Assembly: GCA_002909145.1 (NCBI GenBank)
Contig: PNQY01000043.1
Location: forward strand, 1-64,000
Reading direction: 5' to 3'
Length of the DNA stretch: 64,000 bases
From: Candidatus Thioglobus perditus
GTDB taxonomy: Bacteria; Pseudomonadota; Gammaproteobacteria; PS1; Pseudothioglobaceae
Part shown: positions 1 to 64,000 of the stretch, in pieces
How positions within the stretch are numbered: the stretch's first letter is position 1
How the letters are laid out: each line of letters begins with the position of its first letter
The notes under the pieces: generated by a model
Told to the model about the DNA's origin: nothing
Databases searched by the model: none
What the model saw: the letters and a program-made list of their open reading frames with translations, nothing else
Translations under genes and position numbers: made by a program

Positions 1-434
1 TTTTCTTCGGCTATGCGCTTATCTTCTAACTCTTTTTCTTTATCTGTTAGTTGTGGCAAAGAGCCAATGCCAGATGTGTCAATACTTGCTAATTTACCAT
101 TCTTGAATTTAAGTGTTAAACGATAATGAACAGGCTTACCTTTAAAAGGTGTAGAGTGGTTAATATAGTCCCACTGATTATTGTGGAATGGGTCAATAAC
201 ACTTGGAGAACCGATCAAGTCCTGCACTTGAGCTTCAGACATCCCAATCTTTAATTGGTTGATTTTGAAACGATTAAGTACTGATCCTTGGTACATATCA
301 GGTTTGTATAAATCTGGCAATGAAAAGTCTGGAATTATATTCGGCATGTCAGGTAAATCCGGTAGTTCCGGCATTGATGGTGAGCATGCGGATAAGAATG
401 GTAATGAGAATGCAATCAAAGTTAGTTTGTTCAT
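1..434 (-). CDS. bamE: Outer membrane assembly lipoprotein BamE (SmpA/OmlA), C-terminus cut by window edge
   Basis: BamE is a small lipoprotein of the BAM complex that inserts beta-barrel proteins into the outer membrane. Read from the ATG at 432-434 on the minus strand, about 144 codons are visible and the frame stays open to the window edge. A lipoprotein signal peptide ends in LSAC (Cys18). After a Pro/Asp-rich linker comes the BamE fold: KINQLKIGMS, then a DLIGSP turn, then a WDYI strand. It is divergent from fur, the classical omlA/fur arrangement of gammaproteobacteria. The visible C-terminal part becomes Lys/Glu-rich (KEKELEDKR), an extension beyond the core domain whose end cannot be seen. 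Confidence 0.88.
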   Translation of the reverse strand, partial: MNKLTLIAFSLPFLSACSPSMPELPDLPDMPNIIPDFSLPDLYKPDMYQGSVLNRFKINQLKIGMSEAQVQDLIGSPSVIDPFHNNQWDYINHSTPFKGKPVHYRLTLKFKNGKLASIDTSGIGSLPQLTDKEKELEDKRIAEE

Positions 435-497
435 TGGTAGTTAATTGATTAAAATACTTAGGAATTATTTTGTTGATTTTACATCAAGGATATTAAT

Positions 498-905
498 ATG
501 GATGCCCAAGATTTAAAAACTGCTGGACTAAAAGTAACCCTACCAAGACTGAAGATTTTGGAGATTTTAGAAAAGAATGATAATCATCATATGAGTGCTG
601 AAGATATTTACCGTGCGCTGATTACACAGAATGAAGAAGTTGGCGTTGCAACAATTTATCGAGTGCTTACTCAATTTGAAGAAGTTGGCATGGTTAATAA
701 ACTTAACTTTGATAATGGCCAAAGCGTTTATGAGCTTTCAGATGATCATCATCATGATCATTTAGTTTGTATTAAATGTGGCAAGATTGATGAATTTTCT
801 GATGAAGTAATTGAAAAACACCAGCATGATATCGCCAAAAATCATAAATATCAGCTCACTGATCATTGTTTATATCTTTACGGTCTTTGTGAAGATTGTC
901 AATAG
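498..905 (+). CDS. fur: Ferric uptake regulator Fur
   Basis: Fur is a dimeric metal-dependent repressor of iron acquisition genes. The protein has 135 residues, normal for the family. The N-terminal winged helix carries the Fur signature (LKVTLPRLKILEIL, then SAEDIYRAL, then GVATIYRVL). The C-terminal half has the HHHDHLVC metal-binding stretch, a CxxC at residues 93-96 region (CIKCGK) and a second CxxC at the end (CEDC). It is divergent from bamE and followed 9 bp later by znuB. That neighbour raises the question of Zur, but the sequence matches Fur motif by motif. Two Fur-box palindromes occur later in the window, before feoA and before the FTR1 permease. Confidence 0.93.
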   Translation: MDAQDLKTAGLKVTLPRLKILEILEKNDNHHMSAEDIYRALITQNEEVGVATIYRVLTQFEEVGMVNKLNFDNGQSVYELSDDHHHDHLVCIKCGKIDEFSDEVIEKHQHDIAKNHKYQLTDHCLYLYGLCEDCQ

Positions 906-914
906 TTTAAATTA

Positions 915-1703
915 GTGGAAGACTTCATTTTTAGAGCCGTAATAGCGGCAATAGGTATTTCAATTATTGCCGGCTCCCTAGGCTGTTTTGTAATCTGGAA
1001 GCGTATGAGTTACTTTTCTGAGTCGATTTCACATTCGGCACTTTTGGGTGTTGCTTTTGGTTTAGCAAGTGGTTTGGGGGTTCATTTTGGTTTAATAATA
1101 ATTGGAGCCTTATTTGCGGCTCTTATTGTTGTTTTACAGCAAAGAAAATTCTTATCTAATGATGCTATTCTTGGGATTTTTTCCCATATTGCATTATCTC
1201 TTGGAATTGTAGTATTAAGTATTGTTGGTGGCGCAAATACCAATTATTTCGGCTTATTGTTTGGCGATATTCTATCAATTACTAATACTGATATCATTTG
1301 GGTATATGTGGTTTTATTTATTATTGCCTCGTTGTTAATTATATTTTGGCAAAGGTTGTTGTTATTAACTCTAAATGAAGATCTAGCTGTGGCCCAAGGT
1401 CTTAATCAGAGTTTTTATCGGTTATTATTTATGCTGATGATTGCTTTGGCAGTTTCTGTTTCTGTGCAAATTGTTGGGGTGCTACTTATCACTTCACTAC
1501 TTATTATTCCACCTGCTATAGCTAGAGTATTTGCAAGCACTCCTGTATCTATGGTGTTTCAGTCTGTTGCGGTATCAATATTAGCAGTAATAATTGGCCT
1601 AAGCTTATCGATGCATTATGACTTGGCAACTGGTCCAAGCATAGTTATTGCACTGGGCGGGTTGTTTATATTGTCGCAGTTGTTACCTAGGAAGTTATCC
1701 TAA
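915..1703 (+). CDS. znuB: Zinc/manganese ABC transporter permease (ZnuB family)
   Basis: This is the integral membrane permease of an ABC-3 family metal importer. The start is a GTG at 915, 9 bp after the fur stop. The 262 residues form about eight to nine hydrophobic helices, with the family features [20 protein letters not shown] near the N-terminus and a conserved [14 protein letters not shown] stretch near residue 195. The ATPase (znuC) and the binding protein (znuA) are not adjacent, so they must be elsewhere. Co-transcription with fur is likely from the spacing. The end overlaps the 3' end of prfA on the other strand by 9 bp. Zn versus Mn specificity cannot be told from sequence. Confidence 0.85.
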
Positions 1704-2786
1704 AGCGTCGTTTAACTCAGTCAACTGATTAGTTTGCTGTTCAACAATTAACGGCTCAATAATAGACTCTAAATCACCTTCCATTACTTCTGCTAACTTA
1801 TACAAAGTTAGGTTAATACGATGATCGGTAATGCGCCCTTGAGGGTAATTATAAGTGCGAATTCTTTGTGATCTATCGCCACTTCCAACTAGTTGTTTAC
1901 GTTGAGAGGCTTGTTCTTTTTGTTGCTCTTGTTGTTGTGTATCTAAAATACGTGAAGCTAATACAGATAATGCTTGGGCTTTATTCTTGTGTTGTGATCG
2001 TCCATCTTGACACTCGACTACAGTGCCTGTTGGTATATGAGTTACACGCACAGCAGAGTCGGTTTTATTTACATGCTGACCACCAGCTCCACTAGCTCTA
2101 AAAGTATCAACCCTAACATCATTCATATTAATATTAACTTCTTCAATATTTTCAACTTCAGGCATAATCGCCACAGTGCAAGCTGAGGTATGAACTCGAC
2201 CTTGTGATTCAGTTTCTGGTACGCGTTGCACTCTATGCGCACCAGATTCAAACTTAAGTTTTGAATATACATCTGTGCCACTAATGCGCGCAACAATCTC
2301 TTTAAAGCCACCATGCTCACCAATATTTGAGCTCATAATTTCAATCTGCCATTTTTGATTTTCTACATAGCGAGAATACATTCTGAAAAGATCGCCTGAA
2401 AATATGGAAGCTTCATCGCCACCAGTGCCAGCTCTAATCTCAATGATAATGTTGCGTGAATCGTTCGGGTCTTTTGGCAATAGTGATTTTTTCAATTCTA
2501 GATCAAGGCGCTCAAGGTTTTCTTTGGCTTCAAGAATTTCCTCTTTAGCCATAGCCTTTATTTCAGCATCATCTTCAAGTAGCATCGTTTCAGCATCTTC
2601 TAAATTTTGTTGATTGTTTAAGTACTCTTGAAATTGTTCATTAACAGGAGTGAGTTGTGAATGTTCAATCGATAACTCTCTGAATTTATTTGGATCACTA
2701 GCTACATCTGGGTCGCTTAGCATTGCGCCAACTTCTTCAAGGCGCATTGATAACTGCTCTAATTTAGCAAGTATTGAATCATTCAT
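1695..2786 (-). CDS. prfA: Peptide chain release factor 1
   Basis: RF1 recognises UAA and UAG stop codons and triggers peptide release. The protein has 363 residues, standard for RF1. The GGQ catalytic tripeptide is at about residues 235-237 in the context [15 protein letters not shown], and the RF1-type C-terminal stretch [16 protein letters not shown] is present. The start codon overlaps the hemA stop (TAATG), so hemA-prfA is a translationally coupled pair as in other gammaproteobacteria. The prmC/hemK methyltransferase that usually follows prfA is missing here; the next gene is the convergent znuB, overlapping by 9 bp. Confidence 0.97.
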
Positions 2787-4036
2787 TATTTTTTATTTGG
2801 TGGTATGCAGCCCTCACAATGACTCAGAGTGTCATGTGGCTTTTGCTTTATATTTTTAAAAGTTGAGTGTAACAGTTTGTTGGTTAATTGATCTGCCAAC
2901 TTGCGAATAATCTTTTCTGAGTCGCCACCATTTTTTAAATTTTTAAGTGCATCTTCAACAGCTATGCTTTTAATAGAATGAGCGTTAGATCTATATGACT
3001 GAACAATTTGCTCATTTGGAAGAACACTTAGCCATTTATTAAATGCCTTATTTTGTTTAACAATGATCTCTTCAGCCAATACTTTTTCTTTTGTTCTACT
3101 GTCGATATTATCACTTACAACTTGCTCTAAATCATCTATAGTGTATAGATACACATCATTTAGATTTCCCACCTCTGGCTCAACATCTCTAGGAATGGCG
3201 ATATCAAGCATAAACATTGGCTTATGCTTGCGTAATTTTAATGCACTTTCAATCAATCCTTTACCAATAATTGGCACCGATGCGGCAGTTGAGGAGATGA
3301 TAATATCGGCTTTATGAATAATCTCTGAAAGTTGCTTAAGGCTAACTGATTCGGCATCATATAGTTTTGCAATTTTTTGTGCGTTTTCAATAGTTCTATT
3401 GGCAACAATCATGCTGTTTACATCTTTTTGATCAAGGTGTTGAGCACATAATTCGATCATCTCTCCTGCGCCAATAAGCAAAACAGTTTGCTCGTGCAAA
3501 TCAGCAAAAATCTTCTCACTAAGCTTAACAGCGCAGTATGCAATTGATACTGGGGATGATCCAATCTTGGTATCAGTCCTTACTTTTTTAGCTGTTGAGA
3601 ATGAGTGTTGGAATAATTTCTCTAGCATTTTGTCTAGAGTTCCAGCTTCTTTTGCAGCATGATACGAGTCTTTTAGTTGCCCTAGAATTTGAGGCTCACC
3701 AAGCACTAATGAATCAAGCCCTGTTGCCACATTGCAAATGTGCTCTAAGGCGTCATCATCTTCAAAATAACTTAAGTAAGGATCGATCTTATCACGTTTA
3801 ATGTTATGCGTATTTGCTAGGTAGTCGCTTAGCGTCTCTCTAGGTTTTTTATTTTCAGATATGGCATAAACTTCAGAGCGATTGCATGTAGAAAGGATAA
3901 CGCAAGAGTTAATGCCTTCAATATTATTAAGGTTGTTTAAAGCTTGTTTTAACTCATTTGGTGCGAATGCAACTTGCTCTCGCACTTCAACGGGAGCAAG
4001 CTGGTGGTTAACACTTAATACTGCAATATGCGACAT
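2786..4036 (-). CDS. hemA: Glutamyl-tRNA reductase
   Basis: HemA reduces Glu-tRNA to glutamate-1-semialdehyde, the first committed step of C5-pathway tetrapyrrole synthesis. This feeds the c-, b- and d1-type haem needs of the respiratory genes in this window. The protein has 416 residues. The catalytic cysteine is Cys51 in the STCNR motif. The Rossmann domain ([13 protein letters not shown]) and the [15 protein letters not shown] segment are intact. The gene heads the hemA-prfA pair and is divergent from lolB across a 72-bp intergenic region, the same arrangement as in Escherichia coli. Confidence 0.97.
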
Positions 4037-4108
4037 AAATTGAATAAAACAAGCCTAAATAAACTTTTGATTATACAATGAGAACTTTTGCTGATGTTAC
4101 AATGAAAT

Positions 4109-4657
4109 ATGATTAAGGTTGCAAATACTGCTTTTATTAAACCTATGTTATTTATATTTAAGATTTTGCCATTAATTGCAATATTAAGCGGTTGTGAGAC
4201 AATGCATAATTATTCAGATCAAGCTTTAAAACATCCGGCAAAAATCCCAAATATTTGGAGTGCGCAAGGCAGGTTGAGTGTTACAACTACTGATAAAGTC
4301 GAAACAGCCGGATTTGAAATTGAATTTGAGCAGCAAAACTACAAACTAAAACTAAACGCCACACTTGGACTTGGTCAGGTTATTATTGAGTCTAGAGAGC
4401 ACGGTTTGTTGGTTAACAGTCAAACTACTAATATGAGTTTTGATAGGTGGATGATGAACAAAATGGGGTGGTATTTTCCTATTAATGATATAGATAAAAT
4501 ATTATTTCAAAGTGCTACTAAAATATCTAATAGATGGGATGTATCTATTTCTAGCTATAAGAATATTAATGGTATAAATTACCCTAAAGTTGTGCGTTTT
4601 AATCATCTAGAACATCCGATAAAAATCAAGTTGGTATTGAGCAATATTAACAGCTAA
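4109..4657 (+). CDS. lolB: Outer membrane lipoprotein receptor LolB
   Basis: LolB accepts lipoproteins from LolA and inserts them in the outer membrane. The 182 residues begin with a signal peptide ending in the lipobox LSGC (Cys29). An alternative start at Met13 (4145) would give a more usual signal length. The mature part shows family features: IWSAQGRLSV, then an alternating beta-strand pattern with KLKLNATLGLGQVIIES. Divergence from hemA supports the call because hemA|lolB adjacency is conserved in gammaproteobacteria. The usual next gene, ispE, is replaced by ruvB. Confidence 0.85.
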   Translation: MIKVANTAFIKPMLFIFKILPLIAILSGCETMHNYSDQALKHPAKIPNIWSAQGRLSVTTTDKVETAGFEIEFEQQNYKLKLNATLGLGQVIIESREHGLLVNSQTTNMSFDRWMMNKMGWYFPINDIDKILFQSATKISNRWDVSISSYKNINGINYPKVVRFNHLEHPIKIKLVLSNINS

Positions 4658-4684
4658 AATACAATAAAAAATAAGCAAATAATC

Positions 4685-5713
4685 ATGATAGAACAAGATT
4701 CTTTAGTAGGTGGGAAAGACCAAGGTAATGAAGACATAGTAATGACTTCAGTACGACCAGATTCATTAAATGAATACATTGGACAAGATGATGTCAAATC
4801 ACAAATGTCGCTTTTTATTGAGGCAGCTAAAAAACGTAATGAAGCGCTTGATCATTTATTAATCTACGGTCCTCCAGGCCTGGGAAAAACTACATTGGCA
4901 AACGTTATTGCCAATCAAATGGGAGCAGGGTTAAAACAAACATCTGGCCCAGTGCTAGAGCGTTCTGGAGATTTGGCTGCAATCCTAACCAAACTTGAGC
5001 CATATGATATTTTGTTTATTGATGAAATTCATAGACTAAACCCAGTAGTAGAAGAAATACTTTATCCAGCTCTGGAAGATTTCAAGCTTGATATTATGGT
5101 GGGTGAGGGCGTTGCCGCACATTCAGTGCAGTTGGAATTACCACCATTTACCTTGATTGGCGCAACCACTAGAGCGGGTATGCTTACCTCTCCTCTTAGA
5201 GATAGGTTTGGTATTGTTCAGCGCCTGCAGTTTTATGAAATTAAAGATTTAAAGAAAATTGTTGAACGTTCAGCTGGAATTCTAGGTATTCATATTGAAT
5301 CTGGAGGGGCACTAGAGATTGCTAAACGCTCACGCGGCACCCCTAGGATTGCTAATCGATTACTTAGACGGGTGCGTGATTTTGCTGATGTTAAAACCAA
5401 TAGTGTTATTCATCAAGACATTGCTAATGAGGCACTTACAACTCTTAAGGTTGATGAGCTGGGTCTTGAACAATTAGATCGTGATTATTTATCAATCATG
5501 ACTAAAAAATTCTCCGGTGGTCCAGTCGGTCTTGATACGCTTGCAACTGCAATTGGTGAGGAGCGTGGCACATTAGAAGATATGGTAGAGCCATATCTTA
5601 TTCAACAAGGTTTTATTATGCGCACCCCGCGTGGTCGTAGTGCCACTGATCTAGCATACTCACATCTAGACCTGCCTAACCCATCAAACCCAAAAGATTT
5701 GTTTAATGAGTAA
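4685..5713 (+). CDS. ruvB: Holliday junction branch migration helicase RuvB
   Basis: RuvB is the AAA+ hexameric motor that drives branch migration of Holliday junctions with RuvA. The protein has 342 residues. Walker A is GPPGLGKT at about residues 62-69, Walker B is DEIHRL, sensor 1 is GATTRAG, and the C-terminal winged helix contains RTPRGR. The long start at 4685 is preferred because family members have about 20 residues before the RPxxLxEYxGQ segment. ruvC is separate at 13.7 kb and ruvA is not in the window. The stop overlaps the ybgC start region. Confidence 0.97.
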
Positions 5714-6123
5714 TGGTTAATAATAATGCAAATCTTTCAATCAGGGTCTATTACGAAGATACTGATAGTGGCGGTGTAGTTTATTATGCAAATTATCTTA
5801 AGTTTATCGAAAGAGCGCGTAGTGAATTATTAAGAAATCTTGGCTTTGAGCAGGATAAATTAATAAGTGAGCAAAATATTATTTTTGCAGTCAAATCACT
5901 AAGTGCCGATTATTTGTCACCAGCACGCTTTAATGATTTATTAAGAGTGCAAACTGAGGTTGAAAAATCTCGTCCAGCAAGCTTAGTTTTTTCACAGAAA
6001 ATAATGAGTGATAAACAAAATAAGGTATTATTTGAAGCACAAGTAACCGTGGCTTGTTTGAATGCGGATAGTTTTAAACCTTGTGCTATTCCAAGTGCAA
6101 TTTTGGAGAAAATAAATGGATGA
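5713..6123 (+). CDS. ybgC: Acyl-CoA thioesterase YbgC, Tol-Pal associated
   Basis: YbgC is a hotdog-fold thioesterase encoded at the head of the tol-pal cluster in proteobacteria. The 136 residues start with the signature VYYEDTDSGGVVYYANYLKFIERAR, which holds the catalytic Asp (D in YEDTDSGG). The remaining strands match the family (FAVKSLSADYLSPARFND). It overlaps ruvB by one base and tolQ by 8 bp, so it is part of the ybgC-tolQ-tolR-tolA unit. Confidence 0.93.
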   Translation: MVNNNANLSIRVYYEDTDSGGVVYYANYLKFIERARSELLRNLGFEQDKLISEQNIIFAVKSLSADYLSPARFNDLLRVQTEVEKSRPASLVFSQKIMSDKQNKVLFEAQVTVACLNADSFKPCAIPSAILEKING

Positions 6124-6784
6124 CAGTTTATCAATTTTTAGTTTGATTATTAGCGCCGGATTTGTGGTGCAAGTGGTAATGTTTATTTTGGTATTGATGA
6201 GTATTTATTCTTGGACAATTATTATGTCAAAGAAGAAGACATTGATGGATGCCAACAAAGATATCAAAACTTTTCATAATAACTTTCTTACAGATACAGA
6301 TTTAAAAGCACTTCACACTAAGATTCCAGAAGTTGCCTCAAATCGCAGCCCTATGGAGCATATTTTTGGTTCTGGTTATAGTGAATTCACTCATTCTACA
6401 TCGGCATCCAACCAAGCCCTGGTTATGAATTCAGAAAGAGCTTATCGTGCAATGAATACTACAGCTAATAATGAAATTGACCGCTTAGATGGCAGTTTAA
6501 GTGTTTTAGCAATGATTGCATCATCATCTCCATATATTGGCTTATTTGGTACGGTTTGGGGAATTATGCACTCGTTTATCGGATTAGCATCAGTAAAGCA
6601 GGCAACAATCGCTATTGTTGCACCAGGCATTGCCGAGGCTTTAATTGCTACAGCATTTGGTCTATTTGCCGCTATTCCAGCTACTATTGGTTATAACCGT
6701 CTAGTTACTCAAGTTGAATCAATTTCTAATAAATACACCGCTTTTATTGAGGAGTTATTTGTTATTTTCCAAAGACAGAAATAA
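6116..6784 (+). CDS. tolQ: Tol-Pal system proton channel subunit TolQ
   Basis: TolQ forms the inner-membrane proton-driven motor with TolR that energises TolA during outer-membrane invagination at division. The 222 residues have one N-terminal and two central/C-terminal transmembrane helices. The MotA/TolQ/ExbB core is seen in PYIGLFGTVWGIMHSFIGL and the following GIAEALIATAFGLFAAIPA. The start overlaps ybgC by 8 bp. TolQ rather than ExbB is indicated by the ybgC-tolQRA context. Confidence 0.94.
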   Translation: MDDSLSIFSLIISAGFVVQVVMFILVLMSIYSWTIIMSKKKTLMDANKDIKTFHNNFLTDTDLKALHTKIPEVASNRSPMEHIFGSGYSEFTHSTSASNQALVMNSERAYRAMNTTANNEIDRLDGSLSVLAMIASSSPYIGLFGTVWGIMHSFIGLASVKQATIAIVAPGIAEALIATAFGLFAAIPATIGYNRLVTQVESISNKYTAFIEELFVIFQRQK

Positions 6785-6794
6785 CTAATTAGTA

Positions 6795-7247
6795 ATGATC
6801 GAATTACCAAAACGTATTAGACCTAGTGTAGATGCACACATCAATATCGTTCCGTATATTGATGTAATGTTAGTTTTATTAGTTATCTTTATGATGACCA
6901 CACCAATCATTGAGCAAGGTATTGAAGTGGATCTGCCTAGTGCTGATGCAAAAATGGTTGACTTTACTGAACAGCAGCCAACTATTGTTACTATTAACAG
7001 AGATGGTGAATATTTCATAAACTCACTAGATGATGATGGCTCTGATGTATCTAAAGGTGAAAAATTACCTCTTGGTATTATTGCAGGGCGTGTAAGTGCA
7101 AGACTTGAGGTTTATCCACAAACAAAAGTGTTTGTTAGGGGTGATCGTGAAGTTGCTTATGGATCAGTAGTATCACTAATGTCTTTTTTGCAAAAAAATG
7201 GCGTTGAAAAGGTGGGAATTATCACCGAATCTCCTGAAGCGAAATAA
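6795..7247 (+). CDS. tolR: Tol-Pal system protein TolR
   Basis: TolR is the single-span partner of TolQ; its periplasmic domain binds peptidoglycan. The 150 residues contain one transmembrane helix near residues 18-38 with the essential Asp in the INIVPYIDVMLVLLVIFM stretch. An ExbD/TolR periplasmic domain follows, ending in the VSLMSFLQKNGVEKVGIIT segment. It starts 10 bp after tolQ and its stop overlaps the tolA start (TAATG), so translation is coupled. Confidence 0.94.
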   Translation: MIELPKRIRPSVDAHINIVPYIDVMLVLLVIFMMTTPIIEQGIEVDLPSADAKMVDFTEQQPTIVTINRDGEYFINSLDDDGSDVSKGEKLPLGIIAGRVSARLEVYPQTKVFVRGDREVAYGSVVSLMSFLQKNGVEKVGIITESPEAK

Positions 7248-8212
7248 TGAGCGGTAATATTCTTAAAAAAATCAAATTACCAAAGATAGCAAAAAGCCAT
7301 CCTATAGCTTTCTGGGTTGCAGTTGTATTGCATGTTGCTATATTAGTTGGGCTTATTTTTTCCAATGTGCAACGCTGGGAGATTCCTAAACAAGCGGCAA
7401 AAGCAAAAACTACTAAGGCCGTCCCCAAGGCAGTAACAATTGACCTTACTGAGATTAAGAAAGAAAAACAGCGTTTAGTTGATATTGCAAAGAAAAAAGA
7501 AAAGCGCCTTAAAGATCTTAGACGTGCAGAAAAGAAAGTAGAGAATGAGCGCTACAAAGAACAACAGCGTCTAAAAAAACTTAAAGCTAAAACTAAAAAA
7601 GAAAAAGCATTGGCTGAGAAAAAACGCAAGGCAGAAGAAAAGAAAATTAAACAAGTTCTTAAGAAAAAGAAGCTAGCAGAGGAAAAAGCTAAAGAGGCTG
7701 AGAAGCGTAAAAAAATAGCTGAAAAGAAAGCTAAAGAGGCTGAAAAGAAAAAGAAATTATCTGAGAAAAAAGCTAAAGATGCTGAGAAAAAGAAAAAGGA
7801 AATAGAGAAACTTAGAGATCTAGAAATTAAAAAGTTTGCAAAAGATCAGGATAAGCGTTCTTTGAAAAAAGAAATTCAAGCTGAAGAAGATCAAGAAAGA
7901 GAGATTGCACAAGAAGATATTCTTAACGAGTTAAAAGCCAACTATGTAAATCAAATTGCCTCAAGAGTAAAAGAAAAATGGCGCTATCAAGGAGCTAAAG
8001 ACCACTGGGGATGTGACGTGTACATTCTTCAAGATTTAAATGGCAAGGTTGAGAGTGTTAACCTGCAGTCTTGTAATGTTGACAATAACGCTAAAGCCAG
8101 GTCATTTAAAGATGCAATTGAGCGAGCAGTTTATAAAGCTTCACCCTTGCCTCATGCTCCAGATAAAAGTGTGTTTGATCGTGAAATACTATTCCACTTT
8201 AGAGTTAATTAA
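7247..8212 (+). CDS. tolA: Tol-Pal system protein TolA
   Basis: TolA spans the periplasm and links the TolQR motor to TolB/Pal. The 321 residues show the three-domain plan. There is an N-terminal transmembrane helix (about residues 20-40, IAFWVAVVLHVAILVGLIF), a long Lys/Glu/Ala-rich helical domain (about 65-225), and a C-terminal globular domain (about 230-321) with WRYQGAKDHWGCDVYI and two cysteines. The stop overlaps the next gene by one base. tolB and pal, which usually follow, are absent here. Confidence 0.92.
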   Translation: MSGNILKKIKLPKIAKSHPIAFWVAVVLHVAILVGLIFSNVQRWEIPKQAAKAKTTKAVPKAVTIDLTEIKKEKQRLVDIAKKKEKRLKDLRRAEKKVENERYKEQQRLKKLKAKTKKEKALAEKKRKAEEKKIKQVLKKKKLAEEKAKEAEKRKKIAEKKAKEAEKKKKLSEKKAKDAEKKKKEIEKLRDLEIKKFAKDQDKRSLKKEIQAEEDQEREIAQEDILNELKANYVNQIASRVKEKWRYQGAKDHWGCDVYILQDLNGKVESVNLQSCNVDNNAKARSFKDAIERAVYKASPLPHAPDKSVFDREILFHFRVN

Positions 8213-8631
8213 TGAGCGGTCAGGATACAACCACCCAAGAGATAGACTCTACTATTAATGATGAATCTAAATTGAAACTTGGTTTTAAGCTTTTACAAAT
8301 TCTAGAGAATTGGAAGTTGACAGATAAAGACCAGCTATCCTTGTTAGGTCTTAGTAATGTTATTAAATCAAGGCACTTATATCTATACAGAAATGGAAGT
8401 AAGGCGCTTGATTTTAGTCCAGAGGTGTTAAAACGTAGCGAGATGATATTAGGTATTTATGAATCACTTTCTACAACTTATCCCACAAACCAAGAATACT
8501 GTTCAGTATGGCTAAAACGACCAGTTAAAAAATTTAATCACAAGGCTCCATTAGAGCTTATGCTTAGTGGCGATGTTGGAATGAAACGTGTTTGGCACTT
8601 TTTAGATTGCACACAAGCTTGGCGGGACTAA
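8212..8631 (+). CDS. Xre/MbcA/ParS-type antitoxin-like protein (DUF2384-like), orphan
   Basis: The 139-residue protein has an N-terminal helical region (residues about 20-75) and a C-terminal segment resembling the toxin-binding domain of Xre/MbcA/ParS antitoxins: a helix around ILGIYESL, then VWLKRPVKKFNHKAPLELMLSGDVGMKRVWHFLD. In that family such proteins usually pair with a RES-domain toxin that modifies NAD. No RES-like gene lies next to it. Instead it is translationally coupled to tolA (one-base overlap) and followed 3 bp later by minC. The domain match is by eye. A housekeeping role tied to the envelope or division cluster is equally possible. Confidence 0.6.
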   Translation: MSGQDTTTQEIDSTINDESKLKLGFKLLQILENWKLTDKDQLSLLGLSNVIKSRHLYLYRNGSKALDFSPEVLKRSEMILGIYESLSTTYPTNQEYCSVWLKRPVKKFNHKAPLELMLSGDVGMKRVWHFLDCTQAWRD

Positions 8632-8634
8632 CCT

Positions 8635-9357
8635 ATGCAAGAGCTAAAATCAATTGAAGTAAAAACTCAAACTGAAGCCTTATATACACTTAAAGTTCTC
8701 ACCAATAATACTGATGTTCTTGCAGAAGAGATTAATCTATTAGCAGCCAACAACAAAAAGCAATTTCAACATGCTCCAGTTGTTTTGGAGATTAAGGATC
8801 AAAATTTTCAAGCAAATGAATTGGCAGTATTAATTGAGATACTTACTCAGAATGATATGGTTGCTGTTGGCATTCGCTCACGCAAGCAAGAACTAGTAGA
8901 TTTTGCCAAGTTTTCTGGTTTGGCAGTGTTTGGCAAATCACTCTCACCAAGCAAGCCAAAATCTAAAGCCAAACCTAAAGATAAAGTATCAGAACAAACG
9001 TCTTCAAATCCACATCAAGACAGGGTTTATCATGCTCCTAAAATTGTTGCCAATAAGGTCTATTCATCTCAGCAAATATTAGCTGAAGAAAGTGATTTGG
9101 TATTATTGGGCAAAGTTAAGTCTGGAGCTGAAGTAATGTCTTATGGTTCGGTTTCTGCTTATAAAGAAGTGCAGGGGAGTATATTTGCTGGTATTTATGG
9201 AGATGATAAAGCCACAATATTCATTCATTCATTCAATGCGCAGCTTATTTCTATTGCCGGTGTTTACAAAAAGTTTGATGTTGTCCCTGCTAAGCTTTAT
9301 GCGCGCTCAGTAATAGTAGACTTGTTTAACGGCAAGTTAAGATTTCAGATTATCTAA
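8635..9357 (+). CDS. minC: Septum site-determining protein MinC
   Basis: MinC inhibits FtsZ polymerisation away from midcell when recruited by MinD. The 240 residues have a variable N-terminal FtsZ-inhibiting domain (about 1-105), a Lys/Pro/Ser-rich linker (about 106-135), and a C-terminal beta-helix domain. The latter has the conserved [20 protein letters not shown], the AGAEV-like SGAEVMSYG, and the [14 protein letters not shown] pattern ending in [10 protein letters not shown]. minD and minE are not downstream, unlike the common minCDE order; the next gene is glyS. Confidence 0.85.
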
Positions 9358-9386
9358 AAAATCTAATTACGCTAAAATACACACTT

Positions 9387-11423
9387 ATGAATACACAAGA
9401 TTTTTTATTGGAACTCGGCACAGAAGAGCTACCACCAAAATTATTACAAAAATTATCAAACTCGCTTGAGGTTAATTTAACCAAACAGCTAGACGAGCTA
9501 AAATTAGCTTATTCCAAGGTTGAGTCATTCTCTACCCCTAGGCGTCTAGCGTTACTTGTAAGTGATTTGCAATTACAACAAGATGATCAGACTATCGAGC
9601 GCAAAGGTCCATCTGTTAGTGCTCCTGATCAAGCAGTAAGTGGTTTTGCAAAATCATGCGGTGTAACTAAGGAAGAGTTATCTCAAAAAGAATTTGGCAA
9701 GGCTGAATACTATTTTTTTACCAAGCAGCATAAAGGTTTGCAGACCAAAGATTTATTAGAAGATATTGTAGACACTGCAATAAAAAATATTCCTATTGCC
9801 AAACCCATGCGCTGGGGCAACTTAGACACACATTTTGTACGTCCCGTTCATTGGCTAATTATGATGTTGGGCACCGATATTGTTCCAGCAACAGTTATGG
9901 GTTTGACAGCTGGAAACACAACTAAAGGTCTGCGTTTTACCGGTGAAAAAGAGTTTAATATTAATAGCGCTAGTGAGTATCACCAGGCTATGCTTGATAA
10001 TGCCCAAATCGAGGTTGACTTTAACTCACGTAAAGAAATAATTCGCTCTCAAGTTGTTAAGGTTGCATCTGAAAATAATGCTAGTGCAGTTATTGATGAG
10101 GCGCTTTTAGATGAGGTTTGCGCTCTAGTGGAATATCCTCGAGCATTTTCTGGTGCATTTGATGCTAAGTTTCTAAACGTTCCAGAAGAAGCTCTTATCT
10201 CGGCAATGAAATCACATCAAAAGTATTTCCATATGCTTGATAAAGATGACAATTTAATGAGTGCATTTATCTCAGTTGCTAATATTGAGTCTAGCGATAT
10301 ATCTGTAATTATTGATGGTAACGAGAGAGTTATTCGTCCACGTCTAAGTGACTCAGAATTCTTTTGGGAACAGGATAAAGCTACAACATTAGAATCTCGT
10401 CTTGACAAGCTTGACAGTGTACTATTTATGAAATCACTTGGATCAATGGGTGACAAGGTAGGACGCATTAAAGAGCTTTCAAACTACATAGCAAAATCTA
10501 TAGGAGTAAATGCTGATGATTGTGCTCGAGCTGGTTTGTTATGTAAATCAGACTTAGTTTCAGATATGGTTGGCGAATTTGCCGATTTACAAGGAGTTAT
10601 GGGTGGTTATTATGCACTTAATGATGGTGAAAACGCCTTAGTAGCAACAGCTATTAGTGAGCACTATCACCCAAGATTTGCAGGCGACTCATTGCCATCC
10701 ACCAAAGAAGGTCTTGTAGTGGCAATTGCTGATAAGCTTGATACAATTACTGGAATTATCGGCATTGGGCAAGGGCCAACAGGATCAAAAGACCCATATG
10801 CACTTAGAAGAATGGCACTTGGGCTTTTAAGAATTATGCTGGAAGGTTCTTTAAATATTAACCTTAAAGAGCTAATAAGTAAGTCACTCAAAGCTCATTC
10901 ATCTGCTGTTGATTTAAATAGTGCTGATGATATCTATAAGTTTATGATGGAGCGTTTGCGCGCATATTATCGTGAGCAAAAGATAAACATACAAGCATTT
11001 GATGCGGTACTTGCAGTTAGCCCAGAATCTCCATATGACTTCCATCTTCGAGTTGAAGCTCTAAATGAGTTTATGCTTGATCAAGCTTCTGAGAGTTTAA
11101 TTGAGGCAAATAAACGTATTGCTAATATGTTGAAAGACCATAATAATTTATCTACAGATGTTGATGCTTCAGTATTGGTAGAAGATGCTGAAAAAGCACT
11201 ATTATCAGCAACATCAGATCTTGCTAAAAGCATCTTGTCTTCAACAGATTACGCCAAAAATATGAATGAACTTATTGGCCTTAAAAATACAATTGATGAA
11301 TTTTTTGATAAAGTTATGGTTAATGCTGATGACAAAGACCTCAAACAAGCACGTCTTAATTTAATTAACTGGGTAAGATCTCTTTTCTTATCGGTAGCTG
11401 ACGTTTCATACCTTAGCTCATAG
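9387..11423 (+). CDS. glyS: Glycyl-tRNA synthetase beta subunit
   Basis: This is the beta subunit of the alpha2beta2 bacterial glycyl-tRNA synthetase. It has 678 residues, the expected size. The N-terminus has the family start [16 protein letters not shown], followed by [11 protein letters not shown], the [21 protein letters not shown] segment, and an HD-like region ([27 protein letters not shown]). The C-terminal anticodon-binding region has [15 protein letters not shown]. The alpha subunit gene glyQ normally sits directly upstream; here minC does, so glyQ must be elsewhere. Confidence 0.97.
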
Positions 11424-11427
11424 TATT

Positions 11428-11865
11428 TTGAAGGCCCTAATTCAGCGTGTAACCAATGCTAAAGTTGAAGTTGATGGTGAAATAACTGGCGAAATTAATC
11501 AGGGCTTGTTGGTATTTCTTGGTATTGAAAAATATGACGAGAAGGCTGAGGCGGATAAAATGATTAAACGCCTATTGTCATATCGTGTTTTTTACGATAA
11601 CAAAGGCAAAATGAATCTATCAGTTGAAGACATAGCGGGTGATTTATTGATAGTTTCGCAGTTTACTCTTGTGGCAGACACAACTTCCGGAACTAGACCG
11701 GGGTTTTCCACTGCCAAACCTCCAGTAGAGGCAGAAAGTCTATACAATTATTTTTTAACAAATATGCAAGATGCCTACACTAATGTATCTAGTGGTATAT
11801 TTGGTGCTGATATGCAAGTGTCACTTACTAACGATGGCCCAGTAACATTCCTTCTGTCATGCTAG
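11428..11865 (+). CDS. dtd: D-aminoacyl-tRNA deacylase
   Basis: Dtd hydrolyses D-amino acids (and glycine mischarged on tRNA-Ala) from tRNA. The 145 residues carry both signature motifs: SQFTLVAD at about residues 78-85 and the C-terminal NDGPVTF. The start is a TTG at 11428, 4 bp after the glyS stop, giving the family N-terminus MKALIQRV; no ATG fits. The end overlaps the next gene by 7 bp. Confidence 0.95.
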   Translation: MKALIQRVTNAKVEVDGEITGEINQGLLVFLGIEKYDEKAEADKMIKRLLSYRVFYDNKGKMNLSVEDIAGDLLIVSQFTLVADTTSGTRPGFSTAKPPVEAESLYNYFLTNMQDAYTNVSSGIFGADMQVSLTNDGPVTFLLSC

Positions 11866-12269
11866 ATTCAATAACTGATTTAATTACGCAATATGAAGAT
11901 ATACTGGTGTTATTTAGTATTATATCGGCTGTAATTTTTATAATAACACTATTACTAACTCCATACTTGCTTGGACTTATTCATAGTGATTATTTCACCA
12001 AAGCAAACCCACATAAATTAGAAATTGAGCATATTGGCCATGTTATTGTGGTAATTATTAGAAGCGCAATTGGTCTAGTTTTATTCGTTGCTGGAGTAAT
12101 TATGTTGGTTACCCCAGGGCAGGGGGTTGTATCAATTCTGCTTGGATTGTTTTTAATGGAGTTTCCAGGTAAGCGCAAGTTAGAACTTAGGCTTATTAAT
12201 CACAACCCAACATTTAAAACTCTAAATTGGCTTAGAGCAAAAGCCAAAAAACCACCATTTAAAAGATGA
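11859..12269 (+). CDS. PGPGW-type small inner-membrane protein
   Basis: The 136-residue protein has two hydrophobic segments (about 17-37 and 62-85) and then the sequence TPGQGVVSILLGLFLMEFPGK. This resembles the PGPGW transmembrane family, in which a Pro-Gly-rich turn joins a membrane helix. The C-terminus is basic (KAKKPPFKR). It overlaps dtd by 7 bp and the next gene by 4 bp (ATGA), so the run glyS-dtd-this-12266 appears co-transcribed. Molecular function is unknown. Confidence 0.6.
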   Translation: MLDSITDLITQYEDILVLFSIISAVIFIITLLLTPYLLGLIHSDYFTKANPHKLEIEHIGHVIVVIIRSAIGLVLFVAGVIMLVTPGQGVVSILLGLFLMEFPGKRKLELRLINHNPTFKTLNWLRAKAKKPPFKR

Positions 12270-12886
12270 AAGAAAGCAAAATTGTATCCATTATATTGTT
12301 ATCTGCAGTGGCAATATTTGCAGTATTTTATTTATCAACTCGCAATATGGATATGCCACAAAATCAAGCTATGCCTTGGCAGAGCCATAAAGACAGCAAT
12401 AACAATACCGTTGTATTCAATTTAACTATTGGCAGTAGTGACCTTACAGATGCGATGCGTTTATTAGGCTCCGAGGTTAAAGCTTCATTATTTGAAAATG
12501 AAGGCAAAAACCCAGAACTTGAAATATTTTTTTCCAGTACTAAGGTTGGCGGCATTAGTGCCAAAGTTATTCTTAATTTAATTATTGATAATGCTAATAT
12601 TGATATCTTAGCTGCCAATATAAAAGAATCAATGGTTATGCCTTCTGGAGTAAGAAAAACCACATTTAATCTAGCGGCAGAGTCATCAATGTTTGGTTTA
12701 AAAATCAAATCTCTAACTTTTATACCTAGCACTGATCTTTCTCAAGATACTATTATCAGCCGATTTGGCAAGCCCAGTAGTGTTGATGTTGTCGAGCAAG
12801 GTTTAGAGTACTGGTACTACCCGACTAAAGGGCTGCGTATTATTGTTGATAGTGATGGCAAAGAAATACTAGAGTTTTACAACTAA
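12266..12886 (+). CDS. Membrane-anchored protein of unknown function
   Basis: Not recognised. The 206 residues begin with one transmembrane helix or signal anchor (about residues 7-24). The rest is presumably periplasmic, with alternating polar and apolar strands and no cysteines. The last 45 residues (ISRFGKPSSVD, then LEYWYYPTKGLRIIVD) resemble the G-x-P turn and W-x-Y strands seen in BamE-like folds, but that is a visual analogy only. The start overlaps the preceding membrane protein gene by 4 bp (ATGA). Confidence 0.5.
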   Translation: MKESKIVSIILLSAVAIFAVFYLSTRNMDMPQNQAMPWQSHKDSNNNTVVFNLTIGSSDLTDAMRLLGSEVKASLFENEGKNPELEIFFSSTKVGGISAKVILNLIIDNANIDILAANIKESMVMPSGVRKTTFNLAAESSMFGLKIKSLTFIPSTDLSQDTIISRFGKPSSVDVVEQGLEYWYYPTKGLRIIVDSDGKEILEFYN

Positions 12887-12898
12887 GAATAGTTAGTT

Positions 12899-13225
12899 AT
12901 GAAGATGTACGGTATTAAAAATTGCGACACAATTAAAAAAGCACAGAAATTCCTAATTGCAAATAATATAGATTTTGAATTTATTGATTTTCGTCAAACG
13001 CCAATAGATAAATTAACATTACAAAGCTTTGTTGATAAAGTAGGCTGGGTTGCTTTGATAAACAAGCGATCTACTACTTACCGTAATTTAAATGATGATG
13101 AAAAACAAAATATTACTTTAGAGTTAACATTAAAAAACCCAACTCTTATCAAACGCCCAGTATTAGTAAATGGTGCTGATATTATGGTCGGGTTTAATGA
13201 AAAGCTTTATTCAAAGCTTAAGTAA
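12899..13225 (+). CDS. ArsC/Spx-family reductase-like protein (YffB type)
   Basis: The 108 residues have a thioredoxin-fold start, MYGIKNCDTIKKA, with a single active-site-like Cys9. The family C-terminal segment follows (NPTLIKRPVLV), where the arginine sits near the cysteine in ArsC-type folds. It matches the YffB/Spx/ArsC group rather than true arsenate reductases, because the CxxxxxR arsenate loop and neighbouring ars genes are absent. The substrate is unknown. It is the last gene of the plus-strand run and converges on the thioredoxin gene. Confidence 0.82.
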   Translation: MKMYGIKNCDTIKKAQKFLIANNIDFEFIDFRQTPIDKLTLQSFVDKVGWVALINKRSTTYRNLNDDEKQNITLELTLKNPTLIKRPVLVNGADIMVGFNEKLYSKLK

Positions 13226-13236
13226 GTTTTGAAACT

Positions 13237-13608
13237 TTAAGCTTCTTTCTTTTGTTGCTCTTCAATTTCCTTACGAACCATATCCATATCAAGATCTTTT
13301 GCCTTGCCGATCACAGCTTCCAAGTCAGTTGCGGACATAGCCCCTGGTTGTGAGAATATTGCAATTTGATCTCTAAAAATCATTAGTGTAGGGATAGATC
13401 TAATTTGAAAATGACCAGCTAATTCTTGCTCATCTTCAGTGTTAACTTTGGCAAATACTACGCCATCAATTTTTTCACTCATTTCATCATATGTAGGAGC
13501 AAACTGCTTGCAAGGGCCGCACCACGGTGCCCAAAAATCTAAAATAACAATATCGTTATCCTGGATTGTTGCATCAAAATTTTCATTATTTAGCTCTAAT
13601 ACTGCCAT
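13237..13608 (-). CDS. Thioredoxin
   Basis: The 123-residue protein is a standard thioredoxin: FWAPWCGPCKQF places the redox pair at Cys30 and Cys33, and the cis-Pro is in IRSIPTLMIF. A charged tail of about 18 residues (KDLDMDMVRKEIEEQQ) extends past the fold. No signal peptide is seen, so it is cytoplasmic. Its upstream region carries a 9+2+9 palindrome at 13645-13664. It is a general disulfide reductant; a specific partner cannot be assigned from context. Confidence 0.88.
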   Translation of the reverse strand: MAVLELNNENFDATIQDNDIVILDFWAPWCGPCKQFAPTYDEMSEKIDGVVFAKVNTEDEQELAGHFQIRSIPTLMIFRDQIAIFSQPGAMSATDLEAVIGKAKDLDMDMVRKEIEEQQKKEA

Positions 13609-13644
13609 GGCTTTATCCTTATAATATCTAAAAAAGAAAAAAGT

Positions 13645-13664
13645 ATATCATAAAGTTATGATAT
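13645..13664. promoter_or_regulatory. Perfect palindrome in the thioredoxin/ruvC divergent intergenic region
   Basis: ATATCATAA-ag-TTATGATAT is a perfect 9+2+9 inverted repeat between the divergent thioredoxin and ruvC genes. It lies 37 bp upstream of the thioredoxin start and 38 bp upstream of the ruvC start, a position suited to an operator. It has no following T-run on either strand and matches no operator I recognise. Confidence 0.4.
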
Positions 13665-13701
13665 TTCTTAAGTAATACTTGCCAAGTGCTAAAATATTTT
13701 T

Positions 13702-14172
13702 ATGAAAATTCTAGGGGTTGATCCCGGCTCACGCATTACTGGTTTTGGTCTGATTGAGGCGCAAAAACTAAAGTTTGACTATATAGCTAGCGGCTGTATT
13801 CGTACCAAGGGGGAGCTGACTGATCGTATTACTACGATATTTGTAGAGATAGAGCAAATTATTAAACAACACCAGCCAGATATAGTCGTAATAGAACGTG
13901 CATTTATGCGCCCAGACAGGCCCAATCCAGATGCTGCAATTAAGCTTGGGCATGCTCGTGGTGCTATCATTTCAGCAGCAGGGATAAATGGCATTACTAT
14001 GGTGGAGTATAGCCCTAATCAAATCAAAAAAGCTGTCGTAGGTAAGGGGCATGCCGCTAAAGAGCAAGTGTCGTTTATGGTATGTGAATCTTTAAGACTT
14101 AATAAATCCCCACAAGAGGATGCAGCAGATGCATTAGCAGGCGCTATTTGTCATGCTTATCATTGTCTTTAA
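13702..14172 (+). CDS. ruvC: Holliday junction endonuclease RuvC
   Basis: RuvC cuts Holliday junctions symmetrically. The 156 residues contain the RNase H-like catalytic acids: Asp7 in ILGVDPGSRITGFG, Glu in VVIERAF, and the C-terminal pair in QEDAADALAGAICHA. It is monocistronic and separate from ruvB (4.7 kb). It converges on the CDF transporter gene with the two reading frames overlapping at the stop codons. Confidence 0.97.
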   Translation: MKILGVDPGSRITGFGLIEAQKLKFDYIASGCIRTKGELTDRITTIFVEIEQIIKQHQPDIVVIERAFMRPDRPNPDAAIKLGHARGAIISAAGINGITMVEYSPNQIKKAVVGKGHAAKEQVSFMVCESLRLNKSPQEDAADALAGAICHAYHCL

Positions 14173-15308
14173 TTTTTAGAAAAGTAAACTTTAATATCAC
14201 CAAAAATATCTAGCTTATTAACCGTTTCTTTAAGTTTAGCTAGGATTTCATCATGGCTTTTATCATTCTCAAGACAACTAAGTGGCAGGTAGAAATCAAT
14301 ATGGATTTTGCCATCAAGATAGTGCAGTTGGATTCTTTCAATATCGCCGTCGCACTTGTTATTGAACAATGACTTTGTAAGAATTCCTAAAGCCTCAGCA
14401 CGCTCAGGAAGTTTTGCATATGGGACAGTGGTTTCATCATCTTCAGGGTCGATATGTACAGTTACATCAGTTAAATCCTCTAAGCACTCTTTAGCAACAC
14501 GCTCAACACTTACGCTAATAATATGTCCCTCACTTACACTTAAAAATGGATCAACCTGCACGTGTACGTCTGCTGAGATGGTGTGACCAATTTTACGTGT
14601 ACGTAATGAATGTACGCTAGTAACTCCACTAATTTGCCCTATAGAATGCCTTAGGCTTTCAATATGCTCTACATCAATAGATGTATCAACTAATTCCTTA
14701 GTGGCTCCAATACCAAGCTCCCAGGCAATGTAGATTACCATTAGTCCAACTACAATAGCAGCAACACTGTCTAAGTATAAATAGCCATTTAAACTACCCA
14801 AGATACCAATAAACACCACGATTGAAGACAATGCATCTGAGCGGTGATGCCAAGCATTGGCTTTCAGCATAGATGATTTATAAGTTTTCGCAACTTTTAA
14901 TGTATACCAATATAGTGCTTCTTTTGACAATATTGATAAAGCAGCAATACTAAGTAATAAAGTTCCATTAGTTAAAGCAACTGGGCTTGATAATCTATCG
15001 AAAGCATCAAAAACAATTCCAGTACCAATAATTGCCAGAATAATTGCCAATCCAAGTGTGGCAACAGTTTCAAACCTTTCGTGTCCGTACGGGTGTTCAT
15101 CATCCGCCTCTTCACTAGAGTGTTTAGCAGCATAGAGTACTACGCCATCTGATAATAAATCAGAGAACGAGTGAATACCATCGGCAATTAAAGCTCCAGA
15201 GTTACCAATAAGACCAACAACAACTTTAAATACTGCCAATACAAAATCAACTACAGCGCCAACTATAGTAACTTTTTGACTAGCTTTTGCACGATGAACT
15301 GAATTCAA
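14169..15308 (-). CDS. Cation diffusion facilitator (FieF/CDF family) metal exporter
   Basis: The 379-residue protein is a proton-coupled divalent metal exporter of the CDF family. The first ~200 residues form six transmembrane helices with the metal-site motifs ADGIHSFSDLLSD (TM2) and HHRSDALSS (TM5). The rest is the cytoplasmic ferredoxin-like domain, with an HSLRTRKIGHTISADVHV strand and an extra C-terminal region of about 90 residues beyond short FieF proteins. The substrate (Fe, Zn, Mn) cannot be told. The location beside the Feo/FTR1 iron island makes iron efflux plausible but unproven. Confidence 0.88.
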   Translation of the reverse strand: MNSVHRAKASQKVTIVGAVVDFVLAVFKVVVGLIGNSGALIADGIHSFSDLLSDGVVLYAAKHSSEEADDEHPYGHERFETVATLGLAIILAIIGTGIVFDAFDRLSSPVALTNGTLLLSIAALSILSKEALYWYTLKVAKTYKSSMLKANAWHHRSDALSSIVVFIGILGSLNGYLYLDSVAAIVVGLMVIYIAWELGIGATKELVDTSIDVEHIESLRHSIGQISGVTSVHSLRTRKIGHTISADVHVQVDPFLSVSEGHIISVSVERVAKECLEDLTDVTVHIDPEDDETTVPYAKLPERAEALGILTKSLFNNKCDGDIERIQLHYLDGKIHIDFYLPLSCLENDKSHDEILAKLKETVNKLDIFGDIKVYFSKN

Positions 15309-15489
15309 TTAGGTAAATACCATTAATGATTATTCTCTCATTTTATGCCATCTATTTGTAAATATGTATTAAACAGTTTTATCTATAAATCTTAGTTAAT
15401 TTTTAATGAAAAAAATACAAGTTAACAATAATTTGTTTTTAAACTATTGACCTTGTTGGTTTAATCGGCAGCCCACATCTCTCTATATT

Positions 15490-15573
15490 AAAAATTATAA
15501 TATTATTGCAAATGCAAATGAGAACGTGTATCATTTGCAAAATATTTCAATTTTCAATAATATTATAATTTTT
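15490..15573. repeat. Nested inverted repeats at the feoA promoter
   Basis: A 19-bp arm, AAAAATTATAATATTATTG at 15490-15508, is repeated as its exact reverse complement at 15555-15573, directly against the feoA ATG. Between the arms lies the Fur-box palindrome (15511-15541). The whole 84-bp block is therefore two nested palindromes. The right arm occupies the place of a ribosome binding site, and no Shine-Dalgarno sequence is visible before the ATG at 15574. Confidence 0.8.
15511..15541. promoter_or_regulatory. Fur box upstream of feoA
   Basis: The core TGAGAACGTGTATCA is close to the 7-1-7 Fur consensus (TGATAATnATTATCA) and sits in a longer palindrome with outer arms AATGCAAATGA and TCATTTGCA. 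Apart from one base (G for T) and the outermost bases it matches the palindrome at 18022-18052 upstream of the FTR1 gene. It lies 33 bp before the feoA ATG, a repressing position. Confidence 0.8.
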
Positions 15574-15795
15574 ATGAACTTATTATCAGAGCAAGTAGTT
15601 GGCTGTCAGTGCATGATTAATGACATTGACCTGCCTTATTCTAAAAAAATTAGACTCTTGGGTCTAGGTGTAAATTCCGGCTCTCAGGTTTCTATATTGA
15701 GAAATAGAGGTGGTGATGTTGTATTAGCAATGGGCAATGCTCGAGTAAGTGTTGGAAGAACAATTGCAAATTTTGTTAAGGTGACAGTATTATGA
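15574..15795 (+). CDS. feoA: Ferrous iron transport accessory protein FeoA
   Basis: FeoA is a small SH3-like cytosolic protein required for FeoB function. The ATG at 15574 gives 73 residues beginning MNLLSEQVVG, which fits the family (about 75-85 residues). An in-frame GTG at 15526 would start inside the Fur box and is rejected. Features include IRLLGLGVNSGSQVSILRN and a C-terminal VSVGRTIANFVKV. It overlaps feoB by 4 bp (ATGA). Confidence 0.9.
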   Translation: MNLLSEQVVGCQCMINDIDLPYSKKIRLLGLGVNSGSQVSILRNRGGDVVLAMGNARVSVGRTIANFVKVTVL

Positions 15796-17984
15796 GCTTC
15801 AAAAAAGTAGCGCTTATTGGTAATCCAAATTCTGGAAAAACAACTCTTTTTAACTTGCTTACTGGCGCCAAACAGCGTACTGGAAACTGGCCAGGAGTAA
15901 CTGTTGACAGGAAAGAAGGTGAGTTTGGTATGGGTGACAAATCATACGAAATTGTGGACCTTCCTGGTGTTTATTCTATTGATGATAAAGATTCATCTAT
16001 TGATGAGCAAATTGCACGTGATTTTGCACTAAATAATTCTGACTACCTGTATTTTAATATTGTTGATGCTTCAACTTTAGAACGCGGACTATATCTCACA
16101 ACTCAATTAAGAGAGATGGGTGTGAACATTGTTGTGTTACTTAATATGATGGATATTGTTAAAAAGCGCGACATGGAGATTGACGTTGAAAAACTAAAGC
16201 AGTCTCTTGGTTGTGATGTTTTGCCAATTTCATTAAAAGAAGATGTTGACTTGTCTGTACTTTCTAAGGAAATTGATAGTTTTGATTCGGTAGAAAAAAT
16301 AACAATTAATTATCCTACTGCACAGATTAAATCGGCAAAAGATAATGATGATGATAAGCAAGTTGAGTTATTAGAAGCTGAGGCGAGATTCAATCATGCA
16401 AATCAAATAGCGACTGATGTAATTAAACATGAGTCAGATATTAAAAAAACTCTTTCTGACAAAGTTGATAAGCTGGTTCTAGGTCCAATGACCGGCATAC
16501 CTTTTTTTCTAGTGGTGATGTATTTACTATTTTTAATAAGTATTAATTTTGGTGGTGCATTAATTGATTTTTTTGATATAGCTGCTGGAGTTATATTTAT
16601 TGATGGTGTAGCACAGATACTTAATAGTATTGGCGCACCAGAATTTATAACAGTAATTATTGCTGATGGTGTAGGTGGTGGCGTCCAAGTGGTAGCTACT
16701 TTTATTCCTATTATTGCGGCATTATATTTGTTCCTGACTCTACTAGAAGAAGTTGGTTATATGGCAAGGGCTGCATTTGTAATGGACCAATTTATGCGCA
16801 AAATTGGCCTTTCAGGTAAGGCATTTATTCCACTAATTGTTGGTTTTGGGTGTAATGTTCCTGGCATTATGGCAGCCCGTACTCTTGATACTCATCGTGA
16901 GCGTATTACTACAGTGTTAATGTCGCCATTTATGTCATGTGGCGCAAGGCTTGCAGTGTATGCATTATTTGCTGCTGCATTTTTCCCAGTTGGCGGTCAA
17001 AACATTGTATTTGCTTTGTATATTATTGGAGTTTTATTCGCAGTGTTTACCGGATTAATTCTAAAGCGTGCATTTAAAGGTGGTGCAGATACTAGTGATT
17101 TTTTAATGGAAATGCCAAACTACCAACTGCCTGCATTTAGAAATTTAATGATTAATACTTGGAACAAGCTTAAGGGGTTTGTTCTAGGCGCTGGTAAGAT
17201 TATTGTGCTTGTAGTTATGGTTATTAATGTTGTTAATAGCTTTGGAACTGATGGCAGTTTTGGTAATCAAGACTCGAAAGACTCAATGCTTAGTAAGGTT
17301 GCACAAACACTAACCCCAGCATTTAAACCAATGGGTATTGAGGAAGATAACTGGCCAGCAACTGTTGGTATTGTTACTGGCATTTTGGCAAAAGAAGTTG
17401 TAGTTGGCACACTTGATTCGCTATATTCAAGTATTGATGAGCAAGAATCTAATGTTGAAGAACAGCAGGCTGAATATAGTCTAGTTGGCGGGCTGGAAGA
17501 AGCGCTTTCAACAATTCCTGTTAACGTTTCTGATGCATTGCAAAATCTTTCAGATCCATTGGGGCTTAGTGTTTTGGATGACACTCACTCACAAGAATTG
17601 GCAGCAGAATCTCAAGAGGTATCAACTGCAACATTCGGAGCCATGGTTTCACGCTTTGATGGCAAGGTTGGAGCTTTTGCATACCTGTTATTTATCTTGC
17701 TGTACTTTCCATGTGTTGCAGCTTTTGGCGCAATGATTCGTGAAGTTGGTAAGAGTTGGGCTATAGTAGGAGCCTTATGGGCAACTGGGTTGGCATATTT
17801 TTCAGCAACGGTTTTTTATCAAGTAGGTACGTTTGCACAACATCCAGAATCTTCACTATTGTGGATTAGTGTTTCTATTGGTATTTTGATAGCATCAGTT
17901 ACTATGCTTATGCGTACAGGTAAAAAAGCTAGAGGTATGGTTATACCAATAACCACCGAAACTCAGTGTAAACATTGTAAATAG
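15792..17984 (+). CDS. feoB: Ferrous iron transporter FeoB
   Basis: FeoB imports Fe(II) across the inner membrane using an N-terminal G domain. The protein has 730 residues. G1 is GNPNSGKT at residues 10-17, the G2 region is GNWPGVTVD, G3 is DLPGVYS and G4 is NMMD. The membrane part has the paired Gate motifs with conserved cysteines (FGCNVPGIMAAR; PFMSCGARLAVY) and LYFPCVAAFGAM. It ends in a CKHCK dithiol motif. No feoC follows. It is translationally coupled to feoA behind a Fur box. A damaged copy of its 3' end lies at 18931-19213. Confidence 0.96.
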   Translation: MSFKKVALIGNPNSGKTTLFNLLTGAKQRTGNWPGVTVDRKEGEFGMGDKSYEIVDLPGVYSIDDKDSSIDEQIARDFALNNSDYLYFNIVDASTLERGLYLTTQLREMGVNIVVLLNMMDIVKKRDMEIDVEKLKQSLGCDVLPISLKEDVDLSVLSKEIDSFDSVEKITINYPTAQIKSAKDNDDDKQVELLEAEARFNHANQIATDVIKHESDIKKTLSDKVDKLVLGPMTGIPFFLVVMYLLFLISINFGGALIDFFDIAAGVIFIDGVAQILNSIGAPEFITVIIADGVGGGVQVVATFIPIIAALYLFLTLLEEVGYMARAAFVMDQFMRKIGLSGKAFIPLIVGFGCNVPGIMAARTLDTHRERITTVLMSPFMSCGARLAVYALFAAAFFPVGGQNIVFALYIIGVLFAVFTGLILKRAFKGGADTSDFLMEMPNYQLPAFRNLMINTWNKLKGFVLGAGKIIVLVVMVINVVNSFGTDGSFGNQDSKDSMLSKVAQTLTPAFKPMGIEEDNWPATVGIVTGILAKEVVVGTLDSLYSSIDEQESNVEEQQAEYSLVGGLEEALSTIPVNVSDALQNLSDPLGLSVLDDTHSQELAAESQEVSTATFGAMVSRFDGKVGAFAYLLFILLYFPCVAAFGAMIREVGKSWAIVGALWATGLAYFSATVFYQVGTFAQHPESSLLWISVSIGILIASVTMLMRTGKKARGMVIPITTETQCKHCK

Positions 17985-18021
17985 CTCCTTTTTATTAGTA
18001 TATTTTTTTAATAAGGATGAT

Positions 18022-18052
18022 AATGCAAATGATAACGTGTATCATTTGCATT
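18022..18052. promoter_or_regulatory. Fur box upstream of the FTR1 permease gene
   Basis: This is a perfect 13+5+13 palindrome: AATGCAAATGATA-acgtg-TATCATTTGCATT. The central TGATAACGTGTATCA fits the 7-1-7 Fur consensus. It is the near-identical partner of the feoA site. It lies 52 bp before the FTR1-type gene start, so feoAB and this permease appear to be separate Fur-controlled transcripts. Confidence 0.85.
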
Positions 18053-18103
18053 GTTGTTTAGTTTAACTTTTAAAAATAAAATACTAATTTAGGAGAAAGT
18101 AAG

Positions 18104-18928
18104 ATGGATCAAATGCCAAGTTTTATCATGGGTTTTAGAGAGGGATTAGAGGCTTTTCTATTAATCGCTATTGTTTTGCAATATATTGCAAAAACAGGGC
18201 AAATTAAATTAAAGAATAAAATTACCCAGGGTGCTACAACGGGTGTTGCCGTTTCTATTGTCCTGGGTTTATTGTTAAGTCGATTTTCTGAATATCTAGG
18301 TGGTGTTTCAAGTTTAACGAAATTATGGGAAAGTGTGGCTAGTATAGTGGCTCTAATGCTTGTTTCTGTTTTTATCATCTGGATGATTCGTAATGGCACC
18401 AACATGACTCAACATGTTAAAGATAAGGTGGGAGAGAATATTTCTGCTGGCGCTTTATTTTGGATTTCATTTATTATTATTGCTCGAGAGGGTACTGAAG
18501 TTGCTATCTTCTCATTTGCAGGTAAATATCCTTTTGATATTGTCATTATGGGTGTTTTGTCTGCATTGGCATTATCTGTTTTAATTTTTTATTCGCTGAT
18601 CAAAATCAATCTGTCTCTATTATTTAAGATTACATTGGCTTATTTGATTTTGCAGGCTGGATTCTTGTTGGGGTATTCGCTGCATGAAGGTTTTTCAGCA
18701 TTAAAAGGCTACGGCATGATTGCGCCAGACAGCCTTGTTTTTGATAAAGCTTTCAATGTTGCATCAACCATATTTAGCCATAAAAATGGCGTTCTAGGAA
18801 TTCCGCTACATGTGCTATTTGGTTGGTATTCTAAGCCTGAATGGATTCAGTTTATCGTGCAGTATTTGTTTACATTTGCCATGTTTAGCTACTGGATTTC
18901 ACATAATAAAAAGACAGTAATAAGTTAG
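18104..18928 (+). CDS. FTR1-family iron permease (EfeU-like)
   Basis: FTR1/EfeU proteins are high-affinity iron permeases, normally Fe(III) coupled to oxidation. The 274-residue protein has about seven transmembrane helices and the two diagnostic REXXE iron-binding motifs: REGLE at residues 12-16 in the first helix and REGTE at 128-132. A good Shine-Dalgarno (AGGAGA) precedes the ATG. The usual partners, efeO and efeB or a multicopper oxidase, are not adjacent. It is preceded by a Fur box and followed 2 bp later by the feoB remnant. Confidence 0.9.
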   Translation: MDQMPSFIMGFREGLEAFLLIAIVLQYIAKTGQIKLKNKITQGATTGVAVSIVLGLLLSRFSEYLGGVSSLTKLWESVASIVALMLVSVFIIWMIRNGTNMTQHVKDKVGENISAGALFWISFIIIAREGTEVAIFSFAGKYPFDIVIMGVLSALALSVLIFYSLIKINLSLLFKITLAYLILQAGFLLGYSLHEGFSALKGYGMIAPDSLVFDKAFNVASTIFSHKNGVLGIPLHVLFGWYSKPEWIQFIVQYLFTFAMFSYWISHNKKTVIS

Positions 18929-18930
18929 TC

Positions 18931-19213
18931 GTTGTAATTGGCACACTTGATTCGCTATATTCAAGTATTGATGAACAAGAATCTAATGTTGAAGAACAGC
19001 AGGCTGAATATAGTCTAGTTGGCATATTTTTCAGCAACGGTTTTTTATCAAGTAGGTACGTTTGCACAACATCCAGAATCTTCACTATTGTGGATTAGTG
19101 TTTCTATTGGTATTTTGATAGCATCAGTTACTATGATTATGCGTACAGGTAAAAAAGCTAGAGGTATGGTTATACCAATAACCACCGAAACTTAGTGTAA
19201 ACATTGTAAGTAG
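18931..19213 (+). pseudogene. Duplicated, internally deleted 3' fragment of feoB
   Basis: This stretch copies feoB nearly base for base. 18931-19020 matches 17397-17486 and 19018-19213 matches 17789-17984. The missing 305 bp of feoB lie between two copies of GTTGGC (17484-17489 and 17789-17794), of which one remains at the junction (19018-19023). So the copy lost its middle by deletion between short direct repeats. I count about five substitutions in about 283 bp, one of which (CAG to TAG) puts a stop where feoB has Gln. There is no start codon or ribosome binding site. It is a recent remnant and not a functional gene. Confidence 0.93.
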
Positions 19214-19300
19214 TTTGTATTCGTCTATATTATGTATTAATAATGTAATAAAAGTGTAATTTGTATTCCCTTAAAGTTTGTGTTAGTATTATTTCAAATA

Positions 19301-19314
19301 TTGATTTAAGTCAA
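19301..19314. promoter_or_regulatory. FNR/DNR-type box upstream of the diheme cytochrome gene
   Basis: TTGATTTAAGTCAA matches the FNR-family pattern TTGAT-N4-(A/G)TCAA and differs by one spacer base from the box upstream of nosZ. Its centre (19307.5) is only 37 bp before the ATG, too close for ordinary class II activation with a normal leader. It may act as a repressor site or in a way not evident from sequence. Confidence 0.55.
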
Positions 19315-19344
19315 TATGTTAAAAGAAAACCTGGGGGGGGTGAT

Positions 19345-20361
19345 ATGAAAATAAATTTTTTGAGTAGTAAAAACAGGGCGGTTGTTTTAGGAGTTGCTAT
19401 GGTGGGTATGTCGTTTGGTTCTATAACCAACGCATATAATCATACTAAATCTGGTGACCCCGGTTCAATTACCGCAGTAGATTTGATTGGTCAATGGGTC
19501 GGTGCAGGCGCGCCAAATTCGGATTTCACTTATACCGATGTTTCTGGAAAACAGTATCAAGCTTCTTTTGATAAAGATATTCTAACTTTATTTACTAAAA
19601 GTGGTAAATGGCATAAGAATCAACAATCTTGTGCCAGTTGTCACTTTTCTAATGGTGAGAACTCATTCCATGAAATGGATTTATCCTCATATGAAGGCTT
19701 AATGCGTGGCGGCGATGTTTTATCTAAACCGCCTGGGGTGCCACTATTCGGAGAGACTGCAATTGGAGACACTAACTATGATTGGGAACACTCTAAACTA
19801 AAAGCTCGTATGCGTGATAACCGTATGCCACCAGGGTGGACGTTTGATATTACTGAAGCTAATCGTGACGGTCCATGTGTAGATATGAGTGCATCTGGTG
19901 CGCAAGTGGTTACAGAGGGACATGGTTTGAAATATGGTTGTGATAATAATGCTCTCGGCTTGATTGGTGCTTGGGTTGGTGCTGGCGCCCCTGAGCATAA
20001 GGAGTTCGCTTACGGTGGTGGTGTAGCTGATTTTGATAGGGATGTTTTACCATTCTTTACTAAAGCAGGCACTTGGTTCCCGAATTCGCAATCTTGTGGT
20101 TCGTGTCACTTCGGCAACATTGAAAGCTCATTCCATGAAATGGATCTAACTTCTTATAAAGGTTTGATGCGCGGCGGTGATGTGATTTCTAAGCCTCCAG
20201 GCGTTCCATTATTTGGTGAATCGGTGATTGGTGCTAAAGATTATGATTGGGGTCACTCTAAGATGAAAGGACGTTTGCGTAATAACCGTATGCCACCAGG
20301 AATTTCATTTGATATTACTGAAGCTAATCGTGATGGGCCATTGATTAATCCAGCACATTAA
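19345..20361 (+). CDS. Tandem-duplicated diheme cytochrome c, secreted
   Basis: The 338-residue protein starts at the ATG at 19345 (after a G8 ribosome binding site), with a signal peptide of about 30 residues ending near TNAYN. Two homologous halves follow. Each has an IGxWVGAGAP start, one haem c site (C96ASCH and C251GSCH), FHEMDL, LMRGGDV, KPPGVPLFGE and NRMPPG, and ends in FDITEANRDGP. Each half binds one haem; the Met of RMPPG is a candidate distal ligand. I do not recognise the family. The export signal, haem sites and an FNR-type box point to a periplasmic electron carrier or redox enzyme used under low oxygen. A terminator follows. Confidence 0.8.
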   Translation: MKINFLSSKNRAVVLGVAMVGMSFGSITNAYNHTKSGDPGSITAVDLIGQWVGAGAPNSDFTYTDVSGKQYQASFDKDILTLFTKSGKWHKNQQSCASCHFSNGENSFHEMDLSSYEGLMRGGDVLSKPPGVPLFGETAIGDTNYDWEHSKLKARMRDNRMPPGWTFDITEANRDGPCVDMSASGAQVVTEGHGLKYGCDNNALGLIGAWVGAGAPEHKEFAYGGGVADFDRDVLPFFTKAGTWFPNSQSCGSCHFGNIESSFHEMDLTSYKGLMRGGDVISKPPGVPLFGESVIGAKDYDWGHSKMKGRLRNNRMPPGISFDITEANRDGPLINPAH

Positions 20362-20378
20362 CCTTTAGTTATTTTTTA

Positions 20379-20412
20379 AAAACCTGCATTTTAAACACTG
20401 CAGGTTTTTTTT
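20379..20412 (+). terminator. Intrinsic terminator after the diheme cytochrome gene
   Basis: AACCTGCA at 20381-20388 pairs with TGCAGGTT at 20399-20406 around a 10-nt loop and runs into T8. This is a clear Rho-independent terminator separating the cytochrome gene from the propeller gene. Confidence 0.9.
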
Positions 20413-20417
20413 ATTTA

Positions 20418-21572
20418 ATGAAAAAACTACCAATGAAAAGATTACAAACAATTTTATTAATAACTGGTTTTTATGCTGCCTCTGTTTTTGCAAATTCTCA
20501 TATTGCAAAAGAGATTTTTCAGCCAGTATGGATATTTAAACAAAGTAGTCTTCCATTTCACACTGCACCCATTATTTACAACAATCAAGTGTTTGCTTTG
20601 CCAAAAAATGGCAATATTGTTTCAGTGGCATTAGATAGTGGAAAAAAATTATGGTCAAAAAGTTATAAAAAAGGCATATGGGAGCGCTCACTTTCCACTG
20701 GAAAAGATAACATTTATTATGGCACTAGAGATAAGCAGTTGTGTGCTTTAAAGGCAAGAACAGGTCGTAAAGTTTGGTGTATAAAGCTACCTAAAAATAT
20801 ACAAAGGGCGCCTTTAGAGCATAATAATCAATTGTATGTTGTTACGGCTGAGTTGGGTCCAGGGCTAAATGGAGATAAAACCAAAGGCGGTAGTATTTAT
20901 GCACTTGAAATAGAATCTGGCAAGGTTGTTTGGCACAGGGAAACAAATAACTATGCCATGCAGTCACCTGTTGTTCAAGGTGATACACTTTATGTAGCGG
21001 GCAGTTATGACGATCCTTCAGTTGATATTGACGAAGGAGGGCCGGCTTCTATTATTGCACTAGAGGCTAACAATGGTAATAAAAAATGGCAGTTTTTTTC
21101 AGAAGATGGATTTATTAAGGCGATTTATACCACTGACGATTTTCTCGCATTTGTAGGTTACCAGGATTTTATTAGCGGCCTAAATACACAGACAGGAGAG
21201 TTATTATGGAGACGTGATAGTGGTAATTGGGTGCCTGCTGTCAGTGGTTATAAAGATACAATTTATTATGGATCTGCTAATACCAAAGTGCACGCCTGGA
21301 ATATCTCTGATGGTGAAACCTTATGGGAATTTAGTATTAAAAATGGCTCGTTTAATTACACACTAGATGCCCCTATTAGGGTTGGTGAATATTTATTCTT
21401 TTTAACTCAAAGAGGGGGGCTGATTGTATTGAATGCACAAACTGGGAGAGCTATGGTTCATCGACAAACTGGATTAAAAGCCCATATCGGTCTAGCTACA
21501 GATGGAAAGTGGGTAATTGTTGGTGATTCGACTGGTGTTATTTATGCATATAATGTGGATAAATTATTGTAA
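20418..21572 (+). CDS. Secreted PQQ-like beta-propeller protein
   Basis: The 384-residue protein has a Sec signal peptide (cleavage near VFA-NS, residues about 25-27). It then has about seven repeats of the PQQ-propeller blade type, each ending in a G-x-x-x-W strand (GKKLWSK, GRKVWCI, GKVVWHR, NKKWQFF, GELLWRR, GETLWEF). Proteins of this build include BamB and quinoprotein dehydrogenases. The catalytic residues and PQQ-cysteine pair of dehydrogenases are not evident, so a binding or scaffold role is likelier. The start could be 20433 (Met6). It begins directly after a terminator, so it has its own promoter or depends on readthrough. Confidence 0.7.
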   Translation: MKKLPMKRLQTILLITGFYAASVFANSHIAKEIFQPVWIFKQSSLPFHTAPIIYNNQVFALPKNGNIVSVALDSGKKLWSKSYKKGIWERSLSTGKDNIYYGTRDKQLCALKARTGRKVWCIKLPKNIQRAPLEHNNQLYVVTAELGPGLNGDKTKGGSIYALEIESGKVVWHRETNNYAMQSPVVQGDTLYVAGSYDDPSVDIDEGGPASIIALEANNGNKKWQFFSEDGFIKAIYTTDDFLAFVGYQDFISGLNTQTGELLWRRDSGNWVPAVSGYKDTIYYGSANTKVHAWNISDGETLWEFSIKNGSFNYTLDAPIRVGEYLFFLTQRGGLIVLNAQTGRAMVHRQTGLKAHIGLATDGKWVIVGDSTGVIYAYNVDKLL

Positions 21573-21776
21573 GTAAGCGATACAACACCTAGTTTTAGGC
21601 CGCTGATTCTCGTAGTGTGGGTTTCCCTGTGTTTTTTTGACCTTCTTCTATTATGTGCTCTTACTGAATCTTGTTTAAATTATAATAATAGCAGTGTTTG
21701 GATATAAATGAAAATACTACCGTAAAGGCGTTTAGTCAGTAAAATACTCTTAATTATTAAGGATATTTTAAGCGTC

Positions 21777-22961
21777 ATGAGCGAATCGTTATCAAGCATT
21801 AAAGGGATTAGTTGTGCAGCAATCAATGCTAGCATCAAAAACAATGACGCGCTAGATTTATCGGTTGTGTCACTTGTGCCCGGCACAACTACAGCAGGAG
21901 TATTTACCCAAAATGTATTTTGCGCTGCACCCGTTGTGGTGGCAAAAAACCATCTACAGCAAACACCATTAGCGTTACTGATTAATAGTGGCAATGCTAA
22001 TGCTGGTACTGGTACACAGGGTATGGAGAATACGCTTAAGACTTGTGAGCTGCTAGCTAATGATCTTGGTATTAAAATTGAGCAGGTGTTGCCATTTTCA
22101 ACAGGAGTTATTGGTCAGCAATTGAATCTGTCAAAATTTGAAGAAGGTATTCCTAAAGTTACCACTCAATTGTCGGGTGTTAATTTGGCACAAGTAGCCA
22201 AAGGCATTCTAACCACTGATCTGGTTGAAAAAACCATTTCAAAGCAGTTTAATATTAATGGTGAGACTGTTACTATTACGGGCATTGCAAAAGGCTCTGG
22301 CATGATTCGGCCTAATATGGCTACTATGCTTAGTTTTATTTTTACAGATTTGAAAGCTACCCAAGATCAGTTGCAAGCGTGCCTAACGACAGCAACTAAC
22401 CAATCCTTTAATCGAATTACGGTGGATGGTGATACCTCTACGAATGATGCTTGTACCTTGAGTGCTACTGGCACGAGTGGTGTTAGTATCGATGAATGTG
22501 AGGCTGAATTCCAGCAAGTGTTAAATACAGTCACAAAAGCACTAGCGCACAAAATTATCAAAGATGGCGAAGGGGCAACTAAATTTGTTGAAGTGTGCGT
22601 TAAAGGCGGTTCAAGCAATGAAGATTGTTTAGAAGTGGCTTATACTGTGGCACATTCGCCATTGGTTAAAACTGCGCTATTTGCAAGTGATGCAAATTGG
22701 GGTAGGATTTTGGCAGCAGTGGGGCGTGCCAATATTGCCAATCTTAACATTGAAGATATTAATATTTATTTAAATAATGTTAGTATCGTTAAGTCTGGTG
22801 AGCCTGATGCGAGCTATACTGAACAAGCAGGTAGTGCTGAGATGGTCAAAGAAAATATTGTAATTACCATCGAGATCGGTACAAGCGATGCGCAAGAAAG
22901 CGTATGGACTACTGATTTTTCTTATGATTATGTCAAAATTAATGCAGAGTACAGGACATGA
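21777..22961 (+). CDS. argJ: Bifunctional ornithine acetyltransferase / N-acetylglutamate synthase
   Basis: ArgJ recycles the acetyl group in arginine synthesis. It moves acetyl from N-acetylornithine to glutamate, and in bifunctional forms also uses acetyl-CoA. The 394 residues contain NSGNANAGTG, the self-cleavage region KGSGMIRPNMATMLSF (cleavage before the Thr of ATML, about residue 189), and the C-terminal SDANWGRILAAVGRA. The last 4 bp overlap purU. Mono- versus bifunctionality cannot be decided from sequence alone. Confidence 0.96.
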   Translation: MSESLSSIKGISCAAINASIKNNDALDLSVVSLVPGTTTAGVFTQNVFCAAPVVVAKNHLQQTPLALLINSGNANAGTGTQGMENTLKTCELLANDLGIKIEQVLPFSTGVIGQQLNLSKFEEGIPKVTTQLSGVNLAQVAKGILTTDLVEKTISKQFNINGETVTITGIAKGSGMIRPNMATMLSFIFTDLKATQDQLQACLTTATNQSFNRITVDGDTSTNDACTLSATGTSGVSIDECEAEFQQVLNTVTKALAHKIIKDGEGATKFVEVCVKGGSSNEDCLEVAYTVAHSPLVKTALFASDANWGRILAAVGRANIANLNIEDINIYLNNVSIVKSGEPDASYTEQAGSAEMVKENIVITIEIGTSDAQESVWTTDFSYDYVKINAEYRT

Positions 22962-23809
22962 GTGTTTATCGATTATTAATTTCTTGCCCAGATGCACACG
23001 GCCTAGTAGCTGTGGTGAGTCAGTTTATTCTTGAGCATGATGGCAATATTAAAGAAGCACACCATCATCTTGATGAGCAAAATAAGCATTTCTTTATGCG
23101 TATTGAGATTGAGTCAAGCTCACTCTCTTGTTCACTAGATGAATTCAAACAAGGATTCTACGCTGTAGCTGATAAATACAATATGGCTTGGAGAATAAGC
23201 GATGCTGCTAAGTTAAAGCGGGTGCTTGTTATGGGCTCAAATTCTTCACATTGTGTGGCAGATCTTCTGCACCGTGGACATGAAAATGAGCTTGAAGGCG
23301 ATATTATTGGTGTTTTGTCTAACCATGACAAATTGTCAAAATTAGCTAGTTGGTATGACGTGGCCTTTAAAAAGGTTATGATTAATCAGGATACTAAAGA
23401 AGCCGATATGGAAAAGATGATGCAAGCGGTCGATGGTTTCAAGCCAGATGTAATTGTACTTGCGCGCTATATGCAGATTATTCCTGAAGAAATGTGTGCA
23501 GAATATAGTGGCAAAATTATCAATATCCATCATTCATTTTTGCCTTCGTTTGTTGGCGCTAATCCGTATGCACGCGCTGCGGAGCGAGGTGTTAAGCTTA
23601 TTGGAGCCACTTGTCATTACGTGACTGCCAATCTGGATGAAGGTCCGATTATTGAGCAAGATGTGGTGCGTGTTGACCATGGCGATAGTGCTGATGATAT
23701 GAAAAAAATGGGACAAGATGTTGAAAAAATCACCCTTGCTAAAGGTCTGAAGTACCATTTAGAAGATCGAGTTCTTACCTGTAATAACAAAACAGTAGTA
23801 TTTTCATAA
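22958..23809 (+). CDS. purU: Formyltetrahydrofolate deformylase
   Basis: PurU hydrolyses 10-formyl-THF to formate and THF, balancing C1 pools. The 283 residues comprise an N-terminal ACT domain (residues about 4-80, CPDAHGLVAVVSQFILEHDGNI) and a formyltransferase-fold domain. Catalytic residues lie in INIHHSFLPSFVGANPY (Asn/His) and the Asp of VRVDHGDSADDM. The start overlaps argJ by 4 bp. Confidence 0.95.
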   Translation: MSVYRLLISCPDAHGLVAVVSQFILEHDGNIKEAHHHLDEQNKHFFMRIEIESSSLSCSLDEFKQGFYAVADKYNMAWRISDAAKLKRVLVMGSNSSHCVADLLHRGHENELEGDIIGVLSNHDKLSKLASWYDVAFKKVMINQDTKEADMEKMMQAVDGFKPDVIVLARYMQIIPEEMCAEYSGKIINIHHSFLPSFVGANPYARAAERGVKLIGATCHYVTANLDEGPIIEQDVVRVDHGDSADDMKKMGQDVEKITLAKGLKYHLEDRVLTCNNKTVVFS

Positions 23810-23860
23810 AGTTAACTCGGGTCAATCAACATAACATAGTTATATGTAAAATGCTCACCC

Positions 23861-24616
23861 ATGGAATCCATTCCCTATATTGAATTTTTATTGCCACTAT
23901 TATTTTTTGTAGTGGCATTTGTGTACTCATCTGTAGGCATGGGGGGTGGATCGTCTTATACGGCCATTATGGTCATTTTTGGTATGTCAACATTAGTCAT
24001 ACCAATGGTATCCTTGTCGCTTAACTTATTTGTTAGTACTATTGGTAGTTATAACTATCTTAGGAATAGCCACGGAAAGTCTTATATTATTTTGCCTTTT
24101 TTGATATCGGCAATTCCATTTGCTTATATAGGTGGCGCGCTAAATATTTCTAAAGAGTTATTTTTATGGGTCTTACTAGTATCGCTTATCTTGGTAGCTG
24201 CAAGAATTTATCTTTGGAAAGATACCGGTTTTAGATTGCAACTTAGCCATAGACAAAAAATTGTTATTTCATTGATTACAGGCTCTATATTGGGTTTAGT
24301 TGCAGGTATTGTTGGTATCGGCGGTGGAGTGTATTTAGTGCCTCTGATTATAATACTTAATATTGGCACTCAAAAAGAGGCTGCTGCTGCTGGTGTGGTA
24401 TTTGTCTGGGTTGTTTCTCTTGTAGGTTTAATATCGCGACTTCAATATAACTCAATTGATTTATTAGAATACACCCCTTTAATTGTTTCAGTAGTACTAG
24501 GTGGTTTCTTAGGATCATATATGGGATCATTTAAATTTAGTCCTAAAACTATGGAAAAATTTTTAGGTATTGTTATATTGCTTGCAATTTTATTATTAAT
24601 TAAAAAAATTATTTAA
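23861..24616 (+). CDS. TauE/SafE-family sulfite/sulfonate exporter
   Basis: The 251-residue membrane protein has about eight helices in two homologous halves. Each half carries the family's Gly-rich loop: SSVGMGGGSSYTA near the N-terminus and GIVGIGGGVYLVPL at about residues 147-160. The family exports sulfite, sulfoacetate or related anions. In a sulfur oxidiser, sulfite or another oxidised sulfur anion is a reasonable but unproven substrate. It ends 29 bp before the convergent cbbR. Confidence 0.85.
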   Translation: MESIPYIEFLLPLLFFVVAFVYSSVGMGGGSSYTAIMVIFGMSTLVIPMVSLSLNLFVSTIGSYNYLRNSHGKSYIILPFLISAIPFAYIGGALNISKELFLWVLLVSLILVAARIYLWKDTGFRLQLSHRQKIVISLITGSILGLVAGIVGIGGGVYLVPLIIILNIGTQKEAAAAGVVFVWVVSLVGLISRLQYNSIDLLEYTPLIVSVVLGGFLGSYMGSFKFSPKTMEKFLGIVILLAILLLIKKII

Positions 24617-24645
24617 TAGTTCTGTATATGGATAAACTGATTAAA

Positions 24646-25524
24646 TTAACTACTGTCAATAATAAATTGTTTAAAGCGTTTGGCAATAGGTGAGAGTGCA
24701 CTTTTCTTATTATGTACAACATACCAATGCCGTGTAATAGGAAACCTTTGCACACTAAGTTGTTTAATAATACCGCTTTCTAGCTCTAGTTTTACGGTGT
24801 GCTTTGATACAAACCCTATACCAAGTCCTGCTTGTACTGCTTCAATAATAGCTTCATTGGAATTTATTTGAATATCTGAATTAAACTCCATGCCGGCAAT
24901 ACGTTCAATGGTAATTCGAGTTCCTGAGCCCTGTTCACGAGTAATTAAAGTTTCTTTATTTAAATCCTTAATGCTATTGTTTTTTTTCAGAAGTAGTGGG
25001 TGATCAGGATGAGCTATCGCAATCAATGGGTTTTCCATAAAAGGCTTGGTTTCAAGGTTCATCTCAATTGGTGGCTCACCCATAATAACTAAATCAGTAT
25101 TATTATTAATAAGTTTTTCAAGTAGCATTTTTCTATTAGTAACCTCAAGATGAAAAGTCATCTTTGGGTATTGTCTTTTAAACTTGGCCAATACTCTGGA
25201 TACAAATGAATTGGTTGTTGTTGCTACGGCAATTTGAAGGTGACCCGCCTCAGGGTCTAATGTCTGTTCAATCTCAGATTTGCTTTTTTCGAGTATATAA
25301 ATTACCTCAACACAGGTTCGATAAAATTTATTTCCAATATAAGTAGGGGTAACCTTTTTACCTTGAGTATTGATTAGATCAGAGCCAATGTTTTGAGTTA
25401 GTTGTTGAATCTGCATATAAACAGCAGGCTGAGTTATGAATAATTCTTTACTGGCTTTGGTAAAACTCTTTAGGCGCACAACAGCCTCGAAGCTGTATAG
25501 TTGCTTAAGTGTGTAATTAATCAT
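24646..25524 (-). CDS. cbbR: LysR-type regulator of RuBisCO genes, CbbR
   Basis: The 292-residue LysR-type protein has an N-terminal helix-turn-helix (residues about 5-60: LKQLYSFEAVVRLKSFTKASKELFITQPAVYMQIQQL) and a periplasmic-binding-protein-like effector domain. The LKQL start and divergence from cbbM across 92 bp match CbbR proteins, which activate Calvin-cycle genes in response to metabolites such as NADPH. The intergenic region holds a palindrome at 25537-25551 that could be its operator. Identity as CbbR rests on position plus similarity. Confidence 0.88.
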   Translation of the reverse strand: MINYTLKQLYSFEAVVRLKSFTKASKELFITQPAVYMQIQQLTQNIGSDLINTQGKKVTPTYIGNKFYRTCVEVIYILEKSKSEIEQTLDPEAGHLQIAVATTTNSFVSRVLAKFKRQYPKMTFHLEVTNRKMLLEKLINNNTDLVIMGEPPIEMNLETKPFMENPLIAIAHPDHPLLLKKNNSIKDLNKETLITREQGSGTRITIERIAGMEFNSDIQINSNEAIIEAVQAGLGIGFVSKHTVKLELESGIIKQLSVQRFPITRHWYVVHNKKSALSPIAKRFKQFIIDSS

Positions 25525-25536
25525 AAGAAAAACTTA

Positions 25537-25551
25537 TTATTTACTAAATAA
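25537..25551. promoter_or_regulatory. Candidate CbbR operator between cbbR and cbbM
   Basis: TTATTTA-c-TAAATAA is a perfect 7+1+7 palindrome containing the T-N11-A pattern expected for LysR-type regulators. It lies 13 bp from the cbbR start codon and 66 bp before cbbM, so it could serve both autoregulation and activation of cbbM. Confidence 0.5.
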
Positions 25552-25616
25552 ATATTATTTTACATTATTTAAACACTCTTGTATCATTGACGTTTTTTAA
25601 TAGATAGGAGTCCACA

Positions 25617-26996
25617 ATGGATCAATCGAATAGATATGCTGATTTGTCATTAGATGAAGATACGCTAATCGCTGAAGGCAAGCACATCTTAGTTGCTTAC
25701 ACTATGCACCCAGCTGATGGTTACGGTTACTTAGAAGTAGCTGCACACTTTGCCGCTGAGTCTTCTACTGGTACAAACGTAGAAGTATCAACTACTGATG
25801 ATTTTACTAAATCTGTTGACGCAATGGTATATGAAATTGATGAAGCTGCTGGCATCATGAAGATTGCATACCCTAATGACTTGTTCGACCGTAATGTTAC
25901 AGATGGCCGTGCGATGATCGTTTCTTTCTTAACACTTGCTATTGGTAACAACCAAGGCATGGGTGACGTTAAAGATGCGCAAATGCAAGACTTCTATGTT
26001 CCACCTGCAATGCTTAACCTGTTCGACGGTCCAATGACAGATATTTCTGATATGTGGAGACTTCTAGGTCGTCCAGTTGAAAACGGTGGTTACATCGCTG
26101 GTACTATTATTAAGCCTAAGTTAGGTCTTCGTCCGGATCAGTTTGCTACAGCCGCTGAGCAATTCTGGATGGGTGGTGATTTCATTAAAAATGATGAGCC
26201 TCAAGGTAACCAAACATTCTGTCCACTGAAGAAAGTTCTTCCAATGGTTCACGATGCTATGAAGAAGTGTCAAGATGCAACTGGTGAAGCTAAGATTTTC
26301 TCTATGAACATTACAGCTGACGATCATAACGAAATGTGTGCTCGTGCTGACTTCGGTCTTGAAACATTTGGTGAAGATGCTCCACGTTTAGCATTCTTAG
26401 TTGACGGTTACGTTGGTGGTCCAGGTATGGTTACTACTGCTCGTCGTCAGTACCCAAATCAATACTTACACTACCATAGAGCCGGTCACGGTGCGGTAAC
26501 TTCCCCTTCTTCGAAGCGTGGTTACACTGCATTTATCCTAGCTAAGATGTCACGTTTAATGGGTGCTTCTGGTATCCACGTGGGTACAATGGGTTACGGT
26601 AAGATGGAAGGTGGTAAGGATGATAAGATTATCGCTTACATGATTGAGCGCGACGAGTGCCAGGGTCCTTTCTACTACCAAAAATGGAACGGTATGAAGC
26701 CAACTACACCAATTATTTCTGGTGGTATGAACGCTCTACGTCTTCCAGGTTTCTTCGAGAACTTAGGTCACGGTAACATCATTAACACTTCTGGTGGTGG
26801 TTCTTACGGTCACATTGATTCTCCTGCTGATGGTGCAACTTCACTTCGTCAATCATACGAATGTTGGAAGTCTGGCGCTGACCCAGTTGAATATGCTAAA
26901 GATCACAAAGAATTTGCTCGTGCATTCGAGTCATTCCCTGGTGATGCTGATACAATCTTCCCTGGTTGGAGAGATAAGTTAGGCGTTCACAAGTAA
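25617..26996 (+). CDS. cbbM: Ribulose-bisphosphate carboxylase, form II
   Basis: Form II RuBisCO fixes CO2 onto ribulose-1,5-bisphosphate and works best at high CO2/low O2. It has 459 residues, form II length. Active-site residues fall at the same numbers as in Rhodospirillum rubrum: Lys166 in GTIIKPKLG, and Lys191, Asp193, Glu194 in FIKNDEPQG, where Lys191 is carbamylated and Asp193/Glu194 bind Mg. A strong Shine-Dalgarno (AGGAGT) precedes the ATG. Codon choice is richer in C-ending codons than in neighbouring genes, fitting very high expression. A terminator follows before cbbQ. Confidence 0.98.
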
Positions 26997-27017
26997 ACCT
27001 TGTAGCAAATGGTTAAA

Positions 27018-27050
27018 TAAAAAGCCTCTGCTGCATGCAGGGGCTTTTTA
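27018..27050 (+). terminator. Terminator or attenuator between cbbM and cbbQ
   Basis: AAAAGCCTCTG at 27020-27030 pairs with CAGGGGCTTTT at 27038-27048 (one G-T wobble) and ends in a short T-run. Placed between cbbM and cbbQ, it would let cbbM be made in great excess over its activase genes. Confidence 0.85.
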
Positions 27051-27101
27051 ACTTATAAACTATTAAAATTATTAACAATTAATTATATTGAGGATAGCCT
27101 T

Positions 27102-27911
27102 ATGTCAGATTTCGATATCAATCAATTTAAGATTGAATTAGAGCCTTTTTACGAAGCACAATCAAACGAAGCGGAGTTATATACTGCCGCATACAACGCA
27201 AGATTGCCCGTTATGGTCAAAGGACCAACAGGCTGTGGTAAATCGCGTTTTATTGAGCATATGGCCTATAAGTTAGATAAGCCTATTATCACCGTATCAT
27301 GTAACGAAGATATTACTGCTTCAGATTTGATCGGTCGTTTTTTATTAGACGCCAATGGTACGCGCTGGGTAGACGGCCCACTTACACTAGCGGCACGCCA
27401 TGGTGCTATTTGTTATCTTGATGAGATTGTAGAAGCGCGCCAAGATACTATGGTGGTTATTCACTCATTAACTGATCATCGTCGTGAGCTAATGCTAGAT
27501 AAAAAAGGTGAGCTGGTTAAAGCGCATCCTGATTTCCAATTGGTAATCTCATACAACCCTGGCTACCAATCATTAATGAAAGACCTTAAACAATCAACTA
27601 AGCAGCGTTTTACTGGTATGGATTTTGACTACGCTTCGGCTGAGTTGGAAGCAAGTATTATTACCAAGGAATCTGGTGTAGATGCAGATACTGCAGCTAA
27701 GCTAGTTAAGCTTGCACAAACTACTCGCAATCTTGTGGGTCACGGTCTTGACGAAGGTGCATCTACGCGTCTACTTAACTACGCAGGTACACTTATTGCC
27801 TCTGGCGTTGAAGTAAAAGATGCTTGTAATATGGCACTAGTTTGCCCAATTACAGATGATAATGAAGTGCGTACAACTATGGGCGGCGCTATTGACGCAG
27901 TATTTGGCTAA
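27102..27911 (+). CDS. cbbQ: RuBisCO activase AAA+ subunit CbbQ
   Basis: CbbQ is a MoxR-group AAA+ ATPase that, with CbbO, removes inhibitory sugar phosphates from RuBisCO. The 269 residues have Walker A GPTGCGKS at residues 41-48, the Walker B stretch AICYLDEIVEAR, sensor 1 in QLVISYNPGY, and an arginine finger region STKQRFTG. It follows cbbM and precedes cbbO by 9 bp. The CbbQ2/O2 pairing with form II RuBisCO is known from other chemolithoautotrophs. Confidence 0.95.
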   Translation: MSDFDINQFKIELEPFYEAQSNEAELYTAAYNARLPVMVKGPTGCGKSRFIEHMAYKLDKPIITVSCNEDITASDLIGRFLLDANGTRWVDGPLTLAARHGAICYLDEIVEARQDTMVVIHSLTDHRRELMLDKKGELVKAHPDFQLVISYNPGYQSLMKDLKQSTKQRFTGMDFDYASAELEASIITKESGVDADTAAKLVKLAQTTRNLVGHGLDEGASTRLLNYAGTLIASGVEVKDACNMALVCPITDDNEVRTTMGGAIDAVFG

Positions 27912-27920
27912 TACCCAACT

Positions 27921-30191
27921 ATGACAAGCAAAACACAAGATTCTGAAATAGTAGATAGTGCCAAGCACTATCCTGAGCTAAAGTGTGCATTTAGCAGTGT
28001 TATTGATGTTTTCCATAAAAACATTGAACACGCTCAACTAAAACTTACACAATCAGATCTAGAGTATTATTATAAAGGTGCAGAATTTTTGGCCAAAATC
28101 GGTCAAGGTGATGGCTTGTCTATTGCCTTTTTAAAGGTAATGCCATGGGTTGGTGGATTTTATGGCGAAGGTGCGATTAAAAAAATCACAGACTTTGCTT
28201 ATCAAAAAATATCACGCACGCCTAACAAAGATGCAGTAGAGCCATTTTTAATTAGTTTTATTGATGTAATTGAGCATACTAACGTTGATCAGCTTGATGA
28301 TTATCTTGGTTTAATAGAATATCATCTGAATAAAACTACAATATCTATTCACGGCATTCATGATACACATGAGTCGCCATCCTTAAAGGCACTTATTGGT
28401 CAGGTGCATTTACTACTTGAGCAATTAGACTATGAGGGTATTTATGAATGGGTAAATTATGGTCTTAGGTATTTTCAAGATCATCCTGAGAGGCAAGAGG
28501 AGTATTTTTCTCTAGCCACAGCTGATTCTAAAGCAGTATTTCAGCGTCAGAGAAAAGGCGCCCTGTTTACTGATTTGGAACGCCCAATTAATCTATTCCA
28601 GCAAGCTTTATGGAAAACAGATTTTATGTATGCGCCATACTCACCAGATTTTGAAAAGCTTGAGCATTTTGCACCTTATCTAGAGAATGATATTATTCGT
28701 CTGCCAGATATTTATAACGAATTAGGTGATGTATCACCATGTCAACGCTATATGGCTTTGGTGTCACATCTTATTGCGCATTATCAATATACAACTCGAG
28801 TAGTTGCAGATAATGTATCACCACAGCAAAGATTTTTTGCTGAGGTATTTGAAGATGCACGTGTTGAGTACTTAGCAGCTCAAGATTATCCTGGTCTTAA
28901 GAAACTATGGATGAGCCTTATTCCAGCTCCAGGTGAAGATGATTGTGATGGTGAAAATCAATCTTGTGTTCGTCATCGAGCTATTATTTTAGCTCGTGCA
29001 CTTATTGATGATAATCATCCATACACTAATAAGCATTTACTAGAGTTTGTTGAGAAGTTTAAAGAGATTATGGCTTCTGGCAATAGTTCATCACAAGACA
29101 GTTTAAGTTTGGGTATTTCTTATTTGGTTCAGACTCATAGAACATCTGATTCGTTTCCAGATATGTATTTTGATAATACTGAAGTAACTTATCGTGACGA
29201 TAACCGCTCGATGTGGATATTTATTGAATCATATGATGAAGATGATGAAATATTCCAGCATGAGAGCAAAACCGAAGATGATGATGAGGTAGAAGTTATC
29301 CCTCCACATTATTATGATGAGTGGGATTATGCTTATGAATCATATAAGCCAGACTGGGCTGCAGTATATGAAAGATTGCACTCGCATACCGATGCATCAA
29401 AAATTGATCGATTATTAGATAAGCATTCAGCGCTGGTTAAACAGCTTAAAAAAGTACTAGATTTACTTAAGCCTCAAAATAAAAAACGCCTACGTTATCA
29501 AGAAGAGGGCGCTGAGCTTGACTTAGATATTACACTTCGTAGTGTGATTGATATTAAAAATGGATCACAACCAGATACTCGTATTAATACCGATTTTGAG
29601 CATGATTCTCGCAGTGTATCAGTGCTGTTATTGCTTGACTTGTCAGAATCGCTTAATGAAACAGTTGGTTCAACTGGCCAAACAATTTTAGAGCTTTCAC
29701 AAGAAGCAGTATCACTGCTTGCCTGGGCGGTAGAGCAGTTAGGGGATAACTTTGCTATTGCTGGATTTAATTCAGACACACGTCAAAAAGTAATGTATTA
29801 TCATATTAAGAGTTATGCTGAGCATTGGGACGATACTGTTAAGGCGCGTTTAGCTGATCTTAAGGCGGAGTTTTCAACACGTATGGGTGCAGCTATTCGT
29901 CATGGTGCGCATTACTTAGATCTACAACAAAGCGACAAAAAACTTATGTTAATTCTTACTGATGGTGAGCCTGCTGATATTGATATTGGCGATCCACAAA
30001 TGCTAATTCAAGACGCACATAAAGCAGTACAAGAAGTACAACAAAAAGGTATGTACCCATATTGCATTAGTTTGGATAAAAAAGCTGATGAGTACATTGC
30101 TGATATTTTCGGTTCACACTACTCAGTGGTAGATCGAATTGAATCCCTGCCTAAAGAATTACCACAATTGTTCTTGTCATTAACTAAATAA
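27921..30191 (+). CDS. cbbO: RuBisCO activase adaptor CbbO (VWA domain)
   Basis: CbbO bridges CbbQ to RuBisCO. The 756-residue protein is long and helical in its N-terminal two thirds, has an acidic stretch at about residues 440-465 (EDDEIFQHESKTEDDDE), and ends in a von Willebrand factor A domain (about 560-756). The MIDAS motif is DLSES in VLLLLDLSESLNE, followed by conserved LILTDGEPADID. It overlaps the next gene by one base (TAATG). Confidence 0.94.
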   Translation: MTSKTQDSEIVDSAKHYPELKCAFSSVIDVFHKNIEHAQLKLTQSDLEYYYKGAEFLAKIGQGDGLSIAFLKVMPWVGGFYGEGAIKKITDFAYQKISRTPNKDAVEPFLISFIDVIEHTNVDQLDDYLGLIEYHLNKTTISIHGIHDTHESPSLKALIGQVHLLLEQLDYEGIYEWVNYGLRYFQDHPERQEEYFSLATADSKAVFQRQRKGALFTDLERPINLFQQALWKTDFMYAPYSPDFEKLEHFAPYLENDIIRLPDIYNELGDVSPCQRYMALVSHLIAHYQYTTRVVADNVSPQQRFFAEVFEDARVEYLAAQDYPGLKKLWMSLIPAPGEDDCDGENQSCVRHRAIILARALIDDNHPYTNKHLLEFVEKFKEIMASGNSSSQDSLSLGISYLVQTHRTSDSFPDMYFDNTEVTYRDDNRSMWIFIESYDEDDEIFQHESKTEDDDEVEVIPPHYYDEWDYAYESYKPDWAAVYERLHSHTDASKIDRLLDKHSALVKQLKKVLDLLKPQNKKRLRYQEEGAELDLDITLRSVIDIKNGSQPDTRINTDFEHDSRSVSVLLLLDLSESLNETVGSTGQTILELSQEAVSLLAWAVEQLGDNFAIAGFNSDTRQKVMYYHIKSYAEHWDDTVKARLADLKAEFSTRMGAAIRHGAHYLDLQQSDKKLMLILTDGEPADIDIGDPQMLIQDAHKAVQEVQQKGMYPYCISLDKKADEYIADIFGSHYSVVDRIESLPKELPQLFLSLTK

Positions 30192-30583
30192 TGAGTGTTA
30201 ACACCATAACTGCTAATGTTTGTTTTGACTACAAAGGTCAGACTTACAACTTATCTTCTGAGATAAGTGTTGATAATATTATTAAGCATAAGGATTTTTA
30301 TAATTCGGTTTATCTAGCAATTGCTAAAGCACATGATATTGGTCTGTATACCTATGAGCTTGAAATTATGATGGATCAAGATATTAGATTTTCAAATGCC
30401 CAAGGTTGTGCCGATGGTTGTGTGGTAGAGGGCTCTCTTGATCTTGAATTATTAAGAGATAATCATCAAAAACACCTATCTCAACCTGTTATCGATAGTC
30501 TTATTAGTAGATATTCGCTAGATGCTTCTGATAATAATATTGTTGAGGCGCTAACTGAAGCGTACATTTTAGGTAAAAAATAA
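30191..30583 (+). CDS. Unknown small protein coupled to cbbO
   Basis: Not recognised. The 130-residue protein is soluble, with a beta-rich first half (ITANVCFDYKGQTYNLSSEISVDN) and a helical second half. It has two cysteines in the middle (GCADGCVVEG, CxxxC). It is translationally coupled to cbbO by a one-base stop/start overlap, and a weak AT hairpin follows. The tight coupling makes a role in RuBisCO activation or assembly plausible. That is inference from position only. Confidence 0.65.
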   Translation: MSVNTITANVCFDYKGQTYNLSSEISVDNIIKHKDFYNSVYLAIAKAHDIGLYTYELEIMMDQDIRFSNAQGCADGCVVEGSLDLELLRDNHQKHLSQPVIDSLISRYSLDASDNNIVEALTEAYILGKK

Positions 30584-30683
30584 TTTTTTTATCCTAAATC
30601 TAGACTCAAGTAAATTAATGTTGTTGTATTGCATCATATAACACAATCTCCAAAATACCCACATTAAAAATATGTAGCTCTTT

Positions 30684-30697
30684 TTGATATAAGTCAA
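30684..30697 (+). promoter_or_regulatory. FNR/DNR-type activator box of the nos operon
   Basis: TTGATATAAGTCAA fits TTGAT-N4-RTCAA. Its centre is 32 bp from the centre of a good -10 hexamer, TAGAAT at 30720-30725, which is the class II (-41.5) arrangement. Predicted transcription start is about 30732, giving a leader of roughly 108 nt before nosZ. Confidence 0.8.
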
Positions 30698-30719
30698 TTA
30701 CTTAAGTTATTTACACGAG

Positions 30720-30725
30720 TAGAAT
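30720..30725 (+). promoter_or_regulatory. -10 element of the nosZ promoter
   Basis: TAGAAT, one mismatch from TATAAT, lies at the class II distance from the FNR-type box and has no recognisable -35. This fits an activator-dependent promoter. Confidence 0.6.
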
Positions 30726-30839
30726 TCTGCCTGTTTGTTGTGTGAGACTATTTGCCTGTATTGTTTATGGCAATAATGTTTACTACTAAATAAACGGCTT
30801 CCTATTTAATTATAGGTGTTTAATAATAAGGAGAAGAAT

Positions 30840-33137
30840 ATGAAACTAAAGAGGTTTAGTTCTGTTTTATTGGGCTTAAGTTTAGGCGCTAGTCTAGCAA
30901 CAAGCGCGATGGCAGAGCAGTCATTGCAAGATGTAATGAAAGCAAGGGGTTTGACCGAAAAAGATGTCCTTTCGGCAGCTAAAATTTATACACCTACGGG
31001 TGGGCGTGATGAATACTTAGCATTTTCATCAGGTGGTCAAAGTGGCCATGTGATTGTTTATGGTATTCCTTCAATGCGTATTTTAAAGTACATTGGTGTA
31101 TTTACGCCTGAGCCTTGGCAGGGTTATGGTTTTGATGATGAATCAAAAGCAGTGCTAAGACAAGGTGGTAACGATGATATGGAAATTCAGTGGGGTGATA
31201 CTCACCATCCAGCATTCTCTGAAACTGAGGGTGAATACAACGGTAAATACTTATTTATCAATGACAAAGCCAATCCTCGTATTGCTGTAATTGATTTGCA
31301 TGATTTTGAAACCAAGCAAATTGTTGGTAACCCATTCTTTAAGTCGACACACGGTGGTGCATTTGTAACACCTAATACTGAGTATGTAATGGACGCTGCA
31401 CAGTACGCTGCACCTATTAGTAACGACTTTGTTCCTCTTTCAGAATTTAACGACAAATACCGTGGTGGTTTAACATATTGGAAGTTTGATATGAAAAAAG
31501 GCAAGATTCAGCCTGAAAAATCATTTACTTTTGAAATGCCTCCATATTCACAAGATCTATCAGATGCTGGTAAGTTTGTATCTATGGGTTGGGGCTTTAC
31601 TAACTCATTCTGTTCAGAGCGTTATGTTGGTGGTGTAGAGAAGGGTCGTCCTCCATTTGAGGCTGGTTGTTCACAAAAAGACACTGACTTCTTACACGTT
31701 ACTAACTGGCAGAAAGCTGCTGAGCTAGTAAATAGTGGCAAGATTGGTAGTAAAGTTAATGGTTCTACATTAATTTCTATTGATGAAGCTGTTGCAAATG
31801 ATCTAATGTTCTTAGTGCCAGAGCCTAAGAGTCCTCACGGTGTAGATGTTAGCCCTGATGGATCACATATTATTGTTTCTGGTAAGTTAGACAGCCATAC
31901 GTGGGTGTACGGCTGGGATAAGATCAAGAACGCTATTGACAACAAGAAGTTTGAAGGCACAGATGATTACGGTATTCCTATCATTGCTATGAAAGATGCT
32001 CTAAAAACTCAAGTTCAAGTAGGCTTAGGTCCATTGCATACCCAATATGATTCAAAAGAATGTGTGGTTTACACATCAATCTATGTTGACTCAATGGTAA
32101 CTAAGTGGAACTACTGTACTGGTAAGGTGTTAGATCAGCTTCATATTCACTACAACATTGGTCATCTAATGTCGATGGAAGGTGATTCAGCTTCTCCAGA
32201 TGGTAAGTACCTAGTTGCACTGAACAAGTTAGCGATTGATCGTTTTAACCCGGTTGGACCTTTGCATCCGCAAAACCACCAGTTAATCGATATTAGTGGC
32301 GACAAGATGAAGTTGGTTGCTGATATGCCAATTCCTTTAGGCGAGCCGCATTATGTTGCAGCTATTAAGGCAGACAAGCTTAAGCCTGTTGTACGTTACA
32401 AGTCAGGTTGGGATTCTCGTGCTGATAAGCGCTCACCTTATAAAACTCGTGCGGGTCGTGAAAAGGTTGTACGTAAAGATGGCGTAGTTCATGTTTATGG
32501 TACAGTTATTCGTTCACACATCACTCCTGAGATTATTGAGGTTGAAGAAGGTGAAACAGTTTCAATTCACTTGACAAACTTAGAGCGTGCTCAAGATGAG
32601 ACACACGGTTTTGCAATATACGATGAAAACGTTCAATTATCCATTGAGCCAGGTAAGACTGTAAGTACTACCTTCGTAGCTGAGAAGCCAGGTGTATACC
32701 CATACTACTGTACTGAGTTCTGTTCTGCACTTCATTTAGAAATGCAAGGTTACTTATTAGTTAAGCCAAAAGGTTATGTAGCTAAAGAAGGCAAGATCCA
32801 AGAAGGTCAAGCCTACACTAAAGCTGACTACAACAAGCAGGTTAAGACTAATACTGACACTCAAGCAGTAATTAATTCTGTTGTTGGTTTTATTACTAGC
32901 CATAACTACAAAGACTTCCCAGAAGTTGTAGCATTGGTTGAGGATGCAACAGATCAGTTAGGTTTTGCTGATGGTGCTAAGAAAAAGTCTGAAGCATTTG
33001 CCGCAGATGGTGACTACCAGAATGCAACACTTTGGGCTGGTCAACATTGGCAGTATCAAGTTAAGACTGCCGATATGGGTCTACGTGCCAAGACGTTCCT
33101 TGAGGAGCACGGCGCAGTTAAGGTTGAGTCTAAATAA
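30840..33137 (+). CDS. nosZ: Nitrous oxide reductase, clade II type
   Basis: NosZ reduces N2O to N2 in the periplasm using CuZ and CuA centres. The start at 30840 follows a good ribosome binding site (AAGGAGA) and gives 765 residues; an ATG at 30816 is upstream of that site. The signal peptide (SVLLGLSLGASLATSAMA) has no twin arginine, so export is by Sec, a clade II trait. CuZ-side histidines are in DTHHPAFSE, HGGAF, PHGVD and PLHTQ; the CuA site is C624-x3-C628-x3-H632-x2-M635. There is a C-terminal extension of about 120 residues without a haem motif. The downstream gene set and order support clade II. A terminator follows. Confidence 0.96.
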   Translation: MKLKRFSSVLLGLSLGASLATSAMAEQSLQDVMKARGLTEKDVLSAAKIYTPTGGRDEYLAFSSGGQSGHVIVYGIPSMRILKYIGVFTPEPWQGYGFDDESKAVLRQGGNDDMEIQWGDTHHPAFSETEGEYNGKYLFINDKANPRIAVIDLHDFETKQIVGNPFFKSTHGGAFVTPNTEYVMDAAQYAAPISNDFVPLSEFNDKYRGGLTYWKFDMKKGKIQPEKSFTFEMPPYSQDLSDAGKFVSMGWGFTNSFCSERYVGGVEKGRPPFEAGCSQKDTDFLHVTNWQKAAELVNSGKIGSKVNGSTLISIDEAVANDLMFLVPEPKSPHGVDVSPDGSHIIVSGKLDSHTWVYGWDKIKNAIDNKKFEGTDDYGIPIIAMKDALKTQVQVGLGPLHTQYDSKECVVYTSIYVDSMVTKWNYCTGKVLDQLHIHYNIGHLMSMEGDSASPDGKYLVALNKLAIDRFNPVGPLHPQNHQLIDISGDKMKLVADMPIPLGEPHYVAAIKADKLKPVVRYKSGWDSRADKRSPYKTRAGREKVVRKDGVVHVYGTVIRSHITPEIIEVEEGETVSIHLTNLERAQDETHGFAIYDENVQLSIEPGKTVSTTFVAEKPGVYPYYCTEFCSALHLEMQGYLLVKPKGYVAKEGKIQEGQAYTKADYNKQVKTNTDTQAVINSVVGFITSHNYKDFPEVVALVEDATDQLGFADGAKKKSEAFAADGDYQNATLWAGQHWQYQVKTADMGLRAKTFLEEHGAVKVESK

Positions 33138-33167
33138 TATTTAATTGTTATTTAGTTGAAGCTAAAT

Positions 33168-33198
33168 AAAATGGGGGGGAGTACCCCCCCATTTTTTT
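33168..33198 (+). terminator. GC-rich terminator/attenuator after nosZ
   Basis: AAATGGGGGGG pairs with CCCCCCCATTT around AGTA and is followed by T7. It sits between nosZ and the accessory genes, which would make nosZ transcripts more abundant than the rest of the operon. Confidence 0.92.
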
Positions 33199-33214
33199 AA
33201 TAAAGGATAAAATT

Positions 33215-33526
33215 ATGAAAAAATTAAAATCATTATTACTGGTTCCAGCGATTGCGATAGGAATCTCTTCAGTGGCACATGCAGATGGCGCCAAACTATT
33301 TCAAGAAAAAACTTGTTGGTCATGTCATGGTAAAGATGCACAAACACCACTACTACCAATGTATCCAAAACTAGCTGGTCAGAATGCTGATTATGCTTTT
33401 AATCAGCTTAAGGATATTAAATCAGGCAAGAGATCAAACGGACAGTCAGCTGCAATGCAAGGCGTTATGGTGCTTGTAAATGAAGCCGAAATGCGTGAGA
33501 TTGCCAATTGGCTTTCAACGTTATAA
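33215..33526 (+). CDS. Monoheme cytochrome c, NosC1-like
   Basis: The 103-residue secreted class I cytochrome c has a signal peptide ending at AHA (residues 21-23), haem site C34WSCH38 and a distal Met near AAMQGVMV. Clade II nos clusters carry one or two such cytochromes (nosC1, nosC2) thought to pass electrons to NosZ. It lies in operon order after nosZ with a good ribosome binding site (AAAGGA). Confidence 0.88.
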   Translation: MKKLKSLLLVPAIAIGISSVAHADGAKLFQEKTCWSCHGKDAQTPLLPMYPKLAGQNADYAFNQLKDIKSGKRSNGQSAAMQGVMVLVNEAEMREIANWLSTL

Positions 33527-33604
33527 GTATTTACAATTAACAGTATTAAATATTAAAACATATTTAACTACCCTCATTGAGGGCAATATTAAGGACAATA
33601 AAAA

Positions 33605-34339
33605 ATGAATAAATTAAAACTATTAGCTTCAATAAGCTTATTAACATTAGGGCTTATCAGTCAGTCTTCTTTTGCATCTGCTGGTGGTTCAGTACAGTGG
33701 AATGCTGAAGGTGGTGAAAAATCTGTAGCTATGACACTAGCTCCAGATCGTGCAAACGGTATTGAGATATATGAAGTTTGCTCTGCTTGTCATTTGCTCG
33801 AAGGTTGGGGTAGAAAAGACGGAACATTCCCACAGCTAGCTGGACAATCACGTGAAGTACTTATTAAGCAATTGGCTGATATTCGTGCACTTAATCGTGA
33901 CAATCCAACAATGTATCCTTTTGCATTGCCCGAGTCTATTGGTGATGAGCAGGCTCTAGCTGATGTGACGGCATATATTGCTACATTACCTATGAATCCA
34001 GATAACGGCAAGGGCCCTTGGAATTCGTTATTCCCTGAATTTGCCCAAGGAGAAAAGCTATATAAAGACAACTGTACGCAGTGTCATGGTGAGCATGGTG
34101 AAGGTATGCCAGAGAAGTTCTATCCAAGAATTGAAGGTCAGCATTATGCTTATATGTTGCGTCAGTTTGAGTGGATTCGTGATGGCAAACGTCGTAATGC
34201 CAACCCAGATATGGTTAAGCAAATTAAAGGATTCTCAAATAAAGATATGCAGATGGTTATTAACTGGGTATCTAGAGTTAAGGTTGATCCAAAAGATCTA
34301 GCGCCTTCAGCTGACTGGCAAAATCCAGATTACGAATAA
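33605..34339 (+). CDS. Diheme cytochrome c, NosC2-like
   Basis: The 244-residue protein has a Sec signal peptide (cleavage near SFASA) and two cytochrome c domains with haem sites C59SACH63 and C157TQCH161. Each domain has a following QLAGQS or RIEGQHY segment, a pattern of the cytochrome c4/c553 group. It is probably an electron carrier to NosZ. Two hairpins separate it from the next gene. Confidence 0.88.
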   Translation: MNKLKLLASISLLTLGLISQSSFASAGGSVQWNAEGGEKSVAMTLAPDRANGIEIYEVCSACHLLEGWGRKDGTFPQLAGQSREVLIKQLADIRALNRDNPTMYPFALPESIGDEQALADVTAYIATLPMNPDNGKGPWNSLFPEFAQGEKLYKDNCTQCHGEHGEGMPEKFYPRIEGQHYAYMLRQFEWIRDGKRRNANPDMVKQIKGFSNKDMQMVINWVSRVKVDPKDLAPSADWQNPDYE

Positions 34340-34351
34340 GCAATAACCTCT

Positions 34352-34382
34352 ATACAAGGTATGAATTCTTCATGCCTTGTAT
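34352..34382 (+). terminator. Hairpin after the diheme cytochrome gene
   Basis: ATACAAGGTATG pairs with CATGCCTTGTAT (12 bp, one G-T wobble) around a 7-nt loop. The following sequence is T-rich but not a clean T-run, so it may be a weak terminator or an mRNA-stabilising 3' hairpin. Confidence 0.55.
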
Positions 34383-34393
34383 CCTTATTTATT

Positions 34394-34440
34394 TAATTTT
34401 TTTATATTAATAAAATAGATTTATTAATATAAAAAAATTA
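34394..34440. repeat. All-A/T perfect 21-bp inverted repeat before the nosB-like gene
   Basis: A 21-bp arm at 34394-34414 is repeated as its exact reverse complement at 34420-34440 around a 5-nt loop (ATAGA). Both arms contain only A and T and include a T7/A7 block. It ends 21 bp before the nosB-like ATG. It could act as a bidirectional terminator or a processing hairpin. Confidence 0.85.
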
Positions 34441-34461
34441 CTACATGCATAGGATATAAAA

Positions 34462-35652
34462 ATGAGCTCAAATTCACAAACAGTAAAAGTTGGTATTTTG
34501 TCACTTATAGGTGTAGGCTTGCTTATATCTATATTTTATTCATCAGTTTGGTGGGTGTCTTTAACTGCCCCAAACTATCCAGTTGAATCCTTTCCAGATG
34601 GAGTAAAAATCGAGTTTCATGTTAATGGTGTCTTTAACGGCTGTCAAAAGCAAGAAAAAGTAGAAATTCAAGAAGATGAAGCCCTGGATTGTGTACATGA
34701 AATGGACACAATTAATCACTATGTGGGTATGTACCCAATTGCTGCAGGTGGACCTGTGGAAAGAGGTTATGGCCAATTTTTGATTGCGTTTATGGCTGTG
34801 ATGCTGTTAGGATTTATATGCACTAAGCCTAAAATTCGTATGAGTATAATGAGCGCAGGATTTGTAGCTATTGCAGCTTGGATGTATATGGCAATGTATA
34901 CTGATGATGGGTTTCATTTGCAAAACGAAGGCTTTGTACACGCTCTTGTTGCCTCCCTTGATCAGGATGCTACAGATACAAGTGTAGATGAACCAGAGTT
35001 TGTAATTGGTGGCATTACCGGTGTTTTGAAAAAATCATTAGAAGATTCTGGTGTTGAGGTTGTTCTACCTTCAGAAGTCGAAAGACAGAAAAAACTAGAA
35101 GAACAAGGCGAGATATCAATCAAAGAAAATATGATTGAGCAGCTTAAGATTACTTACGATATCGATCAAAAGAAACCTGAGAATAATTATGAGCATTGGA
35201 ATGGTAGCTCTTTCCAGATTATGTCTTGGCATTATGCTAAGAGTTTAGGTCGCTACTTTAATAATCAAGAAGAAATTAAACCAATGGTAGCCACTCTTGA
35301 AATGGCGATAAATCTTGCATTTATCGGCCTAATTGGCGCTATGTTCTTATTAGTATTTGGCGCACGTAAGAATGAAGGAGTGCTTTACTGGTTATTGGTT
35401 TTAGTGCCTATGGCACTACCTTTATTCTTTATTATTGATTACTCTGCATGGTTGTGGTGGTATGGGCATACATTAAATGATATGGGAGCCTTCTCGGTTA
35501 AACCATTTATGCCTACTGTATTTGGAGATGGCAAGGTGGCACAGTTTGCAACACATTCTTATCCTGATATTGGTTTTGGTATGATGATGGCTGTATTTTT
35601 TGTATTAGCTACAGCTGCACTTATACGTAAAAAACAATTTAACAATAAATAA
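34462..35652 (+). CDS. nosB: NosB-like polytopic membrane protein
   Basis: The 396-residue inner-membrane protein has a first helix at about residues 10-32, a periplasmic part with two cysteines (NGCQKQEK and LDCVHEM), two helices near 105-150, a large soluble loop (about 155-275), and at least three C-terminal helices including a WLWWYGHTLNDMGAFSVKPFMP segment. Clade II nos clusters have a membrane protein gene nosB near nosZ, and the position here agrees. The biochemical function of NosB is not established. The name rests mainly on context. Confidence 0.6.
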   Translation: MSSNSQTVKVGILSLIGVGLLISIFYSSVWWVSLTAPNYPVESFPDGVKIEFHVNGVFNGCQKQEKVEIQEDEALDCVHEMDTINHYVGMYPIAAGGPVERGYGQFLIAFMAVMLLGFICTKPKIRMSIMSAGFVAIAAWMYMAMYTDDGFHLQNEGFVHALVASLDQDATDTSVDEPEFVIGGITGVLKKSLEDSGVEVVLPSEVERQKKLEEQGEISIKENMIEQLKITYDIDQKKPENNYEHWNGSSFQIMSWHYAKSLGRYFNNQEEIKPMVATLEMAINLAFIGLIGAMFLLVFGARKNEGVLYWLLVLVPMALPLFFIIDYSAWLWWYGHTLNDMGAFSVKPFMPTVFGDGKVAQFATHSYPDIGFGMMMAVFFVLATAALIRKKQFNNK

Positions 35653-35665
35653 CCTAAATTGAATA

Positions 35666-36907
35666 ATGTTACGTGCGTTAATAGTATTTTGCACCCTTAC
35701 GAGTCTGGTCTTTAGTGTTCAGGCAGAAGAATACCCATCATTTCAAGAACTAGTTGATGCAACTGAGGAAAATGGCACTTTAGTACCTCCTCCAGGAATA
35801 TATTCTGGCCCAGTTACGCTTGATTACCCTATAACCATTGATGGTAAAGGTAAGGTAACCATTGATGCAGGTGGTAATGGTTCGGTTATTTATGTTGATA
35901 CTGACGGTACAGTTATAAGAAATTTGCATCTTACCAATTCTGGAAATTCACACAATGATATTGACTCAGGTATTCAAGTAAGAGGTAACTTTAATGTTAT
36001 TAAAGACAATGTAATTGATAACTGTTTGTTTGGAGTTAACTTACAACAATCTGAGAATAATATTGTACGTAGAAATACCATTTCATCAAAAGATGTAGAT
36101 CTAGGAATGCGTGGTGATTCTGTTCGTCTTTGGTATAGTTTTCATAACAAAATAACCGATAACATTATTCGTGATAGTAGGGATATGGTTATATGGTACT
36201 CTGCTGATAATGAAATTGCCAGAAATGATTCAAGAGGCGGGCGTTACTCTTTGCACTTTATGTATTCACGTTTTAATGATGTTAACGCTAATCATTATGA
36301 AAACAATTCGGTAGGAATTTTTCTAATGTATAGCGATGGTGTGATTTTGCGCAATAACTATATTGCCTATGCTAATGGTGCAACTGGTGTGGGTATAGGT
36401 TTTAAAGAAACCTCTGATGTAGAGATATCTAATAACAAAATTCTATATTGTGCAACTGGGATGTATATTGATATATCTCCATATGATCCAGATACAACCA
36501 ATAGAATTCATGATAACACCATAGCCTTTACCAATATAGCTATTGATTTTTTAAATGATTGGAAGGGTAATATTTTTGAGAGAAACTCCTTCAAGGGTAA
36601 TCAAACTCAAATTGCGGTCTCAGGTGGAAAAACTGCTAATCGCAATATGTGGAAAGGTAATTATTGGGATGATTATGAAGGCTTTGATCAAGATAATAAT
36701 GGTATAGGTGATAAGCCATATGAGTTGTTTGGTTATGCAGACAGAATATGGATGGATATTCCTCCAGCCAAGTTCCTAAAAGGCACCCCAGTTATGGCGG
36801 TTATTGATTTTCTTGAGCGTTTAGCTCCATTTTCAACTCCAAATGTGTTGGTAAAGGATGAAAGTCCATTGATGTCAGCTCCGGAGGCAAAAAAAGTGAT
36901 TTTATGA
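35666..36907 (+). CDS. nosD: NosD, copper/CuZ maturation beta-helix protein
   Basis: NosD is a periplasmic right-handed beta-helix protein needed to assemble CuZ, working with the NosFY ABC complex. The 413 residues start with a signal peptide (cleavage near VQA-EE). They contain many parallel-helix repeats with N-x-I patterns (NIVRRNTISS, NKITDNIIRD, NNKILYC) and the family HFMYSRFNDVNANHYENNS segment. It overlaps nosG by 4 bp. Confidence 0.94.
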   Translation: MLRALIVFCTLTSLVFSVQAEEYPSFQELVDATEENGTLVPPPGIYSGPVTLDYPITIDGKGKVTIDAGGNGSVIYVDTDGTVIRNLHLTNSGNSHNDIDSGIQVRGNFNVIKDNVIDNCLFGVNLQQSENNIVRRNTISSKDVDLGMRGDSVRLWYSFHNKITDNIIRDSRDMVIWYSADNEIARNDSRGGRYSLHFMYSRFNDVNANHYENNSVGIFLMYSDGVILRNNYIAYANGATGVGIGFKETSDVEISNNKILYCATGMYIDISPYDPDTTNRIHDNTIAFTNIAIDFLNDWKGNIFERNSFKGNQTQIAVSGGKTANRNMWKGNYWDDYEGFDQDNNGIGDKPYELFGYADRIWMDIPPAKFLKGTPVMAVIDFLERLAPFSTPNVLVKDESPLMSAPEAKKVIL

Positions 36908-37794
36908 CAGAGTATAAGAAAGGAAAAAAGCCACTTATTAGCAAGAGCAAGCGTTTAAGCAACAGACGTGAGTTTATTAGATCTAGCGTTTTTACCGGCG
37001 GTTTTGTTGCTGCTTCAATGGCTGGTTTGATACCAGTTGTGCGTGGTGATTCTGAAAGATTGAGACCACCAGGGGCTATAAAAGAAATATTTGATGAACA
37101 GGATTTCTTTGCCTCTTGTATTAAATGTGGTCAATGTGTTCAAGTTTGCCCGGTAAATGCAATCAAGCTAGCTGAGCTTGATGAGGGTGTTGGTGTTGGC
37201 GTGCCTTATATTGATGCTAGGGAGCAAGCATGTGATTTTTCTTGTGACGGATTGCAATGTGTACTTGCTTGTCCAACTGGTGCACTGACTCATGATCTTG
37301 ATTATCCTGCAGATACACGTATGGGTTTTGCACGTCTAGAATCCCCTAAAACGTGTCTTGCTCTACAAGGTAAAGGCTTCAAGGGTGTTGCCAGAGGTCT
37401 GAGCTATAAAGGCTTATTAAGATATGATGAGATTGATCGCTGGAATCCAATCAAGGTTTCTGATCATCCATATGATCTAGAATTATGTGATTTGTGCGTA
37501 CGTCAGTGTCCAATTGAGATTCGCATAACTCAGTGTGCAGAGCAAGAAAGTGAACGCAACAGAGCTAAGGAGTCTGGTAAATTGGCAAGAGTTGCTGAAC
37601 AGCATGGCAATGAATGCCCTCCAAAGCATGCAATTGAGATGCAAGCGATAAACACATCTGACGGTGTTACAAGAATGGTTCCAACAGTATTAGATGGGTG
37701 TGTTGGCTGTGGAGTATGTGAGATGATTTGTCCTGTTGCAGAGCCTGCAATTGTAATTGATATTCATAAGATAGCTAACTGGGGAGGAGTTTAA
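36904..37794 (+). CDS. nosG: NosG, NapG-like Tat-exported ferredoxin
   Basis: NosG is a multi-cluster 4Fe-4S protein thought to carry electrons from quinol toward NosZ with NosH. The 296 residues have a twin-arginine signal (RR at residues 21-22 in NRREFIRSS) and four Cys-rich motifs, including CIKCGQCVQVCP, CDLCVRQCP and CVGCGVCEMICP. It overlaps nosD by 4 bp and is one base from nosH, matching NapGH-type gene pairs. Confidence 0.9.
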   Translation: MTEYKKGKKPLISKSKRLSNRREFIRSSVFTGGFVAASMAGLIPVVRGDSERLRPPGAIKEIFDEQDFFASCIKCGQCVQVCPVNAIKLAELDEGVGVGVPYIDAREQACDFSCDGLQCVLACPTGALTHDLDYPADTRMGFARLESPKTCLALQGKGFKGVARGLSYKGLLRYDEIDRWNPIKVSDHPYDLELCDLCVRQCPIEIRITQCAEQESERNRAKESGKLARVAEQHGNECPPKHAIEMQAINTSDGVTRMVPTVLDGCVGCGVCEMICPVAEPAIVIDIHKIANWGGV

Positions 37795-37795
37795 G

Positions 37796-38755
37796 GTGAA
37801 ATACTTTATTGAATCATTCTCACAGGTTTTTGGCAACAATCCAGCTAGGCCAGCTAAAGACGACCAATCTGAAGAATTAAAAGAAATCTACAAAAACAAA
37901 AAACTTACCAAAGAAGATTTTGAAAATATCGATCACCGCTCTCATGTGCTTGGGAAGTGGCAAAAACGTAGATGGATTACACTTATATTAGTAAATTTTT
38001 TATTTTTAGTTTCTTATAAATTTGATGTACAACTACTAGAGGGTGCAATGACAGCATCACGATTTGTTGGCTTCCATATGGCTGATTTAAATTCAGCACT
38101 GCAAGTAATGTTGGCATACAAGCATGTTGTACTAAATCTAGTTATTGGCACCGCCACAATTTTTATTATGTGGCTGCTACTTGGAGGTAGAGCGTTTTGC
38201 TCTTGGGCTTGTCCTTATCATTTGCTTTCTGAGTTGGCTGAGTTTCTGCATTTGTGGTTAGTTAAGAAAAAAATTATTAAAAATCATACTTTTCATCGCA
38301 AAACACGCAGTGTTTTTTATGTAACTTTTGCATTATTAGCGCTGCTTTCTGGATATACAATTTTTGAAACCATTTCCCCAACTGGAATTGTTAGCAGGGC
38401 AATAATCTATGGCCCTGGAGTGGCTCTTATTTGGGTAGGCGCTTTAATATTGTTTGAAGTTTTTTATTCACGTAGAGCTTGGTGTAGATATGTATGTCCA
38501 ATTGGTGTTACCTATGCGGCGGTTGGTTCGGTATCACCACTACGAGTAACGTATGATGCTACAGATTGTCATCATGAGGGTGATTGTAGAAAAGTGTGCC
38601 TGGTTCCACATGTATTGGATTTAACCATTAAGGGCAAAGCTCATACAGTTGAACAGGACATTACTGCAGACTGTACTCGTTGTGGAATGTGCATTGATAT
38701 TTGCCCAACTGATTCTCTCAACTTTAAATTTAAGGGCTTAGACAAGTTCTTGTGA
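37796..38755 (+). CDS. nosH: NosH, NapH-like quinol dehydrogenase membrane subunit
   Basis: The 319-residue membrane ferredoxin is of the NapH type. It has about four transmembrane helices, two CxxxCP motifs on the cytoplasmic side (CSWACPYH and CRYVCPIG), and two C-terminal 4Fe-4S motifs (CHHEGDCRKVCLVP and CTRCGMCIDICP). The start is GTG at 37796, preceded by GGAGG. With NosG it probably feeds menaquinol or ubiquinol electrons to periplasmic cytochromes. It replaces NosR, which clade II clusters lack. Confidence 0.92.
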   Translation: MKYFIESFSQVFGNNPARPAKDDQSEELKEIYKNKKLTKEDFENIDHRSHVLGKWQKRRWITLILVNFLFLVSYKFDVQLLEGAMTASRFVGFHMADLNSALQVMLAYKHVVLNLVIGTATIFIMWLLLGGRAFCSWACPYHLLSELAEFLHLWLVKKKIIKNHTFHRKTRSVFYVTFALLALLSGYTIFETISPTGIVSRAIIYGPGVALIWVGALILFEVFYSRRAWCRYVCPIGVTYAAVGSVSPLRVTYDATDCHHEGDCRKVCLVPHVLDLTIKGKAHTVEQDITADCTRCGMCIDICPTDSLNFKFKGLDKFL

Positions 38756-38785
38756 AATTAATATGAATTATCTTATTATAGACTT

Positions 38786-39640
38786 ATGATTAAGCTTGCC
38801 AAAGTATCTAAAAGGTTTAAGAACAGTGATGTTCTAAAAAGTATAGACCTAGAAATTAATCGTGGTCAGCGTGTTGCTTTAGTTGGTTCTAATGGCGCTG
38901 GAAAAACAACATTAATTCGTTGTTTATTAGGTGAGTACAACTCACAAGGCTTAATTACTATTGATAATCAAGACCCTAGAGAGTTTCGTCAGCAGGTGCT
39001 TTCTAAAATAGGCTTTGTGCCTCAATTACCACCCCCACTTAGGATGCCAGTTGGTCAATTGGTGCAATTTGCGGCTAGCTTGTGCAAATCTGATAAAGAG
39101 CGTATGAATAATTTGGCTGAAAAACTAGGTTTTGATGCTAGAGCTTTTAAACACCAGCCTTTTGTTAAATTATCAGGTGGACAAAAGCAAAAATTATTAA
39201 TATCCATTGCTTTGGGGAGGGATAGTGAATTATTAGTTATGGATGAGCCAGCAGCAAATCTAGATCCAGAGGCTAGACATATATTGTTTGAGCTATTAGC
39301 CGAAAAACAAGAAACTACAGCTATGCTAATTTCAAGTCATAGGCTTGATGAGGTTTCGTCATTAGTTAACCGTGTTGTAGAAATGGATCAGGGAGAAATT
39401 GTTCTTGATGATAATGTTTCTGATCTTATTGGTATGTCTAGTAAGTTAGTTTGTAGTATTAATATGCTTGAAGCTGACCCAGCTTTTGCAAAAGCATTGT
39501 CAATTTGGGGCTTTAAAACACAGGCTAATGAAACTAGTTGGAGTGGTGTTATTGCCGGCCCAGACCGTTTAAAATTTCTTGGTATGTTGAGTAGATATTC
39601 GGCATTAATATCTGGAATTAATATGTCTGAGAACAGTTAG
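38786..39640 (+). CDS. nosF: NosF, ABC transporter ATP-binding protein
   Basis: This is the ATPase of the NosFY ABC complex that drives CuZ maturation via NosD. The 284 residues have Walker A GSNGAGKTT, signature LSGGQKQKLL and Walker B LLVMDEPAANLD with the H-loop in ISSHRLDE. It sits within the nos operon between nosH and nosL. Confidence 0.94.
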   Translation: MIKLAKVSKRFKNSDVLKSIDLEINRGQRVALVGSNGAGKTTLIRCLLGEYNSQGLITIDNQDPREFRQQVLSKIGFVPQLPPPLRMPVGQLVQFAASLCKSDKERMNNLAEKLGFDARAFKHQPFVKLSGGQKQKLLISIALGRDSELLVMDEPAANLDPEARHILFELLAEKQETTAMLISSHRLDEVSSLVNRVVEMDQGEIVLDDNVSDLIGMSSKLVCSINMLEADPAFAKALSIWGFKTQANETSWSGVIAGPDRLKFLGMLSRYSALISGINMSENS

Positions 39641-39648
39641 GAGAAAAT

Positions 39649-40164
39649 GTGTTTTATAAGATAGCCGTATTATTTGTCATTATTTTTTCATTGTCATCAT
39701 GTTTTAATGAGCCAAATACTGGCGCTAAAGACGTTAGATTTGACAGGGATACTTGTGATCGTTGCCGCATGGTATTGAGCGACCCATACTTTGCAGCACA
39801 AATCAGATACTTTCCTAAAGGTAAAAGCAAATCCAAGGTTGTCAAGTTTGACGATATTGGCTGCGCTATGGTTTGGCTTCAAGACAAAGAATTCAAGGAC
39901 GATGCTAAAACTGAGATTTGGGTGTCTAACCATAAGGACAGAAGCTGGATCAATGCCAGAACTGCAACATTTGTACATAAAAGAACCTCACCAATGGAAT
40001 ACGGTTTAGGTGCACAGATAGAGTTTGAGGATGGGGGGTTGAACTATGAACAGGCAAAAGCACATGTTTATAAGATTGAAGAAAGATTTAACTTTCATGG
40101 TGAAAAAGGGTCACATGAACATAGTATGAGAGATCAGTCAATGGATAGAAAGGATATAAAATGA
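39649..40164 (+). CDS. nosL: NosL, copper chaperone lipoprotein
   Basis: NosL delivers Cu(I) for NosZ assembly on the periplasmic face. The 171 residues start at a GTG behind TAGGAG. The lipobox is LSSC (Cys18). The NosL copper motif is C36DRC39RM41. The C-terminus is His-rich and charged (HGEKGSHEH). It overlaps nosY by 4 bp. Order F-L-Y differs from the F-Y-L order of many clusters. Confidence 0.93.
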   Translation: MFYKIAVLFVIIFSLSSCFNEPNTGAKDVRFDRDTCDRCRMVLSDPYFAAQIRYFPKGKSKSKVVKFDDIGCAMVWLQDKEFKDDAKTEIWVSNHKDRSWINARTATFVHKRTSPMEYGLGAQIEFEDGGLNYEQAKAHVYKIEERFNFHGEKGSHEHSMRDQSMDRKDIK

Positions 40165-40988
40165 AACACCTTTGGTTAACCGCTTATAACGATATCATTG
40201 AATCACTTAGAGCTAGATGGTTTGTGGTTTACGCTACTGTGTTTGGTGGTATTGTTGTGATTTTATTCGCCTTTGGATTGTCAGAATCTCGTATTATGGG
40301 GTTTACAGGATTATCTAGACTGCTAGTTACTTATATTCAGCTTTCAATGGCCATATTGCCAATTTTTGTACTTATAACCACAGTGCGCTCTGTTGCCGGA
40401 GATAGAGAGGCAGGTGTTTTCGAATACATGCTATCTTTGCCGGTGTCATTATCAGCTTGGTTTTGGGGTAGGTTTATTGGACGATTTATTATTGTATTTC
40501 TTCCGGTTTTTATTGCTATGGCTGGCGCTGTTGGCTGGGGTGTAATTAAAGGCAGTGAAATACCGTGGAATTTATTTATGTTTTATACGGGTCTGCTTAT
40601 GGCTTTGTCTTGGTGTTTTCTTGGTATTGGTATGTTGATATCTACTCTAACCAGATCATCAGATGTAGCTCAAGGGGCAGCTTTTATAACTTGGCTGGTA
40701 TTGTTATTATTTTTAGATCTTATTTTGTTAGGAGTAATGATTCAGGAGAACCTATCTCCAGAAATGGCAGTTACTTTGGCATTAGTAAATCCTATGCAAG
40801 TATTTCGTACTGCAACAATGATGTTGTTTGATCCTCAGTTGGTGCTGCTTGGACCTACTGCATATGTAATTCTAGATAATTTCTCTCAAGCTGGATATAT
40901 TGCTTACGCAATAATATATCCAATGGTATTTGGAATGATATGCGCACTAAGTGCTTATTTTATTTTCAAGCGTAGTGATCTACCGTAA
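40161..40988 (+). CDS. nosY: NosY, ABC transporter permease
   Basis: This is the membrane subunit of the NosFY complex that couples ATP hydrolysis to NosD. The 275 residues have six transmembrane helices and the ABC-2 type features of NosY (VRSVAGDREAGVFEYMLSLPVS, NPMQVFRTATMM). It overlaps nosL by 4 bp. Confidence 0.94.
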   Translation: MKHLWLTAYNDIIESLRARWFVVYATVFGGIVVILFAFGLSESRIMGFTGLSRLLVTYIQLSMAILPIFVLITTVRSVAGDREAGVFEYMLSLPVSLSAWFWGRFIGRFIIVFLPVFIAMAGAVGWGVIKGSEIPWNLFMFYTGLLMALSWCFLGIGMLISTLTRSSDVAQGAAFITWLVLLLFLDLILLGVMIQENLSPEMAVTLALVNPMQVFRTATMMLFDPQLVLLGPTAYVILDNFSQAGYIAYAIIYPMVFGMICALSAYFIFKRSDLP

Positions 40989-41013
40989 TTAAATTAAACT
41001 GGATTTTATAAAT

Positions 41014-41364
41014 ATGAATAGTAAATTATTAATCATACTGGCATTATTATTACAGCTAGCTTTCTCAACAACTGCGATGTCAAGATCAGCAGCAAATAGA
41101 AATCAATTAGACTCAATATCACTATTGGGAGGGTTAAACGGCACTGCGTTGCAATGCGGTTATGTAGAGCAAATGCAACGTATTAAGCAAGCTTTAATAT
41201 TAAACCTACCCAAGCAAAGAGCGCTCGGTGACTGGTTTGAAAGCTCTACTAATGTAGAGTTCTTGGACTTTATAACTAGTAATAAAAATTGTGGGTCGTT
41301 GGCTATATTTACACTACAAGTTGATGATGCAATTAGAGAGTTGGAAGATGTATTTAAAAAATAA
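41014..41364 (+). CDS. Small secreted protein of unknown function in the nos operon
   Basis: Not recognised. The 116 residues begin with a Sec signal peptide (LLIILALLLQLAFSTTAMS). The mature part is about 95 residues, mostly helical, with two cysteines (LQCGYVEQ and NKNCGSL) that could form a disulfide. It starts 26 bp after nosY and overlaps the SCO-fusion gene by 17 bp, so it belongs to the same transcript. A periplasmic partner of the next protein is a fair guess. Confidence 0.65.
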   Translation: MNSKLLIILALLLQLAFSTTAMSRSAANRNQLDSISLLGGLNGTALQCGYVEQMQRIKQALILNLPKQRALGDWFESSTNVEFLDFITSNKNCGSLAIFTLQVDDAIRELEDVFKK

Positions 41365-42790
41365 AATAATACTATCGACAGTATTATTTTTTCTACACTT
41401 AGAGCTTTGGGCGGATGAGCCAAAAGTAGTTGTTAGTATTAAGCCAATACATTCAATTGTAACTGGTTTGATGAAAGGTGTAGCGACCCCTGATCTATTA
41501 ATTGATGGAGAGCAAACTCCGTATGATTTCCAATTAAATCAACAACATCTTGATAGTTTAAATAATGCATCTTTGGTTATCTGGATTGGCCCTGAGCTTG
41601 AATCTGTATTAACAACAAAGCTTAAGCAGTTACAGAAATCAGTCAAGATTGTTGAATTGCTTTCAAGTGCTAATTTAAAAATACTACCATCTAGAAACAA
41701 CCCAAATCTGCGTGATCCATTCTTTTGGATGGATGATAGAAATGTCATAATATTGCTAGATGAGTTAACACGTTTAATGGTTAATGTTGATCCTTCTAGA
41801 GCGCATATATATACTGAGAATAGACGCAAAATGCTAATACCTTTGCGTCGAATTGACAAAGAGTACGAGTATGGGTATCGAGGTTTAAAGGCCGGACTAG
41901 GTGTACTATATTATGACACTTTGCAGTATTTTGAACAAGCATACGCTTTAAAGACTCTAGATCAAGTAACTGGAACGGTAGGAGACGATATAAATGCTGC
42001 TAATTTGTTAAAAGTGAGGAAAAGAATAGTAGACAAAGAGGCAGCTTGTTTGTTTATAGATAAAAGTATGCCAAATGAAAACCTTGCTTTGCTTACAAAC
42101 TCTCAAGATATAAATATTGGTAAGCTGGACGTTTTGGCTCAAAATTTTAAACCTGGTGAGCAACTTTACTTGCAAATGATGCAATACAATACTGATATCA
42201 TAAAGCAATGCTTAAATGCTGATATGGATGATGCTGCAAAGGCTAGACTGTCTGCTATTGATGAGCAGTCAGTAGGTTTTGATAGTATTGGTCAGGGAAG
42301 GTTTATCCTAAAAGATCATTACAATAATGTGTTTACCGAGCAAGATATGCGTGGTAAGTATGCATTAGTGTTCTTTGGGTATACGTATTGCCCCGATGTA
42401 TGTCCAACTAATATGTTTATATTGTCACAAGCATTTGAAAAAATGGGAGATAGTGTCAATAATTTAGTTCCTTACTTTATATCGGTCGACCCTGAGCGTG
42501 ACGATGCCAAAATATTGCGTGATTATGTGGCTTTTTTTGATCATAGAATTGTTGGTTTGACTGGTTCAAAATTGATGATTAAACGTGTTGCCGATCAGTT
42601 TAAGGCTAAATATGAAAAGGGCGATGTTGATCCAAAAGATAAGGACTTATATATTATGGACCATACCGCCAGTTTGTATCTAATGGCTCCAGATGGTAGT
42701 TTTGTTACAAAATTTGCACATGGTATCGCCCCAGAAGTTTTAGCAAGTGAACTGAGTAGTATTATGGGCGGCACTATTAATGGTAGATAA
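41348..42790 (+). CDS. ZnuA-like / SCO1-SenC fusion protein
   Basis: The 480-residue secreted protein starts at 41348 with a signal peptide ending near LWA-DE. Residues about 24-300 resemble ZnuA-type metal-binding proteins (VVVSIKPIHSIVTGLMKG, LVIWIGPELESVL, YYDTLQYFEQAYAL). The histidines that bind Zn in ZnuA are replaced at aligned positions by Pro, Phe and Tyr. Residues about 310-480 are a complete SCO domain: copper site C348PDVC352 and His439 in DHTASLYL, with FFGYTYCPD. SCO proteins load CuA; NosZ has a CuA centre, so maturation of NosZ is the likely job. An upstream in-frame ATG at 41291 is not used because it skips the signal. Confidence 0.85.
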   Translation: MYLKNKIILSTVLFFLHLELWADEPKVVVSIKPIHSIVTGLMKGVATPDLLIDGEQTPYDFQLNQQHLDSLNNASLVIWIGPELESVLTTKLKQLQKSVKIVELLSSANLKILPSRNNPNLRDPFFWMDDRNVIILLDELTRLMVNVDPSRAHIYTENRRKMLIPLRRIDKEYEYGYRGLKAGLGVLYYDTLQYFEQAYALKTLDQVTGTVGDDINAANLLKVRKRIVDKEAACLFIDKSMPNENLALLTNSQDINIGKLDVLAQNFKPGEQLYLQMMQYNTDIIKQCLNADMDDAAKARLSAIDEQSVGFDSIGQGRFILKDHYNNVFTEQDMRGKYALVFFGYTYCPDVCPTNMFILSQAFEKMGDSVNNLVPYFISVDPERDDAKILRDYVAFFDHRIVGLTGSKLMIKRVADQFKAKYEKGDVDPKDKDLYIMDHTASLYLMAPDGSFVTKFAHGIAPEVLASELSSIMGGTINGR

Positions 42791-43622
42791 AACTACATTC
42801 ATTAAAGCTCTACGTCCATTCTCACTTATTGTTGCTATTGCAACCTGTGGCTTAGGTGTTAGTCTTGCACTGATTGAAAATAGTGCCAGTGTCCAATTAG
42901 CTTATTTGGTAATGATTACCGGATTAATGCTACAAATTGCTGTAAATCTTATAAATGACTATAGAGATATTAACAATGTAGGATTTTCTTCTGCACAGAA
43001 AGATGCTATTAAGCGTAATACAAAAATTGGCTGGATAGTGATGTTTTTGGCAGTTATTCTTGGTTTGTATATGGTTAGCATAAGAGGTTGGGCGCTACTG
43101 GCGCTTGGAATGGTTGGAGTGTTCGGAGCCTGGGGGTATACAGGTGGTCAAATTAACTATAAATCACGAGGACTAGGTGTTTTATTGGTATTCTTTTTTA
43201 TGGGGGTTTTGTTAGTTGGCGGTTCTTATTATGTAGTTTCTGGATCATATAGTATTAATGTATTTTTACTCTCATTACCATTTAGTTTGCTTTCATCATT
43301 GTTATTATTAAGTAATGAATTGCGTGATTATGAAGATGATTTAGCGCAAGGAATTAAAACTATGAGCGTAAGACTTGGCTTTAACTTTAGTGTGCGCATG
43401 TACTACACTATAGCCACACTTTTGTACTTACTTAGTGTGGCTCTATATTCTGCTGATAAGTTAAACTCAGTTACATTAATACTTGTAAGTAGTTTAGCTT
43501 TGTGGCAGCCGCTAAAACTGTTGAGTGCTGATAAGCACAAACGTGCAAGCTTAACTAAATTAACAGGCAGGCTTTATTTTTTATATGGGCTTAGCTACAT
43601 TACAACCATTTGGATGAGCTAA
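42780..43622 (+). CDS. UbiA-superfamily prenyltransferase, MenA-like
   Basis: The 280-residue membrane protein has about eight to nine helices and both Asp-rich motifs: NLINDYRDINN near residue 60 and NELRDYEDD near residue 180. YTGGQINYKSRGLG followed by a FFFMGVLLVGGSYYV helix matches MenA (1,4-dihydroxy-2-naphthoate prenyltransferase) better than UbiA. It overlaps the SCO-fusion gene by 11 bp. With ubiE two genes on, it suggests quinone synthesis tied to anaerobic respiration. No other men or mqn genes are in the window, so the aromatic substrate is uncertain. Confidence 0.75.
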   Translation: MVDKTTFIKALRPFSLIVAIATCGLGVSLALIENSASVQLAYLVMITGLMLQIAVNLINDYRDINNVGFSSAQKDAIKRNTKIGWIVMFLAVILGLYMVSIRGWALLALGMVGVFGAWGYTGGQINYKSRGLGVLLVFFFMGVLLVGGSYYVVSGSYSINVFLLSLPFSLLSSLLLLSNELRDYEDDLAQGIKTMSVRLGFNFSVRMYYTIATLLYLLSVALYSADKLNSVTLILVSSLALWQPLKLLSADKHKRASLTKLTGRLYFLYGLSYITTIWMS

Positions 43623-43624
43623 TT

Positions 43625-44485
43625 ATGGATCAAGATTTTGTTTTAGCAATCGCCTTACCGCTTACACTGTTTTTTATTATGTTTGGCATGGGTAGCAACC
43701 TTACTTTTTTAGATTTTTCTAGGCTAAAAAAAATCCCTGGGGCTATGTTGACTGGAATAGCCTCACAAATGTTGTTGTTACCAATGTTGGCGTTTGCATT
43801 ATTGTCCCAACTGGGCTTAAGTTCAGAGATATTTATAGGTTTTATGATATTGGCCTTAAGTCCAGGAGGGACAACATCGAACATGTTTGCTTATATGGCA
43901 AAGGGAAACTTAGCCTTATCTATTTCATTAACAGCGATAGTTAGTCTAATAACTCCATTTACTATACCTTTGGTTGCCGGATGGGTAATTGTCTCCGAAT
44001 TAGGGTTGTCAAGTGACATTCAGTTGCCATTTTTAATCACTGTAGCAAAACTATCAGCAGTTACTTTGGTTCCGGTGTTGTTAGGTATGTGGTTAAGATA
44101 TAAAAGAGTAGATTTTTGTACAAAGAATGAAAAAACTCTAACTACCTTGCCTTTTCTAATGTTGCTTATGGTTATAGCTGGAATTATCAATAATAACTGG
44201 GAAAAAATGCCAGAGTTTATTGAACAGACAAGCTTTCCAGCCTTACTCCTTGCAAGCTTGGCAATTTTATTTGGGTATTTATTTGCAAGAATAATGAGAC
44301 AAGATAAAAAGAGTTCAAGAACAGTAGCTATTGAAACTTCGATTCAAAATGGTGGTACTGCAATTTTGGTCACTGGAACAATATTGCAAAACCAACAAAT
44401 GACAATTGCACCGGTTATGTATGGCATATTAATGCTGGTGCCAATGTTTGTATATCTATTAATTCTTAAGTATAAAGCTCAATAA
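43625..44485 (+). CDS. BASS-family (bile acid:sodium symporter type) transporter
   Basis: The 286-residue membrane protein has about nine to ten helices and the family motifs GFMILALSPGGTTSNMFAYMAKGN and IETSIQNGGTAILV. The ATG at 43625 directly follows the preceding stop; an in-frame TTG at 43610 is less likely. Bacterial members import or export organic anions such as pantoate or keto acids. The substrate is unknown, and the reason for its place between prenyltransferase and ubiE is unclear. Confidence 0.8.
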   Translation: MDQDFVLAIALPLTLFFIMFGMGSNLTFLDFSRLKKIPGAMLTGIASQMLLLPMLAFALLSQLGLSSEIFIGFMILALSPGGTTSNMFAYMAKGNLALSISLTAIVSLITPFTIPLVAGWVIVSELGLSSDIQLPFLITVAKLSAVTLVPVLLGMWLRYKRVDFCTKNEKTLTTLPFLMLLMVIAGIINNNWEKMPEFIEQTSFPALLLASLAILFGYLFARIMRQDKKSSRTVAIETSIQNGGTAILVTGTILQNQQMTIAPVMYGILMLVPMFVYLLILKYKAQ

Positions 44486-44487
44486 TT

Positions 44488-45213
44488 ATGAAAGACTACC
44501 TTTCTACCAGTTTTGGGAATGACACAGTAACAACAGATCAGCGGAAAAAACTAATCCGTAGTGTTTTTAAAAGAGTAGCCAATCGTTATGATTTGATGAA
44601 CGATATAATGAGTATGGGTATTCATCGCCTATGGAAATGGCGCTTTATTCGTGAAATTAAAACCACATCAGGGCGTTTTATTGTTGATCTTGCTGGTGGT
44701 ACTGGTGATATAGCGAAGGGCTTGATAAGTCCAGGCAAAACATTGTGTATTGTTGATCCTTCAATTGAAATGATGCTTGTTGCTAAAAACAGACTTGGAT
44801 CAAATTCTAACTACATTGCGTCTGATGCGCAGAATCTTCCATTTGAGGATAATTCAGTTGATATAGTTACTATTTCATTTGGTATTAGAAATGTAACTGA
44901 CATTAATTTAGCACTTAATGAGATTAATCGGGTATTAAAACCTGGAGGAGCTTTCTACTGTCTCGAGTTTAGTAGGCCGGTTTTTTGGTTAAGGCCATTT
45001 TACAATGCTTGGTCAAGAGTTGTTATTCCACGCCTTGGCGCTTGGGTATCTAAAAACCCTGATGCTTATCACTATCTTATTGAATCCATAACTAAATTTC
45101 CCTCACAAAAAGAAATGCTTAGCATAATACAAAATGCCAATTTTAGTGATGTTTCATATACTAATTTGTCATTAGGTATTGCTTGTATACACAGAGCAAA
45201 TAAGTCAAACTAG
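44488..45213 (+). CDS. ubiE: Ubiquinone/menaquinone C-methyltransferase UbiE
   Basis: UbiE methylates demethylmenaquinone and the ubiquinone precursor using S-adenosylmethionine. The 241 residues carry the family N-terminus FGNDTVTTDQRKKLIRSVF, the RYDLMNDIMSMGIHRLWK segment, SAM motif VDLAGGTGDIA, and the C-terminal signature NLSLGIACIHRANK. It starts 2 bp after the BASS gene and ends convergent with mog. Confidence 0.95.
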   Translation: MKDYLSTSFGNDTVTTDQRKKLIRSVFKRVANRYDLMNDIMSMGIHRLWKWRFIREIKTTSGRFIVDLAGGTGDIAKGLISPGKTLCIVDPSIEMMLVAKNRLGSNSNYIASDAQNLPFEDNSVDIVTISFGIRNVTDINLALNEINRVLKPGGAFYCLEFSRPVFWLRPFYNAWSRVVIPRLGAWVSKNPDAYHYLIESITKFPSQKEMLSIIQNANFSDVSYTNLSLGIACIHRANKSN

Positions 45214-45215
45214 GT

Positions 45216-45776
45216 TTATTCAAACTCCTGTTCAACAAAATCAAGGTCGATTTGAATATTAGAATTATCGAGCAGCTCTAAGCATTTTGGTACAGCTAAA
45301 AATACCGCACCAAGACACACTGCAATTGCAGCTGGTTTGCCTGGAAGATTAATAATTAAACTATTACCTCGCGTGCCTGCTGTTTGACGCGACAAAATTG
45401 CTGTAGGTACGGTGCGTAAACTTACATTGCGCATTTGTTCAGCAAAACCATCAAATATCCTTTCACATACATTGTGTGTTGCCTCAGGTGTAACGTCACG
45501 AGTAGTAGGTCCAGTTCCACCGGTGCTTAGAATTAAGTTGCAATCCCTATTATCAGCAAAATCAATCATAGTTTTTTCGATTAGATCTTGCTCATCTTCG
45601 ATAATAATACTATCTACTTCATAAGGAGACAATAGGGCATTCTTAATCCAATCTTGCATTGCTGGACCGCCAATGTCTTCATATTCTCCACGAGCTGCAC
45701 GGTCAGAGATGGTGATAAAACCAACTTTAATTTTTGTTCTCCCAAGGGGTTTTTGTGTATTACTTATGTTGTTCAT
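45216..45776 (-). CDS. mog: Molybdopterin adenylyltransferase Mog
   Basis: Mog adenylates molybdopterin before Mo insertion, needed for the NarG cofactor. From the ATG at 45776 it has 186 residues; an in-frame TTG at 45803 would overlap the upstream gene. The motifs match Mog (ISDRAARGEYED, STGGTGPTTRDVTPEAT, FAEQMRNVSL, TAILSRQTAGTRG, NLPGKPAAI). It lies just downstream of, and on the same strand as, the NIT-CRP/FNR regulator, so both are probably one transcript. Confidence 0.9.
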   Translation of the reverse strand: MNNISNTQKPLGRTKIKVGFITISDRAARGEYEDIGGPAMQDWIKNALLSPYEVDSIIIEDEQDLIEKTMIDFADNRDCNLILSTGGTGPTTRDVTPEATHNVCERIFDGFAEQMRNVSLRTVPTAILSRQTAGTRGNSLIINLPGKPAAIAVCLGAVFLAVPKCLELLDNSNIQIDLDFVEQEFE

Positions 45777-45795
45777 ATGATTTTTTTTAAAAGAA

Positions 45796-47346
45796 TTATA
45801 CAACCTTGACAGAACATGAGGATGAGGATTTATTTATACATTTATTAAGATTATGTTGAGTGCATAAACTAATAGTATTTGTAGAGCAGTATTCACAAAG
45901 GTTGTATTTATCTGGAACCTCTACGCCATCTCTTTTAACTACATATCCTTTTTTAGATAAGGAGCTTATGGCGCGTGATAGTACTTCGCGACTCATGCCT
46001 AAATAAGACGCAATAATGGATTTGTTGTAAGGGAATTTAATTGTATTTGATTGCCATTTTTTATCGTTTTGCAATTTAAGCAAGAACTGTCCAACCCTCT
46101 GTTCGGTATTTTTGGTTTTAATGCATTCAGCTTCTTGACTAACTGTGTTAGATTTCGTAGCAACATAGTTAAGCATATTTGTAGCAAAATCACCGTTAGA
46201 TTTAATTAACCCTTTTATTTTTGTAATTTGTATGCTAAATATTAGTGAGTCAGTAACAGTTTTAGCATTATTGTTAAAGTTTTTCTGCGTAAGCGCATTT
46301 GCATCTAAAACAATCTCTCCATTGCTAAGCATTTGCAGGATTACTTCTTTGCGTTTTGTGTTGAGTTTAAACACTTTAACCCAGCCAACCAGAATAATAT
46401 GCATATGAGAGACCAGAGAGTCTTCAATTACAATAGACTTGTTTTTTGGAACTTGATATATATTACCTGCTTGAATTAATGAGTTTATTTCATTAGCGTC
46501 AATATCTTTAAAAATGTCCAGCCCATATACCAATCGTTCATAAGTATTGCTAGGCTCAATATCTGTTATGGGCGGAAGACTCTTATTTGTTAGCTCCGCA
46601 TATAAGCCTTGTTCAATTTTATGCAGGGTGTCAATCTTTAGGGTTATAAGTGCAAACCAGTCCCTTGCATTCATTTGTTTTAATTTGGATGAATCTTTAT
46701 TGTTTTTCAATTCTGAGTGAATTTCACTTAGCGTGTTGGAGTATGGCATTTTGTTGCTAGACTCAACAAGACGTTGTTGTTGTTTGGTTGCTAACGATAG
46801 AAAAGAATTCTTATAATAATCTTGTTCACTAATTAAAATCCCGATATGCTCTATATAGTCCTTATCAGTAAAATCATTCTCAATAAATCCACGTGTAAGT
46901 ACAGATCTCTCTAAACCAACCTTTTCTTTCCATTGTAAAAAAAAGCAATGGGCATTAATAGCGCTTGGGTGCGCGTCATCAATCAACAATATGAGTTTTG
47001 TCATTAGTTGAATAATTGGTGAAATTAAACTATGAGTATAGAAATTAAAAGCATCTTGTACTGATAAATCCAATCTGAGTATATGTTGTCGTTGTTGTCC
47101 TAGCTCCAGCAGGTTTGTTTTAATAGAAGTGTGAAGATCTTGTTGATCATGATCCAATTCCCCGAAGCTCTTCCAGTTGTCAATATTATCTAAGAGTTCA
47201 GTGGTTACATCATCTGTTTTAAAGAAATATTCTAATATTTCCTCACTAAATGCCTTGCTATTTTCTCTTATATACAAGGTTGCAAAACCTCTCTCACGTT
47301 GCAACATGTGAAATGATTTACTAAGAATTGGAATATATTGATTCAT
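45796..47346 (-). CDS. NIT-domain CRP/FNR-family regulator with Cys-rich tail
   Basis: The 516-residue protein combines three parts. Residues 1 to about 255 look like a NIT (nitrate/nitrite sensing) domain: QRERGFATLYI near the start and KVGLERSVLTRGF near residue 145, the two Arg-bearing motifs of NIT domains. Residues about 285-400 form a cyclic-nucleotide-binding-like beta-roll, and about 410-475 a CRP-type helix-turn-helix with recognition helix S452REVLSR458. The C-terminus has C484-x2-C487-x7-C495-x7-C503-x7-C511. FNR's N-terminal cysteines are absent. Divergent from narK1, it is a strong candidate for the nitrate-responsive activator of the nar genes. I know NIT domains fused to ANTAR domains (NasR) but not this fusion. 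Confidence 0.8.
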   Translation of the reverse strand: MNQYIPILSKSFHMLQRERGFATLYIRENSKAFSEEILEYFFKTDDVTTELLDNIDNWKSFGELDHDQQDLHTSIKTNLLELGQQRQHILRLDLSVQDAFNFYTHSLISPIIQLMTKLILLIDDAHPSAINAHCFFLQWKEKVGLERSVLTRGFIENDFTDKDYIEHIGILISEQDYYKNSFLSLATKQQQRLVESSNKMPYSNTLSEIHSELKNNKDSSKLKQMNARDWFALITLKIDTLHKIEQGLYAELTNKSLPPITDIEPSNTYERLVYGLDIFKDIDANEINSLIQAGNIYQVPKNKSIVIEDSLVSHMHIILVGWVKVFKLNTKRKEVILQMLSNGEIVLDANALTQKNFNNNAKTVTDSLIFSIQITKIKGLIKSNGDFATNMLNYVATKSNTVSQEAECIKTKNTEQRVGQFLLKLQNDKKWQSNTIKFPYNKSIIASYLGMSREVLSRAISSLSKKGYVVKRDGVEVPDKYNLCEYCSTNTISLCTQHNLNKCINKSSSSCSVKVV

Positions 47347-47400
47347 TAATTAAATTTATTCAGAATTATAGTTGTTAATTATAGTATTTAATAAAGTGTA

Positions 47401-47416
47401 TGTGACATATATCACA
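47401..47416. promoter_or_regulatory. CRP-type palindrome between the regulator gene and narK1
   Basis: TGTGA-CATATA-TCACA is a perfect CRP-pattern site. It lies 55 bp from the regulator start and about 30 bp upstream of the TTGAC box of narK1. Two TATAAT hexamers for the regulator gene (minus strand, 47365-47370 and 47378-47383) lie nearby. It could bind CRP or the adjacent regulator. Confidence 0.6.
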
Positions 47417-47439
47417 AATATTAAACATATTTGATTTTA

Positions 47440-47453
47440 TTGACTGAGGTCAA
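47440..47453 (+). promoter_or_regulatory. FNR-type box of the narK1 promoter
   Basis: TTGACTGAGGTCAA is a perfect palindrome of the FNR-family pattern with C/G at the inner half-site position. Its centre is 31 bp from the centre of a -10-like CAAAAT at 47475-47480 (class II geometry). The surrounding bases match the narG promoter (TTGATTT upstream, GTCAAGGTTT downstream). Confidence 0.8.
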
Positions 47454-47527
47454 GGTTTGTTCATAAATGTTGGGCAAAATTCGCAACAGTTATTGTAAAA
47501 AAACATAGAAAAAAGGAGTGGGTAGTT

Positions 47528-48934
47528 ATGGGCTTATCAATGATAAGTAGTAGAAAAGCGCAGGCTAATTCTGTACTAGCGTCCAATACTATTGCATTTA
47601 CTGCATGTTTTGCTGTGTGGGTGATGTTTTCAATTATTGGTATTCCAATTAAGGAGTTATTAGAACTTTCAGAGACTCAATTTGGTTTATTGGTAGCAAC
47701 ACCAATTCTTACCGGTTCAGTATTCAGACTGCCAGTAGGTATGTTGACTGATAGGATCGGCGGACGTGTTGTTTTCTTTATCTTAATGCTGACAATGATT
47801 ATTCCATTGTGGTTTATTGGTAATGCAACCGAATATTGGCAGTTTTTAGTGCTAGGTTTATTTGTAGGTATTGCTGGTGCATCATTCTCAGTAGGCGTTG
47901 CTTATACTGCTAAATGGTTTGATAAAGAAAATCAAGGCCTTGCTATGGGTATTTTTGGTGCTGGTAACGCTGGCGCAGCGCTAACTAAATTTATCGCACC
48001 TTCACTTGTGGTTGTATACGGCTGGCAGACGGTACCAAAAGTATATGCAGTAGCAATGATTGTAGTGATTACTTTCTATTGGATGTTTACTTTTGAGGAT
48101 GAAGAACACCATACTGCAAAAGAAGTTAGTGTGTTTGAGCAGTTGAAAACATTGAATGATCCAAAATTATGGAAATATATGCAGTATTACTCACTAGTAT
48201 TTGGTGGTTTTGTGGCGCTTTCATTATGGATGACAAAATATTATATTAACGAATATGGATTTGATCTTACAACTGCAGCACTACTTGCAGCAATTTTTGT
48301 TTTGCCTTCAGGCGTGATTCGTGCACTTGGTGGTTGGTTCTCAGATAAATATGGTGCATACAAGGTAACCTGGTGGGTTATGTGGGTTTCATTGATATGT
48401 TTGTTCTTTATGTCATACCCACAAACAGGGCTGTTAATTCAAACAATTGATGGCCCAAAGAGTTTTGATCTTAGTTTAAACGTATGGGTATTTACTGCAT
48501 TCTTATTTGTATTAGGTATTGCTTGGGGCTTTGGCAAAGCTTCAGTGTTTAAGTTCTTATCAGATGAATACCCAGATAATATTGGTGTGGTTTCAGGTGT
48601 TGTTGGCCTTGCTGGTGGTATGGGTGGATTTTTATTGCCAATTATGTTCGGTGTGCTGATAGACGCCTTACATATTAACTCAGTGATCTTTATGTTGTTA
48701 TTTGGTGCAACAGGGGTTTCGGTGATTTGGATGCACTTTACTTTTGGTAAAGATAGAGAAGAACAAAGAGCTAAAAAAGCTCGCAAATCTGCCTTGGATG
48801 AATTTTCTTCTCGGTATGACGATCCTGAGAAAGTTGCTTCTGCGCAGGCAATGTTGGAAAACATGGATTTACTCGAAGAGTTTACTAAGAGGTACACCTC
48901 TTATAAAGAAAGCATTAGAAATAATTCAAAATAA
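47528..48934 (+). CDS. narK: Nitrate/nitrite transporter NarK1-type
   Basis: The 468-residue MFS protein of the NNP family has 12 transmembrane helices. The first NNP signature lies in FVGIAGASFSVGVAYTAKWFDKENQGLAMGIFGAGNAG and the second in GVVSGVVGLAGGMGGFLLP. In tandem pairs NarK1 is usually a nitrate/proton symporter and NarK2 a nitrate/nitrite antiporter. The ribosome binding site is AAAGGAG. A cytoplasmic C-terminal tail of about 60 residues is charged. It is first in the narK1-narK2 unit. Confidence 0.93.
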   Translation: MGLSMISSRKAQANSVLASNTIAFTACFAVWVMFSIIGIPIKELLELSETQFGLLVATPILTGSVFRLPVGMLTDRIGGRVVFFILMLTMIIPLWFIGNATEYWQFLVLGLFVGIAGASFSVGVAYTAKWFDKENQGLAMGIFGAGNAGAALTKFIAPSLVVVYGWQTVPKVYAVAMIVVITFYWMFTFEDEEHHTAKEVSVFEQLKTLNDPKLWKYMQYYSLVFGGFVALSLWMTKYYINEYGFDLTTAALLAAIFVLPSGVIRALGGWFSDKYGAYKVTWWVMWVSLICLFFMSYPQTGLLIQTIDGPKSFDLSLNVWVFTAFLFVLGIAWGFGKASVFKFLSDEYPDNIGVVSGVVGLAGGMGGFLLPIMFGVLIDALHINSVIFMLLFGATGVSVIWMHFTFGKDREEQRAKKARKSALDEFSSRYDDPEKVASAQAMLENMDLLEEFTKRYTSYKESIRNNSK

Positions 48935-48967
48935 TTTAAATAGTTTTAAATAAGGAGGAGGTCGTAA

Positions 48968-50581
48968 ATGGCTCAAGATATAAAAAGCTGGAATCCGGAT
49001 GATAATTCCGAGTGGGAAAGCAAAGGCAAAGCAATTGCTAACCGTAACTTGTGGATTTCAATCCCAAGCTTACTAGCTGGATTTGCCACATGGCTAATGT
49101 GGGGTATTATTACCGTGCAAATGATGAATACTGGCTATGGTGGCTTTGAAAAATCACAGTTGTTCACTCTAGCTGCAATTGCCGGATTATCAGGTGCAAC
49201 ATTACGTATTCCATCAACGTTTTTTATTCGTCTAGCAGGCGGTAGAAATACTTTATTCTTGACAACTTCATTGTTAATGCTTCCAGCTATAGGGCTTGGT
49301 ATAGCCTTATCATCTCCGGATACGCCATTCTGGCATTTCCAGATCTTGGCGTTGTTATCTGGCTTTGGTGGTGGTAACTTTGCCTCTTCGATGTCAAATA
49401 TTTCTTACTTCTTCCCGAAGAAGATCCAAGGTTATTCGTTAGGCATGAACGCAGGTTTGGGTAACTTTGGTGTTACTACGATGCAAATTGTTATTCCTTT
49501 AGTGATGACAATGGCGGTCATGGGTAACCCTACTGAGCTTCAGATTGCTTCAGGCACGCTAGTTGGTAAAATCCCAGCAGGCACTGATACCTACCTTCAA
49601 AATGCGGGCTATGTTTGGTTAATTATCTTAATTCCATTGTCACTAGCAACATGGTTTGGTATGAATAATATTACTGCAGATCATGTTTCACCAAATATTG
49701 GTTCAACCATTGGTGCATTTATTAAGATTATATTAATGCTGGTGCTTGGCTTATCAACTGCAGCATTAGGGTTGTATTTAATGTTGCCTGAGGCGGTAAG
49801 TGGCTCTGGGTTAATGATTAGTAAATGGGTTGCGCTTCCTATAGTTTTAGCTTTGACAGTAATTTTACTTAAGATAGCTCCACTGGGTAGTGACTATAAA
49901 GAAGGTATCAACCGTCAATATAAGATCTTTGGCAATAAGCATACATGGGTGATGACAATCATCTATACCATGACATTTGGTTCATTTATTGGTTACGCAG
50001 CAGCACTAGCATTATCAATTAAAGTGATCTTTGGCTTTCAACATATTATGGTTGATGGCATTATGACTCATAATACGATTAATCCAAATGCCCCTTCAGC
50101 GTTAACATACGCCTGGATGGGTGCTTTCGTTGGTGCACTTATTCGTCCAATTGGTGGCATGATTGCTGACAAGATGGGTGGTGCTAAAGTAACGCAGATC
50201 ATCTCAGCAGTAATGGTTGTCTCTACATTAGGTGTAGCTTACTTTATGAAACAAGCTTACGCAAGTGCAACGCCAGAAGAGTTCTTCTACCAATTCCTAA
50301 TTTTGTTTGTAATTTTATTTGCAATGACAGGTATTGGTAATGGCTCCACCTTTAGAACAACATCTCAGATTTTTAATAAAGAACAGGCTGGTCCAGTTCT
50401 TGGTTGGACATCTGCAGTAGCAGCTTATGGTGCATTTATTGTTCCAAAAGTATTTGGTGAGCAGATTAAGGCTACAACACCTGAGAATGCACTATATGGT
50501 TTTGCGGTGTTTTATGCGGTATGTATGGTTATTAACTGGTGGTTCTACTTACGTAAGAACGCTGAGTTCCATAATCCATAA
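48968..50581 (+). CDS. narK: Nitrate/nitrite antiporter NarK2-type
   Basis: The 537-residue MFS/NNP transporter, longer than narK1, has extra loops between helices 5 and 6. Signatures include GFGGGNFASSMSNISYFFPKKIQGYSLGMNAGLGNFGV and GNGSTFRTTSQIF. It has an optimal ribosome binding site (AAGGAGG). It follows narK1 by 33 bp, and a double hairpin separates it from narG. Nitrate uptake/nitrite export for NarG is the expected role. Confidence 0.92.
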   Translation: MAQDIKSWNPDDNSEWESKGKAIANRNLWISIPSLLAGFATWLMWGIITVQMMNTGYGGFEKSQLFTLAAIAGLSGATLRIPSTFFIRLAGGRNTLFLTTSLLMLPAIGLGIALSSPDTPFWHFQILALLSGFGGGNFASSMSNISYFFPKKIQGYSLGMNAGLGNFGVTTMQIVIPLVMTMAVMGNPTELQIASGTLVGKIPAGTDTYLQNAGYVWLIILIPLSLATWFGMNNITADHVSPNIGSTIGAFIKIILMLVLGLSTAALGLYLMLPEAVSGSGLMISKWVALPIVLALTVILLKIAPLGSDYKEGINRQYKIFGNKHTWVMTIIYTMTFGSFIGYAAALALSIKVIFGFQHIMVDGIMTHNTINPNAPSALTYAWMGAFVGALIRPIGGMIADKMGGAKVTQIISAVMVVSTLGVAYFMKQAYASATPEEFFYQFLILFVILFAMTGIGNGSTFRTTSQIFNKEQAGPVLGWTSAVAAYGAFIVPKVFGEQIKATTPENALYGFAVFYAVCMVINWWFYLRKNAEFHNP

Positions 50582-50601
50582 TTTGTAAAAATATATAAAT
50601 T

Positions 50602-50666
50602 GGAGCGGTTTTAATGTCGCTCCTCTTTATTAAAAATAATTTTTTATAGTTATTTTTAATAAAGAG
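50602..50666 (+). terminator. Double hairpin between narK2 and narG
   Basis: GGAGCG (50602-50607) pairs with CGCTCC (50618-50623). A second, longer stem has a 17-bp arm at 50623-50639 exactly complementary to 50650-50666 around a 10-nt loop of mostly T. The second arm ends 10 bp before the FNR-type box of narG. It probably terminates narK2 transcription. Confidence 0.75.
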
Positions 50667-50675
50667 TTTGATTTA

Positions 50676-50689
50676 TTGACCCACGTCAA
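50676..50689 (+). promoter_or_regulatory. FNR-type box of the narG promoter
   Basis: TTGACCCACGTCAA has the same TTGAC-N4-GTCAA palindrome as narK1. The centre is 31 bp from a CAGAAT -10-like hexamer (50711-50716). The flanks repeat the narK1 promoter (TTGATTTA before, GTCAAGGTTT after, then GGG-CA-AAT). Confidence 0.8.
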
Positions 50690-50772
50690 GGTTTTATTCA
50701 AAAACGGGGGCAGAATAACACTTTAGTAAGAGTTTTGTAATTAACGGAAGAAGATAAAACAGGAGATAAAAT

Positions 50773-53700
50773 ATGAGTCATTTTTTAGATAGACTTAAGT
50801 ACTTTAATCGTATCAAGTCAACTTACTCGAAAGGACATGGTATTGTTACTGAAGAGGATCGCGGTTGGGAAGACACTTACCGTAATCGCTGGCGTCATGA
50901 TAAAGTAGTTAGATCTACTCACGGTGTAAACTGTACAGGTGGTTGTTCATGGCAGATTTTTGTTAAGAATGGTCTAGTATCTTATGAGATGCAGCAGACT
51001 GATTACCCACGTACTCGTGAAGACTTGCCTAATCATGAACCTCGTGGTTGTCAACGTGGAGCATCATTTTCATGGTACCTATATTCTCCACATCGTATTA
51101 AATACCCACTAATTCGTGGTCGTCTATTAGACCTATATCGTTCTGAGCGTAGCTCAGGTAAAGACCCGGTTGAATCTTGGGAGGCTATTCAGTCTGATAA
51201 AGAAAAGCGTGATTCATATGTAGGTGTACGTGGTTTGGGTGGTTTTGCACGTTCAACTTGGGATGAAGTAGTTGAGATTACTGCTGCTGCAAATGTTTAC
51301 ACTATTAAAAAGTACGGTCCTGACCGTATTTATGGTTTCTCTCCAATTCCAGCAATGAGTATGATTTCATATGCTGCTGGTTCAAGATATTTATCAATGA
51401 TTGGCGCAGGTGTTGGTTCATTCTATGATTGGTATTGTGATCTTCCTCCATCGTCTCCTCAAGTTTGGGGTGAACAAACAGACGTGCCTGAGTCAGCTGA
51501 CTGGTACAACTCTAAATACATTATTGTTTGTGGTGCAAACTTACCAATGACACGTACTCCTGATGCCCACTTTGCGGTTGAGTCACGTTACAATGGTACA
51601 AAAGTTGTATCAATGGCGCCAGACTATGCAGAATATGTGAAATTTGCAGATTTATGGATGCCAGTTAAACAAGGTACTGATGCTGCAGCATTTATGGCAA
51701 TGGGCCATGTGGCACTTAAAGAGTTCCACGTTGACAAACAAGACCCTTACTTTGCTGAGTATGCAAGAAGCTTTACTGACTTCCCGATGCAGGTTATCCT
51801 TGAAGAAGTTAATGGTAAGATGGTTACTGGTAGATTCCTTCGTGCTTCTGACTTTGATAATAACATGGGTGAAGACAATAACCCTGAGTGGAAGACAGTT
51901 GTATTTGATTCTAAATCAGGCTCATTTGTTGCTCCTAATGGTTCTATTGGATTCCGTTGGGGTGAAGAAGGTAAATGGAATATCTTAGAGCAAGCTGCAG
52001 GTAATGAAATTGAAGCAGAGTTAAGTTGTATTGATTCTAAAGATGCAGTGGTAGATGTAACTTTCCCTCACTTTAACCCTGAGGAAGGTGATTCAATAGT
52101 ACGCAAAATTCCAGTGCGCAAGCTTAAGCTTGCTAATGGTGATGAGGTAATGGTAACTTCAGTATGTGATTTGCAAATTTCACAATACGGTATTGATCGT
52201 GGTCTAGGTGATAACCTAGCAACATCTTATGATGATGATACAGTTCCTTACACGCCAGCATGGGCAGCCAAGATTACTGGCGTTCCGGCGGCTGATTTAG
52301 AAAAAACAGGTCGTGAATTTGCTGACAACGCCTCTAAGACTAGAGGTAAGTCAATGGTAATCCTAGGTGCTGCCATCACTCACTGGTATCACACTGATAT
52401 GCACTATCGTGGCATTATGAACCTACTTCACATCTGTGGTTGTGTTGGTCAATCAGGCGGTGGTTGGGCTCACTACGTTGGACAAGAAAAACTACGTCCT
52501 CAAGCTGGTTGGGCACCAATTGCATTTGGTCTTGATTGGCAGCGTCCACCACGTCATATGGCATCAACAACTTACTGGTATTTCCATACAGATCAGTGGC
52601 GCTATGAGAGAGTTGAAGCTGATAACTTGTTAGCATCAACTGCTAAAGCTAAATATCGTGGTAATCAATTGGCTGACTATAACGTTGCAGCGCAACGTAT
52701 GGGCTGGACTCCATCGATTCCTCAATTTGATCAAAACCCTCTTGAGCTTGCTAAAGAAGCGGAAGACGCGGGTGCAACTGACGAAGCTGCGGTTTCTAAA
52801 TATGTTGCTGAGAAGTTACAAAAAGGTGATCTTAACTTTGCTTATGAAGACATTGACGCAGAAGAAAATTTCCCTCGCAATTTATTTGTATGGCGCTCTA
52901 ACCTAATTGGTAGTTCGTCTAAAGGACACGAGTATTTCTTAAAACACTTACTAGGTGCACAGAACGGTGTATTAACTGAAGGTACAGAAGGTAAAGCTTG
53001 TAAAGAGGTTAAGTGGCATGAAAAAGCTCCAACTGGAAAGTTAGACTTGATGGTTGACATTAACTTCCGTCTAAACTCTACTGGTGCTTATTCAGATATT
53101 GTATTACCGACTGCAACTTGGTATGAGAAAGCTGACCTTAATACTACAGATATGCATCCATTTGTACATCCATTAGGTAAGGCAGTTGATCCAGCATGGG
53201 AAGCACGTTCTGACTGGCAAATCTTTAAAACTATTGCTAAGAAGTTCTCAGAGCTTTCTGAGAAGCACCTTGGTACTGTAAAAGATGTGGTTTCTTTACC
53301 AATGCAACATGATACTGCAGCAGCTATGGCGCAACCATTTGGTGAAGTTAAAGACTGGAAGAAGGGTGAGTGTGACATAATTCCTGGTAAGACAGCTCCA
53401 TTCTTCAAGGTTGTAGAAAGAGACTATCCAAATACTTATGCTAAGTATATTGCCTTAGGTCCATTAATGAAGAAGCTAGGTAATAATATTAAAGGCATTG
53501 ACTGGAATACTGATCATGAAGTTGATGAGTTAGCAGAATGCAATGGCACTATTAAGGAAGAAGGTATCTCTAAAGGTATGCCATCATTAGCTGAAGATAT
53601 ACATGTATGTGACGCGGTAATGCGTATGGCACCTGAAACCAATGGTGAAGTGGCACATAAATCATGGTCAGGTCAATCGAAGAAAACCGGTATTAGTCAC

Positions 53701-54513
53701 TCGCACTTGTACGAGGGTCGTCGAGAAGAAAAGATTACTTATAGGGATATTGTAGCTCAACCACGTAAGATTATTACTGCACCTACTTGGTCTGGTATTG
53801 AGTCTGAAGAGGTGAGTTACAACGCTTGTTACACTAACTTGCACGAGAAAATTCCTTTGAGAACAGTAACTGGTCGTGCGCAATTCTATATGGATCATGA
53901 ATGGATGTTAGATTTTGGTGAAGGTTTTGCTGCTTATAAGCCAGCACTTGACACTAAATCTACTATTACTATTCCTGAAGATGTGAAGAAGAAGCCACAC
54001 TTGAAACTTAACTGGATTACACCACACTCTAAATGGGGTATCCACTCAACTTACCAAGATAATTTGAGAATGTTAACTTTATTCCGTGGCGGTCCATACT
54101 TCTGGATTTCTGAAGAAGATGCACAATCAATTGGTCTTGTGGATAACGATTGGGTTGAGGCGGTTAATGCTAATGGTGCAACTATGGCTAGAGTAGTTGT
54201 TTCACAAAGAGTTCCGAATGGTATGGCGCTTATGTATCACGCTCAAGAAAAAAATGTTAACGTACCAGGATCTCCATCTACAGGTAAACGTGGCGGTATT
54301 TTGAATGCTGTAACTAGAACTGTACCTAAACCAACTCATATGATTGGTGGTTACGGTCAGTTTGCTTATTCATTTAACTACTACGGCCCTATTGGATCTA
54401 ATCGTGATGAATATGTTGTGGTTCACAAGGTCGATCAAAATGTGGATTGGCTGGAAAGAGAGTTAACCCCTGAGAGAGAGAAGAAGAAGAATCCTCCAGG
54501 AATTAACAACTAA
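50773..54513 (+). CDS. narG: Respiratory nitrate reductase alpha subunit
   Basis: NarG is the Mo-bisMGD catalytic subunit that reduces nitrate to nitrite on the cytoplasmic side. The 1246 residues start without a full Tat signal, as expected for membrane-attached cytoplasmic NarG. FS0 cluster ligands are His50, Cys54 and Cys58 (HGVNCTGGC), plus the Cys of EPRGCQRGAS. The Mo-ligand Asp region WGEQTDVPESADWYNSKYI is conserved. The MGD-binding segments are intact through GGYGQFAYSFNYYGP. It heads narGHJI behind an FNR-type promoter. Confidence 0.98.
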   Translation: MSHFLDRLKYFNRIKSTYSKGHGIVTEEDRGWEDTYRNRWRHDKVVRSTHGVNCTGGCSWQIFVKNGLVSYEMQQTDYPRTREDLPNHEPRGCQRGASFSWYLYSPHRIKYPLIRGRLLDLYRSERSSGKDPVESWEAIQSDKEKRDSYVGVRGLGGFARSTWDEVVEITAAANVYTIKKYGPDRIYGFSPIPAMSMISYAAGSRYLSMIGAGVGSFYDWYCDLPPSSPQVWGEQTDVPESADWYNSKYIIVCGANLPMTRTPDAHFAVESRYNGTKVVSMAPDYAEYVKFADLWMPVKQGTDAAAFMAMGHVALKEFHVDKQDPYFAEYARSFTDFPMQVILEEVNGKMVTGRFLRASDFDNNMGEDNNPEWKTVVFDSKSGSFVAPNGSIGFRWGEEGKWNILEQAAGNEIEAELSCIDSKDAVVDVTFPHFNPEEGDSIVRKIPVRKLKLANGDEVMVTSVCDLQISQYGIDRGLGDNLATSYDDDTVPYTPAWAAKITGVPAADLEKTGREFADNASKTRGKSMVILGAAITHWYHTDMHYRGIMNLLHICGCVGQSGGGWAHYVGQEKLRPQAGWAPIAFGLDWQRPPRHMASTTYWYFHTDQWRYERVEADNLLASTAKAKYRGNQLADYNVAAQRMGWTPSIPQFDQNPLELAKEAEDAGATDEAAVSKYVAEKLQKGDLNFAYEDIDAEENFPRNLFVWRSNLIGSSSKGHEYFLKHLLGAQNGVLTEGTEGKACKEVKWHEKAPTGKLDLMVDINFRLNSTGAYSDIVLPTATWYEKADLNTTDMHPFVHPLGKAVDPAWEARSDWQIFKTIAKKFSELSEKHLGTVKDVVSLPMQHDTAAAMAQPFGEVKDWKKGECDIIPGKTAPFFKVVERDYPNTYAKYIALGPLMKKLGNNIKGIDWNTDHEVDELAECNGTIKEEGISKGMPSLAEDIHVCDAVMRMAPETNGEVAHKSWSGQSKKTGISHSHLYEGRREEKITYRDIVAQPRKIITAPTWSGIESEEVSYNACYTNLHEKIPLRTVTGRAQFYMDHEWMLDFGEGFAAYKPALDTKSTITIPEDVKKKPHLKLNWITPHSKWGIHSTYQDNLRMLTLFRGGPYFWISEEDAQSIGLVDNDWVEAVNANGATMARVVVSQRVPNGMALMYHAQEKNVNVPGSPSTGKRGGILNAVTRTVPKPTHMIGGYGQFAYSFNYYGPIGSNRDEYVVVHKVDQNVDWLERELTPEREKKKNPPGINN

Positions 54514-54534
54514 TATATCTAGGAGAAAAGAGAA

Positions 54535-56085
54535 ATGAAAATAAGAGCACAAATTTCAATGGTATTGAACCTAGACAAATGTATTGGTTGTCATACTTGT
54601 TCAGTTACTTGTAAAAATATTTGGACCAACCGTAAAGGTGTAGAGTACGCTTGGTTTAATAATGTTGAATCTAAGCCTGGTATTGGCTTCCCTAAAAACT
54701 GGGAAGATCAAGGCAAATGGAAAGGCGGCTGGAAAGTTTCTAACGACAAGTTAGAGCTTAAAGCTGGTGGCAGAGTGAGTAAATTGGCAAATCTTTTTGC
54801 TAATCCTGACATGCCTGAGATTGACGATTACTATGAACCGTTTGATTATAAATATCATAAATTGCAATCATCACCTCTATCTGAGGCAACCCCGACTGCA
54901 CGTCCAGTATCTCAAATTACTGGTAAGGATATGGAGAAGATTGAATGGGGCCCTAACTGGGAAGATGATCTTGCTGGTGAGTTTGAAAAAAGATCTAAAG
55001 ATATTAACTTTAAAAATGTTAATAAAGAGATGTACAAGGATTTTGAAAATACATTCCATATGTATCTTCCACGTCTATGTAATCACTGTCTTAATCCTGC
55101 TTGTGCAGCTTCTTGCCCATCAGGTGCGATCTACAAGCGTGAAGAAGATGGTATTGTTCTAGTTGACCAAGATAAATGTCGTGGCTGGAGAATGTGTGTT
55201 ACAGGCTGTCCTTACAAGAAGGTTTACTATAACTGGGAATCAGGTAAATCAGAGAAATGTATTGGTTGTTACCCAAGAATTGAATCTGGAATGCCAATGG
55301 CATGTGCAGAATCTTGTGTAGGCCGTATTCGTTATGTTGGTGTAATGTTATATGATGCAGATAAGATCTCAGATACTGCTTCAACAGCAAATGAGCAAGA
55401 CCTATATCAGGACCACTTAGATACTTTCTTAGATCCTAACGATCCTGCAGTTATTACTCAAGCACTTGAAGATGGTGTGCCACAGTCATGGATTGATGCA
55501 GCACAAAACTCACCAGTGTATAAAATGGTTAAAGATTGGAAGATTGCATTCCCAATCCACCCAGAGTACAGAACTCTACCAATGATGTGGTATGTTCCAC
55601 CATTGTCTCCGGTTCAAAGCCAGATTGACAAAGGTACGGTTGAAACATCAAATGGTGTAATTCCAACTGCTGATTCAGTACGCTTCCCTGCTAAGTATTT
55701 AGCTAATATGTTTACAGCTGGTGATGAAAAGCCAATTGTCAACTCTATTTCTAAATTGTTAGCAATGCGTGCACATCAGCGCTTTAAATCTGTAGAGGGT
55801 ACAGATGGTGCAGATGTATTAGCTGATGCTGGTTTAAGTGTTGAGCAAGCTGAAGAAATGTATCGTTACCTTGGTATTGCTAATTATGAAGATCGTTTTG
55901 TTATTCCAACTTCACATGAGGAGATGCGTCATGAAGATCCATACGGCTTCCAAGGTCAAAATGGCTTCTCTGGTGGCAACTCAAGTTCTCAAGGTCCAGA
56001 TGGTGGTACAGGGTTTACACTATTCCCTGCTCCGCGCAAGAAGGCTGTGATTCCAGTTGAAATGATGCCGAAAAAGAAAGGTTAG
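54535..56085 (+). CDS. narH: Respiratory nitrate reductase beta subunit
   Basis: NarH carries electrons from NarI haem to NarG through three 4Fe-4S clusters and one 3Fe-4S cluster. The 516 residues show the four Cys groups: CIGCHTCSVTCKNIW near residue 16, CNHCLNPACAASCP near 182, CRGWRMCVTGCPY (Trp in place of Cys, the 3Fe-4S site), and CIGCYPRIESGMPMACAESC. The ribosome binding site is good (AGGAGA). Confidence 0.97.
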   Translation: MKIRAQISMVLNLDKCIGCHTCSVTCKNIWTNRKGVEYAWFNNVESKPGIGFPKNWEDQGKWKGGWKVSNDKLELKAGGRVSKLANLFANPDMPEIDDYYEPFDYKYHKLQSSPLSEATPTARPVSQITGKDMEKIEWGPNWEDDLAGEFEKRSKDINFKNVNKEMYKDFENTFHMYLPRLCNHCLNPACAASCPSGAIYKREEDGIVLVDQDKCRGWRMCVTGCPYKKVYYNWESGKSEKCIGCYPRIESGMPMACAESCVGRIRYVGVMLYDADKISDTASTANEQDLYQDHLDTFLDPNDPAVITQALEDGVPQSWIDAAQNSPVYKMVKDWKIAFPIHPEYRTLPMMWYVPPLSPVQSQIDKGTVETSNGVIPTADSVRFPAKYLANMFTAGDEKPIVNSISKLLAMRAHQRFKSVEGTDGADVLADAGLSVEQAEEMYRYLGIANYEDRFVIPTSHEEMRHEDPYGFQGQNGFSGGNSSSQGPDGGTGFTLFPAPRKKAVIPVEMMPKKKG

Positions 56086-56093
56086 GAGGATAT

Positions 56094-56609
56094 ATGCAAG
56101 TATTTAATGTTTTATCAAGACTACTGGACTACCCAGATGATGAGTTAATGGATAACCTAAGCTCAATAATTGACTATGTGAAAACATCAGATTCAATTGA
56201 AGAAGATGAAAAGACTGCAATTATGGAGTTTGTTTCTTGGATGGGGGTTCATACATCAACAGGCATACAGCAAAACTATGTTGAAACCTTTGACATGATT
56301 CCAGAGCATGACCTACACCTAACCCACCATATCTTTGGTGATGACAAGGGTCGTGGTCCTGCTTTGATTGATTTGTCTGAGCATTTTAAGAGTGAAGGCT
56401 TAGAAGCTAAAGATGGAGAAATTCCTGACTTCTTGCCTTTGATCTTAGAGTATGTAGCAACTTTAGATGATATGGAGTCAAGAATATTCTTGGGTGACGC
56501 TAAGAAGATTATTAAGATCATAGCGGATAATTTAGATGAGGCTAAGAGTCCTTATTCTAAATTAGTTAGAATTGTTGAACAGCGTAGCTATTTAGCGACC
56601 GCAGCATAA
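56094..56609 (+). CDS. narJ: Nitrate reductase assembly chaperone NarJ
   Basis: NarJ is the dedicated chaperone that holds NarGH until Mo cofactor insertion. The 171 residues are shorter than enteric NarJ (about 230) but have the core YVETFDMIPEHDLHLTHHIFGDDKGRGPALIDL and LPDFLPLILEYVA-like helices. It lies 8 bp after narH and 11 bp before narI. Confidence 0.93.
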   Translation: MQVFNVLSRLLDYPDDELMDNLSSIIDYVKTSDSIEEDEKTAIMEFVSWMGVHTSTGIQQNYVETFDMIPEHDLHLTHHIFGDDKGRGPALIDLSEHFKSEGLEAKDGEIPDFLPLILEYVATLDDMESRIFLGDAKKIIKIIADNLDEAKSPYSKLVRIVEQRSYLATAA

Positions 56610-56620
56610 GGAGATATAGT

Positions 56621-57313
56621 ATGAGTTTAGAAAACTTTTTATTTGGAGTTTATCCATATATAGCAGGCGTAGTATTTATTTTAGGTAGCTGGATTCGTTT
56701 TGATCGAGAGCAGTATACTTGGAAGGCTGATTCATCTCAGTTACTGGGTAACAAAGGCATGGTATTAGCCAGTAATTTATTCCATATTGGTGTTTTGGGT
56801 ATCTTCTTTGGTCATGCAGCAGGTATGTTATTACCGCATAGCTGGTGGCAGTTAGTTGCAACTGATGTTCAACATCAGTACATTGCAATTTACGCAGGTA
56901 TGGTTTTTGGCGGTTTGGCAGCAATTGGTGCGGCACTTCTTTTCTATCGTCGTATGACAAATGATAGGGTTAAGTCTGTAAGTCGTTTTAGAGATAATTT
57001 TGTGATCTTTTGGTTGCTAGCAACAGCACTATTAGGTTTGAACACAATTTCAGGATCTATGCATCATGCAGCAGATGGAGATGTAACAATTATGCTAACT
57101 TTAGCTGAATATGTGAAATCAATTGCAACATTGAGTGTTGATCCATCATTACTTGCAGGTGTGCCACATACTTATAAATTGCATATGCTATTTGGTATGA
57201 CGCTATTTTTAGTGTTTCCATTTACACGTTTAGTACACGTTTGGTCAGTGCCACTTACATATTTGATGCGTCCTTATCAAATTGTTAGAAGAAAGCGTAT
57301 GAGGACTAATTGA
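56621..57313 (+). CDS. narI: Respiratory nitrate reductase gamma subunit
   Basis: NarI is the diheme cytochrome b that oxidises quinol at the membrane. The 230 residues have five transmembrane helices. Haem-ligand His pairs are in NLFHIGVLGIFFGHAAGM and in YKLHMLFGMTLFLVFPFTRLVHVWSVP. Its TGA overlaps the TTG start of the next small gene. Confidence 0.96.
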   Translation: MSLENFLFGVYPYIAGVVFILGSWIRFDREQYTWKADSSQLLGNKGMVLASNLFHIGVLGIFFGHAAGMLLPHSWWQLVATDVQHQYIAIYAGMVFGGLAAIGAALLFYRRMTNDRVKSVSRFRDNFVIFWLLATALLGLNTISGSMHHAADGDVTIMLTLAEYVKSIATLSVDPSLLAGVPHTYKLHMLFGMTLFLVFPFTRLVHVWSVPLTYLMRPYQIVRRKRMRTN

Positions 57314-57528
57314 TTACAATCAATGATAAATATTTCTTTATGAGCTATTATTACGACAATGTAGTTAAGATGGAGCGAATGGGGGTTAGCAATAACTACA
57401 TCCAGGGATGGATTGCTGGTTATCTTAAAAATCCTGAGGTTGAAAAGCAAAGAATAACTAGTGAATATAAGGCTGGTTATGAAGATGGTAAGCAGAAAAT
57501 AGATACCAACTTTTCAAATTTTTGTTAA
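57310..57528 (+). CDS. Small unknown protein in the nar operon
   Basis: Not recognised. The 72-residue reading starts with TTG at 57310, overlapping the narI stop, with GAGGA at a fitting distance; an ATG at 57343 is an alternative but has no ribosome binding site. The product is soluble with a helical VSNNYIQGWIAGYL segment, a repeated small-residue motif (SEYKAGYEDGKQ) and a C-terminal Cys. Its position between narI and the DsrC-family gene suggests a function in the same operon. Confidence 0.55.
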   Translation: MITINDKYFFMSYYYDNVVKMERMGVSNNYIQGWIAGYLKNPEVEKQRITSEYKAGYEDGKQKIDTNFSNFC

Positions 57529-57592
57529 TAATTTATTCATTGCGGTCAATTTGAGGGGGTGGCCGTATGATAAGTAAGAATTGGAGTTAATT

Positions 57593-57928
57593 ATGGAAAT
57601 TAACGGTAAGTTTATAGATTTAGATCCAGAAGGGTATTTGATCCATCCTGGGGAATGGAATAGGGAAGTTGCAAACGAACTGGCTATTAGTGAGAGTTTG
57701 GAGTTGGCTGATGATTATTGGGTAGTGTTCGAATTTATGCGTGCATATTATGACGAACACGGCGTTCCACCTGATGTTCGTCATACTACTAAGCAGATGA
57801 TATCTGATTTTAACATTGATAAAAAAGGTGCAAAAGCAAAGCTATTTACTATGTTTCCATATGGTTATGTAAAACAAGCTTGCAAGGTATCTGGCATGAA
57901 ACGACCAAGAGGTTGGAGTACTGGTTAA
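57593..57928 (+). CDS. DsrC/TusE-family protein lacking the penultimate cysteine
   Basis: The 111-residue protein has the DsrC/TusE fold signature: DLDPEGYLIHPGEWN, LADDYWVVFEFMRAYYDEHGVPPDVR, LFTMFPYGYVKQACK. DsrC has two redox cysteines, CysB and the penultimate CysA 11 residues later; TusE keeps CysA only. Here Cys97 (the CysB position) is present, but the CysA position is Trp108, and the chain ends RGWSTG. So it can form neither the DsrC trisulfide bridge nor TusE persulfide transfer in the known way. It is encoded at the end of narGHJI; a sulfur-linked regulatory role is possible. Confidence 0.88.
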   Translation: MEINGKFIDLDPEGYLIHPGEWNREVANELAISESLELADDYWVVFEFMRAYYDEHGVPPDVRHTTKQMISDFNIDKKGAKAKLFTMFPYGYVKQACKVSGMKRPRGWSTG

Positions 57929-57932
57929 CATT

Positions 57933-58118
57933 GTGAAATTATTTTTATTTAAATTTTCTTGGGCATTTGTTTGGTTGTTCTTTGGCCTGATGATTGCTCA
58001 AGCAAATAATGTCTCTGAGTCTAGCTCAATAGCCGCAATTATGCTATTAACACTACTAACTGCAGATGGATTAAGGCTACTTATCAGAAAAATATTAGCT
58101 TATATAGTTAGTGTGTAA
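57933..58118 (+). CDS. Small two-helix membrane protein
   Basis: The 61-residue protein starts with GTG at 57933, 4 bp after the DsrC-family stop. It consists of two hydrophobic helices (about 6-25 and 33-56) joined by a short polar turn (NNVSESSS). No family recognised. It is the last gene before a strong terminator and is probably part of the nar transcript. Confidence 0.5.
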   Translation: MKLFLFKFSWAFVWLFFGLMIAQANNVSESSSIAAIMLLTLLTADGLRLLIRKILAYIVSV

Positions 58119-58159
58119 ATAAATTAAAAGGGTTGATAAGGATTTGGCGAGTTAATCCT

Positions 58160-58213
58160 AAAAACACCCCTATTTTTGTTGGACAATGGTCTGACAAAAA
58201 TAGGGGTGTTTTT
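58160..58213. terminator. Long perfect hairpin terminator ending the nar operon
   Basis: AAAAACACCCCTATTTTTGT (58160-58179) is exactly complementary to 58194-58213 around a 14-nt loop. The 20-bp perfect stem ends in T6 on the plus strand and is symmetric enough to work in both directions. It is longer than usual intrinsic terminators. Confidence 0.9.
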
Positions 58214-58283
58214 TATTAATATATACATATATATGTTAATAAGCTGTATTATTAAGCAGAATCAACTATCAAGGGGGAGGTTG

Positions 58284-58766
58284 GTGGAAAACAATGAATT
58301 AATTATATCAGCAGTAGGTGCTTTTATAGCAGTTGCCATAGCTGGTTTTTTTTCCAATATAATTTTAACAAGCGCCGGTTCGCCGCTTATTATTGCTTCA
58401 GCAGGGGCTTCTGCTATGCTAATGTTTGGTTTGCCACACTCAGAGGTTTCACGTCCACGAAACTTGGTTGTTGGTCACAGTATATCCGCTTTTGTTGGGG
58501 TGACTTGTTATTATTCTATACCAGATGCTTTGCTTTCTACCTCGGTAGCTATTCCTGTCGCTCTTGTTTTAATGCATTTACTTAAATCTATGCACCCACC
58601 AGGTGGTGCTACTGCAATTACCGCTATAATTGGTGGAGAAACAGTCCATCAGCTTGGGTATGCGTTTGTGATTATGCCAATATTTATGAACTCTTTAGTG
58701 TTGCTGGTTGTTGCTCTAGCAGTTGCAAGTTTTAGAAGTAAAAACCCGTTTGAGAGTTATTTATAA
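58284..58766 (+). CDS. HPP-family membrane protein, possible nitrite transporter
   Basis: The 160-residue protein has four transmembrane helices and the family motif HPPGGA in LLKSMHPPGGATAITAI, plus SRPRNLVVGH. The GTG start at 58284 has AAGGGGGAGG just upstream; an in-frame ATG at 58176 lies inside the terminator stem and is rejected. HPP proteins of cyanobacteria and chloroplasts transport nitrite. The position between nar and Mo-cofactor genes fits, but the substrate is unproven. Confidence 0.8.
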   Translation: MENNELIISAVGAFIAVAIAGFFSNIILTSAGSPLIIASAGASAMLMFGLPHSEVSRPRNLVVGHSISAFVGVTCYYSIPDALLSTSVAIPVALVLMHLLKSMHPPGGATAITAIIGGETVHQLGYAFVIMPIFMNSLVLLVVALAVASFRSKNPFESYL

Positions 58767-58784
58767 ATCAGCTATTTAGTCTAT

Positions 58785-59021
58785 TTAACCGCCAGTAACA
58801 GGTGGATAGAATGCTACTTCATCACCATTATTAATGACTAGATCATCATTGGCAATCTCTTGATTAACTGCACAAAGTATATTTTCTGGAAAGTGGTGCT
58901 TGCCATGTTTGTCTGCCAGTATAGTTCTTAACTGCGCCACTGTAGTCCCAGTAGTAACATCTATATCTTCATTTGAAGTTTTAAGAACTTCTTTAAGTGA
59001 AGCAAAATATAAAACCCTCAT
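58785..59021 (-). CDS. moaD: Molybdopterin synthase sulfur carrier subunit
   Basis: MoaD is the ubiquitin-like sulfur donor of molybdopterin synthase. It has 78 residues ending in the required Gly-Gly (PPVTGG), with the beta-grasp pattern VLYFASLKEVL and NGDEVAFYPP. It overlaps moaA by 4 bp, in a minus-strand unit moeA-moaC-moaA-moaD. Its partner moaE is separate at 62.4 kb. Confidence 0.94.
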   Translation of the reverse strand: MRVLYFASLKEVLKTSNEDIDVTTGTTVAQLRTILADKHGKHHFPENILCAVNQEIANDDLVINNGDEVAFYPPVTGG

Positions 59022-60016
59022 CCGCCAATCTCCGCCATTTGTCTATTGCTAATATTGTCCATACTTGAATTAAATTCGTGTTTCTCTGGTTTTTTATCAA
59101 TAGCATCTATGATTATTTGTTTTATCTCATTATCGCTTAAATTTGAGCGCACAGCGTCTTTTAATGATATTGAGTCCTCTTGTCCTAGGCATAAGATTAA
59201 ATCACCTTTGGCAGTAATTCTTACTCGATTACAGGTTTGACAAAAATGATTAGATAATGCGCTTATAACTCCAACTGTTGAATTTGTGCCCTTAATTTTA
59301 AAATTATTAGCAGGACCGTCGGTTTTGCTAGGAGTTAGTTTTATTAATTTAGCGCCAAGGTGTTTATTTATTCTATCTAGAATGTCTCGCTCGCTGATGT
59401 ATTGAGATTGATTTTCAATTCCTGCGCTACCTATTGGCATGGTTTCGATAAAGCGCACATCAATGCCTTTCTCTATAGCAAAATCAATCATTGATTCAAT
59501 TTCATCGTCATTAACTCCGCGCATTGCCACTACATTAATTTTAATCGGATGCATACCTGCAGCTATCGCACCATCAATACCTTTAATTACCTCATTAACA
59601 TCACCACCACGAGTGATTTCTTTAAATTTATCAGGAGTAATTGAGTCAATAGAGACATTAACTCTGTTGATTCCATTTTTGTGTAGCTTATCGGCAAATT
59701 TTTCTAATAGGTGGGCATTGGTCGATAGTGGCACATCTTTAATGCCGTCAATGTTATTAATTAGCTGAGCAATCTTTACGATACCTCTGCGTAGTAGTGG
59801 CTCGCCACCAGTAAGACGCACCTTGCTAACTCCCAGTTCAGCAAAGATTTTGATAATGCGTTGAATGTCTTCGTAGCTTAAGATATCTTCACGTTTACAA
59901 TTTGGAGAGTGCTCATCATCACGACAATAAAAACATCTATAGTTGCAATGCTCAGTTACCGAGAGGCGAATGTAATTTATCTCACGACCAAATTTGTCGA
60001 GCAGTTTGTTACTCAT
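59018..60016 (-). CDS. moaA: GTP 3',8-cyclase MoaA
   Basis: MoaA is the radical-SAM enzyme that starts molybdopterin synthesis from GTP with MoaC. The 332 residues have the N-terminal cluster C24-x3-C28-x2-C31 (HCNYRCFYC), the C-terminal cluster [18 protein letters not shown], and the conserved C-terminal Gly-Gly (AEIGG). It overlaps moaC by 8 bp and moaD by 4 bp. Confidence 0.97.
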
Positions 60017-60488
60017 GATTTTCTAGTTTCCAGTGGCCAGATTTTCCACCTTTTTTTTCAAGCAACTGTATTTCGCCAATTTTCATAAAACGATCAACCG
60101 CTTTACACATGTCATAAATTGTAAGAGCCGCAACACTAGCTGCAGTTAAAGCTTCCATTTCCACACCCGTTTGAGCGTTGAGCTTTGCCATTGTTATAAC
60201 ACGTACACCATTGTCAATAAATTCAAAATCAACACTAATCTTGGAGAGATTAAGACTATGACACATTGGAATTAAATGGTGTGTTTGTTTTGCCGCCATA
60301 ATCCCAGCAATTCTAGCAACAGCTAGAACATCGCCTTTTTTAAAATCATTGTCTTTAATTTTTTGTAAAGTGGCATCTTTCATAGTAATACAAGCGTTGG
60401 CTTTGGCAATTCTTGTGGTATTTGATTTATCAGATACATCCACCATATTAGCCTCACCTTTGGTATTTACATGGGTTAATTCACTCAT
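60009..60488 (-). CDS. moaC: Cyclic pyranopterin monophosphate synthase MoaC
   Basis: MoaC converts the MoaA product to cyclic pyranopterin monophosphate. The 159 residues contain [29 protein letters not shown], the active-site Lys/His region, and [25 protein letters not shown]. It overlaps moeA by 4 bp and moaA by 8 bp. Confidence 0.97.
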
Positions 60489-61750
60489 GACATCATCTCA
60501 CTTAGTGGGTAGAACTTTAAAATCTCACCCTGGTTGAAAGTAGTTTTTTCTGGTATTTCTATAAGCCCATCTGCCCACACCATAGAGCTAAGAACATCAG
60601 ACCCTTGTTTTGGATATTGATCGGCTTTGGCTGGTGTTGTTGAATTATCGAGTCTTACGCGTATGAATTCTCTTCTTGGTTTGGATTTATTCCAGTTAAA
60701 GTTAGCAGCAACTTTAATACTATTATTTGTGCAGTTTTCAATTCCTTGCATTTTCCTGATAAACGGTCTGGCAAATAATAAAAATGTAACCATTGCTGAT
60801 ACTGGGTTTCCAGGCAGTCCGATAAATTGACTATCACCTACATTGCCAAATGCTAGTGGCTTTCCAGGCTTCATTTTAATACGCCACAAGTTAAGATTGC
60901 CAAGCTTCTCTACTGCTGGCTTCACATGATCTTCCTCGCCAACTGACACCCCTCCAGTAGTCATAATAAGATCACAACTTGACTTTAATTGCTCTAAAGC
61001 ATTACATGTAGAGTCAAGCGTATCTTCAACATTACCAAGGTTTACAACCTCACAGCCCATATTGTTAAGCAGGGCTACTAATGTGTAACGATTAGAGTTA
61101 AATATTTGACCATCTTTTAGTTCGCCGCCTGGATCTACTAGCTCGTCCCCAGTAAAAAAAACTCCGACTTTAATTTTGTCAAACACTTCTAGTGTATCTA
61201 CACCAACAGAAGCCGCTAGAGCTATATCCTGTGGTCGTAGTTTAATACCAGTTTTTAAGATAACATCGCCATTGGTAATGTCATTACCCATAGGTCTAAT
61301 ATTTTCATTAAGTGAAATAGGGCGATAGATTTCAATTTTGCTATCGTTATCAATAAGCTCACATTCTTCTTGCATTATTACCGTATTGGCACCCTTTGGA
61401 GTTGGAGCGCCAGTAAATATTCGCGCACAACATCCTGGATTGATGGTTTTTCCAGTGCTTCCTGCTGGAATGCGATCAGTTATATCAAAGGTAAATCCCC
61501 CAGGGGTATTAACTTGGTCGTTTTTAAGGTTAATAGCATAACCATCCATTGCTGAGTTATCAAATCCAGGTACATTAATACTAGAGCAAACGTCACTAGC
61601 TAAAATTTGACCTAGTGCATCATCAAGTGCTACTGAGCGAGTATTGGTATTTTTAGGTGCAGCGTTAAGCAAAAAATCCAGCGCATCAGTTGTGCTCATT
61701 AAAGGCTGCACTACCTGATCACAACCGCAGTCTACTTGTTGATTGTCCAT
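60485..61750 (-). CDS. moeA: Molybdopterin molybdenumtransferase MoeA
   Basis: MoeA inserts molybdate into adenylated molybdopterin. The 421 residues have the N-terminal [15 protein letters not shown] motif, [16 protein letters not shown], the MPT-binding [13 protein letters not shown] segment and [16 protein letters not shown]. The N-terminus has CGCDQVV before the fold. It is first in the minus-strand moeA-moaC-moaA-moaD unit, divergent from mobA. Confidence 0.96.
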
Positions 61751-61831
61751 TGTTATTAGTCTGTTATTAACTTAAAGCTTAGGATTGATTGTATCATACA
61801 ATATTCTTTATTTATTAACTAGCATATACCA

Positions 61832-62416
61832 GTGAGAAGCATAGATAAAAGTAATATTACTGCTGTTATTTTGGCAGGTGGACAATCTTCACGAATGAAT
61901 GGTGAAGACAAGGGTCTGATACTTTTAAAAAATAAACCTTTAATTAGTTATGTAGTTGATGTAGTTGTAAAAAAAGTAGCTAGTATATTGGTAAGTGCCA
62001 ATAGAAACATTGACCTGTATCAAGAATTTGGTAAAGTAATTACCGATGAATTATCCGATTTTCAAGGTCCATTAGCAGGCATATCTGCAGCAATGGATAA
62101 ATCTAGCACTAAATACCTGTTGGTTCTGCCGTGTGACGGACCATTTATTAACTCTGAACTTATAGATAGATTGGTTTTGGAGATGGAGCGCAATAATGGA
62201 AAAATCTGTGTGGCTAGCGATGGCGATAGAATGCACCCCACCTTTGCACTAATAAATACTGATTTAAAAAATGACCTAAGTAAGTTCTTGGATGATGGCA
62301 ATCGCAAACTTGGATTGTGGTTTAGAAATAACAATGCTATTGAGGTTGATTTTTCTGATCAAATAGATGTGTTTATTAACCTAAACTCACCAGAGGATTT
62401 TAAAATTTCTGACTAA
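61832..62416 (+). CDS. mobA: Molybdenum cofactor guanylyltransferase MobA
   Basis: MobA attaches GMP to Mo-molybdopterin to make the bis-MGD cofactor used by NarG. The 194 residues start at GTG 61832 and have the nucleotide-binding LAGGQSSRMNGEDKGLILL and LVLPCDGPFI motifs. It is divergent from moeA and convergent with moaE (4-bp overlap of the ends). Confidence 0.93.
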   Translation: MRSIDKSNITAVILAGGQSSRMNGEDKGLILLKNKPLISYVVDVVVKKVASILVSANRNIDLYQEFGKVITDELSDFQGPLAGISAAMDKSSTKYLLVLPCDGPFINSELIDRLVLEMERNNGKICVASDGDRMHPTFALINTDLKNDLSKFLDDGNRKLGLWFRNNNAIEVDFSDQIDVFINLNSPEDFKISD

Positions 62417-62862
62417 TTCCAGCGTTCTTTTGAAGTAGTGTCGCTGTCTTTAGCTTCTACCCACTTGCTTGCATTTGTAGTATGTTCTTTTTTCCAAAAT
62501 GGCGCTTGGGTTTTTAGATAATCCATAATAAACTCACAAGATTCAAAAGCTGCTTTACGGTGTTTGCTAGTGGTGATTACTAATACTATCTGCTCATTAA
62601 TATCTAAATCACCCACACGGTGAATAATAGTTGTATTGCCAATTGGCCAGCGTTTATATGCTTTATTGGCAATATCTTCCAGAGCTTTTTCAGTCATTCC
62701 TGGGTAATACTCTAAGGTCATTTTATTAATTGATTCATTGTCTAAGTCACGCACCGTACCGACAAAAGATACTACTGCACCAATGTCATTATCATTAGCT
62801 CTGGCAAGATCTACTTCAGTACTTAGATCAAAATCTTCTTCTTGTACAAGAATTTTATTCAT
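62413..62862 (-). CDS. moaE: Molybdopterin synthase catalytic subunit
   Basis: MoaE transfers sulfur from MoaD to make molybdopterin. The 149 residues include GAVVSFVGTVRDLD, LEYYPGMTEKALEDIA, HRVGDLDINEQIVLV and a catalytic-Lys segment APFWKKEHT. It is separate from moaD and divergent from the NirB-like gene. Confidence 0.94.
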   Translation of the reverse strand: MNKILVQEEDFDLSTEVDLARANDNDIGAVVSFVGTVRDLDNESINKMTLEYYPGMTEKALEDIANKAYKRWPIGNTTIIHRVGDLDINEQIVLVITTSKHRKAAFESCEFIMDYLKTQAPFWKKEHTTNASKWVEAKDSDTTSKERWN

Positions 62863-62990
62863 ATCTTTATTATATTGCTATGTGAGAGCTGTTGTTCTGA
62901 ATTTTTATTAGTTTGTTCTAATGTTGAAACAAAAAATGTGTATAATTAAAATCAGTTGCTCCCCAAGGATGGGTGAAAAACAACAAACAC

Positions 62991-63043
62991 AGACGTTTAT
63001 TTAATTCTTTTAATCGGAGTTTTAAATAAGCGTCTTTTTTTTT
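62991..63043 (+). terminator. First leader terminator
   Basis: AGACGTTTATTTAA (62991-63004) pairs over 14 bp (one G-U) with TTAAATAAGCGTCT (63022-63035), followed by T9. It is a strong intrinsic terminator standing between promoter and gene. Confidence 0.85.
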
Positions 63044-63081
63044 GCTAATTTTAAAGATGGAATTGGTCGTAAGGTATTGAA

Positions 63082-63133
63082 GCCAGATATTGTGTTCGCA
63101 TTAAATGCGATTACAATATCTGGCTTTTTTTTT
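63082..63133 (+). terminator. Second leader terminator
   Basis: GCCAGATATTGT (63082-63093) pairs with ACAATATCTGGC (63113-63124). An inner stem TCGCAT/ATGCGA sits at 63096-63110, and T9 follows. It is also a strong intrinsic terminator. Confidence 0.88.
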
Positions 63134-63174
63134 GGCTTAAAGCCAGTTATTAATAAAAATATAAAGGTAAACAA

Positions 63175-64000
63175 ATGAAACATTTGGTAATAGTTGGATC
63201 GGGAATGAGTGCAATGAAAGTGGTTGATGAGGTGTTAAAAATCGACCCATTAATGTATCAAATAACGATCATTGGTGCTGAAATAACAATGCCATACAAT
63301 CGAATTATGCTATCCCCCGTTCTTGCGGGTGAGAAAGATTTTGATGATATTAAAACCCATGATGAACTCTACTTTGTAAAAAATAATATTATTTTTAATC
63401 CAGGGTGTGAAGTAACAAGCGTTGATAGAAAATCAAAAAGCGTTCTGGTAAGTAACATTGAGAATAAACAATCTTTTGAGATTAAATATGACCGATTAGT
63501 TATTTGTACAGGATCAACACCATTTATTTTGCCATTGCCAGGAAAAGAATTAGAGGGTGTTGTTTCGTTTAGAGACATATATGACGTTGAATATATGAAA
63601 TCCAGATACAAAAAAGATAAGAAGGTTGCAGTTATTGGCGCTGGGCTACTTGGATTGGAGGCAGCAAATGGTCTTAATGAGTTAGGGTTTGAAGTAACTG
63701 TGGTTGGTAATTCTAATTCGATTATGAATATGCAACTTGATGAAGCCTCTGGTGGATTATTGCAAAAAGTACTAGAAGCAAAAAATATTCGATTTAAGAT
63801 GAATGCAATTACTAACAAGATCAAAGGAAATAATAAGGTTGAAGCGTTAGTATTTGAAGGTGGCGATTCACTGGATATCGATATGGTTGTAATGTCGGTT
63901 GGTATTGTTCCAAATGATATCTTGGCAGAAGAGATTGGGCTTCATACAGACAAGGGTATTGTTGTGAGTGACACTATGATGAGCTCAGATCCTGCTATCT
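63175..64000 (+). CDS. NirB-like FAD/NAD(P)H oxidoreductase, cut by window edge
   Basis: 275 codons are visible from the ATG at 63175. The FAD motif is IVGSGMSAMKVVDEVL, followed by the NirB-type MPYNRIMLSPVLAGE. The NAD motif is VAVIGAGLLGLEAANGL near residue 145, and VMSVGIVPNDILAEEIGL comes after. The PYNRI-LS-VLAG pattern is typical of the N-terminal half of NADH-dependent nitrite reductase NirB/NasB. The sirohaem part would lie beyond the window, so a stand-alone reductase cannot be excluded. The attenuator leader and Nar/Mo neighbours favour nitrogen metabolism. Confidence 0.78.
   Translation, partial: MKHLVIVGSGMSAMKVVDEVLKIDPLMYQITIIGAEITMPYNRIMLSPVLAGEKDFDDIKTHDELYFVKNNIIFNPGCEVTSVDRKSKSVLVSNIENKQSFEIKYDRLVICTGSTPFILPLPGKELEGVVSFRDIYDVEYMKSRYKKDKKVAVIGAGLLGLEAANGLNELGFEVTVVGNSNSIMNMQLDEASGGLLQKVLEAKNIRFKMNAITNKIKGNNKVEALVFEGGDSLDIDMVVMSVGIVPNDILAEEIGLHTDKGIVVSDTMMSSDPAI

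Follow-up and report, generated by a model that had tools for sequence, protein, structure and literature searches.

The window, as we term the whole stretch of 64,000 nucleotides that was analyzed, contains a gene for a FoxE-related diheme c-type cytochrome at positions 19345 to 20361. All coordinates given below for the window are on the forward strand. The open reading frame starts with an ATG at 19345, its stop codon ends at 20361, and the product is 338 amino acids in length with an N-terminus that, judged by eye, is a plausible Sec signal peptide. It is followed by a gene for a PQQ-type β-propeller in the position of foxY (20418 to 21572); this protein is probably secreted, and its AlphaFold2 model has a mean pLDDT of 86. 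Upstream of the cytochrome lie feoB (15792 to 17984), an FTR1/EfeU-type permease (18104 to 18928), and a remnant of the 3′ end of a second feoB (18931 to 19266).

Among the other open reading frames of the window, we read a form II RuBisCO, a nosZ-like gene and the cluster to which it belongs, a cluster for a nar-type nitrate reductase, and small cytochromes. The host genome, with an assembly of 1.59 Mb, contains dsrA above the model cutoff. The host is probably a marine sulfur oxidizer, and this gene content would fit a sulfur oxidizer of the SUP05/Thioglobaceae type.

Anatomy of the Cytochrome

The cytochrome is composed of two heme units. Unit 1 (residues 45–177; 19477 to 19875) consists of a W-x-x-G-A helix followed by the motifs F-DIL-LF, CxxCH, NRMPPG, and FDITEANRDGP, and the same order of motifs is found in unit 2 (residues 203–331; 19951 to 20337). 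The heme-binding motifs are CASCH in unit 1 (residues 96–100; 19630 to 19644) and CGSCH in unit 2 (residues 251–255; 20095 to 20109). Met161 (19825 to 19827) and Met316 (20290 to 20292), each within an NRMPPG motif, are the putative heme ligands; both are invariant in the eight proteins of this type (hereafter window-type), and each is aligned with one of the two axial methionines of FoxE. The two units are joined by a linker loop (19876 to 19941) containing Cys178 and Cys199, which may form a disulfide. This pair of cysteines is found in seven of the eight window-type proteins and is absent from that of locus L006.

A preliminary description of this DNA had proposed a tandem-duplicated diheme c-type cytochrome with long shared stretches and one CxxCH in each half, and both points were confirmed. 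Each half has a single copy of LMRGGDV, KPPGVPLFGE, and FDITEANRDGP. The local alignment of the two halves was determined to have a score of 482, relative to a best score of 53 from 500 shuffles, and the identity between the two heme units is 69.7%. An AlphaFold2 model of the cytochrome that was built from the alignment was set aside (mean pLDDT of 56, with low values around the heme motifs); a search of the PDB with this model returned no match at E ≤ 0.001.

A weak FNR-like box, TTGATTTAAGTCAA, is found at 19301 to 19314, approximately 30 bases ahead of the start codon of the cytochrome. It has one mismatch to TTGATNNNNATCAA and resembles the box TTGATATAAGTCAA at 30684, upstream of the nosZ-like gene. 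The presence of the box agrees with the preliminary description, whereas the use under low oxygen that was suggested from it is weakly supported. Ten such boxes were counted in the window, where 6.89 ± 2.69 are expected, and 10 or more were obtained in 14 of 100 shuffles. The boxes are therefore not in excess, and this one was rejected as strong evidence. Of the seven other full-length window-type genes, one (L002) has upstream of it a similar box, matching at 9 or 10 of 10 positions, and the regulatory claim is therefore weak. Elsewhere in the window, a perfect TTGAT-N4-ATCAA box is found at 57310 to 57323, at the end of a narI-like gene.

Relationship to FoxE

The only PDB sequence matched by the cytochrome at E ≤ 10 is FoxE (5MAB/5MVO), with E = 2.3e-16 for a single-sequence phmmer search and E = 1.1e-21 for a profile constructed from eight relatives. 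The earlier statement that the protein fits no cytochrome family must therefore be abandoned. The family was not obvious because Pfam and NCBIfam contain no model for this cytochrome and return only subthreshold matches to CxxCH. From its sequence, the protein is a clear homolog of FoxE, which Pereira et al. 2017 name a "putative iron oxidase" in their title. Several of the features of FoxE proper are lacking, and a FoxE-related protein of new architecture is thus a fair reading.

The window cytochrome and the FoxE from Rhodobacter ferrooxidans SW2 both possess two CxxCH hemes and two downstream RMPxG methionines, and the unit sequence FHE-L-L-YEG-M-G-D and the middle W-x-x-AGAPN helix of FoxE are shared with the window type. 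The propeller gene is downstream of the cytochrome gene at this locus, as it is in the foxEYZ operon. However, the identity of the two whole proteins is 30% over 242 amino acids, and the halves of SW2 FoxE are 36% identical to one another (36–38% among FoxE-type proteins), whereas those of the window-type proteins are 66–90% identical. At the window locus, no foxZ adjoins the propeller, and the next gene is argJ.

The order of elements in FoxE is heme 1, Met 1, W-helix, heme 2, Met 2, W-helix, and Cys, whereas the window-type order is W-helix, heme 1, Met 1, W-helix, heme 2, and Met 2. A C-terminal W-x-x-G-A helix after the second methionine is found in all six FoxE-type proteins examined and in none of the eight window-type proteins, where this helix is N-terminal. 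An excerpt of PMC10654088 gives the disulfide of FoxE as Cys80–Cys258 in the numbering of 5MAB (chain positions 112 and 290). Both cysteines are conserved in 6/6 FoxE-type and 0/8 window-type proteins; the window cytochrome has Tyr116 at the first site and no residue at the second. The same excerpt names the RMPxG methionines as the axial ligands of FoxE and reports, from a comparison of 5MAB with a Rhodoferax FoxE model, that each serves the heme of the other half. The spacings in that account agree with those that we counted in 5MAB.

Pairs of genes resembling foxEY are described for Rhodocyclales, Burkholderiales, and Rhodospirillaceae, mostly without foxZ, in the part of PMC10654088 that was available. 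They resemble the pair in the window in the absence of foxZ and in their spread by transfer. The window type may already be among the hits named foxE.

Single-heme cytochromes of about 130–170 amino acids, found in the class to which genome G175 belongs, correspond to one unit of the same plan, with the motifs F-DV-PIL, CxxCH, GL-L-SYEGLMKGT, RMPHN, and W-x-QGAK. They differ in having one heme and a helix that is C-terminal. Within this class, 38 of 48 genomes match a FoxE profile, mostly through a single-unit cytochrome of this length (loci L021–L046). At L009, one of the related loci, a single-heme cytochrome of the same unit plan (2054 to 2476) is located just after the cytochrome–propeller pair.

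Origin of the Two Halves

Both units of the window cytochrome resemble the second unit of FoxE more closely than the first, with bit scores of 47.8 versus 11.5 for unit 1 and 53.7 versus 8.3 for unit 2. A tree was calculated from 40 units: 16 from window-type proteins, 12 from FoxE-type proteins, and 12 from single-heme cytochromes, the latter being the first 12 with an RMPH motif among those extracted from L021–L046. The cytochrome of L009, which is cut by the end of the contig, is absent from the alignment and the trees, and the FoxE of L013 (from G195) is absent from the trees. All of the window-type units form one clade with support of 100/100. Within this clade, the N- and C-terminal units group by organism, and a single clade of window-type N-terminal units was rejected (AU p = 1.6e-6). 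A clade uniting them with the N-terminal units of FoxE was also rejected (p = 9.7e-6). It is firmly established that the N-terminal units of the window type are not those of FoxE.

The window-type units are nested inside the second units of FoxE with support of 91/85 when the single-heme outgroup is included, a tree that drew a program warning about the meeting of long branches, and with support of 59/71 without this outgroup. In the tree without the outgroup, the second units of FoxE as one clade were not rejected (p = 0.35); in the tree with the outgroup, units 1 and 2 of FoxE as one group were marginally not rejected (p = 0.058). The nesting within FoxE second units is thus weakly supported.

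Since the halves group by organism rather than by position, they have apparently undergone concerted evolution. The agreement at four-fold sites between the halves of L006–L008 is 0.66–0.81, relative to 0.35–0.42 by chance, and we take this as the mark of recent conversion. The corresponding value for the window halves is 0.48 (23 sites), relative to 0.33 by chance; this is not a clear rise, and recent conversion was not shown for the copy in the window. We read the origin of the window type as a duplication of the FoxE "helix + heme 2" unit that was followed by concerted evolution. It could also be supposed that the protein is an ortholog of FoxE whose N-terminal unit was overwritten by conversion from the C-terminal unit, with no separate duplication. 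The homogenized units within each protein and the four-fold agreement in L006–L008 speak for such an origin, but conversion alone does not account for a W-x-x-G-A helix that is N-terminal instead of C-terminal, and the four-fold identity in the window gene is not clearly raised, and we consider it unlikely. This alternative addresses the origin only and would be compatible with any of the functions considered below.

Distribution and History of the Locus

Eight loci with close relatives of the cytochrome were found in a scan of genome contigs. All are from MAGs: one each of uncultured Pseudomonadales, SAR324, Deltaproteobacteria, Proteobacteria, and Thalassospiraceae, and three of Rhodospirillaceae. 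The neighborhoods in the Deltaproteobacteria and Proteobacteria MAGs match that of the SAR324 MAG. The open reading frames of these SAR324-type loci include genes for b561-like and small c-type cytochromes that follow the pair on the opposite strand (L003, 11083 to 13394; L004, 11198 to 13695; L005, 9392 to 11823), and small cytochromes resembling them can be read at L108 (4 to 886), from a genome of the window's family. L007 and L008 are from the Rhodospirillaceae MAGs NORP128 and NORP116, where NORP presumably denotes North Pond. For the North Pond aquifer, an excerpt of PMC8446621 ties foxE to Rhodospirillaceae.

Among 83 genomes of the window's family, the cytochrome was found in that of the window itself and in no other (1/49 among the more complete genomes). 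A viral origin was rejected, since the 16 pattern matches in viral contigs include no relatives, and carriage on a plasmid was set aside after the plasmid search returned no match.

The site that is occupied by the pair is empty in other members of the family. FTR1 was matched in 16 other genomes of the family; in 13 of these it adjoins argJ, and all 13 are without the cytochrome. By subtraction of coordinates, the gap between FTR1 and argJ is 101–176 bases in 12 of these genomes and 1186 bases in one. In the window, this gap is 2848 bases and holds the feoB remnant and the cytochrome–propeller pair. The order CDF–FTR1–argJ, with ruvC beside CDF, was confirmed in L104, L105, and L110. Other genomes of the family have feoB at the CDF–argJ site, and by open reading frames G061 has an iron-type ABC transporter there; the pair was therefore gained at a variable iron-transport locus. 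The CDF–argJ interval (15300 to 21777 in the window) contains feoB, FTR1, or an iron-type ABC transporter, depending on the genome.

The feoB remnant between FTR1 and the cytochrome is 98% and 91% identical in nucleotide sequence to 17397–17489 and 17789–18042, respectively; its divergence from the intact feoB reaches 9%, and it is a recombination scar at the insertion site. The cytochrome has a G + C content of 42.1%, compared with 36.8% in the propeller and 37.1% in the window as a whole; composition therefore argues neither for nor against transfer. The distribution of the pair and the empty site in relatives indicate that it was apparently acquired by gene transfer.

The Propeller

The propeller gene is directly downstream of the cytochrome in the window and in all eight of the related loci, and the two genes therefore constitute one unit. 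The earlier suggestion that the neighboring PQQ-like propeller is the partner of the cytochrome was thus borne out. A propeller is likewise found beside true FoxE in two gammaproteobacterial genomes, in the same order as foxE–foxY. The window propeller is 32–40% identical to the propellers of the related loci and 23–24% identical (E about 1e-15) to those beside true FoxE in these two genomes.

The model of the window propeller resembles BamB and other eight-bladed PQQ-fold propellers in fold, with a TM score of about 0.7. However, the identity is 16–20% for the BamB rows of the structure search, the score of 110.5 bits is below the BamB model cutoff of 285.2, and the window-type propeller, unlike BamB, is always paired with the cytochrome. 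Tetrathionate hydrolase is also among the structural neighbors, a resemblance of fold only. A search of the host genome for PqqE gave a top score of 83.6 bits against a cutoff of 381, and no control genome exceeded this cutoff either. We think it more probable that the propeller serves in docking or assembly, without PQQ, than that it is an enzyme.

Discussion

The homology to FoxE suggests a role in the periplasmic entry of single electrons, most likely from Fe(II). We offer as a tentative proposal, somewhat short of an even chance, that the cytochrome, derived from FoxE, serves as an entry point for electrons in the periplasm, with Fe(II) as the probable donor. It would be a periplasmic diheme cytochrome c with two copies of the second heme unit of FoxE that are kept alike by concerted evolution, and it would be encoded alongside a PQQ-fold propeller that stands in place of FoxY. 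Periplasmic Fe(II) would be oxidized at one or both hemes, each held by the histidine of CxxCH and the methionine of NRMPPG, and the propeller would dock either the cytochrome or its electron partner. The electrons would then enter the pool of soluble cytochrome c and continue to oxygen, nitrate, or N2O in a sulfur-oxidizing autotroph.

The assignment of iron is favored by FoxE as the sole match in the PDB, the shared RMPxG methionines, and the conserved position of the propeller, in the order of foxE–foxY. It is also favored by the form II RuBisCO, nosZ-like, and nar-type genes of the window together with dsrA in the genome, and by an insertion point that is an iron-transport locus. In R. capsulatus, the expression of FoxEYZ tied it to Fe(II) oxidation (PMC3753534), and a Rhodoferax with foxEY grows on Fe(II) and carries genes for nitrate reductase, thiosulfate oxidation, and CbbM (PMC8552755), a gene set similar to that of the window host. 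The authors of the latter study state that it is unclear which homolog acts on iron. Arguing against iron, the disulfide cysteines, the C-terminal helix, and the first unit that are specific to FoxE are all absent, the propeller is only about 23% identical to those beside true FoxE, and no foxZ-like gene adjoins the pair. Moreover, feoB and FTR1 are native to the family and do not travel with the pair, and FoxE itself is called "putative".

The losses relative to FoxE would be accommodated if the protein were a FoxE-derived periplasmic carrier whose donor is not iron, either a general shuttle or an entry point for sulfur or another inorganic donor, the link to iron having been lost together with the first unit of FoxE. 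The host, with dsrA, is probably a sulfur oxidizer, and tetrathionate hydrolase is found with BamB among the structural neighbors of the propeller, although this is a resemblance of fold only. However, both units are descended from, or were converted to, a FoxE-like heme unit, and the cytochrome–propeller pair has been preserved as in foxEY. A donor other than iron is possible, but we think it rather doubtful.

In yeast, Fet3 oxidizes iron for Ftr1. A comparable ferroxidase for iron uptake or detoxification, oxidizing periplasmic Fe(II) for the adjoining FTR1-type permease and not for energy, could be imagined from the FTR1 and feoB genes that flank the pair, but is very improbable given the 13 family genomes with FTR1 beside argJ and no cytochrome, and the eight related loci, in which neither FTR1 nor FeoB was found by tblastn. 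Several genomes of the family have feoB at this locus, and elsewhere it is not linked to the cytochrome, and FTR1 is the native neighbor of argJ in relatives without the cytochrome. Since neither travels with the pair, FTR1 and FeoB were rejected as functional partners, and their adjacency is best read from these comparisons as an accident of the insertion site.

Searches of the main texts of open-license PMC papers showed neither a FoxE of this duplicated type nor any FoxE in SUP05. The oxidation of iron by SUP05 has been proposed for hydrothermal plumes in PMC9123188, an excerpt of which gives Cyc2, Pio, and MtrCAB as missing and the hints as not yet conclusive. The FoxE-derived cytochrome–propeller pair in what is apparently the SUP05 family provides one gene pair with which iron oxidation can be tested. 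The permuted double FoxE unit would also be a simpler system for establishing which heme of FoxE does what and whether the swapped methionine ligation is needed. More speculatively, and with less confidence than we attach to the proposal above, a pseudo-symmetric, circularly permuted FoxE that concerted evolution keeps symmetric might constitute, in several lineages of marine bacteria, a second class of Fe(II) oxidase in the periplasm; with Fe(II) as the donor, at least one sulfur oxidizer of the SUP05 type would then be able to respire nitrate, N2O, or oxygen.

Follow-up and report, generated by a model that had tools for sequence, protein, structure and literature searches.

The nar locus of the window

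The window, the whole stretch of 64,000 nucleotides that was analysed, belongs to a genome of the Thioglobaceae/SUP05 clade (G000) and carries narGHJI with two NarK-type transporter genes. Next to them, on the minus strand, lies a gene that begins with ATG and encodes a NIT-CRP/FNR fusion regulator of 516 aa (45796..47346; assigned from its ORF, Pfam matches and orthologues). The gene downstream of it is mog (molybdopterin adenylyltransferase; 45216..45776, minus strand), with a likely ATG start at 45776. On the other side, and divergent from it, is a narK1-type nitrate/nitrite transporter gene (47528..48934), which is followed by a narK2/narU-type nitrate/nitrite transporter gene (48968..50581), narG (50773..54513), narH (54535..56085), narJ (56094..56609) and narI (56621..57313), all on the plus strand. 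A moa/moe/mob cluster, assigned from the sequences by eye, occupies 59-63 kb of the window. The neighbours are thus those on which the first-pass annotation had relied when it linked the gene to nitrate respiration, namely a divergent narK1 and a co-oriented mog.

Domain structure of the fusion protein

According to Pfam, the fusion protein has three domains: (i) a NIT domain at aa 13-252 (46591..47310, minus strand; E 3.3e-29), matching profile positions 4-238 of 239; (ii) a cNMP-binding-fold beta-roll at aa 299-384 (cNMP_binding; 46195..46452, minus strand; E 5.3e-10); and (iii) a Crp-type winged helix-turn-helix (HTH) at aa 416-485 (HTH_Crp_2; 45892..46101, minus strand; E 3.1e-13), with the recognition helix GMSREVLSR. 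The NIT match scores 103.4 bits, the curated cut-off for that family (PF08376) being 24.9 bits, and the other two matches likewise exceed their own cut-offs. The architecture that had been read from the letters, a NIT-like N-terminus joined to a cyclic-nucleotide-binding-like domain and a CRP-type HTH, is therefore borne out, and the same three domains were found in all five relatives scanned with Pfam. The combination of a cNMP-fold domain with a Crp-type winged HTH places the protein in the CRP/FNR superfamily, although it passes the cut-off of no NCBIfam model. No match to an ANTAR domain of the NasR type was obtained with Pfam, the Crp HTH standing in its place. A chance or assembly fusion was ruled out, because the gene is intact and conserved in several species, including on named public contigs.

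When compared with solved structures, the whole protein matches CRP/FNR/DNR proteins through its CRP half. The only solved-structure match of the NIT half is NasR (4AKK), which is weak for the single sequence (E 0.016) and strong for a NIT profile built from seven relatives (E 3.5e-17). Structure prediction had been proposed as a check. The Foldseek matches listed were CRP/FNR proteins only, NasR not being among them, and the AF2 model is poor over the CRP half and too weak there for pocket or cluster geometry.

The beta-roll lacks the Arg-Ser of the cAMP cassette, as do all members of the fusion group, in which no such pair was found in alignments at the place corresponding to the phosphate-binding cassette of CRP. 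Since the cassette is missing, the cNMP-fold domain is probably not a cyclic-nucleotide receptor, and a ligand of the cAMP type was rejected on the same ground. Nor were the N-terminal Cys cluster ligands of E. coli-type FNR found; the N-terminus of the fusion is occupied by the NIT domain, and its conserved Cys residues are C-terminal. These residues, in a feature absent from the first-pass description, form a four-Cys tail, C484-x2-C487-x7-C495-x7-C503 (45838..45897, minus strand; from alignments), which is a candidate Fe-S or Zn site.

The NIT sensor and its putative ligand

Members that are full-length in both bacterial classes where the fusion was found share the invariant residues H13, Q16, E18, R19, G20, Q138-W-K140, G144, E146 and R147. 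Among these are the putative nitrate-pocket motifs, Q16-x-x-R19 and G144-x-E146-R147, which in alignments to 4AKK correspond to the QxxR and GxxR/ER pocket motifs of NasR; the NIT motifs quoted at the outset indeed align with NasR NIT helices (LQ.ERG and G.ER). The pocket motifs stay invariant while overall identity drops to 25-29%. In NasR, QxxR and GxxR are the nitrate-site motifs (PMC8199190), E175/R176 belong to the nitrate site, and the protein responds to either nitrate or nitrite (PMC7496416). Binding is not universal among NIT domains, as that of Pseudomonas aeruginosa PA4520 does not bind nitrate (PMC6381276). From the conserved pocket we infer that the fusion NIT domain would bind nitrate.

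The fusion is the only NIT protein found in its 1.59-Mb genome. No NarX/NarQ-type sensor (PilJ/PF13675) was found there either, the E. coli control being positive, and NarXL-type control was accordingly ruled out. The earlier proposal is thus supported as regards the lack of a NarX/NarQ-type sensor. To present NarXL-free nitrate control as a new principle was an overstatement, because in Paracoccus NarXL is already replaced by NarR, a CRP/FNR protein that responds to nitrate/nitrite (PMC8139620, PMC3541799). The further point that known NIT fusions have other outputs agrees with the loci examined, where none of 36 NIT proteins outside the fusion group has a CRP part.

Distribution and synteny

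An intact, full-length fusion gene is present in 7 of 83 family genomes (G000, G013, G022, G088, G090, G091 and G095), the copies being 41-45% identical to the window protein. Named relatives come from Bathymodiolus thiotrophic symbionts, Candidatus Thioglobus pontius and Candidatus Thiodubiliella. Three more family copies are incomplete: that of G089 is split, that of G087 is cut by a contig end, and G001 has fragments only. Every intact copy is divergent from narK1, and intact copies occur in 7 of the 21 family genomes that have narK1 vs none of the 62 that lack it. The fusion gene is not essential for nar, because most narK1-bearing relatives do without it. In G089 (C41; L036:6064-7517) two overlapping ORFs make up the gene, the break being at the NIT end, and the locus lacks the operator candidate described below; this may represent true decay or a frame error. 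The remnant in G001 (C1:751495-752153; L014/L159) has mog on one side and a transposase-like ORF on the other, and narK1 has been lost from this genome; here regulator and target have decayed together.

Outside the family, no full-length fusion was found among 369 gammaproteobacterial genomes, none was found in viral contigs, and plasmids gave no match covering most of the query; a wide spread of the fusion was therefore not seen in these sets. Sampling of the phylum, and then of the class of G807 and of G755, yielded three further members in another proteobacterial class (G807, G755 and G1089), most likely the Alphaproteobacteria. G807 and G755 have the fusion gene in the orientation of moaA/moeA (plus mog in G755) and divergent from narK1, narK2 and narG; the G1089 copy is cut by a contig end. 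The proposed link to nar is therefore supported, since all intact family copies keep the arrangement, as do members from a second class, and a candidate operator is conserved with it. A single origin of the fusion agrees with the NIT tree, but at weak support (44), and is neither confirmed nor contradicted by the CRP tree.

Operator candidates and the recognition helix

The intergenic region between the fusion gene and narK1 contains an operator candidate, TGTGACATATATCACA (47401..47416, no strand assigned), a TGTGA-N6-TCACA dyad that is kept in orthologous intergenic regions. A sigma-70 promoter predicted for the fusion gene (GTCACA-17-TATAAT; 47378..47406, minus strand) has its -35 element (47406-47401) inside this dyad. 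Autoregulation of the fusion gene is likely because of this overlap. Perfect TTGAC-N4-GTCAA dyads lie upstream of narK1 (TTGACTGAGGTCAA; 47440..47453) and of narG (TTGACCCACGTCAA; 50676..50689), neither being assigned a strand, and are likely to be sites of an FNR/DNR-type regulator with a PExxSR helix. TTGA dyads are somewhat over-represented in the window (23 observed vs 14 expected at one mismatch), where narG is preceded by a TTGA site and lacks a TGTGA one. Both kinds of site, TGTGA and TTGA-type, are present 39 bp apart in G000 and G013.

The family form of the dyad, [TC]GTGAYATAWRTCACA, stands between the fusion gene and narK1 in seven of seven intact family genomes and also in G087. 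The TGTGA dyad is found in 7/7 genomes with the fusion vs 1/12 narK1 genomes without it (Fisher p 1.6e-4), a count that overstates the independent evidence because the narK1 tree offers no more than 1-3 independent contrasts. In resampled sequence, one intergenic region would contain such a dyad with a probability of at most 4e-4. The family motif is matched exactly just once in the 1.59-Mb genome, at 47401-47416, and the regulon may be limited to one intergenic region. The one dyad-bearing narK1 genome that lacks the fusion is G015 (L102). Its TGTGACCTATATCACA, at position -202 relative to narK1, has no fusion gene in the vicinity, the gap to mog is long (283 bp), and the site looks like an orphan operator. 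G015 joins G000 in the narK1 tree (support 81), and its locus fits a recent loss of the fusion gene.

Helix and site change together, SRExxSR with TGTGA and PExxSR with TTGA. The Thioglobaceae fusions have the helix SRE[VT][FL]SR and TGTGA dyads, the fusions of G807 and G755 have the helix [KR]PETFSR and TTGA-N6-TCAA dyads in the same intergenic place, and the NIT-less paralogues have PExxSR; narK1 genomes without the fusion mostly carry a TTGA site.

The cysteine tail and NIT-less paralogues

The four Cys residues of the tail are invariant in all fusions, and the NIT-less CRPs of the family, as well as part of those in the other class, carry the same tail. The tail-bearing CRPs all group together in a single clade (SH-aLRT 99). 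A C-terminal Cys extension is a trait of Bacillus-type Fnr, and in B. subtilis and B. cereus Fnr it holds a [4Fe-4S] cluster (PMC3520743). This analogy makes an Fe-S cluster the leading guess for the tail of the fusion protein, with Zn as the suggested alternative.

The NIT-less, tail-bearing CRP/FNR subfamily is widespread in Thioglobaceae (loci L005-L013, L027-L031, L046-L064), and two of its members are encoded in the genome of the window (G000:C16:69261-69983, L029; G000:C120:24711-25403, L194). One of these adjoins a napG-like gene, and other paralogues adjoin narK1 or, in the other class, ccoN; the subfamily probably consists of anaerobic/denitrification regulators. The same genome also encodes a separate FNR-like regulator (G000:C16:82535; L193:937-1692) with N-terminal Cys residues (C3, C14 and C17) and the helix KVHISR.

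Proposed mechanism and alternatives

Taken together, domain content, synteny and comparative genomics point, with a probability of about 0.74, to the fusion protein being a cytoplasmic transcription factor of the one-component type, responsive to nitrate/nitrite and dedicated to nar. Its N-terminal NIT domain would bind nitrate or nitrite through two arginines, and ligand binding would alter the state of the CRP/FNR dimer. The TGTGA-N6-TCACA dyad in the gene-narK1 intergenic region would be the target of the SRExxSR helices, a prediction with strong comparative support, and from this dyad the protein would control narK1-narK2 as well as its own gene together with mog. An FNR/DNR-type factor would act alongside, at the TTGA-N6-TCAA sites before narK1 and narG. 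With less certainty, the four-Cys tail probably holds an Fe-S cluster (or Zn), which would add oxygen or redox gating.

How much weight the tail should be given separates several readings. At somewhat less than even odds, the protein is a coincidence detector, with the NIT domain as nitrate sensor and an oxygen-labile Fe-S cluster seated on the tail, so that nar is switched only when low oxygen and nitrate occur together. Such a role would suit the invariance of the four Cys residues across all NIT-CRPs and NIT-less paralogues, which form a single 99%-supported clade, the position of the paralogues beside nap, narK1 or ccoN genes, and the precedent of Bacillus Fnr, where the C-terminal Cys keep a [4Fe-4S] cluster (PMC3520743). 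The spacing is unlike that of Bacillus (CxxCx4C plus Asp), however, Zn or a disulfide is equally allowed by the tail sequence, and the FNR-like gene with N-terminal Cys (C16:82535) is a separate one in the same genome. The opposite extreme, that NIT serves for dimerisation or otherwise senses nothing, and that the protein answers to redox alone through its tail, is quite improbable: while tail-bearing paralogues without NIT exist and nitrate is not bound by the PA4520 domain (PMC6381276), neither pocket motif varies despite an overall identity of 25-29%, and the fusion is always at nar. We would advance only tentatively, as a rather doubtful extension, the idea that one polypeptide joins nitrate (NIT) and oxygen/redox (C-terminal Fe-S) inputs on a CRP/FNR output and so takes over the roles of both NarXL and FNR at the nar operon of SUP05-clade bacteria and mussel symbionts, the switch from TTGA to TGTGA in the family avoiding cross-talk with the NIT-less paralogues.

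The remaining alternatives concern ligand and target. It is unlikely that the physiological ligand is not nitrate but nitrite, or another oxyanion or NO-related species, the protein then being a product or stress sensor for NarK-type nitrite export. NasR does respond to nitrate or nitrite (PMC7496416), and the nearest gene is that of a NarK-type transporter and not narG, but the pocket motifs do not discriminate between ligands, and in two genomes of the other class the narK1-narK2-narG set comes directly after the fusion gene. More improbable still is an autorepressor that acts chiefly on its own promoter and has a minor effect on nar. The dyad does overlap the -35 hexamer at 47406-47401, its motif occurs once in the genome, and narG has a TTGA site without a TGTGA site in the window; against this, the dyad also lies 95-130 bp upstream of narK1, in the normal activator range, the link of the fusion gene to narK1 is strict, and an intact fusion gene was never found away from nar.

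Relation to known systems

The preferred reading, a dedicated nitrate/nitrite-responsive factor, keeps the NIT-CRP protein within the CRP/FNR kind, and no new category is needed. By function the closest system is NarR, by sensor it is NasR, and the Cys tail recalls Bacillus Fnr. NarR, compared here by its description, is likewise a CRP/FNR-type one-component factor tied to nar where NarXL is missing, the nar link of the fusion resting on synteny and operator; it is reported as FNR-like without [4Fe-4S], and no NIT is described for it, whereas the fusion has a 250-aa NIT domain and a four-Cys tail. Klebsiella NasR (NIT-ANTAR) shares the one-component design, the N-terminal NIT domain and the pocket motifs, its 4AKK being the only solved NIT structure found, but its output is an RNA-binding antiterminator for nitrate assimilation, in contrast to the DNA-binding CRP/FNR output for respiration of the fusion. 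Bacillus Fnr is a CRP/FNR protein whose C-terminal Cys extension holds [4Fe-4S] and which controls anaerobic genes (PMC3520743); it differs in having no NIT domain and in its three Cys plus Asp at shorter spacing. NIT chemoreceptors and NIT histidine kinases have the NIT input in common and differ in their outputs, which are chemotaxis or kinase modules. DNR/FNR/FixK regulators have a CRP fold, ExxSR-type recognition helices and TTGA-type sites. The fold is that of the fusion protein, and the helices and sites are as in the NIT-less paralogues described here; these regulators have no NIT, and the Thioglobaceae fusions have SRExxSR with TGTGA sites. No description of a NIT-CRP/FNR architecture was found in the literature searched, which did not include subscription articles about NarR, the structure of NasR and the first account of NIT. 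What appears to be novel is the sensor, a NIT domain joined to a CRP/FNR output with a Cys tail as a further element.

If the preferred reading is true, the protein would be a case of a NIT domain in control of a CRP/FNR output that binds DNA. With a single dedicated protein and a defined operator candidate, nitrate sensing without NarXL can be tested directly in a heterologous host, and the protein could serve as a compact nitrate biosensor part. The family also offers a natural experiment, in which a regulator would have changed helix and operator to insulate itself from its paralogues. In low-oxygen seas, SUP05/Thioglobus bacteria and the symbionts of bathymodioline mussels tie sulfur oxidation to the reduction of nitrate.

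Elsewhere in the window, the stretch that separates narI from the moa cluster encodes a DsrC-like protein (PF04358; 57581-57928), which places a sulfur-oxidation partner next to the genes of nitrate respiration. A single ORF at 41291-42790 combines a ZnuA-type metal-binding domain with a SCO1/SenC domain, and looks like an unusual fusion.
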